Assembly (NCBI RefSeq): GCF_004015795.1 | Contig: NZ_ML137218.1 | Coordinates: forward strand, 600,048-664,047 | Direction: 5' to 3' | Source of the DNA: Falsirhodobacter deserti | GTDB lineage: Bacteria > Pseudomonadota > Alphaproteobacteria > Rhodobacterales > Rhodobacteraceae | DNA length: 64,000 nt | Shown here: piece after piece, positions 1 to 64,000 of the stretch | Layout: every line of letters starts with the position of its first letter | Numbering within the stretch: position 1 is the stretch's first letter | Program-made: the position numbers and the translations under genes | Notes under the pieces: model-generated | What the model was told of the DNA's origin: nothing | Seen by the model: only the letters and a program-made list of their open reading frames with translations | Databases searched by the model: none

Positions 1-1822
<1,822 letters not shown>

Positions 1823-1932
1823 AGAAAAAGCAGGATCAAAAGCAAACACCGACTTGAACAAGCGACATGAAAAACCATGTCCCTGATGTTGTGAAACCTC
1901 CCTGGCTCCCGCCAGGGAATGGGTTCTTCTCC

Positions 1933-2050
1933 GGTTTGGTGGTCATAGCACGAGCAAAACACCCGATCCCATCCCGAACTCGGCCGTTAAGTGCCGTCGC
2001 GCCAATGGTACTGCGTCTTAAGACGTGGGAGAGTAGGTCACCGCCAAACC
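1933..2050 (+). rRNA. rrf: 5S ribosomal RNA
   Basis: About 118 nt beginning 'ggtttggtggtcatagc' and closing with the complementary 'ccgccaaacc', which form the terminal helix. The internal 'cccgatcccatcccgaac' stretch is the conserved 5S loop B/helix III region. It lies about 110 nt after the 23S end and before tRNA-fMet, the usual alphaproteobacterial order. Confidence 0.95.
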
Positions 2051-2131
2051 TGAAAAGAACCCAATCTCTCAGAACAAACCCTCACAAGATCAAAAAACAG
2101 CGCCGCACAAAAATAATCGCAGCGCAAACGT

Positions 2132-2208
<77 letters not shown>

Positions 2209-2478
2209 AATTCCGCGAAATCCGCACAACTACAATACCCAGACCCGCAAAACATGGGGCTGGATGCAGGCCAGACCGTAGTGCCAGAAGCTGCATGGCA
2301 CCCGCGACACGTATGCGTACGTCGATCCTAAAGTCAAACCCAAAGCCTGGGCACTTCACAGCGCCATGATAAACCTCAAGCGCAGGCTCAAAGTAAGGCC
2401 TTCGGGGGAGGGCTGCTTTCCTTGGTTGCATTGCATACCCGGAAATGCACGGAAGCTTCCGCATAACATCGCAAGCGA
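2209..2478. other. Intergenic stretch, nothing recognised
   Basis: About 270 bases between tRNA-fMet and the terminator of the small lipoprotein gene. Open frames cross it on both strands, but none has a plausible start, ribosome binding site or recognisable product, and one of them would run through the tRNA. No repeat or obvious rrn terminator with a T-run was seen. Confidence 0.5.
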
Positions 2479-2510
2479 GGAAAAAGCGCGAAGCGATGCT
2501 TCGCGCTTTC
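2479..2510 (-). terminator. Rho-independent terminator of the small lipoprotein gene
   Basis: Perfect 12-bp inverted repeat aaagcgcgaagc / gcttcgcgcttt with a 3-base loop. Read on the minus strand it ends in a run of T (aaaaa at 2481-2485 on the plus strand). It lies just past the stop of the minus-strand gene at 2530. Confidence 0.75.
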
Positions 2511-2529
2511 TGAGCCCATGCAGGCAGGA

Positions 2530-2715
2530 TCAGTTCACTGCGCCGATCGTGCCGCCGATCAGGGCACCGGCCACCGGCTCGTTGGCCACAACCTGACCGG
2601 CGACTGCGCCACCCAACGCACCCGTCGCAACGCGCTGGCTGCGCGTGTTGCCGCAGGCCGACAGCGTCGCCACAATGGTAAGGGCCGAAATTGCAAGAAT
2701 GACTGGACGTTTCAT
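2530..2715 (-). CDS. Small glycine-zipper lipoprotein
   Basis: A 61-residue protein with a basic N-terminus, a hydrophobic stretch and a lipobox LSAC (Cys about residue 21), so it should be exported by Sec and lipidated. The mature part is only about 40 residues, dominated by small residues in GALGGAVAGQVV and GALIGGTIG, the spacing of a glycine zipper as in outer-membrane lipoproteins of the SlyB/OsmB kind. The ATG at 2715 was chosen over a TTG two codons upstream because AGGAGA lies 8 nt before it. It is monocistronic and followed by its own strong terminator. The exact role is unknown; envelope integrity is a guess from the fold class. Confidence 0.8.
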   Translation of the reverse strand: MKRPVILAISALTIVATLSACGNTRSQRVATGALGGAVAGQVVANEPVAGALIGGTIGAVN

Positions 2716-2871
2716 GTGCAAGGTCTCCTGTTGCTCTCGCCGGGTCCCACGCCCGCGACTGATGTATGAATGACAAAGATGCGATCATGGTTCCTTAAAA
2801 CGTCACAATGCCTGCTCGTCGGTGGTCATCGGTAAGGTTGCCCCCATATCGGGCGGTAAAGGAGATATGTT

Positions 2872-4281
2872 ATGATCCCGTTTCAGCAGGACTTCGCCAC
2901 CGCATTGCCGGGCCTTTACGTGGACTGGCAGGCCGACGCAGTGCCCGATCCGCAGATCCTGCGGTTCAACGCGCCGCTTGCCGCTGATCTGGGGCTGCCG
3001 CCCGATCTAACGGCGCAGCAGCTGGCAGGGCTCGATCTGCCAGCTTCGGCCCGCCCGGTGGCGCAGGCCTATGCAGGGCATCAGTTCGGCGGCTTTTCTC
3101 CCCGCCTTGGTGACGGGCGCGCCCTTTTGTTGGGCGAGGTGCTAACGCCAAAGGGGTTGCGCGATATTGCATTGAAAGGATCGGGTGCCACGCCGTTTTC
3201 CCGCGGGGCCGACGGCAAGGCCGCCCTTGGCCCCGTGTTGCGCGAATTCATCGTGGCCGAGGCGATGCATGCCCTCGGTATCCCCACCACCCGTGCGCTG
3301 GCCGCCATCGCCACAGGTCAGCAGGTGCTGCGCGAGGCAGGCCCCCAGCCGGGGGCGGTGCTTGTCCGCGTTGCCTCCAGCCACTTGCGTGTCGGCACCT
3401 TCCAGTATCTGGCTGCACAGGGCGATATGGAAGGGGTGCGTCGTCTGGCCGATTACGCCATCGCCCGCCATTACCCGCATCGTACCGGTGATTATGTCGG
3501 TTTTCTGACCGACGTGGCGGCGGCACAGGCGCGGCTGGTGGCGCAGTGGATGCTTGTCGGTTTCGTGCATGGTGTCATGAACACCGACAACATGACCATC
3601 TCGGGCGAGACGATCGATTACGGCCCCTGCGCCTTCATGGAAGCCTATGCGCCGGGAACGGTGTTTTCGTCCATCGACCGGCAGGGGCGGTATGCCTATG
3701 TAAACCAGCCGCTGATCCTGGGCTGGAACCTTGCACGGCTGGCGGAAACCCTTCTTCCGCTGATCGACGCCGATGAAGGCCGCGCGGTGGAGCGGGCGAC
3801 GCGTATCCTTGAAGGGGTGGCGGCGCAGTATCAGGATGCTTGGCTGGACGGCATGCGTCGCAAGCTGGGGCTGGATGGCAAGGATGCGGGCGACCGCGAT
3901 CTGGTCGAAGCTTTTCTGCAGGGGATCGAGGGCGCGGACTGGACTCTGTCTTTCCGCCGCCTGTCCCGCGCAATGGATGATCCGTCGCGCCTGCGTGTGC
4001 TGCTGGCGCAGCCGGACCGGCTGGATGATTGGCTTCCGCGATGGAAGGCACGCCTTGCGCCGGATGCGGCTGCGCGGATGGATGCGGCGAATCCCCTGTA
4101 CATCCCGCGCAACGAACGGGTGGAGGAGGCGCTGGCTGCAGCCGAGGCGGGCGATCAGGCGCCGCTGGATGGGCTGCTGGATGCCGTTCGCGATCCCTTC
4201 AACGAACGTCAGGGCCTTGAGAAATATGCCCTTCCGGCCTCGGAAGGGTTTGGAACCTACAGAACCTTCTGCGGAACGTAA
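2872..4281 (+). CDS. selO: Protein adenylyltransferase SelO (YdiU family)
   Basis: A 469-residue SelO/YdiU (former UPF0061) pseudokinase-fold enzyme, which moves AMP from ATP to Ser/Thr/Tyr hydroxyls of target proteins and is linked to oxidative-stress responses. Family blocks seen in order: YAGHQFGGF (about 67-75), KGSGATPFSR (about 101-110, with the ATP-contacting Lys), NTDNMTISG (about 237-245, Asn/Asp for metal) and YGPCAF. It ends in the tail FCGT; this near-terminal Cys takes the place of selenocysteine in eukaryotic SelO and is thought to form a regulatory disulfide. Length is usual. The start has AAGGAG 6 nt upstream. It stands alone between a minus-strand lipoprotein gene and two tRNA genes. 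Confidence 0.95.
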   Translation: MIPFQQDFATALPGLYVDWQADAVPDPQILRFNAPLAADLGLPPDLTAQQLAGLDLPASARPVAQAYAGHQFGGFSPRLGDGRALLLGEVLTPKGLRDIALKGSGATPFSRGADGKAALGPVLREFIVAEAMHALGIPTTRALAAIATGQQVLREAGPQPGAVLVRVASSHLRVGTFQYLAAQGDMEGVRRLADYAIARHYPHRTGDYVGFLTDVAAAQARLVAQWMLVGFVHGVMNTDNMTISGETIDYGPCAFMEAYAPGTVFSSIDRQGRYAYVNQPLILGWNLARLAETLLPLIDADEGRAVERATRILEGVAAQYQDAWLDGMRRKLGLDGKDAGDRDLVEAFLQGIEGADWTLSFRRLSRAMDDPSRLRVLLAQPDRLDDWLPRWKARLAPDAAARMDAANPLYIPRNERVEEALAAAEAGDQAPLDGLLDAVRDPFNERQGLEKYALPASEGFGTYRTFCGT

Positions 4282-4364
4282 GAAAAGCGTGAAAGGGTGC
4301 TTGACGGCAGCGACGGGGCTGCGTAATACGCCCCCACGTTCGGCGGGTCCGGACGGTGAAAGTT

Positions 4365-4441
4365 GCGGTTGTAGCTCAGTTGGTTAGAGTACCGGCCTGT
4401 CACGCCGGGGGTCGCGGGTTCGAGCCCCGTCAACCGCGCCA
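4365..4441 (+). tRNA. tRNA-Asp (GUC), copy 1
   Basis: A 77-nt cloverleaf with CCA encoded. Anticodon stem ccggc/gccgg encloses loop ctgtcac, so the anticodon is GTC (Asp). The T-arm is gcgggttcgagccccgt. Its sequence is identical to the copy 32 nt downstream. Confidence 0.95.
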
Positions 4442-4473
4442 CTTTCACCCGATATGCCCGTTGCCGTTGGAAT

Positions 4474-4550
4474 GCGGTTGTAGCTCAGTTGGTTAGAGTA
4501 CCGGCCTGTCACGCCGGGGGTCGCGGGTTCGAGCCCCGTCAACCGCGCCA
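4474..4550 (+). tRNA. tRNA-Asp (GUC), copy 2
   Basis: Identical over all 77 nt to the gene at 4365, with the same anticodon GTC and encoded CCA. The 32-nt spacer contains no terminator, and a strong terminator follows 13 nt after this copy, so the two are probably one transcript. Confidence 0.95.
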
Positions 4551-4558
4551 TTCCACGA

Positions 4559-4584
4559 AAAAGGCGGCCCTTGGGCCGCCTTTT
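4559..4584 (+). terminator. Rho-independent terminator after the tRNA-Asp pair
   Basis: Stem ggcggccc/gggccgcc with a two-base loop, preceded by aaaaa and followed by tttt. The A and T runs on both sides mean it could also stop transcripts from the minus-strand peptidase gene downstream. Confidence 0.85.
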
Positions 4585-4636
4585 CGCATTCATGGTGCCT
4601 TTGCATGGCAAAGGGGGCAGAAGCCCCCCGCCGGTC

Positions 4637-6007
4637 TTACATCAGCTTTTCCAGCACCCGCGCCCACGAACGGATTCCTTTGTGGAAGCTTTCCATGTCG
4701 TATTTTTCGTTCGGGGAATGCATCTGGTCATCGTCGCGCCCGAAGCCGATCAGCATAGCATCCATCCCGAGGATGTCCTTGAAATAACCCGCGATCGGGA
4801 TCGACCCGCCGGAGCCGACATAGGCAGCCTCGGTGCCCCATTCCTCGGACAAGGCACGGCGCGCCTTCTCGAACGCCGGGTCGTCGATCGACATGGTGCT
4901 GGCGGGCGAGCCGTTCACGTCCTTGAACTCCACCGTGCAGTCGGCCGGAAGCTGGGCGGTGAACCACTGCTGGAAAGACGCGCTGATCTTTTCATGGTCC
5001 ATCTTGGAGACAAGGCGGAAGCTGATCTTGGCATGCGCCTCTGCCGGAAGCACCGTCTTGAAGCCTGCGCCGGTATAGCCGCCCCAGATGCCGTTGATCT
5101 CGGCCGTCGGGCGGGACCAGATCATCTCCAGCGGGGTGCGGTCCTGCTCGCCTGCGGGCACGGACAGGCCGACCTCCCCAAGGAAGCCCGCATGGTCGAA
5201 GGCAAGGTTTTGCCATTGCTGGCGAACGGCGTCGGGCAGTTCCTCCACATCGTCATAAAAGCCGGGGATCGTGACGCGGCCCTGATCGTCGTGCAGGTTG
5301 CCGAGGATCTTCGCCAGCACGCGGATCGGGTTGATCGCGGGGCCGCCGAACATGCCCGAATGCAGATCCTTGTTGGCGGCATGCACCGTTATCTCGCACT
5401 TGGCCAGCCCGCGCAGCATGGTCACGATGGCGGGGGTTTTGGGATCGAACATTCCCGTGTCGCAGATCAGCGCGATGTCGGCGCGCAGCTCGTCCGCGTT
5501 CTCCCTCATGAACGGGATCAGGGAAGGGGAGCCGGACTCCTCCTCGCCCTCAAGGAAGATGGTGATGCGGCCGGGCAGGGCGCCGTGAACCGTCTTCCAC
5601 GAGCGGCAGGCCTCGATGAAGGTCATAAGCTGGCCCTTGTCATCGGCAGACCCGCGCCCGCGGATTACCTTACCCTTGGCCGTGTCCTGCACCTGCGGAT
5701 CGAAGGGATCGCGATCCCAAAGGTTCAGCGGATCGACCGGCTGCACGTCATAATGGCCATAGAACAGGATGTGCGGGCCGGTCGTGCCGGAATGGGCCAC
5801 GACCATCGGGTGGCCAGGGGTGGCGCGCTTGGCGGCGGTAAAGCCGATCTCCTCCAGGTCCTTCACCAGCCAGTCGGCGGCACGGTCGCAATCGGCCTTG
5901 AAGGCCGGATCGGTCGAGATCGAGGGGATGCGCAGCAGTTCCAGCAGGCGATCCGTCGCCTCGGGCAGGGATTGGTCGATGGTGTCCAGCACCGATTGCA
6001 GCGACAT
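4637..6007 (-). CDS. M20 family metallopeptidase (dipeptidase)
   Basis: A 456-residue zinc peptidase of the M20 family (ArgE/DapE/carnosinase relatives). Metal ligands sit in the expected order: YGHYDVQP (His, about 83), GSADDKGQ (bridging Asp, about 117), EGEEESGS (catalytic and metal Glu, about 151-152), CDTG (Asp, about 179) and a final MHSPNE His near the C-terminus. Between them lies the lid domain with HSGMFGG, used for dimer contacts. Substrate is probably a dipeptide or acylated amino acid, but the sequence does not say which. The ATG has AAGGAGA 5 nt upstream. It is divergent from the secreted-protein gene at 6107, about 100 bp away. Confidence 0.92.
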   Translation of the reverse strand: MSLQSVLDTIDQSLPEATDRLLELLRIPSISTDPAFKADCDRAADWLVKDLEEIGFTAAKRATPGHPMVVAHSGTTGPHILFYGHYDVQPVDPLNLWDRDPFDPQVQDTAKGKVIRGRGSADDKGQLMTFIEACRSWKTVHGALPGRITIFLEGEEESGSPSLIPFMRENADELRADIALICDTGMFDPKTPAIVTMLRGLAKCEITVHAANKDLHSGMFGGPAINPIRVLAKILGNLHDDQGRVTIPGFYDDVEELPDAVRQQWQNLAFDHAGFLGEVGLSVPAGEQDRTPLEMIWSRPTAEINGIWGGYTGAGFKTVLPAEAHAKISFRLVSKMDHEKISASFQQWFTAQLPADCTVEFKDVNGSPASTMSIDDPAFEKARRALSEEWGTEAAYVGSGGSIPIAGYFKDILGMDAMLIGFGRDDDQMHSPNEKYDMESFHKGIRSWARVLEKLM

Positions 6008-6106
6008 GGCTGTCTCCTTCTGTGGGTGGCGCGCAGGGTATCACCGCCGCAGCCCCTGTCCAGAGCGGGCACCCCGCGCTATGTCTTGTCAAAACCGGAG
6101 GTTCTG

Positions 6107-6655
6107 ATGAAATACTGGCTTATCGCCGCCACCTTTGCCGCAACCACCGCCACGGCCCAGACGATGACGCTGAACGACGTGCGCGGGATGCTGTACCCCA
6201 ACGCGAAGGGCGCGGTGGAAATCCTGCCCAAGGACTATCTGCCCGCCGATCAGGCTGCCTTGCTGCAGCAGGTGGGCGCACAGCAAGCCTATTACGGAGC
6301 CATCGCCATTTCCCCCGATGAAGGCATCATGGTGGAGGCGACGGTCGCTGCCGCGAACTATCACAACACCGAGACGGCCTCGGCTGCGGCGCTGCGCGAT
6401 TGCAACGCCCGCCGCAAGGCTGCCCGCGAATGCGAAGTGGTGGGCTTCATCCGCCCAGCCGGCTGGAAATCGCAGCCCGTGCAGCTTTCGCAAACGGCGA
6501 CCGAAGCCTTCATCGACGATTTCCGCGGCAACCAGCCGAAGGCTTTCGCGATTTCCCCGAACAGCGGCGACTGGGGGCTGGCAAAAGGCGACAATGCCGC
6601 CGACGAGGCGGTGGCCCAGTGCGGGGCGGGCTGTCAGGTCCTGATCCAGAACTGA
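6107..6655 (+). CDS. Secreted periplasmic protein upstream of hemA, function unknown
   Basis: A 182-residue protein with a clear signal peptide ending AATTATAQ (about residues 1-18). The mature part has Cys residues in short contexts (RDCNARR, RECEVV, AQCGAGCQV near the end) that could form disulfides. Sequence of this kind upstream of hemA in Rhodobacteraceae is sometimes labelled '5-aminolevulic acid synthase' in databases. It has no PLP-enzyme features and is far too short, so I treat that label as carried over from the neighbour. The Cys-containing ladder recalls DUF4189-type proteins, a weak resemblance only. The start follows cggaggttctg (GGAGG) at good spacing. It lies 139 bp upstream of hemA. 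Confidence 0.75.
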   Translation: MKYWLIAATFAATTATAQTMTLNDVRGMLYPNAKGAVEILPKDYLPADQAALLQQVGAQQAYYGAIAISPDEGIMVEATVAAANYHNTETASAAALRDCNARRKAARECEVVGFIRPAGWKSQPVQLSQTATEAFIDDFRGNQPKAFAISPNSGDWGLAKGDNAADEAVAQCGAGCQVLIQN

Positions 6656-6794
6656 GCCATGCAGGCCGCGCAGGGGGACTGGGCAAAATGTCCAGTTTCC
6701 CCTGCGCGCACCGGGCATTAAAAGGGCAGGATTGAAACGGACGGCATCTGCCCGCCCATGACCCAGCTACCCTTCGGGGGCGTCAGGGAGATGG

Positions 6795-8018
6795 ATGATG
6801 AACTACGATCTGGCACTCGACACCGCACTGAACCGGCTGCACGAAGAAGGGCGCTACCGCACCTTCATCGATATCGAGCGGCGCAAGGGTGCCTTTCCCC
6901 ATGCCGTCTGGCGCCGCCCCGACGGCAGCGAGCGGGACATCACCGTCTGGTGCGGAAACGACTATCTTGGCATGGGGCAGCATCCGGCCGTCCTGAAGGC
7001 CATGCACGAGGCGCTGGACGCCACGGGCGCAGGTTCGGGCGGTACGCGCAACATCTCGGGCACCACGCTTTACCACAAGGAGCTGGAGGCGGAGATTGCG
7101 GACCTTCACCGCAAGGAAGCCGCGCTGGTCTTCACCTCGGCCTATATGGCCAATGACGCCACGCTGCAGACGCTGCCGAAGCTGTTTCCCGGGCTGGTGA
7201 TCGTTTCGGACGAGTTGAACCACGCCTCCATGATCCAGGGCATCCGCAACGGGCGGGGCGAGAAGGTGGTTTTCCGCCACAACGATGTGGCACACCTGCG
7301 CCAGATCCTTGAAGGGCTTCGGGGCCGTCCGGTCCTGATCGCCTTCGAATCCATCTATTCCATGGATGGCGATTTCGGACCGATCGCGGAGATCTGCGAT
7401 CTGGCCGATGAATTCGGTGCGCTGACCTATCTGGACGAGGTGCACGCCGTCGGCATGTATGGCCTCCGCGGCGCGGGCGTGGCCGAACGTGATGGCATGA
7501 TGGATCGCATCGACATCATCAACGGCACGCTTGGCAAGGCTTTCGGCGTCTTTGGCGGCTATATCGCCGGGACGGCCAAGATGCTGGACGCCGTTCGGTC
7601 CTATGCACCGGGGTTCATCTTCACGACCTCCATCCCCCCAGCCGTGGCGGCAGGGGCGGCGGCATCGATCCGCCACCTCAAGACCGCCACCGCCCTGCGT
7701 GAGGCGCACCAGACGCATGCCCGTATCCTGAAGATGCGCCTGAAGGGGCTGGGCCTGCCGATCATCGATCACGGATCGCATATCGTGCCGGTTCACGTGG
7801 GCCATCCGGTGCATTGCAAGATGCTGTCGGACATGCTGCTGGAAGATCACGGCATCTATGTCCAGCCGATCAACTTTCCCACCGTTCCCCGCGGGACCGA
7901 GCGGCTTCGCTTCACCCCTTCGCCCGTGCACGGCGCAAAGGAGATGGACGCACTTGTGCGCGCGCTTGACTTGCTTTGGGGGCACTGTGCGCTAAATCGC
8001 GCCGAAATGTCAGCCTGA
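6795..8018 (+). CDS. hemA: 5-aminolevulinate synthase
   Basis: The 407-residue PLP enzyme condenses glycine with succinyl-CoA to 5-aminolevulinate, the first step of haem and bacteriochlorophyll synthesis by the C4 route of alphaproteobacteria. Features in order: NDYLGMG (about 55), the glycine-rich [12 protein letters not shown] (about 76-87), DELNHAS (about 138), the PLP-ring Asp in [10 protein letters not shown] (about 215), the Schiff-base Lys in GTLGKAFG (about 248) and the C-terminal RFTPSPVH. Two adjacent ATG codons (6795, 6798) follow AGGGAG; the second matches the start of Rhodobacter HemA better. An inverted repeat without a T-run follows at 8041-8069. Confidence 0.98.
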
Positions 8019-8040
8019 TCACATAGGCAGATGCATCGAT

Positions 8041-8069
8041 CTCTGGCCTGTGATAATCAACGGCCAGAG
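8041..8069 (+). repeat. Inverted repeat between hemA and rodZ-like gene
   Basis: Perfect 8-bp arms ctctggcc (8041-8048) and ggccagag (8062-8069) with a 13-base loop. There is no following T-run, so it is not a classical terminator. The right arm contains the AGAGG that would serve as ribosome binding site for a 29-codon frame starting at 8077. Confidence 0.5.
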
Positions 8070-8125
8070 GCAGCCTATGAGTCGAGATAACGGCTGGGCA
8101 TTTTTCTGGGGCAGGGCGACAACAC

Positions 8126-9271
8126 ATGATCTGGCGGAGGACATCCCCTTCGACGGTGGACGGTGACAAACCTTTGGGGTTTGACGATTTTGAGCTGCGC
8201 CTTGGCGATGTGATGCGCGGGGAGCGGGCGACGCTGGGCAAGTCCCTTCTGGATGTGCAGCGCGAACTTCGGATCAAGGCCACCTACATCGCCGCGATCG
8301 AGAACTGCGATTTGACCGCGTTCGAAAGCCAGGGCTTCATTGCCGGCTATATCCGTTCCTATGCCCGCTATCTGGGGCTGGATCCCGAATGGTCCTACCA
8401 GAAGTTCTGTGCCGAGGCGAATTTCACCCTGCATCACGGCATGTCGGCGCAAGCCTCGCCTCGTCGCCCGGTGCCGGTGCGGTCGGGCGATCCGCTGGCT
8501 GATCCGAATCCTAAATTCCTGCCGCAAAGCCGTAGCTTCGCATCGCAGATCGATCTGCGCGCCGTGGCTTCTGTCATGGTGCTGGCCGTGCTGATCGGCG
8601 GCATCGGATATGGCGGCTGGTCCGTCCTGCAGGAAGTGCAGCGCGTTCAGCTTGCGCCCGTGGAACAAAGCCCGGACGTCATGGCCGAAATGGACCCGCT
8701 GGACGGCGTGACCACCGGCGGAAATCTTGACGTGCTGCCGCAAGGGGACGAGGCGACGCAGCATGATCTGATGGCGCGACTGTACCGCCCGCGCGATCAG
8801 GCGCTGGACGTGCCTGTCCTGATTGCCCGTGACGGGCCCATCGCCGCCATCGACCCGCGGCGCGAACAACTGGCCGACGCTGACCATTTCGGCCCCGAAT
8901 TTCCTGATCAGGTGGCCGAACCCCCGCAGGTGGTGCAGGCACAGGCCCCCAAGGTGGAAATCCTTGCCGTCCGCCCGTCCTGGATCCGTGTGCAATCGGC
9001 CGATGGCACCGTCCTGTTCGAAAAGATCCTTGATGCGGGCGAACGCTATGAAGTGCCGCAGATGGAAGAACCTGCAAAGCTTCGTGCCGGCAATTCCGGA
9101 TCTGTCTATTTCGCCGTGAATGGCGAAACCTATGGTCCCGCCGCTGCGGGGGCGCAGGTGGTCAAGAATGTCAGCCTTACCCCCGAGGCGCTGACCGAGG
9201 CCTATGCCGCCGCGGAGCCGGACCGCGATGCCGATCTTGCGCGCATACTGACGGCCGAGGCGACCGACTGA
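8126..9271 (+). CDS. rodZ: RodZ-like membrane protein (HTH + DUF4115)
   Basis: A 381-residue single-span protein. An N-terminal HTH_25 (Cro-like) domain lies at about 30-95 (core: [15 protein letters not shown], then AAIENCD and [12 protein letters not shown]). A transmembrane helix follows at about 150-170 ([15 protein letters not shown]), then a low-complexity linker and a C-terminal DUF4115 beta domain at about 275-345 ([20 protein letters not shown]). In E. coli RodZ the HTH binds MreB and the protein helps set rod shape; that role here is inferred from architecture. The ribosome binding site is weak (cagggcgacaac). It lies 107 bp after hemA and 58 bp before ispG, in an order often seen in Rhodobacteraceae. 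Confidence 0.85.
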
Positions 9272-9329
9272 CGGTTGCCCCCGCTTCGCCCCGCCCCTAT
9301 GTTGGGGCAAAGGCGAAGCGGAGCATTCC

Positions 9330-10469
9330 ATGTCCTTGAATCACGTCCGGCCCTGGCGAAACATCTACCGTCGCAAGTCGCGGCAGATCATGGTGGGCAA
9401 CGTGCCCGTCGGGGGCGATGCACCTATCTCGGTGCAGACGATGACCAACACGCTGACAACCGATGTCAGGGCGACCGTCGCACAGGTTCAGGCGGCGGCA
9501 GCGGCTGGTGCGGATATCGTGCGCGTGTCTGTTCCGGACGAGGAATCATCCCGTGCGCTGAAGGACATCGTGGCCGAAAGCCCGGTTCCGATCGTGGCCG
9601 ATATCCACTTCCACTATAAGCGCGCGATCGAGTCCGCCATGGCGGGCGCGGCTTGCCTGCGCATCAACCCGGGCAACATCGGGGATGAAAAGCGGGTCAA
9701 GGAAGTGATCAAGGCGGCCAAGGACTATGGCTGTTCCATCCGTATCGGCGTCAATGCAGGCTCGCTTGAACGCCACCTGCTTGAAAAATATGCCGAACCT
9801 TGCCCCGAGGCGATGCTGGAATCCGGCATGGATCACATCAAGATCCTGCAGGACAACGATTTCCACGAATTCAAGATCAGCGTGAAGGCATCGGACGTGT
9901 TCCTTGCCGCCGCTGCCTATCAGGCCATCGCGGATGCCACGGATGCGCCGATCCACCTTGGCATCACCGAAGCCGGCGGGCTGGTGTCCGGCACGGTGAA
10001 ATCGGCCATCGGCCTTGGCAACCTGCTGTGGATGGGGATCGGCGATACGATCCGCGTTTCCCTTTCCGCCGATCCGGTGGAAGAGGTGAAGATCGGGTAC
10101 GAAATCCTGAAATCGCTCGGCCTGCGCCATCGCGGCGTCACGATCATCTCGTGCCCGTCCTGCGCGCGGCAGGGGTTCGATGTGATCAAGACGGTGTCGG
10201 CGCTCGAAGAACGGCTTGCCCATGTCACCACCTCGATGAGCCTGTCGATCATCGGGTGTGTGGTGAACGGTCCCGGCGAAGCGCTGATGACCGATATCGG
10301 TTTCACCGGCGGCGGGGCCGGGAATGGCATGGTCTATCTTGCCGGCAAGCAAAGCCACCGCATGTCGAACGACCAGATGATTGACCACATCGTCGAACAG
10401 GTGGAAGCGCGCGCTTCCCAGATCGAGGCTGAAAAGGCCGCTGCCGAAGCGGTTCAGGCAGCCGAATAG
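9330..10469 (+). CDS. ispG: 4-hydroxy-3-methylbut-2-enyl-diphosphate synthase (IspG/GcpE)
   Basis: A 379-residue iron-sulfur enzyme of the MEP isoprenoid pathway that reduces methylerythritol cyclodiphosphate to HMBPP. N-terminal TIM barrel: QTMTNT (about 32), VADIHFHY (about 90) and RINPGN (about 108). C-terminal reductase part: cluster ligands in [10 protein letters not shown] (Cys about 274 and 277) and GCVVNGPGE (Cys about 309, Glu about 316). Bacterial length is usual (E. coli 372). The start has GGAG about 6 nt upstream. It supplies precursors for quinones and carotenoids, which fits a Rhodobacter-like host. It ends at a hairpin shared with the convergent dsbA-like gene. Confidence 0.97.
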
Positions 10470-10472
10470 GAT

Positions 10473-10495
10473 GCCTGCCGCCAGTGGCGGCAGGC
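10473..10495. terminator. Hairpin between convergent ispG and dsbA-like gene
   Basis: Perfect 10-bp stem gcctgccgcc/ggcggcaggc with a 3-base loop in the 36-bp gap between two convergent genes. The T-run after it is poor (tggttt), so termination efficiency is uncertain. Confidence 0.6.
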
Positions 10496-10505
10496 TGGTT
10501 TCGGA

Positions 10506-11240
10506 TCAGCCCTTCCGTTCCTGCGCAACGATCCGCGCCATGCCTTCCTGTGGCACGTAACCGCGCAGGATCGTGTCATCGATGATGAAGGTCGGCGTAC
10601 CCTGAACCTGCAGCGTCTGCGCCAGCGCCATGTTGTCGGCGATCACCTTCGAAATGGCGTCGCTGTCCATCTCGGCCTTCACGGCGGGCCAGTCCAGACC
10701 CAGATCGCCGGCGATGCGCTGCAGCGTGGCTTCGTTCACGTCGCCGCGCAGGGTGAAGAATTGGTCGTGCACGCTTTTGTAGGCATCATCGCCCGCTGTC
10801 ATCTTCACCGCCAGCGCAAACCGCGAGGCGAGGGTCGATTGCTCCCCGAGGATCGGCAGCTCTTTCAGCACGAAGCGGATGTTGCCGTCGGTTTTCACCA
10901 GATCCTCCACTTCCGCGAAGGCCTGCCGGCAATAACCGCAGCGGTAATCCATGAACTCCACCAGCGTGACATCGCCGTCCGGATTGCCGCCGACCCAATC
11001 GGCCTCGTTGTTGAAGATCGCGTCCGCGTTCTGCGACAGGATCTGGCTTTCATTGGCGGCCTGCTGCTGCTGCTGGCGCTGGTCCAGAACCTGGATCGCC
11101 TCCATCAGAACTTCGGGGTTTTCCATCAGGTAATCGCGCACTTCGGACCGGAAGACCTGACGCTCGGCATCCGTCATTTCCTGCGCCATGACGGGCAGGG
11201 CAAGGCTGGCAGCAACCGCTGCAAGGGCGAGGCGTTTCAT
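10506..11240 (-). CDS. DsbA-family thiol:disulfide oxidoreductase, ScsC-like
   Basis: A 244-residue periplasmic protein: signal peptide to about residue 20 (cut after VMAQ), an N-terminal ScsC-type helical segment (about 22-62, VRDYLMENPEVLMEAI followed by a Gln run) and a thioredoxin-fold DsbA domain. The active site is CGYC in DYRCGYCRQ (about 99-102), and the cis-Pro loop is QGTPTF. The ScsC N-domain usually drives trimerisation and goes with disulfide isomerase activity; substrate and partner are unknown here. The ATG at 11240 was chosen over one two codons upstream because AAGGAG abuts that one and is 6 nt from this one. It is divergent from the amidase gene. Confidence 0.9.
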   Translation of the reverse strand: MKRLALAAVAASLALPVMAQEMTDAERQVFRSEVRDYLMENPEVLMEAIQVLDQRQQQQQAANESQILSQNADAIFNNEADWVGGNPDGDVTLVEFMDYRCGYCRQAFAEVEDLVKTDGNIRFVLKELPILGEQSTLASRFALAVKMTAGDDAYKSVHDQFFTLRGDVNEATLQRIAGDLGLDWPAVKAEMDSDAISKVIADNMALAQTLQVQGTPTFIIDDTILRGYVPQEGMARIVAQERKG

Positions 11241-11351
11241 CGTCATCTCCTTCAGTTGGGGGCAGGGAACACGGGAAGCCCGCCAATGGCAAGTGTTGAC
11301 CTGTGCGGCGATCTGCCCGAGGAAGACGGCGATCGAAGATAGGGAAGGGCG

Positions 11352-12530
11352 ATGCGGGTAATCCTCTGGGCGATGCTGTGCACATTTCTTGCCGTGACGG
11401 CGCAGGCGCAGGTGGCGCAGCTTGATCCCGATGCCTCGCGCATCCGCGAAGGCTGGATCGGCGGGATCGAGGTTACGCTGGGTCTTTCGCAGCCGGTGCC
11501 ATGGCGCGCACGGGTGCTGGCCGACCCGCCGCGCCTTGTGCTGGATTTCCGCAACCTCGATCTGGGCAAGGTGCTGCCCGGCCATGGCCGGCGCATCACG
11601 AGTATTCGGCAGGGCACGGTGCGGCCCGGTTGGTCGCGCATGGTGCTGACCTTGGCGCGACCCCACATCATAAGCAGCGCCGAGATGCGGACCGGTGATG
11701 GCGCAACCGTTCACGTGGTGCTGGAAGGCGCCGATGAGGCGGAGTTCGCGGCCGCAGCGGCCCGGCCCGAGCCGCCCGAATGGGCGCTGCCCGCCGTGCC
11801 GCCCGCGCCCGAGGTGTCAGGGGAGGGGCCGCTTCTTGTCATGCTGGATCCCGGCCATGGCGGTCTTGATCCGGGCGCCGAACATGGCGGCCTTCACGAA
11901 AAGGTGCTGACGCTGGCTTTTGCCAATGAACTTCGGCAGGTGCTGCTGCGTGACGGCACCTTCCGCGTCGCCCTTACGCGGGAGGATGATCGTTTCGTTC
12001 CGCTGGAAACCCGGCTGACCCTCGCGCGGCAGGCTGGGGCTGGGGTCTTTATCTCCATCCATGCCGATGCGGTGGCCGAGGGGGAGGCGACGGGTACCAC
12101 CATCTATACGCTGTCGGACGAGGCGACGGACCGCGCGGCGCGGGTTCTGGCCGAATGGCACGACCGCGAGGATATCATCGCCGGCGTGGATCTGGGCGGG
12201 CAGGATGATTCCATCGCGCGCGTGCTGATGGACATGGCGCGGGCCGAAACCAAGCCGCGCACCGACCGTCTGGCCGCGGCGCTGGAGGTGGCGGTGAAAT
12301 CCCACCGGATCGTCATGCACCGCCATCCCCGCCAAGCCGCGGACTTCGCAGTGCTGAAGGCACCCGACATGCCGTCGGTGCTGATCGAACTGGGGTTCCT
12401 TTCCTCGCAGGGGGATCTGGCAAAGCTGCGCGATCCGGCATGGCGCGCGCGGATGGCGCTGGCCGTGCGTGACGGTCTGCTTGCGTGGGCGGCAAAGGAT
12501 GCGGTCATCCGTCCCGGCCTTCGGCGATAG
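11352..12530 (+). CDS. amiC: N-acetylmuramoyl-L-alanine amidase (AmiC type)
   Basis: A 392-residue periplasmic zinc amidase that cuts the amide bond between MurNAc and the stem peptide during septum splitting. Signal peptide about 1-19 (ends TAQAQ); AMIN domain about 25-115 (RLVLDFRNL), which targets peptidoglycan at the septum; Amidase_3 domain about 158-385. Zinc ligands are His in LDPGHGG (about 166), Glu in GLHEK (about 182) and His in SIHADA (about 234); the catalytic Glu is in LIELGF (about 345). Such amidases are switched on by degenerate LytM proteins, and one is encoded at 57782-58843. PBP1A follows 94 bp later. Confidence 0.94.
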   Translation: MRVILWAMLCTFLAVTAQAQVAQLDPDASRIREGWIGGIEVTLGLSQPVPWRARVLADPPRLVLDFRNLDLGKVLPGHGRRITSIRQGTVRPGWSRMVLTLARPHIISSAEMRTGDGATVHVVLEGADEAEFAAAAARPEPPEWALPAVPPAPEVSGEGPLLVMLDPGHGGLDPGAEHGGLHEKVLTLAFANELRQVLLRDGTFRVALTREDDRFVPLETRLTLARQAGAGVFISIHADAVAEGEATGTTIYTLSDEATDRAARVLAEWHDREDIIAGVDLGGQDDSIARVLMDMARAETKPRTDRLAAALEVAVKSHRIVMHRHPRQAADFAVLKAPDMPSVLIELGFLSSQGDLAKLRDPAWRARMALAVRDGLLAWAAKDAVIRPGLRR

Positions 12531-12624
12531 ATCGCGCGATTGTCACGCCGCCCGCACCGGCGGATTTTGACCTTGCCCGACTTGCGCGGTATATAGCCCC
12601 CTGCACTGGCGCGAGGGCACTTCA

Positions 12625-15105
12625 TTGTTCAGGTTCATCGGCTCCGTCCTCGGGGCCATCTTCACGGCGGTCACGCTGGCAATCATCTTCGGCGCGCTGA
12701 CGCTTGCGGCGGTGTTCTGGATGTATTCACGCGATCTGCCCAGCCATGACAGCCTTGCCCAGTACACGCCCCCCACGATCAGCCGGATCTATAACCGCGA
12801 AGGCCGGGTCATCGACGAATTCGCGCAGGAACGGCGCATCTTCGTTCCCGCCGAGGAGATCCCCGATCTGGTCAAGGCCGCCTTCGTATCGGCGGAAGAC
12901 AAGAACTATTATATCCACCACGGATATGACCCCCGCAGCATCGTCGTAGCCATCGTGGAGGCCGTGGAGTCGCGGGGCCGCTCCGTGCGCGGCGCATCCA
13001 CGATCACGCAGCAGGTGGCAAAGAACTTCCTTCTTTCCTCGGACCGGACGGTGGAGCGGAAGATCAAGGAGATCATCCTTGCAACGCGCCTCGACAATTC
13101 GTTGTCCAAGGACAAGGTGTTGGAGCTTTACCTGAACGAGATTTTCCTTGGCCGGAACTCGTATGGGGTTGCCGCGGCCGCGCAGACCTATTTCAACAAG
13201 TCGCTGTCGGAGCTGCGCCCCGAAGAGGCGGCCTTCCTTGCCTCCATGCCGCAGGCTCCCAGCCGATCGCCCGTGACCGACAAGCAGCACCTGACCGATC
13301 GGCGCAATTACGTGCTGCGCGAAATGTATCAGAACGGCTATCTGGACAAGCCGGCGATGGAAGCCGCGATCGCAGAGCCGCTGCGCTCCGTCCAGAACGG
13401 CGATTACGAACCCTATCGTGAAACGCTGCCCCCGCGCGGCTATTTCACCGACGAGATCCGCCGCCAGCTTTCCGACGAATTCGGCCGCGACCAGTTCTTC
13501 GGCGGTGGCCTGTCCATCCGCGCAACCGTGGACCCGGAGCTGCAGAACGAGGCCGCCGCAGCCCTGCGCGCCGGATTGGAAAAGCTGGATCGCAGCCTTG
13601 GCGTCTGGCGCGGCACCGGCGTGACCGTTCCTGCCGATGTGCTGGACAGCGAGGATGAATGGCGCCCCGCGCTCGCATCGGCCGAGGTGCCGCGCGACGT
13701 GCCGGGCTGGCGCGTGGCCGTGGTGCTGGAGGCCGGTTCCTCGGCCACCATCGGCATCCAGGGGGAAAAGGGCACCGGAACGATTCCCGCAAGCGACGTG
13801 CGCTGGATTTCCCGCGCCACTGCGCTTTCGGATGTCGTAACGCCTGGTGATATCGTTCTGGTCCGCGCCGATGGCGACGGCTGGAGCCTGCGGCAAATCC
13901 CGGAGGTCGAAGGCGGCTTCATGGCGATGGACGTGAATACCGGCCGCGTTCTGGCGATGCAGGGAGGCTTTTCCTATCAGGAAAGCAGCTTCAACCGCGC
14001 CACGCAGGCGCAGCGCCAGCCGGGTTCATCCTTCAAGCCATTCATTTACGCCGCCGCGCTGGATCGCGGGATGACGCCTGCAACGGTGATCGTCGACGCC
14101 CCGATCGAGGTGAATACGCCCCAGGGGCTGTGGACGCCCAAGAACTCCTCTGGCAAGTGGCTTGGGCCGGCCCCCATGCGCCTTGGCATCGAACAGTCGC
14201 GCAACCTGATGACGATCCGCCTCGCGCAGGAAATCGGCATGGATACGGTTGCCCAGTATGCCGAACGCTTCGGGGTCTACGACTCGATGCGCCAGTTCCT
14301 CGCAAACTCCTTGGGTGCGCAGGAAACGACGCTGATGAAGATGGTGTCCGCCTATGCCATGTTCGCCAATGGCGGGCAGCGGGTGGAGCCGACGCTGGTG
14401 GATCGCGTGCAGGACCGGTTCGGCCGCACCATCTATCGCCATGATCAGCGCAACTGCGTGAACTGCGGACAGGCCAACCTGCCGCAGGGTACGGCGCCGC
14501 AGATCGTGGCGCAGAACGAACAGGTGATGGACCCGATCACCGCCTACCAGCTTACCTCGATGATGCGGGGCGTGGTGCAGCGCGGTTCTGCCAGCTCGCT
14601 CAACCTGCCGGTTCCGGTGGCGGGCAAGACGGGCACGACAAACGATGCCAAGGATGTGTGGTTCGTCGGTTATACCTCCAACATCGTGGCGGGCTGCTAC
14701 ATGGGCTATGACCAGCCACGCTCGCTTGGTCGGTCGGCTTTTGGCGGAACGCTGTGCGTGCCCGTCTTCCAGGAGTTCATGCAGAAGGCCGTGCAGCGCT
14801 TCGGCGGGACAGAGTTCAAGGTGCCGCCCGGCGGTTACTTCCAGAAGGTGGACCGTTTCACGGGCGCGCCGCTGCCGGCCGACGCCACCGGCCCCAACGT
14901 CATCTCGGAATACTTCCGCGAGGGGGTGGAGCCGCAATGGGGCAGTGCCGTCGATGGTGGCTTCGCCATGGGGGAAAACCTGCCCTTGTTCGCACCGGGG
15001 GAAACGGATGACAGCCAGACCGTCACCACATCCACCGGGGAACGGCGCGAGATTCCGCGCAACAACGCCGATTTCGGCACACTCAGTTCGGGTGGCCTCT
15101 ACTAA
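12625..15105 (+). CDS. mrcA: Penicillin-binding protein 1A (bifunctional transglycosylase/transpeptidase)
   Basis: An 826-residue class A PBP that polymerises and cross-links peptidoglycan. N-terminal membrane anchor about 8-32; GT51 domain with catalytic Glu in SAEDKNYY (about 90) and the RGASTITQQVAKN block (about 122-134); an OB-like insert; then the transpeptidase with SSFK (nucleophile Ser about 467), SRN (about 530) and GKTGTT (about 668). A CVNCG pair lies in the transpeptidase domain, possibly a disulfide. The start is a TTG at 12625; no ATG nearby gives the anchor. It sits 94 bp after the amidase gene and 66 bp before prfB. Confidence 0.96.
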   Translation: MFRFIGSVLGAIFTAVTLAIIFGALTLAAVFWMYSRDLPSHDSLAQYTPPTISRIYNREGRVIDEFAQERRIFVPAEEIPDLVKAAFVSAEDKNYYIHHGYDPRSIVVAIVEAVESRGRSVRGASTITQQVAKNFLLSSDRTVERKIKEIILATRLDNSLSKDKVLELYLNEIFLGRNSYGVAAAAQTYFNKSLSELRPEEAAFLASMPQAPSRSPVTDKQHLTDRRNYVLREMYQNGYLDKPAMEAAIAEPLRSVQNGDYEPYRETLPPRGYFTDEIRRQLSDEFGRDQFFGGGLSIRATVDPELQNEAAAALRAGLEKLDRSLGVWRGTGVTVPADVLDSEDEWRPALASAEVPRDVPGWRVAVVLEAGSSATIGIQGEKGTGTIPASDVRWISRATALSDVVTPGDIVLVRADGDGWSLRQIPEVEGGFMAMDVNTGRVLAMQGGFSYQESSFNRATQAQRQPGSSFKPFIYAAALDRGMTPATVIVDAPIEVNTPQGLWTPKNSSGKWLGPAPMRLGIEQSRNLMTIRLAQEIGMDTVAQYAERFGVYDSMRQFLANSLGAQETTLMKMVSAYAMFANGGQRVEPTLVDRVQDRFGRTIYRHDQRNCVNCGQANLPQGTAPQIVAQNEQVMDPITAYQLTSMMRGVVQRGSASSLNLPVPVAGKTGTTNDAKDVWFVGYTSNIVAGCYMGYDQPRSLGRSAFGGTLCVPVFQEFMQKAVQRFGGTEFKVPPGGYFQKVDRFTGAPLPADATGPNVISEYFREGVEPQWGSAVDGGFAMGENLPLFAPGETDDSQTVTTSTGERREIPRNNADFGTLSSGGLY

Positions 15106-15109
15106 GGCC

Positions 15110-15137
15110 CCCGCTTGCCGCCAAACGCCCAAGCGGG
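15110..15137 (+). terminator. Possible weak terminator after PBP1A gene
   Basis: Perfect 8-bp arms cccgcttg (15110-15117) and caagcggg (15130-15137) with a 12-base loop, followed by tatta rather than a T-run. It lies in the 66-bp gap before prfB and could be a leaky terminator or an attenuator for prfB. Confidence 0.4.
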
Positions 15138-15171
15138 TATTACCGCTGCCTGAACCATTTCGAGGACGATC

Positions 15172-16296
15172 ATGCGCACCGAGATCCAGCACCACGCCGA
15201 GACGATCCGCAAGACGCTGGAGCTTCTTGCGCAGCGCATGGATCGCGAAACGGCCAGCCACCGGCTGGAAGAATTCGATGCCATGATCGAAGCGGGCGAC
15301 ATCTGGAACGATCCTGCGAAGGCGCAAAAGCTGATGCGCGACCGTCAGGCGCTGATGGACCAGATCTCCACCTAGGATCTGATCGAAAGCGGGTTGAACG
15401 ACAATATCGAGCTGATCGAACTGGGCGAGGCCGAGGGCGATTCCGAGATCGTGTCCGAAGCTGAAAACGCGATCCGCGAGCTGGTGACGCTGGCGCAGGC
15501 GAAAGAGCTTGAGGCCCTGCTGGATGGCGAGGCCGACAGCAACGACACCTTCCTTGAAATCAACGCCGGTGCCGGCGGCACCGAAAGCTGCGACTGGGCC
15601 TCCATGCTGGCGCGGATGTATGTGCGCTGGGCGGAAAAGAAGGGCTACAAGGTCGAAACCCAGTCCATCTCGGAAGGGGAGGAGGCGGGGATCAAATCCG
15701 TGTCCTACAAGATCAGTGGCCTGAACGCCTATGGCTGGTTGAAGTCGGAATCCGGCGTGCACCGCTTGGTGCGGATCTCTCCCTATGACTCGGCGGCGCG
15801 GCGGCACACCTCCTTCAGTTCTGTCTGGGTTTATCCCGTGGTGGACGACAATATCGAGATCACCGTGCCCGATAACGAGATCCGGATCGACACCTACCGT
15901 TCATCGGGTGCGGGCGGGCAGCACGTGAACACCACCGACTCGGCCGTGCGGATCACGCACATCCCGACGGGCATCGTGGTGACAAGCTCTGAAAAGTCGC
16001 AGCACCAGAACCGCGCCAATGCCATGGCCGCCCTGAAATCGCGCCTTTACCAGATGGAGCTGGATCGTCGGAATGCCGCGATCAATGCCCAGCACGAGGC
16101 GAAGGGCGATGCGGGCTGGGGCAACCAGATCCGTTCCTATGTTTTGCAGCCCTACCAGATGGTGAAGGACCTGCGCACCAACGTGGAAACCTCGGACACG
16201 CAGGGCGTGCTGGATGGCGATCTGGACCGCTTCATGGCGGCAACGCTGGCGCAGGACGTGGCAGGCAAAAGCCGCGCCGAAGCGAACGCGGAATAA
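15172..16296 (+). CDS. prfB: Peptide chain release factor 2, interrupted by an in-frame UAG
   Basis: Release factor 2 reads UGA/UAA and triggers peptide release. The 375-codon frame aligns end to end with the family, but codon 68 (15373-15375) is TAG with the frame unchanged before and after. Upstream is domain 1 (67 residues: [20 protein letters not shown]). Downstream the rest is intact: [11 protein letters not shown], the anticodon-reading tripeptide region [14 protein letters not shown] (SPY where E. coli has SPF), the catalytic GGQ in SGAGGQHVN and the C-terminal [10 protein letters not shown]. The classical regulatory +1 frameshift in prfB occurs at a UGA near codon 26, so this is different. 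A TTG at 15394 could restart translation but lacks a good binding site. It could be a base error, a mutation or a readthrough signal. Confidence 0.85.
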
Positions 16297-16323
16297 TCAG
16301 CAGCACCGTCAAGCCACCCCAGT

Positions 16324-16354
16324 GGCCCCTTGCCGTCAGGGCAGGGGGCTTTTT
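16324..16354 (+). terminator. Rho-independent terminator of prfB
   Basis: Stem ggccccttgcc/gggcagggggc (one G:T pair) with a short gtca loop, followed by ttttt at 16350-16354. It begins about 28 nt after the prfB stop. Confidence 0.8.
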
Positions 16355-16394
16355 GCATGACGGCAAAGCCGCATTGCCGATCAGGGGCGGCAAC

Positions 16395-16418
16395 GAAAAA
16401 GCGCCCCGAAGGGCGCTT
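16395..16418 (-). terminator. Rho-independent terminator of the bactofilin operon
   Basis: Stem aagcgccc/gggcgctt around a short loop, with aaaaa on its left, which is a T-run on the minus strand. It lies just past the bactofilin stop codon at 16422. Confidence 0.8.
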
Positions 16419-16421
16419 GTG

Positions 16422-16919
16422 TCAGGCGTTGTTTGCTTGGTGTGCGGCCGTCACTTGCGGCTGGGGCTGCGGCGCAGCGATCGCCTTCTTGCCCTGCTGC
16501 AGGGGATCGTCCTGCCGCTGGACCGAGCCTTCGAAATGAGCGCCGGATTCGATCGCGATCGTCTTGTGGATGATGTCGCCCTCGACCCGCGCGGTGGAGG
16601 TGAGGCGGACTTTCAAACCACGGACGCGGCCAATCACGCGGCCATTGACGACGATATCGTCCGCCACAATCTCGCCCCGGATGGTGGCGCTTTCGCCCAC
16701 GGTCAGCAGGTGCGCGCGGATGTCGCCCTCAACCGTGCCTTCAACCTGGATATCGCCGGTCGTCTTGAGGTTGCCGACAACCGTCAGGTCGGAAGACAGG
16801 ACGGAGGTTCCGGCCTTGCCGCGCGGCGCTGCCGCTTCGGTCTTGGGCGTCTCGGTCCAGCTTCTGGTTTCGCCTTCCTGCTTCGGACCCGGCTCGTTCA
16901 CTCTGCTTTTAGAAAACAT
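16422..16919 (-). CDS. Bactofilin (polymer-forming cytoskeletal protein)
   Basis: A 165-residue bactofilin. The central beta-helix domain (about 40-135) is built from short repeats such as LTVVGNLKTTGDIQVEGTVEGD and VADDIVVNGRVIG, flanked by a disordered charged N-terminus and a Gln/Pro/Ala-rich tail. Bactofilins assemble into membrane-associated filaments without nucleotide and place cell-wall enzymes. It overlaps the end of the M23 peptidase gene by 11 bp, so the two are one operon with the peptidase first. This pairing recurs in bacteria where bactofilins shape the cell (for example CcmA with Csd1 in Helicobacter), so a wall-shaping role is likely. Confidence 0.93.
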   Translation of the reverse strand: MFSKSRVNEPGPKQEGETRSWTETPKTEAAAPRGKAGTSVLSSDLTVVGNLKTTGDIQVEGTVEGDIRAHLLTVGESATIRGEIVADDIVVNGRVIGRVRGLKVRLTSTARVEGDIIHKTIAIESGAHFEGSVQRQDDPLQQGKKAIAAPQPQPQVTAAHQANNA

Positions 16920-18231
16920 CTCTTCCCGCCTTGATGAAGGTCATGGGGTTGACAACCTTGTCCCCCACGCGCACCTCGTAATGCAGGTGGCTTCCGGTGG
17001 ACCGGCCTGTCGAGCCCATATCACCAATCCGGTCACCACGCGACACTTTATCGCCGGTTTTCACGCGAATCTTGGACATGTGGCCATAGCGGGTCTCGAT
17101 GCCGAAGTCGTGCCGGATCTCCACCATGTTGCCGTAACCGCTGACCCATCCCGCGCGCACGACGGTGCCGTCGCCGGTTGCAAGAATGGGCGTTCCTATC
17201 GGCGCTGCCATGTCGAGCCCCGCGTGGAAGCGGCGGCCGGCGCCCTTGGGATCGTTCCGGTAACCGAAGGGTGACGAATAGCGGAAACGGCTCGTGACCG
17301 GCATCGACAGCGGCACATGCACGGCGGCGATGCGATACATGTTCATCCGCTGCAAACCGTCAAGAATGGCGTTGGCGCGCTGTTCTTCGGCCGAGGTTTC
17401 GCCGTTCATCGTCGACAGGCTGACCCGGTCAAGCGGGCCGCCCTGGCCCGAATACCCGCGGCGCACCTGACGCAGCAGATCGTCCGTGTTCAGGCCCGCA
17501 GCCTTGAACATGTTGTCCAGCGGCTCCATCGACATCTCGACGGCATCTTCAAGCTGCGCGAAGATCGCATCGTTGCGGGCTTCCAGCGCGGCTTTCTCGT
17601 TCAGCGCATCTTCGGTCTGGGCGCCGGCCTGCAGGGCGGCCATCGCCAGATCGTCCCGTTCACGCGCGGTATCATCCAGCGCGGCGGTGATCATCTGAAG
17701 CGTGTCAGTGGCTTCCACGCCCGCGGCGGCATCGCCTTCGTTCAGCGCAAGGGTCACACGCTCGGCCTCGGCGCGTGCGGTGTCGCGTTCCTCGATCGTC
17801 TTGCGAAGGGTGGCCTGCACGGCGGCAAGGCCGCTTTCAAGCTCCCGGCGGCGATCCTCGGATGCCAGAAGCCGGGTCTGCATGGCCGAAACCTCGTCCA
17901 GCGCAAGCGAGAAGCGCGCCTGGGCATTGGCTGCTTCCTCTGCGCGGATGTCCCGCTCGTCCGAGATGGTGTTCAGGCGTTCTTCATAGATGGCCTGCTG
18001 GCGCGCCGTGGCAACCTTTCCAGATCCGGTGGACATGCCATCCATGAACACGATGGCCGAAGCGACCATGGCCCATCCCACGACCGCAACGCTGCCCGTC
18101 AGGGCCGCAAGCTGCGTGGCGGGGCGAATGCGGATGAAGCGCGTTTTCGTGTCCGACTTCAGATACAGGCGCTGTTCGGGAAGCCAGCGATCCAGCGAGG
18201 TGTTGAGCCGGTACGAGATGCGTTTCAGCAC
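16909..18231 (-). CDS. M23 family peptidase, membrane-anchored LytM endopeptidase
   Basis: About 440 residues from a GTG at 18231 (VLKRISYRLN); the frame stays open to 18360, so the start is uncertain. Order: cytoplasmic basic segment, transmembrane helix about 40-62 (TGSVAVVGWAMVASAIVFM), a long coiled coil about 75-225 (many Glu/Arg/Ala), then a LytM/M23 domain about 325-425. The zinc site is complete: His and Asp in FHAGLD (about 334-338) and the HLHYE motif (about 413). It is therefore an active D,D-endopeptidase candidate, unlike the NlpD-like protein at 57782. It is co-transcribed with the downstream bactofilin through an 11-bp overlap. Confidence 0.88.
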   Translation of the reverse strand: MLKRISYRLNTSLDRWLPEQRLYLKSDTKTRFIRIRPATQLAALTGSVAVVGWAMVASAIVFMDGMSTGSGKVATARQQAIYEERLNTISDERDIRAEEAANAQARFSLALDEVSAMQTRLLASEDRRRELESGLAAVQATLRKTIEERDTARAEAERVTLALNEGDAAAGVEATDTLQMITAALDDTARERDDLAMAALQAGAQTEDALNEKAALEARNDAIFAQLEDAVEMSMEPLDNMFKAAGLNTDDLLRQVRRGYSGQGGPLDRVSLSTMNGETSAEEQRANAILDGLQRMNMYRIAAVHVPLSMPVTSRFRYSSPFGYRNDPKGAGRRFHAGLDMAAPIGTPILATGDGTVVRAGWVSGYGNMVEIRHDFGIETRYGHMSKIRVKTGDKVSRGDRIGDMGSTGRSTGSHLHYEVRVGDKVVNPMTFIKAGRDVF

Positions 18232-18426
18232 GGGGATGTTCCGTTCGTTGTTGCCCGGACGGAAGAGCGCCTGCCTTGCATAAGCAACGTGACGAAAGGC
18301 GGTATGACCAGCCCACTTCTGTCCCGCGGACTGGATACGGGGAAGGGGCCCTTCGGGCAACCAAATCTGTCAGGGCGCCCCGCCAATATGGCAAAAGGTT
18401 GCGCATATCGGCGAAAGCTCGCCTAT

Positions 18427-18870
18427 CTATGGTAGGCGGGCTGCCTCCAGCACCTCTTCGGCGTGGCCTGCGACCTTGACTTTGCGCCATTCGCGCAGGA
18501 TTCGCCCGTCTGCCGAAATCAGGAACGTGGACCGTTCGATCCCCATGCTCTTGCGGCCATACATGTTCTTTTCCACCCATACGCCATAGGCCTCGGCCAC
18601 CTCGCCCGTGTCGGAGGCGAGCGTGATCCCAAGTCCGTGCTTGCGGCAGAACTTCTCGTGCGAGGCGAGGTCATCCTTGGAGATGCCGATCACGCTGGTT
18701 TCCGCCGCCTCGAACTCGGCGGCAAGGCGGTGGAAATCCTGCGCCTCCAGCGTGCAGCCGGGCGTGTCGTCGCGCGGATAGAAATACAGCACCACCTTCC
18801 GGCCCAGCGCGGAAAGCGTGATTTCGCCATCGGTGGAGGGAAGGGTGAAATCCGGGGCTTGGCGGGTCAT
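18427..18870 (-). CDS. bcp: Thioredoxin-dependent thiol peroxidase (Bcp/PrxQ)
   Basis: A 147-residue peroxiredoxin of the Bcp/PrxQ class that reduces hydrogen peroxide and organic peroxides with thioredoxin as donor. The peroxidatic Cys39 is in DDTPGCTLE, preceded by FYPRD. The usual PrxQ resolving Cys five residues later is absent (Phe there), and the only other Cys is at about 75 (HEKFCRKHG). This variant either uses Cys75 or works as a 1-Cys enzyme. The ATG at 18870 has AAGGAA upstream at good spacing; longer frames upstream lack one. It is divergent from the large AsmA-like gene (85 bp between starts). Confidence 0.93.
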   Translation of the reverse strand: MTRQAPDFTLPSTDGEITLSALGRKVVLYFYPRDDTPGCTLEAQDFHRLAAEFEAAETSVIGISKDDLASHEKFCRKHGLGITLASDTGEVAEAYGVWVEKNMYGRKSMGIERSTFLISADGRILREWRKVKVAGHAEEVLEAARLP

Positions 18871-18955
18871 GGCCGTTCCTTCATCTATATCCACGCCTGT
18901 GTTGCCTTTCGCCGCGGATGAAGGCAAGCGCAACAGGACGGATGAAGGGATTCAG

Positions 18956-21900
18956 GTGGCGGGCAGAACGGTCAGATGGCGGCGCATCGCGCTTTGGCTT
19001 GCCGGTATGCTGGTCGGCCTGCCGCTGCTGCTGGCGATCGTTCTGGCCATGTCGGGCCAAAGCCTGCCCTTGCCGCGCCCTGTGCTGGATCTGGCCCAGG
19101 CCCAGATGAACTTCGCGCTTCGCCGCGCCGGAACGGTGGGCGCGCAGGCCACGGTGGGCGGCGTTTCCATCGCGCTGGACCGGCGCTTCCGCCCGCGCAT
19201 CCACATCACCGACATCCGACTTGCCGATCGCGACGGGCATCCCGTGCTGGAGCTGCCCGCCGCACGCCTGACCTTCCGTTTGCCTTCGGTGTCCGAACCC
19301 GTGCAGCCCTTGGCGGTCGTGCTGGAAGGGGCGCGCATCAACGTGCAGCGCCGCGCTGATGGCAGCTTTGATCTGGCGCTGGGTGTCAAGGCGGATGATA
19401 CGCCCATCCAGTCCTATCCCGAGGCGATCGAGGAGATCCGCCGCGCGCTGACGGTCCCGCTCGCCTCCACCCTGCGTTACATCCACGTGGCCGATGTAAC
19501 GGCCTTGATCGAGGATGCCCGCGCGGGCCGCACATGGACGCTGAACCAAGGGGATCTGACGCTGCGCCGCCCTGCGGGCGAGCTGGAGGCAGAGCTTTCC
19601 GCGCGGGTGGAGGGCAGCGATGCCGGCCAGCTTGGCATGACGTTCCACATCGATCTTGACCAAGGCACCACCCGGATGGAGGCGCAGATCGCCTCCATCC
19701 CTGCGCGGGACATTGCGGCGCAGGCCGCCCCGCTGGCCGCGCTGGCCGTTCTCGATGCCGATGTCTCGGGCTCTCTTTCGGCGGCGGTGGACGGGTCCGG
19801 CTCATTGTCGCAGCTTTCGGCAACGCTTGATCTGGGGCAGGGCGCGCTTTTGCCGCGCGAGGATATGCAGCCTGTCACCTTCGATGCGGCCAGCATGGGC
19901 CTCAGCTTCGATCCGGCTGCCAACAAGGTTTCCCTTTCCGATCTTGAGGTGACGGGCCCCACGCTGCGCATTTCTGCGGATGGCCACGCCTATCTGCGCG
20001 ATCTTCAGGACGGGCTGCCGGACACGATCCTGACGCAGCTGCGCTTTCGCGATCTGTCGGTCGATCCCGAGGGGCTGTTCACCGAACCTGTCCGCTTTAC
20101 CTCGGGCACGCTGGATGCGCGGCTGCGGCTGGATCCGTTCACGATGGAACTGGGGCAGGTCGCTCTGGTCGAGGGGGACCGCGTGCTGCGCGGTCACGGC
20201 CGCGTCAGCGCCGAGCCGGACGGCTGGCACCTGTCCTTCGATCCCAGCCTGAACCGCATCCGCCGCGACCAGCTTCTGGCGCTTTGGCCGGTGGACCTTG
20301 TGCCCCGCACGCGCGAATGGCTGGATGACAACGTGCTGGAGGGGGATCTGCGCCGCGTGCGCGCCGCCATCCGCATCGCGCCGGGGCAAACGCCTCGCGT
20401 CTCGCTCAGCTATGCGTTTCAGGGCGGGGATGTGCGCTTCCTGCGAACCCTTCCCCCGATCGAGAAGGGGGAGGGATATGCCTCCATCCATGAAGACCGT
20501 TACGCGATGAAGCTGCACCGCGGGCAGGTGACGCCGCCCGAAGGTGGACCGGTGACGGCGGACGGATCGTCGCTCGTGGTGCCCGATCTGCGCGACACCC
20601 CCATCCATGTGAAGATCGCGCTGGAAACCGACAGCAGCGTAACGGCGGCCCTTTCCCTGCTGGACCAGCCGCCTTTCCGCTTCTTGTCGCGCGCTGGGCG
20701 CAGCCCCGATATCGGGACAGGCCATGCACGGGTGACGGCACTTCTGGATGTTCCGCTGGTCGATGACCTGAAGGCGGACGCGGTGGGCTTCGATGTGCGG
20801 GGCAAGATCACCGATTTCAGCTCTGACACGCTGGTGGAAGGGCGGCAGCTTACTGCGCCGATACTTGATCTCACTGCGGTGCCCGAGGGGCTGGCGGTGT
20901 CCGGCAGCGGCACGTTGGGTCGGCTGCCCTTCACTGCGACCTACCGGTTGCCGCTGGCTGGTGGCGCCGCCCCCTCGGTTGAGGGGGAGGCGATGCTGTC
21001 ACAGGCGGCGTTGGAGGAATTCCGCATCGGCCTGCCGGACGGGCTGATCGCCGGGCAGGCTCCGGGCCGTTTCCGCGTCGATTTGCCCAAGGATGCGCCG
21101 CCAGACCTGCACCTGACCTCGAACCTTGTGGGGATGCGGGGCCGGCTGGAAGCAATCGGCTGGACCAAGCCTGCATCTGAGGCCGGCCGGCTGGAGGTGC
21201 ACGCCACCCTTGGTCCCGTTCCGCAGGTCAGGCGGCTGGCGCTTAAAGGGGGCGGGCTGGACGCAGCGGGCTCTGTCGACCTGCGCGATGGCGGGCTGGA
21301 GGCGGCGCGCCTGTCGCGCGTGCGCCTGAACGGCTGGCTGGATGCGCCCGTGACGCTGACGGCGCGCGGGCCGGGCCAGGCCCCGGCCGTGCGCGTGAAT
21401 GGCGGCCGCGTGGATCTGCGCCGGCTGAACCTTGGCGGCGGCGGCGCGGGCCGCGGCGGCGATGATACCCCCATCGACGCGCAGCTGGACGAAGTTCGGG
21501 TGACGGATGCGCTGGCGCTGACGGATATGCAGGGCCGGTTCACCACGGCCGGCGGGTTCAGGGGCGATTTCAAGGGCCGCGTCAATGGCGGTGCGGCGCT
21601 GGCGGGGCGGCTTGATCCGGCGCGGCACGGAACCTCGGTGCGGCTGGTTTCGCAGGATGCAGGCGGGGCGCTGCGCGATGCGGGCATCTTCGGCAAGGTG
21701 CAGGGCGGGTCACTGGATCTGCAACTGGTGCCGCGCCCCGCCAAGGGGGAGTATGACGGAATTGCCGTCGCCTCGGGGCTGCGGGTGATGGACCTTCCTG
21801 CGGCTGCGGGGCTGGTCAATGCGCTGTCGGTCGTGGGGCTGGCAGACCAGCTTGCCAACGGAGGCATTCTTTTCGAAAGCGCCCATGCGGCCTTCCGCTT

Positions 21901-22195
21901 GACCCCCGGCGCGATCGAGGTCACGAGGGGCGCGGCAACCGGCCCCTCGCTGGGCGTTTCCGCGGCAGGAGTATACCGGATGACCGACACGCGGTTCTTC
22001 ATGCAGGGCGTCGTCACACCCATCTATTTCCTCAACGGTGCAGGCTCGACCGATGGCAAGGGGCTGTTCGGCATGACCTGGCGCCTGCGCGGCACGCCCG
22101 AAGCGCCGCAGATCAGCGTGAACCCGTTGTCGCTGGTGACGCCCGGACCGCTGCGTGATGCCCTTCAGGGCCCTGCACCAAGGCTTGCACAATGA
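18956..22195 (+). CDS. Large AsmA/YhdP-like envelope protein (DUF3971/AsmA-C domains)
   Basis: About 1079 residues from a GTG at 18956 with GAAGGGA 5 nt upstream. A single N-terminal membrane helix (about 12-35, [18 protein letters not shown]) is followed by a very long periplasmic region of beta-rich repeats, a DUF3971 segment in the middle and an AsmA-type C-terminal region (about 950-1070). Proteins of this shape (YhdP, TamB, AsmA) form hydrophobic grooves that bridge the periplasm and move phospholipids to the outer membrane; that function is inferred from architecture. The frame is open further upstream but lacks a binding site there and would overlap bcp. It overlaps queA by ATGA. Confidence 0.88.
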
Positions 22196-23238
22196 AACTT
22201 TCCGATTTCGACTTCCACCTGCCCGAAACCCTGATCGCCACGCGCCCTGCGCGGCCGCGCACCTCTGCCCGCCTGCTGCTGGCAGAAGGGGATGCGATCC
22301 GCGATCTGCACGTGCGCGATCTGGTGGACATCTTCCGCAAGGGCGACCGGCTGGTGCTGAACAACACCAAGGTCATTCCCGCCCGCCTGACCGGCACCCG
22401 CCGCCGCCTGACGGGGCAGGGAGAGGTGGAGGCCCGGATCGAGGTGACGCTGCTGGAACCTGCAGCCGAAGGCTGGCGCGCCTTCGCCAAGCCGCTGCGC
22501 AAGCTGGCCGAAGGGGAGGTGATCCGCTTTTCCAACCGGCTTTCGGCCACCGTTGCCGCCAAGACCGAAACCGACGTCGTGCTGGCCTTTGAAACCGATG
22601 ATTTCGACGCGGCGCTGGCCGAAGCGGGGGCGATGCCGCTGCCGCCCTATATCGCGGCCAAGCGCGCACCCGACGCGCAGGACGAACAGGACTACCAGAC
22701 CGTCTTTGCCCGCCATTCCGGCGCGGTTGCCGCCCCCACCGCCAGCCTGCATTTCGACGATGCCCTGCTGGCCGCCCTGCGCGACAAAGGGGTGGAGTTC
22801 ACCGAGGTCACCCTTCATGTCGGCGCGGGAACCTTCCTGCCCGTGAAGGTGGAAGATGTGACGACCCACAAGATGCACGCCGAATGGGGCGAGGTGACAC
22901 AGCAGGCTGCGGACGAGGTGAATGCCACCCGCGCTGCCGGCGGCCGCGTCATCCCCGTCGGCACCACCGCCCTGCGCCTGATCGAAAGTGCCGCCAGCGA
23001 AGGCCGGCTGATGCCGTGGCGGGGCGAGACGGACATCTTCATCTATCCCGGTTATCACTTTCAGGTGACGGATGCGCTGATGACGAACTTCCACCTGCCC
23101 AAGTCGACGCTTCTGATGCTTGTTTCGGCGCTGATGGGCGAAGAAACGGTTCGCCGCATCTATGGTCATGCGGTTGCGGAAAACTATCGTTTCTTCTCCT
23201 ACGGGGATGCGTCCCTGCTGATCCCTTCTCGCGACTGA
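22192..23238 (+). CDS. queA: S-adenosylmethionine:tRNA ribosyltransferase-isomerase (QueA)
   Basis: A 348-residue enzyme that transfers and rearranges the ribosyl group of S-adenosylmethionine onto 7-aminomethyl-7-deazaguanine in tRNA (Asp, Asn, His, Tyr), giving epoxyqueuosine. Recognised by the N-terminal [15 protein letters not shown] and [14 protein letters not shown] blocks, and by [22 protein letters not shown] and the C-terminal [16 protein letters not shown]. Length is usual (E. coli 356). The start codon overlaps the preceding stop (ATGA), so translation is coupled to the AsmA-like gene. No other queuosine gene is in the window. Confidence 0.96.
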
Positions 23239-23248
23239 GGTTCTGTCG

Positions 23249-24505
23249 ATGCTGTCCGTCCTGAACTCCACCTGGCCGCTGCTGGTCGGTGTCATGCTTC
23301 TGCTTGTCGGCAACGGCATGCAAAGCACCCTTCTGGGGATCCGGGGCGGGATCGAGGGGTTTTCCACCCTTCAGATGTCTGCCGTGATGTCGTGCTATTA
23401 CGTCGGCTTCCTCGTGGGGTCGCGCACGGTGCCCGACCTGATCCAGAAGGTGGGCCATGTGCGTGTCTTTGCGGCGTTGGGTTCGATCATTTCGGCGATC
23501 CTTGTCTGCTTCCCGGTTCTGCCGGACTGGATCCTCTGGTCGTTGATGCGGGTGGCGATCGGATTCGGCTTTTCGGGCGTCTACATCGCCGCTGAAAGCT
23601 GGCTCAACAACACCTCCACGAACGAGACGCGCGGACAGGCACTGTCGCTTTACATGATCGTGCAGATGCTGGGGATCATCACCTCGCAGGCGCTGCTGAA
23701 CATCGGCGATCCGGCGGGCTTTGCGCTGTTCGTGCTGCCCTCGGTGCTGATCTCGCTTTCGTTCCTGCCGATCCTGCTGACGGTGAAGCAGGCCCCCGTC
23801 TTCGAAACGACCGAGCGTTTGTCCTTCCGCAGCCTTTACGAGGCTTCGCCCCTTGGCGTGGTGGGGATGTTCCTGTCGGGCGGGATCTTTTCGTCCATGT
23901 TCGGGATGGCGTCTGTCTGGGGAACGGTTGCGGGGTTGAACGTGGCGCAGATCTCCATCTTCATCGCGGCGATGTATGTGGGGGGGCTGGTGTTCCAGTA
24001 TCCCATCGGCTGGCTTTCGGACCGGATGGATCGCCGGATGGTGATCTGTGGGTCCGCCATCGCGGGGGCGGTGGCAATGCTGGTTACGATCTTCCTGCCC
24101 ATCGCCATGTGGGCGATGGTTCCGGCCGCCGTGGTGCTGGGCGGCGTGTCGAACCCGCTTTATGCGCTGCTGATCGCCCACACCAACGACTTCCTGGAAA
24201 AAGAACAGATGGCGGGGGCAAGTGCGGGCCTGCTGTTCATGAACGGCCTCGGGGCAATGACGGGGCCGCTCATCACAGGATGGCTGATGAACGTCATCGG
24301 ACCCGAAGGGTTCTTCGTGTTCATTCTTGTGCTGATGGTCCTGATTGCAGGCTATGCGGTTTACCGGATGACGCAGCGCAACGCGCCGAACCCCGACGAA
24401 ACCGGCGCCTTCGCCATGATGGCCCCGATGGCCGCACCGATCGCCGTTGGCAGCCTGATGGAAGAAGCGGGGCAGGACACTGCCGCCACGACCGAACCGC
24501 GATAG
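23249..24505 (+). CDS. MFS transporter (YcaD-like)
   Basis: A 418-residue inner-membrane protein with about 12 predicted helices. The first helix is LLVGVMLLLVGNGMQSTLL. The loop between helices 2 and 3 (GSRTVPDLIQKVGHVRVF) corresponds to the MFS motif A region, and a second copy lies between helices 8 and 9 (WLSDRMDRRMV). These and the overall order place it in the YcaD-like subfamily of the major facilitator superfamily. Substrate is unknown. It starts 10 bp after queA, so it is probably in the same transcript. Confidence 0.9.
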   Translation: MLSVLNSTWPLLVGVMLLLVGNGMQSTLLGIRGGIEGFSTLQMSAVMSCYYVGFLVGSRTVPDLIQKVGHVRVFAALGSIISAILVCFPVLPDWILWSLMRVAIGFGFSGVYIAAESWLNNTSTNETRGQALSLYMIVQMLGIITSQALLNIGDPAGFALFVLPSVLISLSFLPILLTVKQAPVFETTERLSFRSLYEASPLGVVGMFLSGGIFSSMFGMASVWGTVAGLNVAQISIFIAAMYVGGLVFQYPIGWLSDRMDRRMVICGSAIAGAVAMLVTIFLPIAMWAMVPAAVVLGGVSNPLYALLIAHTNDFLEKEQMAGASAGLLFMNGLGAMTGPLITGWLMNVIGPEGFFVFILVLMVLIAGYAVYRMTQRNAPNPDETGAFAMMAPMAAPIAVGSLMEEAGQDTAATTEPR

Positions 24506-24554
24506 GTTGTCATGCAGGGGCAGCTCTGTCAGGCTGCCCCGGAGGAGGAGCGAT

Positions 24555-25151
24555 ATGGATGATCCGCAAAGTGTGCTGGAATTCTGGCTGAACGAGGTTT
24601 CGCCCGAGGATTGGTACAACGCAGACCCCGAGCTGGATGCCGAGATCCGCGAACGGTTCTGCGATCTTTGGGAAGCGGCGCTTCAGGGCGGGCTTGAACA
24701 CTGGGCGGATGGTACTGTCGGCACGCTGGCTTACCTGATCGTCTGCGATCAGTTCTCGCGCCACCTTTGGCGGGGAAAGGCACGGGCCTTCGCCACTGAC
24801 GGGCAGGCGCGCGTGGCGGCCCGCCGGGCGCTGGAACATGGCTGGGACATGGGTGCGCCGGAACCTGCACGCCAGTTCTTCTATCTTCCGTTCGAACATT
24901 CCGAATATCACGACGATCAGGCCCTTTCCGTAAACCTGTTCCGCGAACGGATGCCCGAAACCGGGGCAGAAAATCTGCTTCACGCACAGGCGCACGAGGC
25001 GATAATCCTTCGCTTTGGCCGCTTTCCCTTCCGAAACGCCGCCCTTGGCCGGGAAAACACCCCGGAAGAGCAGGAGTTTATGGATCAAGGTGCCTATGCC
25101 GGCTTTGTTGAACGCTTCCGTGAAGGGCCCGCGTTGCGCGTGATCGAATGA
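24555..25151 (+). CDS. DUF924 family protein
   Basis: A 198-residue cytoplasmic protein of the DUF924 family (all-helical, TPR-like). Family signs are VLEFWLNE at the N-terminus, the LIVCDQFSRHLWRG block (about 57-70), FFYLPFEHSE (about 100-109) and RFGRFPFRNAALGR near the C-terminus. The biochemical function of the family is unknown. The ATG at 24555 has an excellent GGAGGAGG upstream; a longer frame from 24507 lacks one. It lies 50 bp after the transporter gene. Confidence 0.9.
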   Translation: MDDPQSVLEFWLNEVSPEDWYNADPELDAEIRERFCDLWEAALQGGLEHWADGTVGTLAYLIVCDQFSRHLWRGKARAFATDGQARVAARRALEHGWDMGAPEPARQFFYLPFEHSEYHDDQALSVNLFRERMPETGAENLLHAQAHEAIILRFGRFPFRNAALGRENTPEEQEFMDQGAYAGFVERFREGPALRVIE

Positions 25152-25188
25152 TGGTTTAATGTTAAACCAGTTTTCAGCGGAGGGGCAG

Positions 25189-26580
25189 ATGGCCGACAAC
25201 TTCGACATGATCGTCATCGGGGCCGGACCGGGGGGCTATGTCGCTGCCATTCGTGGCGCGCAGCTTGGCCTGAAGGTCGCGATCATCGAGCGTGAGAATC
25301 TGGGCGGCATCTGCCTGAACTGGGGCTGCATTCCCACAAAGGCGCTGTTGCGCTCGGCCGAGGTGCTGCACCTGATGCACCGCGCCAAGGAATTCGGCCT
25401 GAAGGCCGACAGCATCGGTTACGATCTGGATGCGGTGGTGAAACGGTCGCGCGGGGTGGCAAAGCAGCTTTCCTCGGGCATCGGCCACCTGATGAAAAAG
25501 AACAAGATCACCGTCGTGATGGGCGAGGCGACGATTCCCGCCAAAGGCAAGGTCAGCGTCAAGTCCGACAAGGGCACGCAGGAGCTGACAGCCAAATCCA
25601 TCGTGGTGGCCACCGGCGCGCGTGCCCGCACCCTTCCGGGGCTGGAAGCCGATGGCGATCTGGTCTGGACCTATCGTCACGCGCTGCAGCCCAAGCGGAT
25701 GCCGAAGAAGCTTCTGGTCATCGGCTCGGGCGCCATCGGGATCGAATTTGCATCCTTCTTCAACACGCTTGGCGCCGACACCACCGTGGTGGAGGTGATG
25801 GACCGCGTGCTGCCGGTGGAAGATGCCGAAATCTCGGCCTTCGCCAAGAAGCAGTTCGAAAAGCAGGGGATGAAGATCCTTGAAAAGACGACGGTGAAGA
25901 AGCTGGACAAGGCGAACGGCAAGGTCACGGCGCATCTGGAAGCGGATGGCAAGGTCACGACGCAAGAGTTTGATACCGTCATTTCGGCTGTCGGGATCGT
26001 CGGGAACACCGAAGGGCTGGGGCTGGAAGAACTGGGCGTGAAGATCGACCGGACGCATGTGCTGGTGGATGAATACTGCCGCACCGGCGTGGATGGCGTT
26101 TATGCCATCGGCGATATCGCGGGCGCGCCGTGGCTGGCGCACAAGGCCAGCCATGAAGGCGTGATGGTGGCCGAACTGATCGCGGGCCAGCACGCCCACC
26201 CGATCAAGCCGGGCACGATTGCCGGCTGCACCTACTGCTATCCGCAGGTCGCGTCGGTCGGGATGACCGAGGCGCGCGCCAAAGAGGCCGGGTTCGAGGT
26301 GAAGGTCGGCCGCTTCCCGTTCATCGGCAACGGCAAGGCCATTGCCCTCGGCGAGGCCGAGGGCTTTGTGAAGACCGTGTTCGATGCCAAGACGGGGGAG
26401 CTTCTGGGTGCCCACATGATCGGGGCCGAAGTGACGGAGCTGATCCAGGGCTATGTCATCGGCCGCACGCTTGAAACGACGGAGGAAGACCTGATGAACA
26501 CCGTCTTCCCGCACCCGACCCTGTCCGAGATGATGCACGAATCCGTGCTGGACGCCTATGGTCGCGCATTGCACTTCTGA
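25189..26580 (+). CDS. lpdA: Dihydrolipoyl dehydrogenase (E3)
   Basis: A 463-residue flavoprotein that reoxidises dihydrolipoyl groups with NAD+ for 2-oxo acid dehydrogenase complexes or glycine cleavage. FAD motif GAGPGG (11-16), redox disulfide ICLNWGC (Cys42/Cys47), NAD-binding GSGAIGIEFA (about 180-189), YAIGDIAG (about 305-312) and the dimer-interface catalytic HPTLSE (about 442-447). The Trp in CLNWGC, where most E3s have Val, is common in alphaproteobacterial forms. The ATG at 25189 was chosen because GCGGAGGGG sits just upstream; an upstream ATG at 25159 lacks one. No E1 or E2 genes are near, so its complex is not revealed by context. Confidence 0.96.
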   Translation: MADNFDMIVIGAGPGGYVAAIRGAQLGLKVAIIERENLGGICLNWGCIPTKALLRSAEVLHLMHRAKEFGLKADSIGYDLDAVVKRSRGVAKQLSSGIGHLMKKNKITVVMGEATIPAKGKVSVKSDKGTQELTAKSIVVATGARARTLPGLEADGDLVWTYRHALQPKRMPKKLLVIGSGAIGIEFASFFNTLGADTTVVEVMDRVLPVEDAEISAFAKKQFEKQGMKILEKTTVKKLDKANGKVTAHLEADGKVTTQEFDTVISAVGIVGNTEGLGLEELGVKIDRTHVLVDEYCRTGVDGVYAIGDIAGAPWLAHKASHEGVMVAELIAGQHAHPIKPGTIAGCTYCYPQVASVGMTEARAKEAGFEVKVGRFPFIGNGKAIALGEAEGFVKTVFDAKTGELLGAHMIGAEVTELIQGYVIGRTLETTEEDLMNTVFPHPTLSEMMHESVLDAYGRALHF

Positions 26581-26585
26581 AACGG

Positions 26586-26613
26586 AAAAGGCGCCCCGCA
26601 GGGCGCCTTTTTT
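26586..26613. terminator. Bidirectional terminator between lpdA and the alkD-like gene
   Basis: Stem aaaaggcgcc/ggcgcctttt around ccgcag, with A and T runs on its two sides (tttttt at 26608-26613), between convergent genes. It overlaps the stop codon of the minus-strand gene. Confidence 0.85.
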
Positions 26614-27277
26614 ACAGGCGTGCGGCCACATCCTTGCGGGTGAAGCCGCGCATCGCCTCGCTGTGTTCGGCCATGAAAGCGCGGGTGCGGGGCGCATCAT
26701 GCTTTGCCAGATCACGCAGCCATGCGGCAATGGCCTTCTGGATATGCCAGTCGCGGTCGGACAGCAGATCCACGATCCAGTCCAGCACCTGTTCGCGCGC
26801 GGCCAGCTCCGCCTCTTTCAGGTGGTTCTTCTTTGCCAGCGGCGCGGTCGCCAGCAAGGCCGTCCGGCGCGCCCAGGGATTTTCGCTTTCCAGCCATGCC
26901 GCAACCTCGTCCACGCGGGCCAGATCGGCCATCACGCGCTTTTCGGCGGCCTTGCCGACGGCATCGGCAATGGCCCAAGCATCAAGCTCGGCCACCCAGT
27001 CCTGAACCAGCCGCCACGCCGCCTCGTCCGGGCGCATCCGGGCCTGAAGCAGCAGACGGGCCGCAGCGATCCGCGCCTCGTGCACGTCCGACCGCCAAAG
27101 CGAGGAAGCAAGCGCCACCCGCTCCTCGACGGAAAGTTCGGCCCGCCATTCGGCCACAAGCGCGTCGATCGCGGCAAGGGGGGTGCCAAGATATTCGCGT
27201 TCCGCCTGATGGCGGGCGGCGGCTTCGGCGGCAAGGGCGGGATCCCCGGCCTCGCGCAGGGAATTGAGGGCTGTCAT
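26612..27277 (-). CDS. DNA alkylation repair protein (AlkD-like HEAT-repeat)
   Basis: A 221-residue all-helical protein resembling the AlkC/AlkD superfamily of HEAT-like DNA glycosylases. Supporting segments are YLGTPLAAIDALVAEW (about 24-40), SLWRSDVHEARIAAARLL, WAIADAVG, WARRTALLA and the C-terminal KAIAAWLRDLAKHD and RGFTRKDVAARL. The family removes bulky or cationic alkylated bases without base flipping; activity here is inferred. Its ATG overlaps the glmS stop (ATGA), so it is translationally coupled to glmS and closes the glmU-glmS operon. That is an odd metabolic partner for a repair enzyme, but the arrangement recurs in related genomes as far as I recall. Confidence 0.82.
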   Translation of the reverse strand: MTALNSLREAGDPALAAEAAARHQAEREYLGTPLAAIDALVAEWRAELSVEERVALASSLWRSDVHEARIAAARLLLQARMRPDEAAWRLVQDWVAELDAWAIADAVGKAAEKRVMADLARVDEVAAWLESENPWARRTALLATAPLAKKNHLKEAELAAREQVLDWIVDLLSDRDWHIQKAIAAWLRDLAKHDAPRTRAFMAEHSEAMRGFTRKDVAARL

Positions 27278-29082
27278 TCGACGGTCACCGATTTGGCAAG
27301 GTTGCGCGGCTGATCGACATCGGTGCCTTTCGCAACGGCTGTGTGATAGGCCAGAAGCTGTGCCGGAACGGCATAAAGCAGCGGCGCAAGGATGGACGGC
27401 ACCTCTGGCATACGGATCGTACGCCAGCAATCCTGTCCCGCCTCGCGCAGGCCGGTTTCGTCGGAAATCAGCAGCACGCGGCCATGGCGGGCCATCACCT
27501 CCTGCATGTTCGACACGGTCTTGTCGAACAGCGCATCGCGCGGAGCCAGCACGATCACGGGCACATGCGCGTCGATCAGTGCGATGGGTCCGTGCTTCAA
27601 CTCGCCCGAAGCATAGCCTTCGGCGTGGATGTAGCTAAGCTCCTTCAGCTTCAGGGCGCCTTCCAGCGCCAGCGGATAGATGGGGCCGCGACCGAGGAAC
27701 AGGATGTCCTGCGCCTCGGCCAGGTCATCGGCCAGGCCGCGGATGGGATCGGCCGTGGTCATCGCCTGGTTCATCAGGCCGGGCAGGGCACGCAGATCGT
27801 CCAGATGCGCCTGAAGTGCCGCATCGTTCATTATGCCCCGATCATGGGCCGCCTTCAGCGCCATCATCAGCAGCACCAGAAGCTGGCATGAAAACGCCTT
27901 GGTGGACGCAACGCCCACTTCCACCCCCGCAAGGATGGGCAGCGCCACATCCACCTCCCGCGCGATGGAGGAGGTGGGCACGTTCACCACCGCAACCGTC
28001 TTGCCCACCTTTTCGGCGGCATGGCGCAGCGCGGCCAGCGTATCGGCAGTTTCGCCCGACTGGCTGACGAAGATCGCCCATTGCCGGTCCGTCAGCACCG
28101 GATCTCGGTACCGGAATTCCGAGGCGATATCGATTTCCACCGGCAGGCGGGCGATCTGTTCGAACCAGTATTTCGCAACATGGCAGGCGTAGTGGGCGGT
28201 GCCGCAGGCAACCAGGGTCAGCCGCTCCACCCCCGAAAAGTCCAGCGGCATGTCCAGCTTTCCGCCGGGAACATAGCGGGCCAGCGCATCGGCCAGAACG
28301 GCGGGCTGTTCGGCAATCTCCTTCGCCATGAAGTGCCGGAAGCCGCCCTTGTCGATCTGCGTTGCCCCCACGTCGATGCGGGCAAGAGAGCGGTTGGCGC
28401 GGCGGCCCGAGGCATCGGTTATCTCTGCCCCCTCGCGGGTCAGGATGACGCGGTCGCCTTCTTCCAGATAGGTGATGCGGTTGGTGAAGGGGGCCAGCGC
28501 GATCGCGTCCGATCCAAGGAACATCTCGCCCTCGCCATGCCCGACGGCAAGGGGGGAGCCCTTGCGAGCTCCGATCATCATGTCGCCCTCGCCGTCGAAC
28601 AGGAAGGCCAGCGCGAAGGCACCTTCCAGCCGGTCGATGGTGGAAAAGGCCGCGTCGCGGGGCGAGGCGCCGCGATCCATCGCGCGGGCGGCCAGCAGGG
28701 CCACGACCTCGGTATCGGTCTGGCTTTCGGGGGCGTAACCGTCGGCGGCAAGCTCTTCGCGCAGTTCGCGGAAGTTCTCGATGATGCCGTTATGGACCAC
28801 CGCCACGCGGCCCGCGCGATGCGGGTGGGCGTTCAGCGTGGTTGCCGCGCCATGCGTGGCCCAGCGGGTATGGCCGATGCCGATCTTGCCGCGCAGCGGA
28901 TCATGCACCAGCACGTCCGACAGGTTCACCAGCTTGCCCACCGCGCGGCGGCGGTCCAGCGTGGTGCCATCCACCGTGGCGATCCCGGCAGAGTCATAGC
29001 CGCGATATTCCAGCCGGCGCAGCGCCTCCACCAGTTGGGGCGCGACCTCGTTCTTGCCAAGAATCCCAATGATTCCGCACAT
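27274..29082 (-). CDS. glmS: Glutamine--fructose-6-phosphate aminotransferase (isomerizing)
   Basis: A 602-residue enzyme making glucosamine-6-phosphate from fructose-6-phosphate and glutamine, the entry to peptidoglycan and lipid A precursors. N-terminal glutaminase with catalytic Cys as residue 2 (MCGIIG), RRLEYRGYDSAG and GHTRWATHG (about 73-81). Then two SIS isomerase domains (VACGTAHYA about 293, SQSGETADTL about 340, then SGELKHGPIALI about 480) and the C-terminal tail ending KSVTVE. No glmS ribozyme is expected in this phylum and none was seen. It starts 3 bp after the glmU stop, so glmU-glmS form one operon. Confidence 0.97.
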   Translation of the reverse strand: MCGIIGILGKNEVAPQLVEALRRLEYRGYDSAGIATVDGTTLDRRRAVGKLVNLSDVLVHDPLRGKIGIGHTRWATHGAATTLNAHPHRAGRVAVVHNGIIENFRELREELAADGYAPESQTDTEVVALLAARAMDRGASPRDAAFSTIDRLEGAFALAFLFDGEGDMMIGARKGSPLAVGHGEGEMFLGSDAIALAPFTNRITYLEEGDRVILTREGAEITDASGRRANRSLARIDVGATQIDKGGFRHFMAKEIAEQPAVLADALARYVPGGKLDMPLDFSGVERLTLVACGTAHYACHVAKYWFEQIARLPVEIDIASEFRYRDPVLTDRQWAIFVSQSGETADTLAALRHAAEKVGKTVAVVNVPTSSIAREVDVALPILAGVEVGVASTKAFSCQLLVLLMMALKAAHDRGIMNDAALQAHLDDLRALPGLMNQAMTTADPIRGLADDLAEAQDILFLGRGPIYPLALEGALKLKELSYIHAEGYASGELKHGPIALIDAHVPVIVLAPRDALFDKTVSNMQEVMARHGRVLLISDETGLREAGQDCWRTIRMPEVPSILAPLLYAVPAQLLAYHTAVAKGTDVDQPRNLAKSVTVE

Positions 29083-29085
29083 GTG

Positions 29086-30429
29086 TCAGGCTTCCTTCTT
29101 CTTGGACAGGAACAGGTCCATCAGGCGGACGGCCATGCCGGGCTTGGTGACCTGACGGGCGCGGCCGATGGCCAGCGCTTCGGCGGGTACATCCTCGGTG
29201 ATGACACTGCCCGATCCGGTCATGGCGTCTCGGCCCACAGTCACGGGGGCCACCAGCATGGTGTTGGATCCGATGAAGGACCGGGGACCGATCTCGGTCC
29301 GGTGCTTGTTCACGCCGTCATAGTTGCAGGTGATGGTGCCGGCGCCGATGTTGGTCTTCTCACCCACATGGGCGTCGCCCAGATATGTCAGGTGGCCGAC
29401 CTTCACGCCTTCATCCAGCACCGAGTTCTTGATTTCCACGAAGTTGCCAACGTGAACATCCTCGGCCAGTTCGGCGCCGGGGCGCAGGCGGGCAAAGGGG
29501 CCAACCGTGGCTCCGCGCGAAATGTGGCACCCTTCCAGATGCGTGAAAGCCCGGATCTCCGCCCCGCTTTCGATGGTCACGCCCGGCCCGAACACCACGT
29601 TCGGCCCGATCAGCGCATCGCGCCCCACCACGGTGTCAAGCGCGAAGAAGACGGTTTCCGGCGCCGTCAGCGTCACGCCATTCTCCATCGCTTCGGCGCG
29701 GGCGCGGGTCTGGAAGGCGGCCTCGGCGGCTGCAAGCTCGGCCCGCGTGTTGATGCCCAGCGTTTCGGCTTCGTCGCAGGTCACGACACCGGCGGACAGG
29801 CCCCGCTGGCGGGCGATCTCCACCACATCCGTCAGGTAGAATTCGCCCGAGGCGTTTTCGTTGCCGATGGCGGCCACCAGGTCCAGAAGGACCGAAGCCT
29901 CGGCGCAGATGACACCGGAATTGCACAGGGTGATCGCCCGCTCGGCCTCCGAGGCGTCCTTGTACTCCACGATCCGTTCCAGCGTCTCGCCCTGCGTGAC
30001 AAGGCGGCCATAGCGGCCCGCGCCTGCATGTTCGAACCCGAGGACGACGACGGCGTGGCGGGACCGGGCAGCCTGCATCGCTTCCAGCGTTTCGTGACGG
30101 ATGAACGGGGTGTCGCCGTACAGCACGACGGCATCGCCCTTCTGCCCTTGAAGAAGCGGCGCGGCCTGCCGGACAGCGTGGCCCGTGCCAAGCTGTTCTT
30201 CCTGCAGAACGGTCTCCACCTCCGGGTCGAAGGTGCGGGCGGCTTTTTCCACCTGATCGGCCCCATGGCCGGTCACGATGATGGTGCGAACCGGATCCAG
30301 CATCCGCCCCGCCTGCATGGCGTGGTGAAGCAGCGGCGCACCACCCAGCGGGTGCAGCACCTTCGGCAGGTCCGAGTTCATGCGCGAGCCAAGCCCCGCC
30401 GCAAGGATGATGAGCGATGTGCCGGCCAT
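29086..30429 (-). CDS. glmU: Bifunctional UDP-GlcNAc pyrophosphorylase / GlcN-1-P acetyltransferase
   Basis: A 447-residue bifunctional enzyme: it acetylates glucosamine-1-phosphate and uridylates GlcNAc-1-phosphate to UDP-GlcNAc for peptidoglycan and lipopolysaccharide. N-terminal nucleotidyltransferase with AAGLGSRMNSDLPKVLH (about 9-25), QLGTGHAV and LYGDTPF; C-terminal left-handed beta-helix of hexapeptide repeats (about 250-430: GPNVVFGPGV, HVGNFVEIKN, ITCNYDGVNKH, FIGSNTMLVAPV). The ATG at 30429 has AGAGGA 4 nt upstream. It is first gene of the glmU-glmS-alkD-like operon and divergent from gph. Confidence 0.97.
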   Translation of the reverse strand: MAGTSLIILAAGLGSRMNSDLPKVLHPLGGAPLLHHAMQAGRMLDPVRTIIVTGHGADQVEKAARTFDPEVETVLQEEQLGTGHAVRQAAPLLQGQKGDAVVLYGDTPFIRHETLEAMQAARSRHAVVVLGFEHAGAGRYGRLVTQGETLERIVEYKDASEAERAITLCNSGVICAEASVLLDLVAAIGNENASGEFYLTDVVEIARQRGLSAGVVTCDEAETLGINTRAELAAAEAAFQTRARAEAMENGVTLTAPETVFFALDTVVGRDALIGPNVVFGPGVTIESGAEIRAFTHLEGCHISRGATVGPFARLRPGAELAEDVHVGNFVEIKNSVLDEGVKVGHLTYLGDAHVGEKTNIGAGTITCNYDGVNKHRTEIGPRSFIGSNTMLVAPVTVGRDAMTGSGSVITEDVPAEALAIGRARQVTKPGMAVRLMDLFLSKKKEA

Positions 30430-30521
30430 GTTGTCCTCTGGTCTTTGTATGCGGCAGGTTTTACCCCTTGGCGGGCCCACCGCAAGGGGCGGGCGGTCAC
30501 ACTGTCTTTCGGGAGGTTTCA

Positions 30522-31184
30522 ATGCGGACTGTGGTTTTCGATCTGGACGGAACGCTTGCGGACACTTCGGCGGACCTGATCGCCTCGGCCAATGAATGCT
30601 TCAGGGCGCTGGGCCACGGCGACCGGCTTGACGCAAATGATGCGGCAACGGCATTCCGGGGTGGTCGGGCCATGCTGCGCCTGGGGTTCGAGCGGGTGGG
30701 CATCGACTGGACCGAGGCCGATGTCGATACGCAATTCCCGCTGCTGCTGGAATATTACGGTCAGGCCATCGCGGTGCATACGAAGCTTTATCCAGGCGCG
30801 GCCGAGGCGGTGGAGGCGTTGCGCGCCAGCGGCTATGCCACGGCCATCTGCACCAACAAGCCCGAGGGGCTGGCCGAAACGCTGCTGGGCAAGCTGGGCA
30901 TCCGGCAGATGTTCGGGTCAATGATCGGGGCGGATACGCTCAGCACCCGCAAGCCGGATGCCGCCCCCTATGTGGAGGCGGTTCGGCGGGCAGGCGGGAC
31001 GGTCTCGCGCTCCATGCTGCTGGGGGATACGGAAACGGACCGTCTGACCGGCCATGCCGCCGGTATCCCTGTTGCCCTTGTCACTTTCGGCCCCGAAGGT
31101 GACGCCGTGCGGGCGCTGGAGCCGGAGGCGCTTCTGCATGGTTTCGCCGATCTTCCGGAGGTTGTGCGGCGGCTTGTCGGCTGA
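30522..31184 (+). CDS. gph: Phosphoglycolate phosphatase-like HAD hydrolase
   Basis: A 220-residue HAD-superfamily phosphatase. The nucleophile Asp is in VFDLDGTLADT (about 5-15), motif II in CTNKPEG (about 109), the Lys of motif III in STRKPDAAPY (about 145) and motif IV in LLGDTETD (about 166-173); the helical cap lies between. Resemblance is closest to phosphoglycolate phosphatase, which clears the 2-phosphoglycolate made by Rubisco or DNA repair, but the substrate cannot be fixed from motifs alone. The start follows GGGAGG. It is upstream of the nuo operon with a 208-bp gap that holds the likely nuo promoter. Confidence 0.88.
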   Translation: MRTVVFDLDGTLADTSADLIASANECFRALGHGDRLDANDAATAFRGGRAMLRLGFERVGIDWTEADVDTQFPLLLEYYGQAIAVHTKLYPGAAEAVEALRASGYATAICTNKPEGLAETLLGKLGIRQMFGSMIGADTLSTRKPDAAPYVEAVRRAGGTVSRSMLLGDTETDRLTGHAAGIPVALVTFGPEGDAVRALEPEALLHGFADLPEVVRRLVG

Positions 31185-31207
31185 TGATGCGACTCTGCGG
31201 TATGCAA

Positions 31208-31236
31208 TTGGACACTTAGGCATGCCGCGGTATATC
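31208..31236 (+). promoter_or_regulatory. Possible sigma-70 promoter of the nuo operon
   Basis: ttggac (31208-31213), a 17-base spacer, then tatatc (31231-31236): both near consensus with ideal spacing, about 150 bp upstream of nuoA. The -10 element sits inside an inverted repeat gccgcg-gtatat-cgcggc (31224-31241), which could be an operator. Prediction by eye only. Confidence 0.4.
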
Positions 31237-31392
31237 GCGGCCAAAAATATATTGGCAGCCACCCCTTCCGATCCCTTGTTTTGTTGACCATCTTCCGGTC
31301 ATGGCTTGGTTGACCGCTGAACCTTCCGCGGATACACGGGGGGGAGCAACTTTTCGCGCGTGCCAAATGGCCGCAGGCCGAAGGAGCCACTC

Positions 31393-31758
31393 GTGGACGG
31401 ACTTCTCCGAGAGTATTTCCCGCTTGTCGTGTTTCTTGCGATTACCGTGGCATTGGGCCTTGTCCTGATCCTTGCCGCGGCTGTTATCGCCGTTCGCAAT
31501 CCGGACCCTGAAAAGGTTTCGGCATATGAATGCGGCTTCAACGCATTCGATGATGCACGCATGAAGTTCGACGTGCGATTCTACCTAGTCTCCATCCTGT
31601 TCATCATCTTCGACCTGGAGGTCGCCTTCCTGTTCCCTTGGGCGGTGGCATTCGGGGATTTGTCGATGGTGGCGTTCTGGTCGATGATGGCATTCCTTGG
31701 GGTGCTGTTCGTCGGCTTCATCTATGAATGGAAGAAGGGGGCCTTGGAATGGGCGTGA
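31393..31758 (+). CDS. nuoA: NADH-quinone oxidoreductase subunit A
   Basis: A 121-residue membrane subunit of complex I with three helices (about 9-30, 62-85 and 90-112). The conserved loop between helices 1 and 2 contains [22 protein letters not shown], here noted only by its key Cys and acidic residues (about 44-66), the part that helps line the quinone channel and moves during turnover. The GTG at 31393 was chosen because AAGGAG lies 6 nt upstream; an in-frame ATG-less extension exists but has no site. It is first in the nuo run and overlaps nuoB by 10 bp. Confidence 0.95.
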
Positions 31759-32282
31759 GCACTTCGGCCAATACCGCGGGCGGCGACAACGAGGTCGCGA
31801 CGCAAACCCTCAATGCGCAGCTGCAGGACAAGGGTTTCCTGCTGACCTCGACCGAGGATGTGATCAACTGGGCGCGCACCGGCTCGCTCCACTGGATGAC
31901 GTTCGGTCTGGCCTGCTGCGCGGTGGAGATGATGCACACCTCCATGCCCCGCTATGACGTGGAACGGTTCGGCATCGCGCCGCGTGCCAGCCCGCGCCAG
32001 TCGGACCTGATGATCGTGGCCGGCACGCTGACCAACAAGATGGCGCCCGCGCTGCGCAAGGTTTATGACCAGATGCCCGAGCCGCGGTATGTCATCTCCA
32101 TGGGCAGCTGCGCCAATGGCGGCGGTTATTATCACTACAGCTATTCGGTGGTGCGCGGCGTTGACCGCATCGTGCCAGTCGATATTTACGTGCCCGGCTG
32201 CCCGCCTACGGCGGAGGCGCTGCTTTACGGAATTCTCCAGCTGCAGCGCAAGATCCGCCGGACCGGCACCCTGACGCGCTGA
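31749..32282 (+). CDS. nuoB: NADH-quinone oxidoreductase subunit B
   Basis: A 177-residue peripheral-arm subunit holding the terminal [4Fe-4S] cluster N2, which passes electrons to quinone. Ligands are the adjacent Cys pair in [10 protein letters not shown] (about 54-55), the Cys in [10 protein letters not shown] (about 119) and the Cys in [11 protein letters not shown] (about 149). The N-terminal 35 residues are a variable lead-in. It overlaps nuoA by 10 bp and lies 12 bp before nuoC. Confidence 0.97.
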
Positions 32283-32294
32283 GGAGGAGCCACG

Positions 32295-32897
32295 ATGACC
32301 GAAGCCCTCGACGAACTTGCTCTGATGATCGAAAGCCGCGTGCAGAAGCTGGTCCTTGACCGGACGACAGCCCATGACGAATTGACACTGCATGCGGCGC
32401 CCGACGGGATCGTGCGTCTGGCCGAGGTTCTGAAGACCGATCCTGCTTGCCGGTTCGGCACGCTGGTTGACATCACCGCCGTGGATTATCCACAGCGCGA
32501 GAAGCGGTTCGACGTGGTTTATCATTTCCTGTCGATGCACCAGAACCAGCGCATCCGCGTGAAGGTCGCCATCGACGAGGAGGAGATGATGCCCTCGCTC
32601 ACCTCCGTCTACCCCTCGGCCAACTGGTACGAGCGGGAGGTGTTCGACATGTTCGGCATCCTCTTCTCGGGGCATCCGGACCTGCGGCGGCTGTTGACCG
32701 ATTACGGCTTCCGCGGCCATCCGCTGCGCAAGGACTTCCCGACCACCGGATATACCGAAGTCCGTTACGACGAGGCGCAAAAGCGCGTCGTATACGAGCC
32801 TGTGAAGCTGACGCAGGAATACCGCCTGTTCGACTTCATGAGCCCTTGGGAAGGGGCCGATTACATCCTTCCGGGTGATGACAAGGCGAAGACGTGA
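32295..32897 (+). CDS. nuoC: NADH-quinone oxidoreductase subunit C
   Basis: A 200-residue 30-kDa-type subunit of the connecting module. The family signature is [26 protein letters not shown], given here only by its ends (about 110-135), followed by HPLRKDFP. It is separate from NuoD, as in most alphaproteobacteria (they are fused in E. coli). SD GAGGAG precedes the ATG by 6 nt. Its stop overlaps the GTG of the sulfotransferase gene (GTGA), so translation is coupled. Confidence 0.96.
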
Positions 32898-33727
32898 CGC
32901 GCGAACCGACGATACTTCTGGGTGTGGGAGCGACGAAAGCCGGGACGACCTGGCTGTTCGATCAATTGTCGCGCCACCCGCAGTGCCATCTGCGCGGCAT
33001 CAAGGAGTTGCATTACTTCAACACCTTCGTGCAGGGCACGTGGAACCGGCGCCTTCTTGCGCTGGAACAGTCTGCAATGCGTGCGCCGGAACGGATGCTG
33101 GCCGACATGGCCGACTGGGCCGAAATCCTGCGCCTGCGACGGCTGAGCCTGCGGTCATATCTTGGGTATCTGACCAAGGGGCGGGGCGACCGGCCGGTGG
33201 TGGGCGATATCACGCCCGCCTATGGCCTGCTCCCCGCGCGCATCCTGTCGCGCATCCAGCAGCTGGGGGATGTGCGCGTCCTTTATCTTCTGCGCGATCC
33301 GGTCGATCGGCTGTGGAGCCAGGTGCGCATGGATGCCCGCCGCGCCGCAGGCCGTGACGGGGACATCACGCAGCATCTGCGCGACGCCTTCGCCCGTGCC
33401 CTGAAGGGCGAGGGGCCGGCATGGCTGCGCAGCGATTATCGCGGCACCCTGAACCGGCTGGATGCGGCCGTGGCACCGGGCCGCCTGCTGGTCGGCTTCT
33501 ATGAAACGCTGATGACGGCCGGGGGTCTTGGCCGGGTGACCGATTTTCTGGGCATCGACCGGCACACCGCGCAGTTCGACAAGCGCGTGCATGGCGGGAT
33601 CGACATGCCGCTGAACGAAGAAGACCGCGCCCGCGCCGTGCAGGTTCTTCGTCCGCAATACGATTATGTGGCCCGTCGCATGGGGGATCTTCCCCCACGG
33701 TGGCAGGCGGCGATGGCAGGAGTGTAG
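32894..33727 (+). CDS. Sulfotransferase family protein inside the nuo operon
   Basis: A 277-residue cytosolic P-loop sulfotransferase. The 5'-phosphosulfate loop is [14 protein letters not shown] (about 12-25, key Lys, Gly, Thr, Thr), and the 3'-phosphate motif is [11 protein letters not shown] (about 134-144) with the conserved Arg and Ser. It should move sulfate from PAPS to a hydroxyl or amine of an unknown acceptor. It starts with GTG overlapping the nuoC stop and ends 4 bp before the nuoD ATG, so it is fully embedded in complex I expression. No PAPS-synthesis or glycan genes are near. Base composition looks like its neighbours, giving no sign of recent transfer. Confidence 0.9.
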
Positions 33728-33731
33728 GCTC

Positions 33732-34949
33732 ATGGACGGTGGCAACGACATTCGGGGCGACGGCCTGACGGCGGAACAGAAGATCCGCAACTTCAACCTC
33801 AACTTCGGTCCGCAGCACCCTGCGGCCCACGGCGTGCTGCGCCTTGTGCTGGAGCTTGACGGTGAGATCGTGGAACGCTGCGATCCGCATGTCGGGCTGC
33901 TGCATCGCGGCACCGAAAAGCTGATGGAAAGCCGCACCTACCTTCAGAACCTGCCCTATTTCGACCGGCTGGATTATGTCGCGCCCATAAATCAGGAACA
34001 TGCGTGGTGTCTGGCGATCGAAAAGCTGACGGGGACGCAAGTTCCGCGCCGCGCATCGCTGATCCGCGTTCTTTACGCCGAGATCGGTCGCCTTCTGAAC
34101 CACCTGATGAACGTCACGACCAACGCGATGGACGTGGGTGCGCTGACCCCGCCGCTTTGGGGCTTCACCGCCCGCGAAGAGCTGATGGGCTTTTACGAGC
34201 GGGCCTCGGGCGCGCGGCTGCATGCGGCCTATTTCCGGCCCGGCGGCGTGCACCAGGATCTTCCGCCGAAGCTGATCGACGACATCGAGGCGTGGTGCGA
34301 GACGTTCCCCACGCTTCTGGATGCGCTGTCGGACCTGCTGGTGGAAAACCGCGTCTTCAAGCAGCGGACCGTGGATATCTGCGTGATCAGCCAGCAGGAA
34401 GTGATCGACTGGTCGATGTCGGGCGTCATGGCGCGCGGTTCGGGGCTTGCATGGGACCTGCGCCGTTCGCAGCCCTATGAATGCTATGACGAATTCGACT
34501 TCCAGATTCCGGTCGGCACCAAGGGCGACTGTTACGACCGCTTCCTGTGCCGCATGGCCGAGATGCGCGAGTCGATGAAGATCATGCAGCAATGCTGCAG
34601 GAAGCTGCGTGAAACGCCCGGCGATGTGCTGGCGCGCGGCAAGATTACCCCGCCGAAGCGGGCGGAGATGAAGCGCTCGATGGAGGCGCTAATCCACCAC
34701 TTCAAGCTTTATACCGAAGGCTTCCACGTACCCGAGGGTGAGGTTTACTGCGCGGTGGAGGCCCCCAAGGGTGAGTTTGGCGTGTATCTGGTGGCCGACG
34801 GGACGAACAAGCCCTACCGCTGCAAGATCCGTGCGCCGGGCTTCCCGCATCTTCAGGCGATGGATCACGTCTCGCGCGGGCACCAGCTTGCCGATGTATC
34901 CGCCATCATCGCCACCATGGATATCGTTTTCGGAGAGGTGGATCGCTGA
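33732..34949 (+). CDS. nuoD: NADH-quinone oxidoreductase subunit D
   Basis: A 405-residue 49-kDa-type subunit that forms the quinone pocket with NuoB. Family signs are [14 protein letters not shown] (about 28-41), the [16 protein letters not shown] block, [10 protein letters not shown] (Tyr near the quinone head group) and the C-terminal [19 protein letters not shown] tail. The ATG at 33732 lies 4 bp after the sulfotransferase stop and follows caggagtg (GGAG). Its stop overlaps the nuoE ATG (TGATG). Confidence 0.97.
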
Positions 34950-35860
34950 TGCTGCGCCGTCTGCACCATGACCAGCCCGCAAGTTTCGCCTTTACGCCGG
35001 CAAACCTGAAATGGGCACGCGGTCAGATGACCAAGTACCCCGAGGGCCGTCAGGCCTCGGCGATCATTCCGCTGCTGTTCCGTGCACAGGAACAGGAAGG
35101 CTGGCTGACCCGCGCCGCGATCGAATACGTGGCCGATCTGCTGGACATGCCGCGCATCCGCGCGCTGGAGGTCGCGACCTTCTATTTCATGTTCCAGCTT
35201 TCACCGGTGGGCAGTGTCGCGCATATCCAGATCTGCGGCACGACGACCTGCATGATCTGCGGTGCGGAAGACCTGATTGCCGTGTGCCGCGAACTGATCG
35301 CGCCGAACCCGCACCAGGTTTCGGCCGATGGCCGCTTTTCGTGGGAAGAGGTGGAGTGCCTTGGGGCCTGCACCAACGCACCGATGGCACAGATCGGCAA
35401 GGACAACTATGAAGACCTGACGCCGGACGTCCTGCGCGATCTGATCGGTCGCTTTGCCGCCGGCGAAGTGCCGCGTCCCGGCCCGCAGAACGGCCGCTTC
35501 GGTGCCGAGGCGAAGGGCGGCCCGACCGCGCTGACCGAAGGGCTGGAAGATCGCGCCGAATTCAACTTCTCGGTCCAGCGGGCGCTGGATCTGGGCGACA
35601 CGATCAAGCGCATCGACGGAACGGAAGTGCCGCTGCGCACCCCGTGGAACCCGCAGGCAGAGATTGACGAAACGCCGCATCAGCCCGAACCGGAGCCCGG
35701 TCACGATCACCCGATCGACAGCACCGGCATCACGACGGAAGAAGCACCCGTGAAATCTGCGGCCCGCATGCCCGATCGTGGAACCGCCCCCGGCGGCACC
35801 GCGACGGCAGAGCCGGGCCAGCAGGTGAACGAGGACGGCCCGCAGGATGAGGCGAAGTGA
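34949..35860 (+). CDS. nuoE: NADH-quinone oxidoreductase subunit E with long acidic tail
   Basis: A 303-residue 24-kDa-type subunit with the off-pathway [2Fe-2S] cluster N1a. The first 170 residues are the core: a helical part ([16 protein letters not shown]) and a thioredoxin-like domain with ligands in [14 protein letters not shown] (Cys about 93 and 98) and [10 protein letters not shown] (Cys about 134 and 138). The remaining 130 residues are a low-complexity extension rich in Pro, Glu, Asp and His ([12 protein letters not shown]). The E. coli subunit has 166 residues; long tails are known in Rhodobacter NuoE, but their role is unclear. It overlaps both neighbours. Confidence 0.96.
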
Positions 35861-36078
35861 TGGACGAAGGATCGCGCCATACCGAAGACATGGCCTCGCG
35901 GCGCGCGGCCCTGATCTTTGCGGGCACGGCGCTGTCCTGGTTGCTGGTGCAATGGGCGGGGCGCGCCTATGGCTGGTCGCCGCTGTTTTTGCTGGTATTC
36001 GACGTGCTGGCGCTGGCCGGGTTCGTCTGGGGGGCGGTCTTGACCGTCCGCATCTGGCGCAAGCGCCGGAAGGAGTGA
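35860..36078 (+). CDS. Small two-helix membrane protein between nuoE and nuoF (DUF5337-like)
   Basis: A 72-residue protein with two predicted membrane helices (about 15-32 and 40-62) and a basic tail RIWRKRRKE. The start ATG overlaps the nuoE stop (TGATG), and the gene ends 4 bp before nuoF. Small reading frames at this place are known in alphaproteobacterial complex I operons (the 'URFs' of Rhodobacter and Paracoccus); I believe the family is DUF5337, but this needs a profile search. Function is unknown; an assembly or stabilising role is only a guess from position. Confidence 0.75.
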
Positions 36079-36082
36079 GAAG

Positions 36083-37378
36083 ATGTTGAAAGATCAGGAC
36101 CGGATCTTCCAGAATATCTATGGCATGCACGACCGCACGCTTGCGGGCGCGCAGAAGCGCGGCCTGTGGGACAACACGGCCGGCATCCTTGCCAACGGGC
36201 GTGACTGGATCATCGATCAGGTGAAAGCCTCGGGCCTGCGCGGCCGGGGCGGGGCGGGCTTTCCCACGGGCCTGAAATGGTCGTTCATGCCCAAGCAGTC
36301 GGACGGCCGTCCGTCCTATCTGGTGGTGAATGCCGACGAATCCGAACCCGCGACCTGCAAGGACCGCGAGATCATGCGCCACGATCCCCACCATCTGGTG
36401 GAAGGGTGCCTGATCGCGGGCTTCGCGATGGGCGCCGCGGCGGCCTATATCTATATCCGCGGCGAATATATCCGTGAAAAGGAAAGCCTGCAGCGCGCCA
36501 TCGACGAGGCGTATGATGCAGGTTTCCTTGGCAAGAACGCCTGCAAGTCGGGCTATGACTTCGACGTTTACCTGCATCACGGGGCGGGTGCCTATATCTG
36601 CGGCGAGGAAACGGCCCTGCTTGAAAGCCTTGAAGGCAAGAAGGGGATGCCGCGGATGAAGCCCCCGTTCCCGGCGGGCGCGGGCCTTTATGGCTGCCCG
36701 ACCACGGTGAACAACGTCGAATCGATCTCGGTCGTGCCGACGATCCTGCGGCGCGGGGCCGACTGGTATTCCTCTTTTGGGCGCCCCAACAACACGGGCG
36801 TGAAGCTGTTCGCCATGACGGGCCACGTCAACACGCCCTGCGTGGTGGAAGAAGCCATGTCGATCCCCATGCGCGAACTGATCGAGCGTCATGGCGGCGG
36901 CGTGCGCGGCGGCTGGAAGAACCTGAAGGCAGTCATCCCCGGCGGCGCAAGCTGCCCCATCCTGCCGGCCCATCTGTGCGAGGATGCGCTGATGGATTAC
37001 GACTGGATGCGCGAGAACCGCTCCTCCTTCGGGACGGCCTGCATGATCGTGATGGACAAGGACACCGACGTCATCAAGGCGATCTGGCGGTTGTCGAAGT
37101 TCTTCAAGCATGAGAGCTGCGGCCAGTGCACGCCATGCCGCGAAGGCACCGGCTGGATGATGCGCGTGATGGACCGTCTGGTGCGCGGAGAGGCCGAGGT
37201 CGAGGAGATCGACATGCTGATCAACGTCACCAAGCAGATCGAAGGCCACACGATCTGCGCCCTTGGTGACGCGGCGGCATGGCCGATCCAGGGCCTTGTG
37301 CGTCACTTCCGGGAAGAGATCGAGGATCGCATCAAGGCCAAGCGCACGGGCCGCACGGGAGCCTTGGCGGCGGAATGA
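36083..37378 (+). CDS. nuoF: NADH-quinone oxidoreductase subunit F
   Basis: A 431-residue 51-kDa-type subunit that binds NADH and FMN and carries cluster N3. FMN/NADH loop [16 protein letters not shown] (about 52-67), [13 protein letters not shown] (about 83-95), [13 protein letters not shown] (about 170-182) and the [4Fe-4S] ligands [12 protein letters not shown] (Cys about 346, 349, 352) with a distant Cys in HTICALGDA (about 392). The start has AAGGAG upstream. Its stop overlaps the next gene by ATGA. Confidence 0.97.
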
Positions 37379-37707
37379 AGGCGCTTGGCATCATAGCTTT
37401 GTTGGCATTGGCAGGATGTGCGGAGCAGGCCGAACGGCCGCCCGCGCCCACCATGCAGGACGGCAGCTTCGTGTCCGTCCTGCAGCCGGCGGGTATCGGC
37501 AGCACCATTACCGGCAAGGGCGTCGTGCCCGTCACCGGGATGACAATGGCCATTTACAACCCGGCGAACCCGCTGGGCTATGATGACGGCAAGCTGGCCA
37601 AGGACGTGGCGGCGCGGGCCTGTGCCAACCGGATGCTGCGCTTCAACCCCGATGTCATCGGGCGGTACGAGGCCCCGAACTGGGTGTTCGAGGGGGCCTG
37701 TAGATGA
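37375..37707 (+). CDS. Small lipoprotein between nuoF and nuoG
   Basis: A 110-residue protein with a signal peptide and lipobox LAGC (Cys about 15), hence probably membrane-anchored on the periplasmic side. The mature part has [17 protein letters not shown] and a C-terminal helical [11 protein letters not shown] ending in GACR, so two Cys besides the lipid-bearing one. The ATG overlaps the nuoF stop (ATGA); nuoG begins 25 bp later with its own strong binding site. No family recognised. A complex I operon has no obvious need for a periplasmic lipoprotein, as NuoF and NuoG are cytoplasmic. Compare the similarly placed lipoprotein after nuoG. Confidence 0.75.
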
Positions 37708-37732
37708 GAGTTTTTGCCGGGGAGGACCCCAG

Positions 37733-39742
37733 ATGAGCAACCTTCGCAAGATCAACATCGACGGCCACGAATACGAGGTCGATGGCGCGATGACCATTCT
37801 TCAGGCGGCCGAGCTTGCGGGCGTCGAGGTTCCGCGTTTCTGCTATCACGAGCGGCTGTCCATCGCAGGCAACTGCCGGATGTGCCTTGTCGAGGTTGTG
37901 GGCGGCCCGCCCAAGCCGACGGCGTCCTGCGCGATGCAGATCAAGGACCTGCGCCCGGGTCCGAACGGCGAGGCGCCGGTGGTCAAGACCAACTCGCCCA
38001 TGGTGAAGAAGGCCCGCGAAGGGGTGATGGAGTTTCTGCTCATCAACCACCCGCTGGACTGCCCGATCTGCGATCAGGGCGGCGAGTGCGATCTTCAGGA
38101 CCAGGCCATGGCCTATGGCGTGGATTTCAGCCGTTACCGCGAACCCAAGCGCACCGCCGAGGAACTGAACCTTGGCCCGCTGGTGAAAACGGCGATGACG
38201 CGCTGCATTTCCTGCACGCGCTGCGTCCGCTTCACCACCGAAGTGGCGGGCATCAGCCAGATGGGCCAGACGGGGCGGGGCGAGGATGCGGAGATCACGT
38301 CCTATCTGAACCAGACGCTGGATTCGAACCTGCAGGGCAACATCATCGACCTGTGCCCCGTGGGCGCGCTGACGTCCAAGCCCTATGCCTTCACCGCCCG
38401 CCCGTGGGAACTTTCGAAAACCCACTCGGTGGATGTGATGGACGCTCTTGGTTCCAACATCCGCGTGGATACCAAGGGGCGCGAAGTGATGCGCATCCTG
38501 CCGCGCAACCATGACGGCGTGAACGAGGAGTGGATCAGCGACAAGACCCGCTTCATCTGGGACGGGTTGCGCCGCCAGCGGCTGGACGTGCCCTATATCC
38601 GTGAAGCGGGCAAGCTGCGCCGCGCCACGTGGGGCGAGGCGCTTCGGGCAGCCGCCACCGCGATGCAGGGCCGCCGACTGGCTGGCCTCGTGGGCGATCT
38701 TGCCTCGGTCGAGGCTGCATATGCGCTGAAGCTGCTGGTCGAAGGGCAGGGCGGACGGGTGGAATGCCGCACCGACCGCGCGCAGCTTCCTGCCGGCAAC
38801 CGCTCGGCCTATGTCGGCAACGCCACCATCGAGGATATCGAGGCGGCGGACCGGATCCTGCTGATCGGCACCAATCCGCGCCTTGAAGCGCCGGTGCTGA
38901 ACGCCCGCATCCGCAAGGCATGGCTGGCGGGCGCCTCGGTTGCAGTGGTCGGCCCGCTGGCGGATCTGACCTATGACGTAACGCATCTGGGCACCGGCCG
39001 CGACAGCTTGACCCGTCTGGTGCGCGAGGCCGAGGCCGGAACCGGCGGCATCGTCATCATCGGGCAGGACGCCATTTCCGAAGCGGATGGCGAGGCTGTG
39101 CTGAGCCAGGCGATGGCCTATTGCGGTGCGACCGGCGCGAAACTTCTGGTACTTCACGGCGCCGCCTCTCGCGTGGGGGCGATGGATATCGGCGCGGTGT
39201 CGCAGGGCGGGCTGGCCGGCGCGATGGAAGGCGCCGAAGTGGTGTTCAATCTTGGCGCGGACGAGATCGACATCGCGCCCGGCCCCTTCGTCATCTATCA
39301 GGGCAGCCACGGCGACCGGGGTGCGCATCGGGCGGACATCATCCTGCCCGCCGCCGCCTATACCGAGGAAAACGGCCTGTTCGTGAACACCGAGGGCCGC
39401 CCGCAGCTTGCCATGCGCGCCGGCTTCCCGCCGGGTGATGCCAAGGAAAACTGGGCGATCCTGCGTGCGCTTTCGGCGGAACTGGGGGCGGCGCTGCCCT
39501 TCGATACGCTGGCGCAGCTTCGCACGAAGCTGGTTGCCGCCGTTCCGCATCTGGGGCGCATCGATCAGGTTCCCGCAAATGACTGGCAGCCGCTGGAAGT
39601 GCGTGATCCGGCACAGGCAGAATTCCGCATCATTCCGCGCGATTTCTACCTGACCAACCCGATCGCGCGCGCCTCTGTCCTGATGGCGGAACTTTCACGA
39701 CTGGCGGCAGAGCGGGCCTCGGCCCCGCTGGCGGCGGAATGA
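37733..39742 (+). CDS. nuoG: NADH-quinone oxidoreductase subunit G
   Basis: A 669-residue 75-kDa-type subunit with several Fe-S clusters. [2Fe-2S] ligands in [17 protein letters not shown] (about 36-52); the His-ligated [4Fe-4S] in [14 protein letters not shown] (about 108-121); a further set in [11 protein letters not shown] (about 158-168) and a Cys in [11 protein letters not shown] (about 208). A molybdopterin-oxidoreductase-like domain follows from about 220. It is shorter than E. coli NuoG (about 908), as usual for alphaproteobacteria. The ATG at 37733 follows GGGGAGGA. It overlaps the next lipoprotein gene by ATGA. Confidence 0.97.
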
Positions 39743-40149
39743 AAGGGATGGCCGTGGTGGCGATGATCGGACTGACGGCCTGTGCGCCCATCCTGCCGCA
39801 GGACATTCCTGCAGCGGCGGAGGGGGAGGGGCCGCTTCCCGCGCCCACCTATCTGGGCGTGCAGACGATGCGGCTTGATGATGACCTGGTGGCTTTCCGC
39901 GTCGCCATTGATCAGCCGCGCGCGGCGTCGGATATCGACGCCTATACGGCATGTGCCGCGGCACAATATGCGCGGATTCGCGGTCAGGGCTATGCCCGCC
40001 GCATCCGCACCAATATAGATGACCGTGGCGGCGCATGGGTTGCCGACGCGGTCTACCTCATCTCGCGTAACAAGCCGCGGGGCGAGGATATCATCGATGC
40101 GGCGCAGACGGTGGCCGACTGCAAGGCGCAGTCGATCCCGACGGTGTGA
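39739..40149 (+). CDS. Small lipoprotein between nuoG and nuoH
   Basis: A 136-residue protein with a short signal peptide and lipobox LTAC (Cys about 15). The mature part has a Pro/Glu/Gly linker, then a compact domain with [17 protein letters not shown] and a last Cys in VADCKAQS. Its start overlaps the nuoG stop (ATGA) and nuoH follows 10 bp after its stop, so it is part of the operon. No family recognised. Like the lipoprotein before nuoG it combines a lipid anchor, a Cys-Ala motif preceding basic/aromatic residues and a Cys near the C-terminus; the two may be distant relatives or partners. Confidence 0.75.
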
Positions 40150-40159
40150 GGGAGGGGAC

Positions 40160-41197
40160 ATGACCGATTTTCTTCAAACGGGACTTGGCATCACGCTGCT
40201 GACGGCGCTGCAGGCGCTCGGGGTCATTGCCTTCGTGATGATCGCGCTGATCTTTATGGTCTATGGTGACCGGAAGGTGTGGGCGGCGGTGCAGATGCGG
40301 CGCGGCCCGAACGTGGTGGGCCCGTGGGGCCTGCTGCAAACTTTTGCCGATGCGTTGAAATACGTGGTGAAGGAAATCGTGGTGCCGGCCGGGGCCGACC
40401 GCTTCGTTTTCTTCCTTGCGCCGCTGTTGTCCTTCATGCTGGCGATGTTCGCCTTTTCCGTCATTCCCTTTGCCGATGGCTGGGTGGTGTCGAACCTGAA
40501 CGTGGCCGTGCTGTTCGTCCTCGCCGCCTCCTCGCTGGAGGTGTATGGCGTGATCATGGGCGGCTGGGCCTCGAACTCCAAATACCCGTTCCTTGGCTCC
40601 CTGCGCTCTGCCGCGCAGATGATCTCGTACGAGGTGAGCCTTGGCCTGATCATCATCGGGGTCATCATTTCCACCGGGTCGATGAACTTCGGCGCGATCG
40701 TTCACGCACAGGACGGCAATCTGGGGCTGCTGAACTGGTACTGGCTGCCGCATCTGCCGATGGTGGTGCTGTTCTTCGTCTCGGCGCTGGCCGAAACGAA
40801 CCGTCCGCCTTTCGATCTGCCCGAGGCAGAATCCGAACTGGTCGCCGGCTTCATGGTCGAATATTCCTCCACGCCGTATCTTCTGTTCATGGCTGGCGAA
40901 TATATCGCCATCTTCCTGATGTGCGCCCTGATGTCGCTGCTGTTCTTCGGCGGCTGGTTGTCGCCCATTCCCGGCCTGCCTGACGGTGCGCTGTGGATGG
41001 TTGCGAAGATGGCATTCTTCTTCTTCATGTTCGCGATGGTGAAGGCGATCACGCCCCGCTACCGCTATGACCAGCTGATGCGGCTGGGCTGGAAGGTCTT
41101 CCTTCCGCTGTCGCTGGGCTGGGTCGTGCTGATCGCGTTCCTTGCGAAATTCGAAGTGCTTGGCGGCTTCTGGGCCCGCTGGGCGATTGGAGGCTGA
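40160..41197 (+). CDS. nuoH: NADH-quinone oxidoreductase subunit H
   Basis: A 345-residue membrane subunit with eight helices that joins the peripheral arm to the proton pumps and lines the quinone tunnel. Family blocks are [19 protein letters not shown] (about 44-62), [19 protein letters not shown] (about 135-153), the acidic loop [19 protein letters not shown] (about 215-233) and [14 protein letters not shown] (about 298). The ATG at 40160 follows GGGAGGGG. Its stop overlaps nuoI (TGATG). Confidence 0.97.
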
Positions 41198-41697
41198 TGA
41201 TGGCGCAAACGATCGACTGGGGCCGCGCGGCCCGCTACGCGCTGCTGATGGATTTCCTGAAGGGCTTCCGTCTGGGTTTCCGCTATTTCTTCGCGCCGAA
41301 GGAAACCCTGAACTATCCGCATGAAAAGGGGCCGCTTTCGCCCCGCTTCCGCGGCGAGCATGCGCTGCGCCGCTATGCCAGCGGCGAGGAGCGCTGCATC
41401 GCCTGCAAACTGTGCGAAGCGGTCTGCCCCGCACAGGCGATCACCATCGATGCCGAACCGCGCGAGGACGGCAGCCGCCGCACCACGCGCTATGACATCG
41501 ACATGACGAAATGCATCTATTGCGGCTTCTGCCAGGAGGCGTGCCCCGTAGATGCCATCGTGGAAGGCCCGAACTTCGAATTCTCGGTCGAGACGCGGGA
41601 AGAGCTGTTCTATGACAAGCAGAAACTGCTTGAGAACGGCGCCCGCTGGGAGGTCGAGATCGCCCGCAACCTGGAACTGGACGCGCCCTACCGATGA
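41197..41697 (+). CDS. nuoI: NADH-quinone oxidoreductase subunit I
   Basis: A 166-residue ferredoxin-like subunit with clusters N6a and N6b. Two Cys motifs are present: [16 protein letters not shown] (about 67-82) and [16 protein letters not shown] (about 107-122), each the CxxCxxCxxxCP pattern. An amphipathic N-terminal helix ([17 protein letters not shown]) lies against the membrane. Two ATG codons stand side by side at the start; the first overlaps the nuoH stop. It overlaps the following CMD-like gene by ATGA. Confidence 0.97.
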
Positions 41698-42065
41698 ACG
41701 ACGAGTTCGGCACCTTCCTGAAGGCGTGGATGGAACAGGGCCAGTCGATGGCCCGCAGCTTCGCGCCACAAGGCGATCTTTCCCTGTCCCGGGAGATGAT
41801 GGAGATGTGGTTCGGCAACACCTTCAACCGCGAAGGGCTGGATGCCCGCACGCGGATGCTGGTGACGCTGGGCGCGATGGTGGCACGCGGGGTGCAGGGC
41901 GATGTGCTGGTCTGGACGCTGCGCCATGCCCGCACCGCCGGCGCCACCCACCGCGAGGTAGCCGAGACGATCCTGCAGATGGGCATGCTTGCCGGTCTGC
42001 CCGCCGCGCAATCCGCGCTGGACCTGGCCCGACAGGTCTTCGACGAAGAGGAGAAACCCGCATGA
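41694..42065 (+). CDS. Carboxymuconolactone decarboxylase-like protein between nuoI and nuoJ
   Basis: A 123-residue all-helical protein of the CMD/AhpD-like fold: [18 protein letters not shown] (about 49-66), a middle helix [26 protein letters not shown] (about 76-100) and a final helix. It has no Cys at all, so it cannot be an AhpD-type thiol peroxidase and resembles the gamma-carboxymuconolactone decarboxylase side of the family. It overlaps nuoI at its start and nuoJ at its end by ATGA, so expression is tied to complex I. Its role there is unknown. No protocatechuate-pathway gene is near. Confidence 0.82.
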
Positions 42066-42670
42066 CGGTTGCAGACTTCGCATTCTATGCCTTCGCCATC
42101 GTGACGCTGGTCGCGGGGATCTGCGTCACGATCTCTCGCAATCCCGTGCATGCGGTGCTTTGGCTGATCCTGACGTTCCTGTCTTCTGCGGGCCTGTTCG
42201 TGCTGCTGGGGGCCGAATTCGTGGCGATGCTGATGATCATCGTGTATGTCGGCGCGGTGGCGGTGCTTTTCCTGTTCGTCGTGATGATGCTTGATGTCGA
42301 TTTCGGCCAGCTGAAGGGCCAGATGATACGCTATGCACCCATTGCGGCGCTGATCGGCGTGGTTCTGCTGGTGCAGCTTGGCCTTGGCCTTGGCGCATGG
42401 GTGCAAAGCGAAGGCGCGCTTGGCCTTCGCCAGTCGGTCACGCCGGTGAACATCGAAAACACGCGCGCCCTCGGGCTGGTGCTGTTCGACCGTTATCTTC
42501 TGCTGTTCCAGATGGCCGGCCTTGTGCTGCTGGTGGCGATGATAGGGGCAATCGTGCTGACGCTGCGCCACCGCGGGGATATCAAGCGCCAGGACGTGCT
42601 GCAGCAGATGTGGCGCGACCCCGCGAAAGCGGTGGAACTGAAAGACGTGAAACCGGGGCAGGGCCTTTGA
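42062..42670 (+). CDS. nuoJ: NADH-quinone oxidoreductase subunit J
   Basis: A 202-residue membrane subunit with five helices. The signature is helix 3 with [22 protein letters not shown] (about 57-78), whose pi-bulge takes part in coupling; the N-terminal [12 protein letters not shown] is also typical. The start overlaps the CMD-like gene (ATGA). nuoK follows 17 bp after its stop. Confidence 0.96.
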
Positions 42671-42687
42671 TCCCGGGGGAGGGAACG

Positions 42688-42996
42688 ATGATGGTGGGAC
42701 TGGAACATTACCTGGTGGTGGCGGCGGCGCTTTTCGTCGTCGGCATCTTCGGCATCTTCCTGAACCGGAGAAACGTGATCGTCATCCTGATGTCGATCGA
42801 GCTGATGCTGCTGGCGGTGAACATTAACCTTGTCGCCTTTTCCAGCCATCTGGGTGACCTGACGGGGCAGGTCTTCACGATGTTCGTGCTGACCGTGGCG
42901 GCGGCAGAGGCTGCGATCGGCCTTGCCATCCTTGTCACCTTCTTCCGCAACAAAGGCTCCATCGACGTCGAAGACGTCAACGTGATGAAGGGGTGA
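42688..42996 (+). CDS. nuoK: NADH-quinone oxidoreductase subunit K
   Basis: A 102-residue subunit with three helices, MrpC-like. The two membrane Glu residues needed for proton transfer are in helix 2 ([14 protein letters not shown], Glu about 38) and helix 3 ([12 protein letters not shown], Glu about 74). Two adjacent ATG codons (42688, 42691) follow GGGGGAGGG; family members begin at the second. nuoL starts 4 bp after its stop. Confidence 0.96.
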
Positions 42997-43000
42997 GGGC

Positions 43001-44962
43001 ATGGTTACGGTCATCCTTCTTGCGCCGCTGGTCGGCGCGCTGATCTGTGGCTTCGGCTGGCGCTTCGTCGGCGAATATGCGGGTCAGGTCATCGCAACGG
43101 CGCTGGTCGCGCTGGCGGCGGTGCTGTCCTGGTTCGTCTTCATCGGCTTTGACGGCACCGTCGTGCAGACAAGCCTTATGCGCTTCATCGAAAGCGGCAG
43201 CCTGCAATCGGACTGGTCGATCCGGCTGGACCGGCTGACGGCGATCATGCTGGTGGTCGTCACGACGGTTTCGGCGCTCGTGCACCTCTACAGCTTCGGC
43301 TACATGGCGCATGACGAGAATTTCCGCGAGGGGGAGCATTACCGCGCCCGCTTCTTCGCCTATCTGTCGCTGTTCACCTTCGCCATGCTGGCGCTGGTAA
43401 CGGCAGACAACCTTGTTCAGCTGTTCTTCGGCTGGGAAGGTGTGGGCCTTGTTTCTTACCTGCTGGTGGGCTTTTATCACCGCAAGGGCAGCGCCAACAC
43501 GGCGGCGATCAAGGCCTTCGTGGTCAATCGCGTGGGCGACTTCGGCTTCCTTCTGGGGATTGGGGCGCTGTTCCTGCTGACGGATTCCATCTATTTCGAC
43601 GATATCTTCGCTGCGGCGCCGCAGCTGGCGCAAACGACGCTGTCCTTCCTGTCGATCGAGTGGAACGCGGCAACGATCGTCGGCATCCTTCTGTTCATCG
43701 GTGCTGCCGGCAAATCGGCCCAGCTGGGCCTGCATACCTGGCTGCCCGATGCAATGGAGGGGCCGACCCCGGTTTCGGCGCTGATCCACGCGGCAACCAT
43801 GGTGACGGCGGGCGTCTTCCTGATCTGCCGCATGTCGCCCTTGTTCGAGGTTGCGCCGGATGCCCAGACCGTGGTCGTGGTGATCGGGGCGCTGACGGCG
43901 TTCTTCGCCGCCACCGTGGGTCTGGTGCAGAACGACATCAAGCGCGTGATCGCCTATTCGACGGCATCGCAGCTTGGCTACATGTTCGTGGCGGCGGGCC
44001 TTGGCGTTTATTCCGTGGCGATGTTCCACCTGCTGACCCACGCCTTCTTCAAGGCGTTGCTGTTCCTTGCGGCAGGGTCCGTCATCCACGGGATGGGCGG
44101 GGAACAGGATCTTCGCAACTATGGCGGATTGCGCCGCAAGATGCCGATGACTTTCTGGGCCATGTTGATCGGAACGCTGGCAATCACCGGCGTGGGCATT
44201 CCGTTCACGTGGATCGGCTTTGCGGGCTTCGTGTCCAAGGACGCGATCCTTGAAACCGCATGGGCAGGTTCGCCCTTCGCCTTCTGGCTTCTGCTGATCG
44301 CGGCGGCGATGACGGCCTTCTATTCGTGGCGCCTGATGTTCCTGACCTTCTTCGGCACGCCCCGCGGCAAGGTCGAGATCCACGATCATGCGCATGAACC
44401 GGACCGCAGCATGCTGATCCCGCTGGCCGTTCTGTCGGTGGGCGCGGTTTTCGCCGGCATGGCCTGGCGCAACGTCTTCTTCGGGAAGGAGGAAATCGTG
44501 CGCGACTGGTTCGGCGCCAGCCTTGGCTGGGCCGCGAACAACCACATGCTGCACGAGGCGCATGAGGCCCCGGCATGGGTCGTTGGTTCGCCCGTTCTGG
44601 CGATGCTGGTGGGGCTGGTCGTTGCGTGGCTGATGTATATGCGTGATCCGGACGTTCCGGCACGCATGGCAGACAAGGCGCGCGGCCTGCACGCCTTTCT
44701 GTTCAACAAATGGTATTTCGACGAATTGTTCGAAGCCATCTTCGTGCGCCCGTCCCGCTCTTTGGGGAACTTCTTCTGGCGGCGCGGGGATGATCGCGGT
44801 TTCGACGGTGCGGTGAACGGTGTGGCCCTCGGGCTTATTCCGGCGCTGGCACGGGCGCTGCAGCGCATGCAGTCGGGATATGTCTTCCACTATGCCTTCG
44901 CCATGGTTCTGGGCGTCGCCGCCCTTGTCACATGGATCAGCTTCACAGGGGGATCGCGCTGA
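43001..44962 (+). CDS. nuoL: NADH-quinone oxidoreductase subunit L
   Basis: A 653-residue antiporter-like proton pump, the most distal subunit of complex I. Key residues are the helix-5 Glu in [14 protein letters not shown] (about 146), the Lys in [32 protein letters not shown] (about 242, motif given by its ends) and [17 protein letters not shown] (about 313-329). The C-terminal lateral helix that clamps NuoM and NuoN is present ([11 protein letters not shown] onwards). Length is close to Rhodobacter homologues. Its stop overlaps the nuoM ATG. Confidence 0.97.
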
Positions 44963-46607
44963 TGGACAGCCTTCTTTCCATCGTCACCTTCATCCCGTCG
45001 GTTGCGGCGCTGATCATGGCCGTTTTCCTGCGGGGCGGGGATGAAGCCGCGCAGAAGAACGCGAAATGGCTGGCGATGCTGGCCACGGTGGCGACGTTCC
45101 TGATCTCGCTGTTCATCTATGCCGGTTTCGACCGGTCGAACCCCGGTTTCCAGTTCGTGGAAGATCATGCCTGGATTGGCGGGCTGCGTTACCGGATGGG
45201 TGTTGACGGCATCTCGGTGATGTTCGTTCTGCTGACGACCATCCTGATGCCTGTGGTGATCGGTGCCTGCTGGAACGCCCAGCACCGCGTGAAGGAGCTG
45301 ATGATCGCCTTCCTCGTGCTGGAAACGCTGATGATCGGCGTTTTCTCGGCGCTGGATCTGGTGCTGTTCTATGTGTTCTTCGAAGGCACGCTGATCCCGG
45401 CATCGCTGATGATCGGTATCTGGGGCGGGAAAGAGCGTCTTTATGCGGCGTTCAAGTTCTTCCTTTATACCTTCCTCGGCTCGGTCCTGATGCTGATCGC
45501 GATGATCGCGATGTATTACGATGCAGGCGGGGCGGGAAAGAGCGTCTTTATGCGGCGTTCAAGTTCTTCCTTTATACCTTCCTCGGCTCGGTCCTGATGC
45601 TGATCGCGATGATCGCGATGTATTACGATGCAGGCACGACGGATATTGTGGCACTGCTGCAGCATGATTTCGCCTCCTCGCCGGTGACGGTGGCGTGCAT
45701 AACCGTGGTGGGCGGGCTGCAAACGCTGCTGTTCCTTGGCTTTCTTGCCAGCTTTGCAGTGAAACTGCCGATGTGGCCGCTGCATACCTGGCAGCCCGAC
45801 GCCTATGTGCAGGCACCGACTGCGGCGACGGTGGTGCTTTCTGCCATCCTCGTGAAAATGGGGGGCTATGGCTTCCTCCGCTTCTCGCTGGGGATGTTCC
45901 CCGTCGGATCCGACGTGATGCAGGACCTGATGCTTTGGCTGTCGGCCATCGCCATCGTCTACACCTCGCTGATCGCTTTCGTTCAGCATGACATGAAGCG
46001 GCTGATCGCCTATTCCTCGATCGCGCATATGGGCTTTGTCACGCTTGGCATCTTTTCGGCCAACCAGCAGGGGATAGACGGCGCCATCTTCCAGATGGTG
46101 TCGCACGGCTTCATCTCCGCCGCGATGTTCCTTTGCGCCGGAGTCGTGATCGACCGGCTTCGCACGCAGGACATCGACGCGTTCGGCGGGTTGCAGGCCC
46201 GGATGCCCGCCTATGCGCTGGTGTTCCTGTTCTTCACCATGGCCAATGTCGGCCTGCCCGGCACCTCTGGCTTCGTCGGGGAGTTCCTGACGCTGATGGG
46301 GGCGTTCCAGGTGAACACCTGGGTGGCGCTGGTTGCGACCTCGGGCGTGATCTTCGCGGGCGGCTATGGCCTGCGCCTTTACCGCCGCGTCATGCTGGGC
46401 GATCTGATCAAGGAAGCCCTGAAATCCGTCACGGACATGTCCGGGCGGGAAAAGGCGATCTTCGCGCCGCTGGTCGTGATGGTGCTGCTGCTGGGCCTTT
46501 ACCCCGCGCTTGTGACTGACATGATCGGGGCGTCCACCGCCCACCTGACGCAGACCTATCAGGCCGCGCTGCCCGCCCCCGCGGGTCTGCAGGCCGCCTC
46601 GAACTAG
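44962..46607 (+). pseudogene. nuoM: NADH-quinone oxidoreductase subunit M, frame broken by a 107-bp tandem duplication
   Basis: NuoM is a proton-pumping antiporter-like subunit. The gene reads correctly from ATG 44962 to about codon 189 (helix-5 Glu in [15 protein letters not shown], then [22 protein letters not shown]). A perfect second copy of the last 107 bp follows and shifts the frame, and translation stops at 45597 after 211 residues. From 45597 a second frame of 336 residues carries the rest ([43 protein letters not shown]) to the normal C-terminus. Without one repeat the gene would be 1539 bp, 512 residues, the normal length. The stop and a new ATG overlap (TGATG), so a two-piece NuoM is conceivable. 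It may instead be a misassembly. Confidence 0.9.
45422..45635 (+). repeat. Perfect 107-bp tandem duplication inside nuoM
   Basis: Unit 1 is 45422-45528 and unit 2 is 45529-45635; both begin ggggcgggaaagagcg and end ttacgatgcaggc and I find no difference between them. 107 is not a multiple of three. The bases flanking the units (atct before, acgacg after) share no homology with the unit ends, so the junction gcaggc/ggggcg shows no microhomology. Confidence 0.95.
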
Positions 46608-46610
46608 GGG

Positions 46611-48053
46611 ATGACGATGACCGAAGCCGATTTCTCCACCATCCTCCCAGAGTTCCTGCTGACAGTCTTCGCGCTGGGCTCGGTTCTGTTCGGGGTCTTT
46701 GCGGGCAAGGACCGGTCGGCACCGCTGTTGATCTGGGCCACGGCTGCCGTTTTCGTGCTGCTTGCGCTGCTGATCGGTTTTGCCGGTCCGGCGGATCGCT
46801 ATGCCTTCTATGGCATGTTCGTCGAGGACGGGTTTGCGCGCTTCACCAAGGTTGCGATCCTTCTGTCCGCCGCCGTCGTTCTTGTGCTGAGCCAGGAGTA
46901 TCTGGAACGCCGCGCGCTGCTGCGTTTCGAATACCCGATCCTGATCGCGCTGTCGGTTGTCGGCATGATGGTCACCGTTTCGGCCGGGGACCTGATCGCG
47001 CTTTACATGGGGATCGAACTTCAGTCGCTGGCCCTTTACGTTCTGGCAAGCCTGCGGCGTGACAGCGCCAAGTCATCCGAGGCAGGGATGAAGTATTTCG
47101 TTCTCGGCTCGCTTTCCTCGGGCATGCTGCTTTACGGCGCATCGCTGACCTATGGCTTCGCCGGAACCACGCAGTTCGCGGGGATCCTGTCGACGCTGGG
47201 GCAGGGGATGCCGGTGGGCCTGCTGTTCGGCCTGGTCTTCATGCTGGCCGGGATCGCGTTCAAGGTTTCCGCCGCGCCGTTCCACATGTGGACGCCGGAC
47301 GTTTACGAAGGCGCGCCCACGCCCGTGACGGCGTTCCTGGCCACCGCCCCGAAGATCGCCGGCCTCGCCTTCCTTGCGCGCCTTGTTTATGATGCGTTCG
47401 GACTGGTTCCGGCCGATTGGGGGCAGGTTCTGGCCGTTATCTCGGTGCTGTCGATCCTGCTGGGATCGGTTGCCGCGATCGGGCAGAAGGACATCAAGCG
47501 CCTGATGGCCTATTCCTCCATCTCGCATATCGGTTTTGCGATGATGGGCCTTGCTGCGGGTACGGTCGAAGGTGTGCAGGCAATGCTCATCTATATCGTG
47601 ATCTATGTCGCGATGAGCATCGGCACCTTCGCCTTCATCCTGTCCATGCGCAAGGATGGCGTTTCCACCACGCAGATCGACACGCTGAGCCTTTATGCAC
47701 GACGAGAACCCCTGAAGGCGCTGGCCCTTCTGGCGCTGTTCTTCTCCATGGCTGGTGTGCCGCCGTTCATCGGTTTCTTTGCCAAGTTCTATGTGCTGAA
47801 GGCGGCGGTGGATGCAGGGCTGGTCTGGCTCGCCGTTCTGGGCGTACTGGGTTCGGTTGCCGCGGCCTACTACTATCTGCGGATCGTCTTCCTGATGTAT
47901 TTCGGCAAGGAAGAGGGCGGTCTGGACGCCGGAATGAACCGTGTTCATGCGGTCGTTCTGCTGGCTTCGGCCGCGATCATGCTGCTGGGGGTGATCAACC
48001 TGTTCGGCGTGGACGCAGCTGCGGCGCTGGCCGCCCAAGCTCTTGTCCGCTGA
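46611..48053 (+). CDS. nuoN: NADH-quinone oxidoreductase subunit N
   Basis: A 480-residue antiporter-like proton pump of complex I. Helix-5 Glu in [14 protein letters not shown] (about 134), Lys in [27 protein letters not shown] (about 218, noted by its ends), [18 protein letters not shown] (about 294-311) and [17 protein letters not shown] (about 377). A second ATG two codons in (46617) is also possible. It is last of the nuo genes and overlaps the TTG start of birA by 11 bp. Confidence 0.97.
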
Positions 48054-48795
48054 TTGGCCGCAGGGCGTCGGGCGCCACCTGCTTGCCAGCGTGGACAGCA
48101 CCAACGCCCACGGCTTCGGCCTGCCGGACTTGCCGGCCTGGGTCGTGGCAGAGGAGCAGACCGCTGGCCGTGGAAGACGCGGGCGCGAATGGGCCAGCCC
48201 GCGCGGCAATTTCTATGGCAGCCTGATCCTTGCCCCTGAAGGTCCCGCCGAACAGCGCGGCTTGCTGTCTTTCGTGGCAGCCTTGGCCCTGCGCGATGCG
48301 CTGATCGCGGTGACCGGACTGCCGCGAAGGCTCTCGCTGAAATGGCCCAATGACGTGCTGCTGAATGGCGGCAAGCTTTCAGGTATCCTTTTGGAGGCGC
48401 GAGGCGACCGGCTGGCCATCGGGATCGGCGTCAACCTGATTGGCGCCCCTTCCGCATCCGAGGTGGAGCCGGGCGCTTTCCCCCCAGTCAGCCTTCTGGC
48501 CGAAACGGGCATGCGGATCACCCCTGACCAGCTTCTGGCGCATCTTGCACCGGCGATGGCCGCGCGGCAGGCGCAGTTGCAGCACGGTTTCGCGGGAACC
48601 CGCAGCGATTTTCTTGCCCATGCGGCACGACAGGGGCAGCGCATCGTCGCCCGTACCATGACTGCCACGTATGAAGGCGTGTTCCGGACCATCGACGAGA
48701 CGGGCGCCCTTATCCTTGACACCGATGCCGGTCCCGTGCCCATACCCGCCGCCGACATCTTCTTTTCGGAGCGGCCCCATGCTTCTGGCCATTGA
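48043..48795 (+). CDS. birA: Biotin--[acetyl-CoA-carboxylase] ligase
   Basis: A 250-residue biotin protein ligase that activates biotin to biotinyl-AMP and attaches it to carboxylase subunits. ATP/biotin loop [19 protein letters not shown] (about 43-61) and [19 protein letters not shown] (about 101-119, with the catalytic Lys). No N-terminal helix-turn-helix is present, so it is monofunctional and not a repressor of biotin synthesis. It starts at a TTG within the nuoN 3' end and overlaps coaX by 17 bp. The order nuoN-birA-coaX-rnj is common in Rhodobacteraceae as far as I recall. Confidence 0.95.
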
Positions 48796-49558
48796 TTGCG
48801 GCAACACGAACACCGTCTTCTCCATTCATGACGGGGAGCGGTTTCACGGAACCTGGCGCATCTCCACCGATCATACGCGAACGGCGGATGAATACTTCGT
48901 CTGGCTGACCAGCCTGCTGCAGCTTGGCGGGGAAAAGCTGAATATCACTGCGGCGATCATCTCCTCCACCGCGCCGCGGGTCGTGTTCAACCTGCGCGTG
49001 CTGTGCAACCGTTACTTCGATTGCCGCCCGCTGGTGGTGGGCAAGCCGGAATGTGCGCTGCCTGTCGCCTCACGGGTGGATCAGGGCACCACCGTCGGCC
49101 CTGACCGGCTTGTGAACACGGTTGCGGGCTTTCACCGTCATGGCGGCGATCTGGTGATCGTGGATTTCGGCACGGCCACGACCTTCGACGTGGTGGATAC
49201 CGATGGCGCCTATATCGGCGGCGTCATCGCCCCCGGCGTCAACCTCAGCCTTGAGGCGCTGCACATGGCGGCTGCCGCCCTTCCACATGTGGATGTCAGC
49301 CGGCCAGCCAGTGCGATCGGCACAAATACGGTGGCCTGCATGCAGTCAGGCGTGTATTGGGGGTATATCGGCCTCGTGGAAGGCATCGTGCGGCAGATAC
49401 GGCTGGAGCGCGACCGTCCGCTCAAGGTCATTGCGACCGGCGGACTTGCCCCTTTGTTCAATCAGGGGTTCGACCTATTTGACACTGTGGAAGACGATCT
49501 GACCATGCAGGGTCTGGTCCTCATACACCAATACAACATGGAACAGGACAAGGCATGA
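48779..49558 (+). CDS. coaX: Type III pantothenate kinase
   Basis: A 259-residue kinase for the first step of coenzyme A synthesis, of the acetate/sugar kinase-Hsp70-actin fold. Phosphate loop [11 protein letters not shown] (about 5-15), pantothenate/dimer motif VGPDRLVNTVAG (about 105-116), and the catalytic Asp in IVDFGTATTFDVV (about 127-139), then GGVIAPGV. Type III kinases are insensitive to CoA feedback. It overlaps birA by 17 bp and rnj by ATGA, so the three are read together. Confidence 0.96.
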   Translation: MLLAIDCGNTNTVFSIHDGERFHGTWRISTDHTRTADEYFVWLTSLLQLGGEKLNITAAIISSTAPRVVFNLRVLCNRYFDCRPLVVGKPECALPVASRVDQGTTVGPDRLVNTVAGFHRHGGDLVIVDFGTATTFDVVDTDGAYIGGVIAPGVNLSLEALHMAAAALPHVDVSRPASAIGTNTVACMQSGVYWGYIGLVEGIVRQIRLERDRPLKVIATGGLAPLFNQGFDLFDTVEDDLTMQGLVLIHQYNMEQDKA

Positions 49559-51231
49559 CGAACGAGCGGCTGATCTACCTCCCTCTTGGCGGCGCAGGCG
49601 AGATCGGCATGAACTGCTATGTCTACGGCTATGGTGCGCCGGGGCGCGAACGGCTGATCGTGATCGATCTGGGCGTGACCTTCCCCGACATGGATACGAC
49701 GCCCGGCGTGGACCTGATCCTGCCCGACATCTCGTGGCTGGAAGCGCGTGCGGACCGGATCGAGGCGATCTTCATCACGCACGCCCATGAAGATCACATC
49801 GGCGCGCTGGCGCATCTTTGGCCCAAGCTGAACGCGCCCGTTTATGCCCGCCGCTTCACAGCGGCCATCGGGATGCACAAGCTGCAGGATGTCGGCCTGC
49901 CGCGCGATACGATCACGGTGGTCGAACCGCGTCCTGCCGTGGTGGAGGCAGGGCCCTTCAGCGTGCAGTTCGTGCCGATCAGCCATTCGGTTCCCGAAAG
50001 CTCGGCCCTTGTGATTGACACGCCTGCGGGGCGGGTGGTCCATTCGGGCGATTTCAAGCTGGATCCGGCCCCCGTCGTGGGCGAGCCGTGGGATCCCGCC
50101 ACGTTCGAGACCATCGCGACAGAGCGTCCGGTCAAGGCGCTGATGTGCGATTCCACCAACGTGTTCACGCTGCATCCGGGGCGTTCGGAAAGCACGCTGG
50201 CCGGCCCGCTGCGCGAGCTGATCCTGAACGCGCGCGGCATGGTTGTTGCCACGACTTTCGCGTCCAACGTGGCGCGGCTGAAAACGCTTGCCGACGCGGC
50301 CCATGCGTCTGGCCGGTCGATCTGCCTTCTGGGCCGCGCGATGCGCCGCATGGTGGCAACGGCGCAGGAAACCGGCATCCTGACGGACTTCCCGCCCACC
50401 ATCAGCCCCGAGCAGGTGCTGGAAATGCCGCGCGACAACGTGCTGCTGATCGTCACCGGCAGCCAGGGCGAACGCCGTGCGGCCACCGCGCAGCTTGCCC
50501 GTGGCAAGTATCTGGGGATCGAACTGAAAGAGGGCGACATGTTCCTCTTCTCCTCCCGCACGATTCCGGGGAACGAACGTGCCGTGGGCGGCATCATGAA
50601 CCAGCTTTCGGCCATGGGCGTGGTGCTGCAGGATGATGCGGGCGGGCTTTACCACGTGTCGGGTCACGCCAACCGGCCCGATCTGGTGGCCGTGCATTCG
50701 GTCGTGAAGCCGCAGATGATGATCCCGATGCATGGTGAACACCGCCACTTGCGCGAACATTCCCGGCTTGCGACGGAAGCGGGCATCCGCAGCGCTGTCG
50801 TGACCAACGGCATGGTCACCGACATCACTGGCAACACCCCCGTTCCGGTGGAGCGGGTGGAGCCGAAGCGCGTCTACCTTGACGGCTCCATGCTGATCGG
50901 TGCGTTCGACGGCGTGGTGCGCGACCGGATCCGGCTGGCGCTGAACGGGCATGTTCTTGTCACGCTGCTGCTGGATGAATCGGACGAGCTTCTGGGCGAA
51001 GTCTGGGTCGAGGTGATGGGCCTTGCAGCCAAGGGACGCAGCGGCGCGCCCTTCTCTGACACGCTGGAGCGGGAACTGACCGAGTATCTGGACGGTGCGG
51101 GTGCAAAGCTGCTGCGCGATGATGACCGTCTGGAAGAGGCGCTGCGCCGCATGGTCCGCCAGGTCGGGCAGGAAGAGATCGGCAAGAAGCCCGAGGTGAC
51201 GGTCGTCATCTCGCGCCTTCAGGACGAGTGA
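49555..51231 (+). CDS. rnj: Ribonuclease J
   Basis: A 558-residue metallo-beta-lactamase/beta-CASP ribonuclease with 5'-3' exonuclease and endonuclease activity, used in rRNA and mRNA maturation in alphaproteobacteria alongside RNase E. The zinc site HAHEDHIG is at 76-83, with further ligands in PISHSVPE (about 142) and HSGDFKLD (about 162-169); the beta-CASP part follows with TGSQGE (about 300-305), SSRTIPGNE and HVSGHANRPDL, and motif C in PMHGEHRHL. The C-terminal domain is present. The start overlaps coaX. A double terminator follows. Confidence 0.95.
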   Translation: MTNERLIYLPLGGAGEIGMNCYVYGYGAPGRERLIVIDLGVTFPDMDTTPGVDLILPDISWLEARADRIEAIFITHAHEDHIGALAHLWPKLNAPVYARRFTAAIGMHKLQDVGLPRDTITVVEPRPAVVEAGPFSVQFVPISHSVPESSALVIDTPAGRVVHSGDFKLDPAPVVGEPWDPATFETIATERPVKALMCDSTNVFTLHPGRSESTLAGPLRELILNARGMVVATTFASNVARLKTLADAAHASGRSICLLGRAMRRMVATAQETGILTDFPPTISPEQVLEMPRDNVLLIVTGSQGERRAATAQLARGKYLGIELKEGDMFLFSSRTIPGNERAVGGIMNQLSAMGVVLQDDAGGLYHVSGHANRPDLVAVHSVVKPQMMIPMHGEHRHLREHSRLATEAGIRSAVVTNGMVTDITGNTPVPVERVEPKRVYLDGSMLIGAFDGVVRDRIRLALNGHVLVTLLLDESDELLGEVWVEVMGLAAKGRSGAPFSDTLERELTEYLDGAGAKLLRDDDRLEEALRRMVRQVGQEEIGKKPEVTVVISRLQDE

Positions 51232-51236
51232 ATGAA

Positions 51237-51265
51237 AAGGCCGCCGGCTGATCGCCGGCGGCCTT
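51237..51265 (+). terminator. First hairpin after rnj
   Basis: Perfect 12-bp stem aaggccgccggc (51237-51248)/gccggcggcctt (51254-51265) with a 5-base loop, 6 nt after the rnj stop. The T-run after it is short, so it probably works with the second hairpin. Confidence 0.7.
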
Positions 51266-51271
51266 GATCGC

Positions 51272-51310
51272 AAAAAGAAACGGCGGCATCTTCATGCCGC
51301 CGTTTTTCTT
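51272..51310. terminator. Bidirectional terminator between rnj and the DEAD-box helicase gene
   Basis: Perfect 12-bp stem aaacggcggcat (51278-51289)/atgccgccgttt (51294-51305) with loop cttc, preceded by caaaaag and followed by ttcttat. A and T runs on both sides suit the two convergent genes. It touches the helicase stop codon. Confidence 0.85.
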
Positions 51311-52679
51311 ATTCTTCGTCGGTCGATTCTTCGACGCGCGGCGGCAGGGCGAAGCTGCGCAGCAGGAAGTCCGGCACGTGATCGCCCAGACCGACCACAG
51401 GGCCGTCCTTGGCGGGCGCTGCGGGGGCAGGGGCATCAACGGCGCGTTCTTCGCGGCGGCGGGACGACCGGTTACGGGGCGCACGGGGTGCAGGCTCGGC
51501 CACAGCTACAGGCTCCTCTGTCGGGGTGGGCTGCGCCGGCGTTTCCGCCTTGGGAATCGGCTGACCAACCAGCGATTCGATTGCCGCCACGTATTTTTCG
51601 TCGGACGGCGTGGCCAGGGTGAAGGCCTTGCCCTTGCGGCCCGCGCGACCGGTGCGGCCGATGCGGTGCACGTAATCTTCGGGATGGGTGGGCACGTCGA
51701 AGTTGAACACATGGCTGACGGAAGGCACATCAAGCCCGCGCGCTGCCACGTCCGAGGCGACAAGAAGCTGAAGCGAGCCTTCGCGGAATTCGTCAAGCGT
51801 GGCGGTCCGCTGCCGCTGGTCCAGATCGCCATGGATGGCGCCGGCGTTGAAACCATGCGACTTCAGCGACTTCGCCACCACGTCCACATCCATCTTGCGG
51901 TTGCAGAAGATGATGGCGTTGGTGCAGCTTTCGCCTTCCTTGCGGATCAGGTCACGCAGCACGTTGCGTTTTTCTGCAAAGCTGCGGTCCTTGCGCGACG
52001 GCGTGACCTGCACCAGTGCCTGTTCGATGTTGGTGGAGGTGGAGTTCTGGCGCGCCACTTCGATCTTCACCGCGTTCTGCAGGAAGGTGTTGGTGATCCG
52101 CTCGATCTCCGGTGCCATGGTGGCGGAATAGAAGAAGGTCTGGCGCGTAAAGGGCGTCAGGCTGAAGATCCGCTCGATATCCGGGATGAATCCCATGTCG
52201 AGCATGCGGTCAGCCTCGTCCACGACCATGATCTGAACGCCTTGCAGCAGCAGCTTGCCGCGTTCGAAATGGTCAAGCAGGCGGCCGGGCGTTGCGATCA
52301 GCACGTCCACGCCGCGGTCGATCAGCTTGTCCTGTTCGCCAAAAGATACGCCGCCGATCAGCAGCGCCTTCGTCAGCTTGGTATGCTTGGCATAGGTGTC
52401 GAAGTTTTCGGCCACCTGTGCGGCCAGTTCCCGCGTGGGGGCCAGAACCAGTGAACGGGGCATACGGGCGCGGGCGCGCCCCTTGCCCAGAAGCGTGATC
52501 ATCGGCAGCGTGAAGCTGGCGGTCTTGCCGGTGCCTGTCTGCGCGATGCCCAGCACGTCTTTGCCTTCCAGCGCATGCGGAATGGCTTGCGCCTGGATCG
52601 GCGTCGGCGTTTCATATCCCGCTTCCTGAACGGCTTTCAGCACGCGAGGATCAAGCGCGAGGTCGGAGAATTTCGTCAT
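51309..52679 (-). CDS. DEAD-box RNA helicase (RhlE-like)
   Basis: A 456-residue ATP-dependent RNA helicase. Q motif (PTPIQAQAIP, about 25-34), Walker A AQTGTGKT (about 44-51), PTRELAAQV, the DEAD box in VVDEADRML (about 153-161), SAT (about 188), the second RecA domain with IFCNRK, ARGLDVPSV and HRIGRTGRAGRKG (about 323-335). The C-terminal 80 residues are a Pro/Ala/Arg-rich tail with RNRSSRRRE, likely an RNA-binding extension. Such enzymes unwind rRNA and mRNA structures, often under cold stress. It has a hairpin in the leader 14 nt before the ATG (separate entry). Confidence 0.94.
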   Translation of the reverse strand: MTKFSDLALDPRVLKAVQEAGYETPTPIQAQAIPHALEGKDVLGIAQTGTGKTASFTLPMITLLGKGRARARMPRSLVLAPTRELAAQVAENFDTYAKHTKLTKALLIGGVSFGEQDKLIDRGVDVLIATPGRLLDHFERGKLLLQGVQIMVVDEADRMLDMGFIPDIERIFSLTPFTRQTFFYSATMAPEIERITNTFLQNAVKIEVARQNSTSTNIEQALVQVTPSRKDRSFAEKRNVLRDLIRKEGESCTNAIIFCNRKMDVDVVAKSLKSHGFNAGAIHGDLDQRQRTATLDEFREGSLQLLVASDVAARGLDVPSVSHVFNFDVPTHPEDYVHRIGRTGRAGRKGKAFTLATPSDEKYVAAIESLVGQPIPKAETPAQPTPTEEPVAVAEPAPRAPRNRSSRRREERAVDAPAPAAPAKDGPVVGLGDHVPDFLLRSFALPPRVEESTDEE

Positions 52680-52692
52680 CGGCGTCCTGTGA

Positions 52693-52711
52693 ATGCGGTA
52701 TCGGACCGCAT
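52693..52711 (-). promoter_or_regulatory. Leader hairpin just upstream of the helicase gene
   Basis: Perfect 7-bp inverted repeat atgcggt (52693-52699)/accgcat (52705-52711) with a 5-base loop, directly 5' of the likely ribosome binding site (AGGA in caggac) on the minus-strand mRNA. It could influence translation of the helicase or be its target; no direct evidence. Confidence 0.4.
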
Positions 52712-52830
52712 GGGGGGAAGGGACGCATCTACTTCCGGGCGTCCCGGCGTCGGCGGACCATTGCCGGTCCTGCCGAAGGGGTTAGCGCAATATGCGCAAA
52801 ACGTCAAGTTTGAGGCCGATAGCCCCGAAA

Positions 52831-54429
<1,599 letters not shown>

Positions 54430-54480
54430 GGGCGGCGGTTTACATCAGCGCGCGAGGCGCGTCCACTGGGGAGAAACGGA

Positions 54481-55260
54481 ATGGATCTTGGTATTCGCGG
54501 AAAACGGGCGCTTGTTTGCGCCGGTTCCAAGGGTCTTGGCCTTGGCTGCGCCGAGGCGCTGGCCGAAGCGGGTGTGGACCTGATCCTGAACGCGCGCGGG
54601 CAGGACGCGCTGGACCGGGCGGCAGAAGCCCTGCGCAGCCGCTTCGGCGTGGATGTGCAGACCGTTTCCGCCGATATCGCCACCGTGGAAGGCCAGCGCA
54701 AAGTGCTGGACGTTGCGGGAGATGTGGACATCCTGGTGAACAATGCGGGCGGCCCGCCCCCCGGCATCTGGTCCGACTGGGCGCGCGAGGATTTCCAGAA
54801 GGCGCTGGATGCCAACATGCTGGCGCCCATCGCGATGATGACGGCCATCATGCCGAAGATGATCGAAAAGGGCTGGGGCAGGGTGGTCAACATCACCTCG
54901 CAATCGGTGCGGGCACCGATCGCGCAGCTTGGCCTGTCGAATTCCGCACGGGCGGGGCTGACGGGCTATGTCGCGGGCACGGCGCGGCAGGTCGCACCGC
55001 ACGGGGTCATCGTGAACAACATCCTGCCGGGAACGCACGATACGGCGCGCGCCACATCGCTGGACAAGGGACGCGCCCAGCGTGAAGGTGTGGACGAGGC
55101 TGAGGCACGTCGCCGCAGCCAAGCCGAGATTCCCGCCCGCCGTTACGGCGATCCGCGCGATTTCGGCGCGGTCTGCGCCTTCCTGTGTTCGCAGCAGGCG
55201 CGGTTCATCGTGGGCCAGAACATCCTTGTGGACGGGGGCAACACCAACCTTACAATGTGA
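54481..55260 (+). CDS. SDR-fold oxidoreductase-like protein lacking the usual catalytic Tyr-Lys
   Basis: A 259-residue Rossmann-fold protein of the short-chain dehydrogenase superfamily (3-oxoacyl-ACP reductase-like). Nucleotide-binding region GSKGLGLGCAEALAE (about 15-29) in place of the usual TGxxxGxG, DIATVEGQ, VNNAGGPPPG (about 85-94) and NILPGTHDT. At the catalytic site, ITSQSV keeps the Ser, but where YxxxK is expected the sequence reads LGLSNSARAGLTG, so Tyr and Lys are replaced by Ser and Arg. This matches a known atypical 'BKR-like SDR-like' subgroup with imperfect tetrads. Whether it is an enzyme is open. It is divergent from prfC. Confidence 0.87.
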   Translation: MDLGIRGKRALVCAGSKGLGLGCAEALAEAGVDLILNARGQDALDRAAEALRSRFGVDVQTVSADIATVEGQRKVLDVAGDVDILVNNAGGPPPGIWSDWAREDFQKALDANMLAPIAMMTAIMPKMIEKGWGRVVNITSQSVRAPIAQLGLSNSARAGLTGYVAGTARQVAPHGVIVNNILPGTHDTARATSLDKGRAQREGVDEAEARRRSQAEIPARRYGDPRDFGAVCAFLCSQQARFIVGQNILVDGGNTNLTM

Positions 55261-55360
55261 TGATTGTGAACCCGACAGTTCGGAATCCCACTTTGAACCG
55301 GGCGAAAAAGATCATAGATAGGAAGAAACCTCCGCTTTCGCGGATGTAGGGAGTGGCAAG

Positions 55361-55579
55361 ATGCTCAACAATATCGGCCTTCCGGGCCTTCTTCTTATCG
55401 CGGTGATCGTTCTGGTGCTGTTCGGTCGCGGCAAGGTATCCTCGCTGATGGGCGAAGTCGGCAAAGGGATCACGGCCTTCAAGAAGGGCGTGAACGATGG
55501 CGACAAGGAAGACGACCAGCAGCGTGTGGACAAGGCACGGGACGTGACGCCCGAAGAGGCCGAGCGCAAGAACGTCTGA
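55361..55579 (+). CDS. tatA: Sec-independent protein translocase TatA
   Basis: A 72-residue subunit of the twin-arginine translocase that multimerises to let folded proteins cross the inner membrane. One N-terminal helix (about 4-20, [18 protein letters not shown]), the conserved FGRGK hinge and the amphipathic helix ([18 protein letters not shown]), then an acidic tail. It lies 101 bp after the SDR gene, in a gap likely to hold the tat promoter, and 3 bp before tatB. Confidence 0.95.
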
Positions 55580-55582
55580 TCC

Positions 55583-56095
55583 ATGTTCGACCTTGGATGG
55601 AGCGAGATTATCCTGATCGGGGCGATCGCGTTGATCGTGGTCGGCCCGAAGGATCTGCCTGAAATGTTCCGCCAGATCGGGCGGTTCACGTCCAAGGCCC
55701 GTTCCATGGCACGTGAATTTTCCAGTGCGATGGAAGATGCGGCCAAGGAAACCGGGGTGCACGATGTTGCCAGTGATCTGCGCAAGGCGGCGTCGCCCCG
55801 TGCGCTTGGTCTGGATGCGGTGAAATCCGCGGCCACCAAGTTCGAAAGCTGGGATCCGGTGAAGGGCGCGCGCAAGACGCCCCCGCCCTCGGTCGTGCAT
55901 GACGAAGAGGTGAGCCATTCCGCCGCCGCCGTCACTGCGCCCCTGCCTGCTGCCGAGTCGCTGAAACCTCCGCGCGAGGCTGCGCCGCAGGTGCGCCCGC
56001 GTCCCGAACCGCCCCGCCGCCGCAAGATCGAAAGCGCTTCGCCCGTTCGCAAGCCCGTCCCGCGCAAGCCCCTGCCCAAGAAGCACGACAAATGA
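55583..56095 (+). CDS. tatB: Sec-independent protein translocase TatB
   Basis: A 170-residue subunit that with TatC forms the receptor for twin-arginine signal peptides. The N-terminal [27 protein letters not shown], described here by its MFD start, the Glu in the helix and the GPKDLPE hinge, is diagnostic. An amphipathic helix follows ([19 protein letters not shown]) and then a long disordered Pro/Arg/Lys-rich tail. It overlaps tatC by ATGA. Confidence 0.95.
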
Positions 56096-56952
56096 CACGC
56101 GAGGACACGATCGAGGACAGCAGCGCCCCGCTGGTCGAGCATCTCAAGGAACTGCGCAGCCGCATCATCTGGTCGCTTGTCGCCTATGTGATCGCGGTTT
56201 GCGCGGTTTTCCCGTTCGCCCAGCAGGTGTTCAACTTCCTGTCCAATCCCGTTTGCAATGCGCTGGCGGATCGGGGGCAGGATTGCGACCTGATCATGAT
56301 CAAGCTTCAGGAAGGCTTCTTCATCTCGGTCAACATCTCGTTCTTCGGGGGCCTGTTGCTGGCTTTCCCGATCATTGGGTATCAGCTGTGGCGGTTCGTG
56401 GCGCCCGGGCTCTACAAGTCCGAGAAGTCTGCGTTCCTGCCGTTCCTGGCCGCATCCCCCGCGATGTTCTTTCTGGGCGCGTCGTTTAGCTATTTCATCG
56501 TGCTGCCGATGGCGTTCGACTTCTTCCTCAGCTTCCAGCAGGCGCAGCAGGCCCCTGTCCCAAGCGAGGTGGCCGAACAGGCGCTGCATGCCGGAATTGT
56601 GTTCCAGGGTTCGGCGCAGGAATACCTTGGCCTGACGATGAAGTTCATCCTTGCCTTCGGTCTGTGCTTCCAGCTTCCCGTGCTGCTCACGCTGATGGGG
56701 AAAGCGGGGCTGATCTCGGCCGATGCGCTTGCCTCGGTGCGCAAATACGCGGTTGTGGCGATCCTGCTGCTGGCGGCCTTCGCCACCCCGCCCGACATGA
56801 TGAGCCAGGTGATCCTGTTCTGCGCCATCTATCCGCTTTACGAGGTTTCGATCTTCCTGATCCGTCGCATTGAAAAGCGGCGCGAGGCCGAACTGCGGGC
56901 CGAGGGGCTTTGGTTCGAGGATGACGAGGTTGGGGACAGCGCGAAGAAATGA
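56092..56952 (+). CDS. tatC: Sec-independent protein translocase TatC
   Basis: A 286-residue polytopic subunit (six helices) that recognises the RR motif of Tat substrates. N-terminal signal-recognition segment [14 protein letters not shown] (about 10-23); the first cytoplasmic loop and helix 3 with [14 protein letters not shown]-like [13 protein letters not shown] (about 98-110); a periplasmic insert before helix 4 containing an [12 protein letters not shown] stretch; and the C-terminal [12 protein letters not shown]. It overlaps tatB at the start and the DUF815 gene at the end by ATGA. Confidence 0.96.
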
Positions 56953-57788
56953 CTGACACGATGATCCGCATCGCCGAGGCGCTGGAGCGTCTGGCACCCG
57001 TACCCGCTGCCGCCCCCGATCTGGATGCCGCCGATGCGTTCATCTGGCATACCGGCCCCGACAGGCTGGAACCTGTGGCGCGGGTTGCGCGGATCGACAT
57101 CGGCCTTCTGGTGGGGGTGGACCGTGCGCGTGACACGCTGCTTGAAAACACCCGTCATTTCGCCAAGGGCCTTCCGGCCAACAATGCGCTGCTGTGGGGC
57201 GCGCGGGGGATGGGAAAATCCTCTCTCGTGAAATCTATCCACGGCCAGATCCGCGCCGAAGGGCTGCCGCTGAAACTGGTGGAGCTTGCGCGTGAGGATC
57301 TGCCCAGCGTTCAGCGTCTTTTGTCGCATCTGCGTGCGTCTTCGCACAGGTTCGTGCTGTTTCTGGACGATCTGTCCTTCAGCCATGATGACCAGCACTA
57401 CAAGTCGCTGAAGGCGGTTCTGGATGGCGGGATCGAGGGGCGGCCCGACAATGTGGTGCTTTATGCCACATCGAACCGCCGCCACCTTATGCCCCGCGAC
57501 ATGATCGAGAACGAACGCTCCAGCGCGATCAGCCCGTCCGAGGCGGTGGAGGAGAAGGTTTCCCTGTCGGACCGCTTCGGGTTGTGGCTGGGCTTCCACC
57601 CTTGCTCGCAGGACGATTACCTTGCGATGATCCGCGGATACTGCGATCGCCACGGCATTTCCATTGACGACGCCACCCTTCGGGCCGAAGCGATCGAATG
57701 GCAGGCGACGCGCGGCTCCCGCTCGGGCCGCGTGGCGTGGCAGTTCTTCACTGACCTCGCCGCGCGGAAGGGCGTTGCGCTTTACTGA
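56949..57788 (+). CDS. DUF815 family AAA+ ATPase coupled to tatC
   Basis: A 279-residue P-loop ATPase of the DUF815 family. Walker [13 protein letters not shown] (about 78-89), Walker [11 protein letters not shown] (about 137-146), a sensor-like [12 protein letters not shown] (about 172-183) and a helical lid at the C-terminus ([12 protein letters not shown]). The family's biochemical role is not established. Its ATG overlaps the tatC stop, so it is the last gene of the tatABC operon. It converges on and overlaps by 7 bp the NlpD-like gene of the opposite strand. Confidence 0.9.
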
Positions 57789-58843
57789 AGGTAAGGCATC
57801 GGGTCGACGCTTTCGAACCCCTTGCGCACTTCGAAATGCAGGAAGGCCGGGTTGCCGGCCCGAACAGCGGCGATCTGCTGGCCGCGCGTGACGCTTGCCC
57901 CTTTCTGCATCGACACATTGTCGATCCCGGCGTAAACGGTCAGCGTGTTGTCCGCGTGGCGCAGCACAAGGATCGGCACCTGGTCGGTATCCTTGGTGAT
58001 GGCGGCGACGGTTCCGTCTGCGGCCGCCACAACCGCGCTGCCTGCGCTGGCACCGATGTCGATCCCCTCGTTCTTGCCCTTCTGATACGGGCGAATGACG
58101 CTGCCCGCAGCGGGCATCGCAAAACGCGCCGATGAAGTGGGGGCTTGCGGTGCGGGCGCCGCTTGTTCGGTTTGTGCGGCAGGGGCCTGCTGGGTGCTTG
58201 CCGGTTGCGCGGCCGGCGTTGCGGCGGGCGCGGGGTTGGCTGCCCCGACCGGGATCATCAGCACCTGGCCTTCGCGCAGCGACAGGTTCGCATCCAGCCC
58301 GTTCCATTCCGCCAGCGCCTTGGGCGAGACGTTGTAGGTTCTTGCGATGGAATACGCCGTCTCTCCCCGCTGGACGCGGTGGCGGGCGGGCTGTTCGGAA
58401 CTGGTGGATTGCGATGCGGGCGTGGCCGCAGGCGCGCTTTCGATCGCGCTGGATGCCAGCGGCGTCACGTCGATCGTGCCGGTCTGGATGCCGGTGGAAA
58501 CGGGCGCTGCCGGCTGCGGCGTATCCAGGCGCTGGGGCAGGGCGATCACTTCGCCGCCCCGCAGCACCGCATCGGGCGGGATGGCGTTGTACTGGGCGAT
58601 CTGCCCTGCATCGGCGCCGATGCGGCTGGCCAGCGAAGCCACCGTGTCGCCCCGCTGCGCCACCGCCACCTGATAGGTGGGATAGGTGATGACGCCGCGC
58701 GCATCGGGCTGCGGCCGCGCATCCGTCACGTTCACCGCAGCAGATCCGGTGTTCAGCCCCGACCGCATGTCCCAGTCCATGGGACCGTTGCAAGCTGCCA
58801 GCAGAACTGTCCCAGACAGTACGAAAGCCCCGCGCATGTTCAT
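57782..58843 (-). CDS. nlpD: NlpD-like lipoprotein with LysM repeats and degenerate LytM domain
   Basis: A 353-residue lipoprotein: signal peptide with lipobox LAAC (Cys about 18), a first LysM (about 60-105, VAQRGDTVASLASRIG), a second LysM (about 155-200, HRVQRGETAYSIARTYN), a Pro/Ala/Gln-rich linker and a C-terminal LytM/M23 domain. The zinc site is degenerate: NEGIDIG where active enzymes have HxGxD, and FLHFEVR where they have HLH. Like E. coli NlpD it should therefore activate an amidase (candidate at 11352) rather than cut peptidoglycan. The ATG at 58843 (GAGG 6 nt upstream) is preferred over one four codons earlier. It follows surE and pcm, the order known from E. coli. Confidence 0.9.
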   Translation of the reverse strand: MNMRGAFVLSGTVLLAACNGPMDWDMRSGLNTGSAAVNVTDARPQPDARGVITYPTYQVAVAQRGDTVASLASRIGADAGQIAQYNAIPPDAVLRGGEVIALPQRLDTPQPAAPVSTGIQTGTIDVTPLASSAIESAPAATPASQSTSSEQPARHRVQRGETAYSIARTYNVSPKALAEWNGLDANLSLREGQVLMIPVGAANPAPAATPAAQPASTQQAPAAQTEQAAPAPQAPTSSARFAMPAAGSVIRPYQKGKNEGIDIGASAGSAVVAAADGTVAAITKDTDQVPILVLRHADNTLTVYAGIDNVSMQKGASVTRGQQIAAVRAGNPAFLHFEVRKGFESVDPMPYLQ

Positions 58844-58862
58844 CGCCAACCTCATCCCTTAC

Positions 58863-59516
58863 CTATTCCGAAGCCATTCCCTCGACGAGGGGCACGAAAC
58901 GCACCGAGCGGAGTTCTTCATATTCGAACCCGTCATCGGTCCGTACGACCTTGATCAGCGTTTGCACGGTATCCGTCTGCCCGACGGGCACCACCATGAC
59001 CCCCCCCACCTTCAACTGCGCCATCAGCGGGCCCGGCGGATCTTCCGCCGCCGCCGTCACGAGGATGCGGTCGAAGGGGGCCTGATCGGGCAGGCCGTGG
59101 CTGCCATCGCCGGTAAAGGCGGTGATGTTGGAAAGGTCCAGCAGGCGGAAGATGTCCTCCGCCTCGCGGACAAGGCGGCGATGCCGGTCAATGGTGTAGA
59201 CCCGCCGTGCAAGCTGCGCCAGAACCGCCGCCTGATACCCTGATCCGGTGCCCACCTCCAGCACGCGGTCGCGCGGCTGGATCGACAGCGCCTGCGTCAT
59301 CAGCGCGACCACCGAAGGCTGGCTGATCGTCTGGCCGCAGGCGATGGGCAGCGGCGTATCCTCGTACGCGCGTTCGGCAAAAAGGCCTTTCACGAACGCA
59401 CCCCGGTCCACCCGTTCCATCGCCGTCAGCACGCGGCCATCGGTGATCCCGCGCGACCGCAGGGCGTAAAGGAACCGCATCTTGCGTTCGGCAATGGTAT
59501 CGCCGTCCTCTGTCAT
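58863..59516 (-). CDS. pcm: Protein-L-isoaspartate O-methyltransferase
   Basis: A 217-residue repair methyltransferase that methylates L-isoaspartyl residues of damaged proteins so they revert to aspartate. The SAM motif [14 protein letters not shown] (about 78-91) is followed by YTIDRHRRL (post-I acidic residue), [21 protein letters not shown] (motif II/III region) and MVVPVG. The N-terminal substrate region contains [18 protein letters not shown], recognised by its GQTISQP end (about 53-64). It overlaps surE by ATGA and lies 19 bp before the NlpD-like gene. Confidence 0.96.
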
Positions 59517-60295
59517 GCGAGGGCGGCCTCCAGCTCCTTCAGCCGGTCATGTGCGGTCAGGTCGCAGCGCAGCGGCGTGACGGTGACGTATCCCTCAAGG
59601 TTCAGCGTGGCATCGCTGCCCTCTTCGGCCGGACCTTGCGCGCTGCCCCGCGCCCACAGGAAGTATTTCCCCGAAGGCGAGACATGCGGTTCCACCGAAA
59701 AGGCGCTGCCGGGGCGGAAGCCTTGCGGGGCCACCCGCGTTCCCTTTACATCGGCCCCCGCGCAGGGCGGGAAGTTGATATTGTAGAACAGGCGATAGGC
59801 CGCATCATCCCAGATCCCGCGATCCAGCAGGCGGCGCACGACGGCGGCGCCGTGGGTGCGGGCCGCTTCATAGGGATCGGCCAGTTCCTGCGTTCTGGGG
59901 CCCATGTATTGCGACAGCGCGATCGAGGGGATGCCCTGCAGCGCCCCTTCCATCGCCCCGCCCACGGTTCCCGAATACAGAACGTTTTCGGCCGAATTGT
60001 TGCCGCGGTTTACCCCGGACAGGACAAGATCGGGCTTGTCGCCGCCGAACACCTCGTAGATGGCGGCCAGCACGCAATCGGCGGGGCTGCCTTCGGCGGC
60101 GAAGCGGCGTTCGTCCATCTTGGCGAACAGGGTGGGGTGGGTATAGCTGATGGCGTGGCCCACGCCCGATTGTTCGAATGCGGGGGCCACGGTCCAGACC
60201 TCTCCCTCCGGGCCGGCAACCTCATTGGCAATCTCGGTCAGGACGGCAAGTCCGGCTGCATTGATGCCGTCGTCGTTCGTGATGAGGATGCGCAT
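59513..60295 (-). CDS. surE: 5'/3'-nucleotidase SurE
   Basis: A 260-residue metal-dependent phosphatase acting on nucleoside monophosphates and short polyphosphates, tied to stationary-phase survival. Metal ligands are in [14 protein letters not shown] (Asp8/Asp9), the Ser of SGVGHAIS (about 43) and the Asn in [21 protein letters not shown] (about 96), with GTVGGAMEG following. The start has GGAGAA upstream. It is first gene of the surE-pcm-nlpD operon; in E. coli rpoS follows, which alphaproteobacteria lack. Confidence 0.96.
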
Positions 60296-60353
60296 GGAGT
60301 TCTCCTTTGGCCCCCATGCTTAGACGAGCGATCCCTTGGCGACAAGCCGCCGG

Positions 60354-60737
60354 TCAGACCAGATGCAGTTGTGCGGTGCCAAGGGCACGTTCCAAGTCGG
60401 CAAGATTGAACGGCTTGGGCAGCACGATCGCGTCGGGATAATGTTCCGCAGGGGTGTCGCGCATCCCGCCCGTGGCGAAGATGAAGGGAATGTTCCTGCT
60501 GCGCAGGATGTCGGCCACCGGGAAGGACAGCTTCTGGCCAAGGTTGATGTCCAGCACCGCGAAGTCCAGATCGGCCATTCCGGCCAGATCCATCGCGCGG
60601 TCCAGCTTCATCGCGGGGCCGATGACGTGATATCCCAGATCGCTCAGGTAATCCTCGATCAGCATGGCGACAAGCAGCTCGTCCTCAACCACGAGAACGC
60701 GCGAAGCTCCGGCTGAAGCCGCAGCATGAACCGTCAT
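60354..60737 (-). CDS. Stand-alone response regulator receiver protein
   Basis: A 127-residue single-domain receiver. Acidic pocket EDE in LVVEDELLVAM (about 16-18), phosphoacceptor Asp in FAVLDINLGQ (about 60), the Thr/Ser position in IFATGG (about 88) and the conserved Lys in VLPKPF (about 107). No output domain is present. Receivers with the LDINLG and ATGG signature typically pair with HWE-type or hybrid histidine kinases; none is encoded nearby. The ATG at 60737 is preferred to a GTG six codons upstream, though the binding site is weak. It lies 58 bp before surE on the same strand. Confidence 0.87.
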   Translation of the reverse strand: MTVHAAASAGASRVLVVEDELLVAMLIEDYLSDLGYHVIGPAMKLDRAMDLAGMADLDFAVLDINLGQKLSFPVADILRSRNIPFIFATGGMRDTPAEHYPDAIVLPKPFNLADLERALGTAQLHLV

Positions 60738-60989
60738 TTGCCTGATCCTTCCCACTTCACGCGGCGCATCTGCCTTGGGGCAGGGCCACTTTTTCTTCCC
60801 CCGAACGCCCCGCCTCGTTGCAATGATCGGGCAGGGTTCCTGATTGCGCCGTCAACGCCCCCCAACGGCTTGTTGTTCCGGTGCGGCAGATGAAATTTCG
60901 CGCTGTCACGCGGCCGCTGCGGCACTAGGTCACGCATAGTTTCGCAAGCCAATCCCGGCGGCACAGTCCGCCCGAACAGGAGGCCAGCC

Positions 60990-61529
60990 ATGACTGCCGC
61001 TCCCCGACCCCATCCCGTGCCGACCGGCACCTCCGTCCGCCTGACCGTCAACGGGCAACCCGCCGACCTGGTGCTGGACCCGCGCGTGACGCTGCTTGAC
61101 GCCCTGCGCGAGCATCTGCAGCTGACCGGATCGAAGAAGGGCTGCGATCACGGCCAGTGCGGGGCCTGCACTGTCATGGTGAACGGGCGACGCATCAACT
61201 CCTGCCTGTCGCTGGCCGTGATGCATGACGGGGACGAGGTGACGACGATCGAAGGCATCGGCACCCCCGACGCGCTGGACCCGATGCAGGAAGCGTTTGT
61301 CAGCCATGACGGGTTCCAGTGCGGGTATTGCACGCCCGGCCAGATCTGTTCGGCCAAGGCCGTGCTGGAGGAGATCCGTCAGGGCATCCCCAGCCATGTG
61401 ACCCGCGATCTGGAGCATGTCTCATTCTCGGATGACGAACTGCGCGAAAGGATGAGCGGGAACAGCTGCCGCTGCGGCGCTTATGCCAACATCCTTGCCG
61501 CCATCCGCGAGGTGGAGGAACGCGCATGA
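60990..61529 (+). CDS. paoA: Aldehyde oxidoreductase, [2Fe-2S] subunit (PaoA/YagT-like)
   Basis: A 179-residue small subunit of a xanthine-oxidase-family molybdoenzyme. Plant-type [2Fe-2S] ligands in [18 protein letters not shown] (Cys about 51, 56, 59) and a Cys in NSCLSL (about 71); second cluster CGYCTPGQ (about 110-113) and [10 protein letters not shown] (about 157-159). The N-terminal 15 residues carry no twin-arginine signal, unlike E. coli PaoA, so the enzyme is probably cytoplasmic. The ATG has AGGAGG 8 nt upstream. It overlaps paoB by ATGA and is divergent from the receiver gene. Confidence 0.93.
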
Positions 61530-62476
61530 AGCCCTTCACCTATGAACGCGTGTCCACCGCTGCCGCCGCTGCGGCCGCCGCTGCCGCCAATCCCGGTGCC
61601 AAGTTCATCGCCGGCGGGACCAACCTGCTGGACCTGATGAAGCTGGAGATCGAGGCCCCGACGCATCTGATCGACGTGAACGCCACCGGCCTTGACAAGA
61701 TCGAGCCGACGGCAGAGGGCGGGCTGCGCATCGGTGCGATGGTCCGCAACACCGATCTGGCCGCCGATGTGCGGGTGCGGCGCGATTACCCGGTGCTGAG
61801 CCGCGCCTTGCTGGCCGGCGCCTCGGGGCAGCTGCGCAACAAGGCCACGACGTCGGGAAACCTTCTGCAGCGCACGCGCTGCCCGTATTTCTATGACACC
61901 AACATGCCGTGCAACAAGCGCGCCCCCGGATCGGGTTGCGGCGCGATGGACGGGATCAGCCGCCAGCTTGCCGTGATCGGCGGATCGGATGCCTGCATCG
62001 CCACGCACCCGGGCGATATGCCCGTTGCGATGCGCGTGCTGGATGCAGTGGTGGAAACCGTTGACGCGGCGGGCAAGACGCGCAGCATCCCGATGGCCGA
62101 TTTCCACACCCTTCCGGGTGATACGCCCGAGGTGGAAACCGTGCTGAAACAGGGCGAGTTCATCACTGCCGTCACGCTGCCTGCGCCCGTGGGCGGGCGG
62201 CAGATCTATCACAAGGTGCGCGATCGCGCTTCATACGCCTTTGCGCTGGTGTCGGTGGCGGCCATCGTGCAGCCGGACGGCACCGGCCGCGTCGCCTTTG
62301 GCGGGCTGGCCCACAAGCCGTGGCGCGTGGAAGAGGCCGAGACCGAGATGCCGAACGGTGCCCGCGCCGTCACCGCCCGCGCGCTGGCGGATGCCGATCC
62401 GACGGGCGATAACGCCTATAAACTGTCGTTGGCCGAGCGGACGCTTGCGCTGGTTCTGGCCGAAGCGAAGGAGTAA
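61526..62476 (+). CDS. paoB: Aldehyde oxidoreductase, FAD subunit with [4Fe-4S] insert (PaoB/YagS-like)
   Basis: A 316-residue FAD-binding subunit. FAD pyrophosphate loop [13 protein letters not shown] (about 28-40), second FAD motif [13 protein letters not shown] (about 108-120), then a Cys-rich insert [21 protein letters not shown] (Cys about 120, 130 and 139, given by its ends). This insert holds the extra [4Fe-4S] cluster that separates PaoB-type subunits from ordinary xanthine dehydrogenase FAD subunits. An Ala-rich stretch at residues 9-23 is notable. It lies 3 bp before the large subunit gene and overlaps paoA. Confidence 0.93.
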
Positions 62477-62479
62477 GTC

Positions 62480-64000
62480 ATGAAGTTCGACCGTCCCGCA
62501 ACGACAAATCCTTCGGACCGCATGGCGGTTCTGGGCCAGCCCCATACCCGCATCGACGGCAAGCTGAAGACCACCGGCACCGCCGCCTACGCCTATGAAC
62601 GCCATGACGCGGTGGAAGGGCAGCTTTATGGTTATCCCCTTGGCGCGGGCATCGCGCGGGGGCATGTTCTGGCGATGGACACCCGCGAGGCCGAGGCCGC
62701 GCCCGGTGTCGTGACCGTTGTCACCACGCTGCAGATGGAAAAGCTGCCGCAGGATGACCGGAACATCGTGCGCCTGTTCGGCGGGCCCGAGATTGTCCAT
62801 TATCACCAGGCCATCGCCGTGGTCGTGGCCGAAACGTTCGAACAGGCCCGCGCCGCCGCCAACATGATCCGCGTGACCTATGACGAGGACACGAGCGAGA
62901 TCTACAACCTCGCGGAAAAGCGCGAGATGGTGGAGGATCAGGACATCCAGACCCACACCAACGTCGGTGATTTCCACACCGCCTTCGGCCAGGCCGAGGT
63001 GAAGCTGGACGCCACCTATGTCACGCCGCCCCAGACCCACGTGATGATGGAGCCGCATGCCAGCATCGCACACTGGACGGATGGCAGGCTGCGGGTCTGG
63101 ACCTCCAGCCAGATGATCGACTGGCACCGGCAGGCGCTGGCCACGACCTTCAGCCTCGATCCTGAGGCCGTGCATGTGGAAAGCCCGTTCATCGGCGGCG
63201 GTTTCGGCGGCAAGCTGTTCCTGCGCGCCGATGCTGTTCTGGCGGCGCTGGGCGCGAAGAAGGCGGGCCGTCCGGTGAAGGTTGCGCTGCCGCGCCCGAT
63301 GGTGATCAACAACACCACCCACCGTGCCGAAACGATCCAGCATATCCGCATCGGCGCCACGAAAGAGGGGAAGATCACCGCGATCTTCCATGACTGCGTG
63401 TCCAACACCCCGCCGGGTGGCGCGGGCGAGGATGCGACCAACCAGACGCGCTATTTCTATGCTGGGGAACATCGCCTGATCGTCAATCGGCTGGCGCAGG
63501 TGCGGCTGCCCGAATCCAACTCCATGCGCGCCCCGGGCGAGGCTGCGGGCCTGATGGCGCTTGAGGTCGCCATGGACGAGATGGCCGAAAAGCTGGGCAT
63601 GGACCCGGTGGAGTTCCGCATCGCGAACGACACGCAGGTGGTGCCGGAGAACCCTTCCCAGAAATTCTCGCAGCGCCGCTTCGTGGAATGCCTTCGCCAC
63701 GGCGCCGAGACGTTCGGCTGGACCAACCCCAAGCCCATGTCACAGCGCGATGGCGACTGGCTGATCGGTCATGGCATGTCGGGGGCCTATCGCGGCGCGC
63801 CGGCGCAGCCATCGGGTGCGCGCGTTCGCCTGCAGCCCAATGGCCGGCTGATCGTTGAAACCGATATGACCGATATCGGCACCGGCAGCTATACCATCCT
63901 TGCCCAGACCGCAGCCGAGATGACGGGCCTGCCGATGGACCGGATCGAGATGCGGCTGGGCAATTCGTCCTTCCCCGTTTCTTCGGGTTCGGGCGGGCAG
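62480..64000 (+). CDS. paoC: Aldehyde oxidoreductase, molybdenum-binding subunit (PaoC/YagR-like), 3' end outside window
   Basis: The first 507 codons of the large subunit (usually about 730 residues); the frame is open to the window edge. It begins RVLGQPHTRIDGKLKTTG-like VLGQPHTRIDGKLKTTGTA (about 17-35). The molybdopterin-binding part has FIGGGFGGKLF (about 237-247), LPESNSMRAPGEAAGLMALE (about 341-360, with the conserved Arg) and the start of the second cofactor region DIGTGSYTILAQ (about 464-475). Related enzymes oxidise aromatic aldehydes to acids with Mo-MCD cofactor. Start: ATG 62480 after gaaggagtaagtc (GGAG). A PaoD-type maturation factor would be expected downstream. Confidence 0.92.
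   Translation, partial: MKFDRPATTNPSDRMAVLGQPHTRIDGKLKTTGTAAYAYERHDAVEGQLYGYPLGAGIARGHVLAMDTREAEAAPGVVTVVTTLQMEKLPQDDRNIVRLFGGPEIVHYHQAIAVVVAETFEQARAAANMIRVTYDEDTSEIYNLAEKREMVEDQDIQTHTNVGDFHTAFGQAEVKLDATYVTPPQTHVMMEPHASIAHWTDGRLRVWTSSQMIDWHRQALATTFSLDPEAVHVESPFIGGGFGGKLFLRADAVLAALGAKKAGRPVKVALPRPMVINNTTHRAETIQHIRIGATKEGKITAIFHDCVSNTPPGGAGEDATNQTRYFYAGEHRLIVNRLAQVRLPESNSMRAPGEAAGLMALEVAMDEMAEKLGMDPVEFRIANDTQVVPENPSQKFSQRRFVECLRHGAETFGWTNPKPMSQRDGDWLIGHGMSGAYRGAPAQPSGARVRLQPNGRLIVETDMTDIGTGSYTILAQTAAEMTGLPMDRIEMRLGNSSFPVSSGSGGQ

Follow-up and report, generated by a model that had tools for sequence, protein, structure and literature searches.

How a bacterium supplies itself with release factor 2 (RF2) when the gene for that factor is interrupted by a stop codon is the question raised by the prfB locus of Falsirhodobacter deserti. 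In the window, the 64,000-nucleotide stretch of the genome that was analyzed, the prfB reading frame spans 15172..16296 on the + strand (374 codons plus stop) and holds one TAG, at 15373..15375 (+), codon 68 when the ATG at 15172 is taken as codon 1. The open reading frame list gives a 67-aa ORF (15172-15375) followed by a 300-aa ORF (15394-16296), both in one frame. Residues 10-66 of the 67-aa part match positions 2-58 of the prfB profile TIGR00020 (E 4.8e-6, profile search), and this part also aligns with E. coli RF2 in the PDB over residues 14-64 (E 1.6e-6); its score against Pfam PCRF, 14.2 bits, lies below the 24-bit cut-off. Residues 2-285 of the 300-aa part correspond to TIGR00020 positions 68-352 and score 449.8 bits against a cut-off of 370, which is also passed by the frame read through the TAG (489.7 bits). 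The 300-aa part keeps PCRF from profile position 59 onward together with the entire RF-1 domain, and contains the SPY and GGQ motifs. The open reading frames and profile matches in a single frame confirm the original prediction of an in-frame nonsense codon inside prfB of the supplied sequence, with RF2 sequence on both sides.

A Shine-Dalgarno-like GAGGA (15162..15166, +) lies 5 nt upstream of ATG 15172, with a duplex energy of -5.9 kcal/mol (this and the other duplex energies were computed against an assumed 16S tail), and GAGG precedes the prfB ATG in all seven genus members. The ratio of private nonsynonymous to private synonymous codons is 1/2 before the TAG and 1/10 after it, so that on these small counts the codons on either side still look constrained. 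On the 5' side, the neighbors of prfB match an AMIN/Amidase_3 amidase and a PBP1A-family penicillin-binding protein, while those on the 3' side, on the opposite strand, match bactofilin and an M23 peptidase.

RF2 is essential, and since TGA terminates 219 of the 309 genes called in a 400-kb sample of this genome, its lack should be lethal. The assembly comprises 2.98 Mb in 7 contigs. A profile search of the whole genome returned a single match above the prfB cut-off, carrying '1 TAG'; the second match (269.5 bits) is RF1, and the third (30.5 bits) is short and weak. The original prediction had proposed looking for a second prfB, and the assembly holds none. An intact prfB might nevertheless be present in the cell, either as a missed second copy or in a mixed culture whose minority base entered the consensus, and the assembly does have an unresolved join and stretches that read N. 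Against this stand a completeness of 100%, the failure to find a second copy of the 251-bp region around the TAG in the assembly, which makes that region single-copy, and the presence of one match above the prfB cut-off in each of the seven genus members. We regard an overlooked intact copy as highly improbable.

Among 86 relatives (the six congeners plus the best 80 of at least 586 confirmed loci), none has an internal stop in prfB. The gene is stop-free in all six other species of the genus, with Tyr at codon 68 in three and Phe in three. Across the 86, counted without the row of the window itself and without six rows that are RF1, this variable codon is Tyr in 69, His in 7, Phe in 5, Cys in 2, Val in 2, and Ala in 1, which bears out the earlier statement that Tyr is frequent at this position. 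When 394 genomes across the family were searched, 377 of them had a match above the prfB cut-off, and no stop occurred among the matches listed, which do not include the source genome. In a prfB tree, the congener designated G001 adjoins the source genome with a support of 0.96. From these comparisons, the TAG is private to the source genome among the relatives compared. A sense codon in relatives had been put forward as grounds for rejecting the TAG altogether; the sense codon is there in 86 of 86, but all of them are other species, and the stop is therefore private rather than false. As for independent sequences of the species itself, an exact pattern gave 0 matches in viral_contigs, and the plasmid collection returned 5 records, the best full-length match having 79.9% identity and coming, like the others, from other genera.

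The source genome has 20 private prfB sites in all, of which gene positions 196-240 hold 3, compared with 0-2 in each congener; a cluster of private changes around the TAG was considered and dropped, the sites being too few. Eight codons past the TAG, codon 76 (window 15397-15399) encodes Asn through two private base differences, and Arg stands there in all six congeners.

Gene calling in 400 kb of G001 gave 295 genes, which we compared with 400 kb of the source genome under a filter of 60% identity and 70% coverage that genes shortened below 70% would not pass. The filter was passed by 92 of the 295 genes, and nine were flagged. Among these nine, prfB alone has a stop within the conserved gene body; the other flags are seven over-extended ORF calls and one 10-N scaffold join (partly read by eye), and the 92 genes contain no frame break other than at that join. 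With the two genomes exchanged, 3 of 106 genes were flagged, and these flags are partly explained. In a coding-potential scan of that 400 kb of the source genome, where candidates were stops with 50 stop-free codons on each side, the prfB TAG ranked third among 1491 stops, and the two that scored higher are gene boundaries by eye. Applied to 400 kb of G001, where there were 1592 candidates, the scan gave five stops at 0.28 or above, equal to the prfB TAG or higher; because G001 scores equally high, we treat the scan as supportive rather than discriminating. A second 400 kb of the source genome yielded 1475 candidates, the top 16 of which resemble gene boundaries, with a start codon within nine codons past each stop.

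Judged by the 92-gene comparison, the second 400 kb, and an identical 447-nt duplicate, base quality otherwise looks good, and neither an error-rich genome nor UAG suppression is apparent in the sampled sequence. The duplicate is found at the 10-N scaffold join, which lies outside the window at G000:C1:834301-834310 in source-genome coordinates and has 447 of 447 identical bases on both sides; the bases show two overlapping contigs that were left unmerged, an assembly artefact by which a conserved gene is split. Directly 5' of the window, a 5000-N run ends (G000:C1:595048-600047), and a tRNA-Met follows at window position 2132, from which the run may be a masked rRNA operon.

If the TAG is real, a near-cognate or suppressor tRNA might read it to give full-length RF2. 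RF1 would then compete at the UAG, so that high RF1 would lower RF2 output, mirroring the known UGA circuit. The frame and the coding potential do run on across the TAG. The regulatory slot also appears to be empty in Rhodobacterales, because the available text of PMC12421855 counts 486 genomes of this order that do not have the classical frameshift, against just two in which it seems to be present. However, no CUA anticodon is present among the 44 Rfam tRNA matches. Because tRNA-Tyr, detected by ARAGORN with the usual GTA anticodon, had escaped the Rfam search, we added a pattern search for a CUA anticodon loop plus T-loop in the whole genome outside masked stretches, and its single match was tRNA-Arg(TCT). 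Given their own anticodons, the same pattern form recovers 32 of 40 distinct known tRNAs, and its Tyr version recovers tRNA-Tyr. An amber suppressor tRNA, one of the options named in the original prediction, was thus not found among the Rfam matches or by the pattern outside masked stretches.

UAG is, moreover, a normal terminator: it closes 36 of the 309 genes called in the 400-kb sample of the source genome and 37 of 295 in G001. The TAG is shared by 0 of the 86 relatives, and the available text of PMC12421855 gives TAG at the motif stop in 0 of 8,164 genomes with the frameshift motif (98.6% TGA, 1.4% TAA). RF1 carries no change private to the source genome in columns where the six congeners agree. 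Readthrough would need either a decoder of a kind that our searches did not find or near-cognate reading, and we consider it very unlikely that RF2 is made in this way. The mirror circuit of the original prediction is not supported, given an unshared stop, the lack of a CUA tRNA in our searches, an RF1 that is not unusual, and the ordinary use of UAG as a stop.

Two broader ideas were set aside as well. Genome-wide recoding of UAG was ruled out by stop usage and by the lack of any other interrupted gene among those sampled, and an altered RF1 substituting for RF2 was ruled out by an RF1 without private change. ARAGORN also reported a tmRNA gene (tmRNA*, tag ANDNRAPMAVAA) at L132 14703-15035 (-), which is at about 478.7-479.0 kb of G000:C1.

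A real TAG might also be where RF1 terminates, with the ribosome restarting at a start codon close by, TTG 15394 or another. The candidate restart ORF (15394..16296, +; ORF list and profile matches) begins 18 nt 3' of the TAG and would encode a 300-aa RF2 without the first 74 residues, and so without most of domain 1, that still reads UGA and UAA and releases the peptide. This product by itself exceeds the prfB cut-off. In its available text, PMC1586002, citing Mora et al. 2003, describes domain 1 as dispensable for recognizing stops and for hydrolysis, and because of that description, a real nonsense codon bypassed by restart or readthrough is conceivable. A reviewer quoted in the same text mentions slow growth without domain 1 and that RF2 seems to need this domain more than RF1 does. 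The gene for RF3, a partner described as acting via domain 1 of the release factors, also argues against restart, since prfC is intact and stop-free (52843..54399, -; G000:C1:652890-654446; TIGR00503, 654.7 bits); loss of RF3, which could have made domain 1 dispensable, was ruled out on the same grounds.

Initiation signals at the TTG point in both directions. No anti-Shine-Dalgarno pairing was found at normal spacing before TTG 15394, where the duplex energy is 0.1 kcal/mol, compared with a median of -4.8 for called starts (n=144) and the far stronger value at ATG 15172. This lack is not fatal, because about a tenth of the 144 called starts pair no better (90th percentile 0.3). A long-spaced pairing of -10.6 kcal/mol in the stretch 5' of the TTG, a value reached by 22 of 551 internal TTG codons, looked good as an extended restart signal; G001, which does not have the TAG, gives -10.0 at the equivalent place, so the pairing is not specific and was rejected as a signal. 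Restart at this TTG, which the original prediction had listed, is thus feasible but would proceed from a site without a well-placed Shine-Dalgarno sequence, and we consider a truncated RF2 made by restart unlikely.

The explanation we favor, and consider probable, is that the TAG is an isolated consensus base error, or that the clone which was sequenced had mutated; this judgment follows prior odds and not a direct test. An error or an unrepresentative clone is favored because the TAG is private, solitary, and located in an essential single-copy gene, with no compensating feature found in the form of a second prfB, a CUA tRNA, or a private RF1 change. The stop-free prfB of the relatives, the retained GAGG, the constrained codons, the unmerged overlap as an artefact in this assembly, and the broken prfA genes surveyed in PMC12421855 (described below) also speak for it. 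The TAG would then be one nonsense codon in one genome record and not a programmed signal, and in nature the species most likely produces a normal, full-length RF2 that begins at the ATG its relatives also use. A base-calling error was the first option named in the original prediction, and it is the one we favor here. Against it, base quality otherwise looks good, and a single error that falls in an essential gene is improbable for any one genome, and the argument presupposes, as we infer, that many genomes were scanned.

A reading in which the UAG is real and has become fixed in F. deserti, with RF2 made only via UUG restart or readthrough, strikes us as quite unlikely. If this were true, RF2 supply would be tied to how active RF1 is, in a lineage that does not have the classical UGA feedback, and the locus would provide a natural test of RF2 working without most of domain 1, or of RF1 control of RF2. 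It would also be the first UAG-interrupted prfB known to us: no description of one was found in the titles and abstract openings of the literature searched, and none is recorded for the frameshift motif in the available text of PMC12421855. As it stands, the locus is a warning against calling recoding from a single genome.

Several known systems resemble this locus in part. The +1 frameshift through which RF2 autoregulates likewise places a premature stop inside prfB, near codon 26 or so in the classical case. It differs in using UGA and a frame change, whereas here a UAG at codon 68, read by RF1 and seen in one genome, leaves the frame the same; no CTTTGA slippery site after a Shine-Dalgarno-like run was seen by eye in the prfB sequence. 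The codon and the unchanged frame rule out the classical frameshift, as the original prediction had concluded. Release factor H (PrfH) is a class-I release factor without domain 1, and the 300-aa restart product would likewise be without most of it; the two differ in that this part scores far higher as RF2 (449.8 bits) than as PrfH (112 bits, under the PrfH cut-off of 166.65). In-frame stops proposed as readthrough in PMC7918605 share with the prfB TAG the conservation of the gene on both flanks, but that study, in its available text, required the same stop in at least two genomes as a guard against sequencing errors, and the prfB TAG is present in one. A further parallel, in the available text of PMC12421855, is a set of 34 genomes whose sole prfA is annotated as a pseudogene: there too an essential release-factor gene is broken, in most cases in a species with a single genome, at a position that is not conserved and has no motif. 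Those cases concern prfA and not prfB, are described as needing a frameshift, and number 34 genomes where ours is one, and for them the authors left sequencing error open as an explanation.
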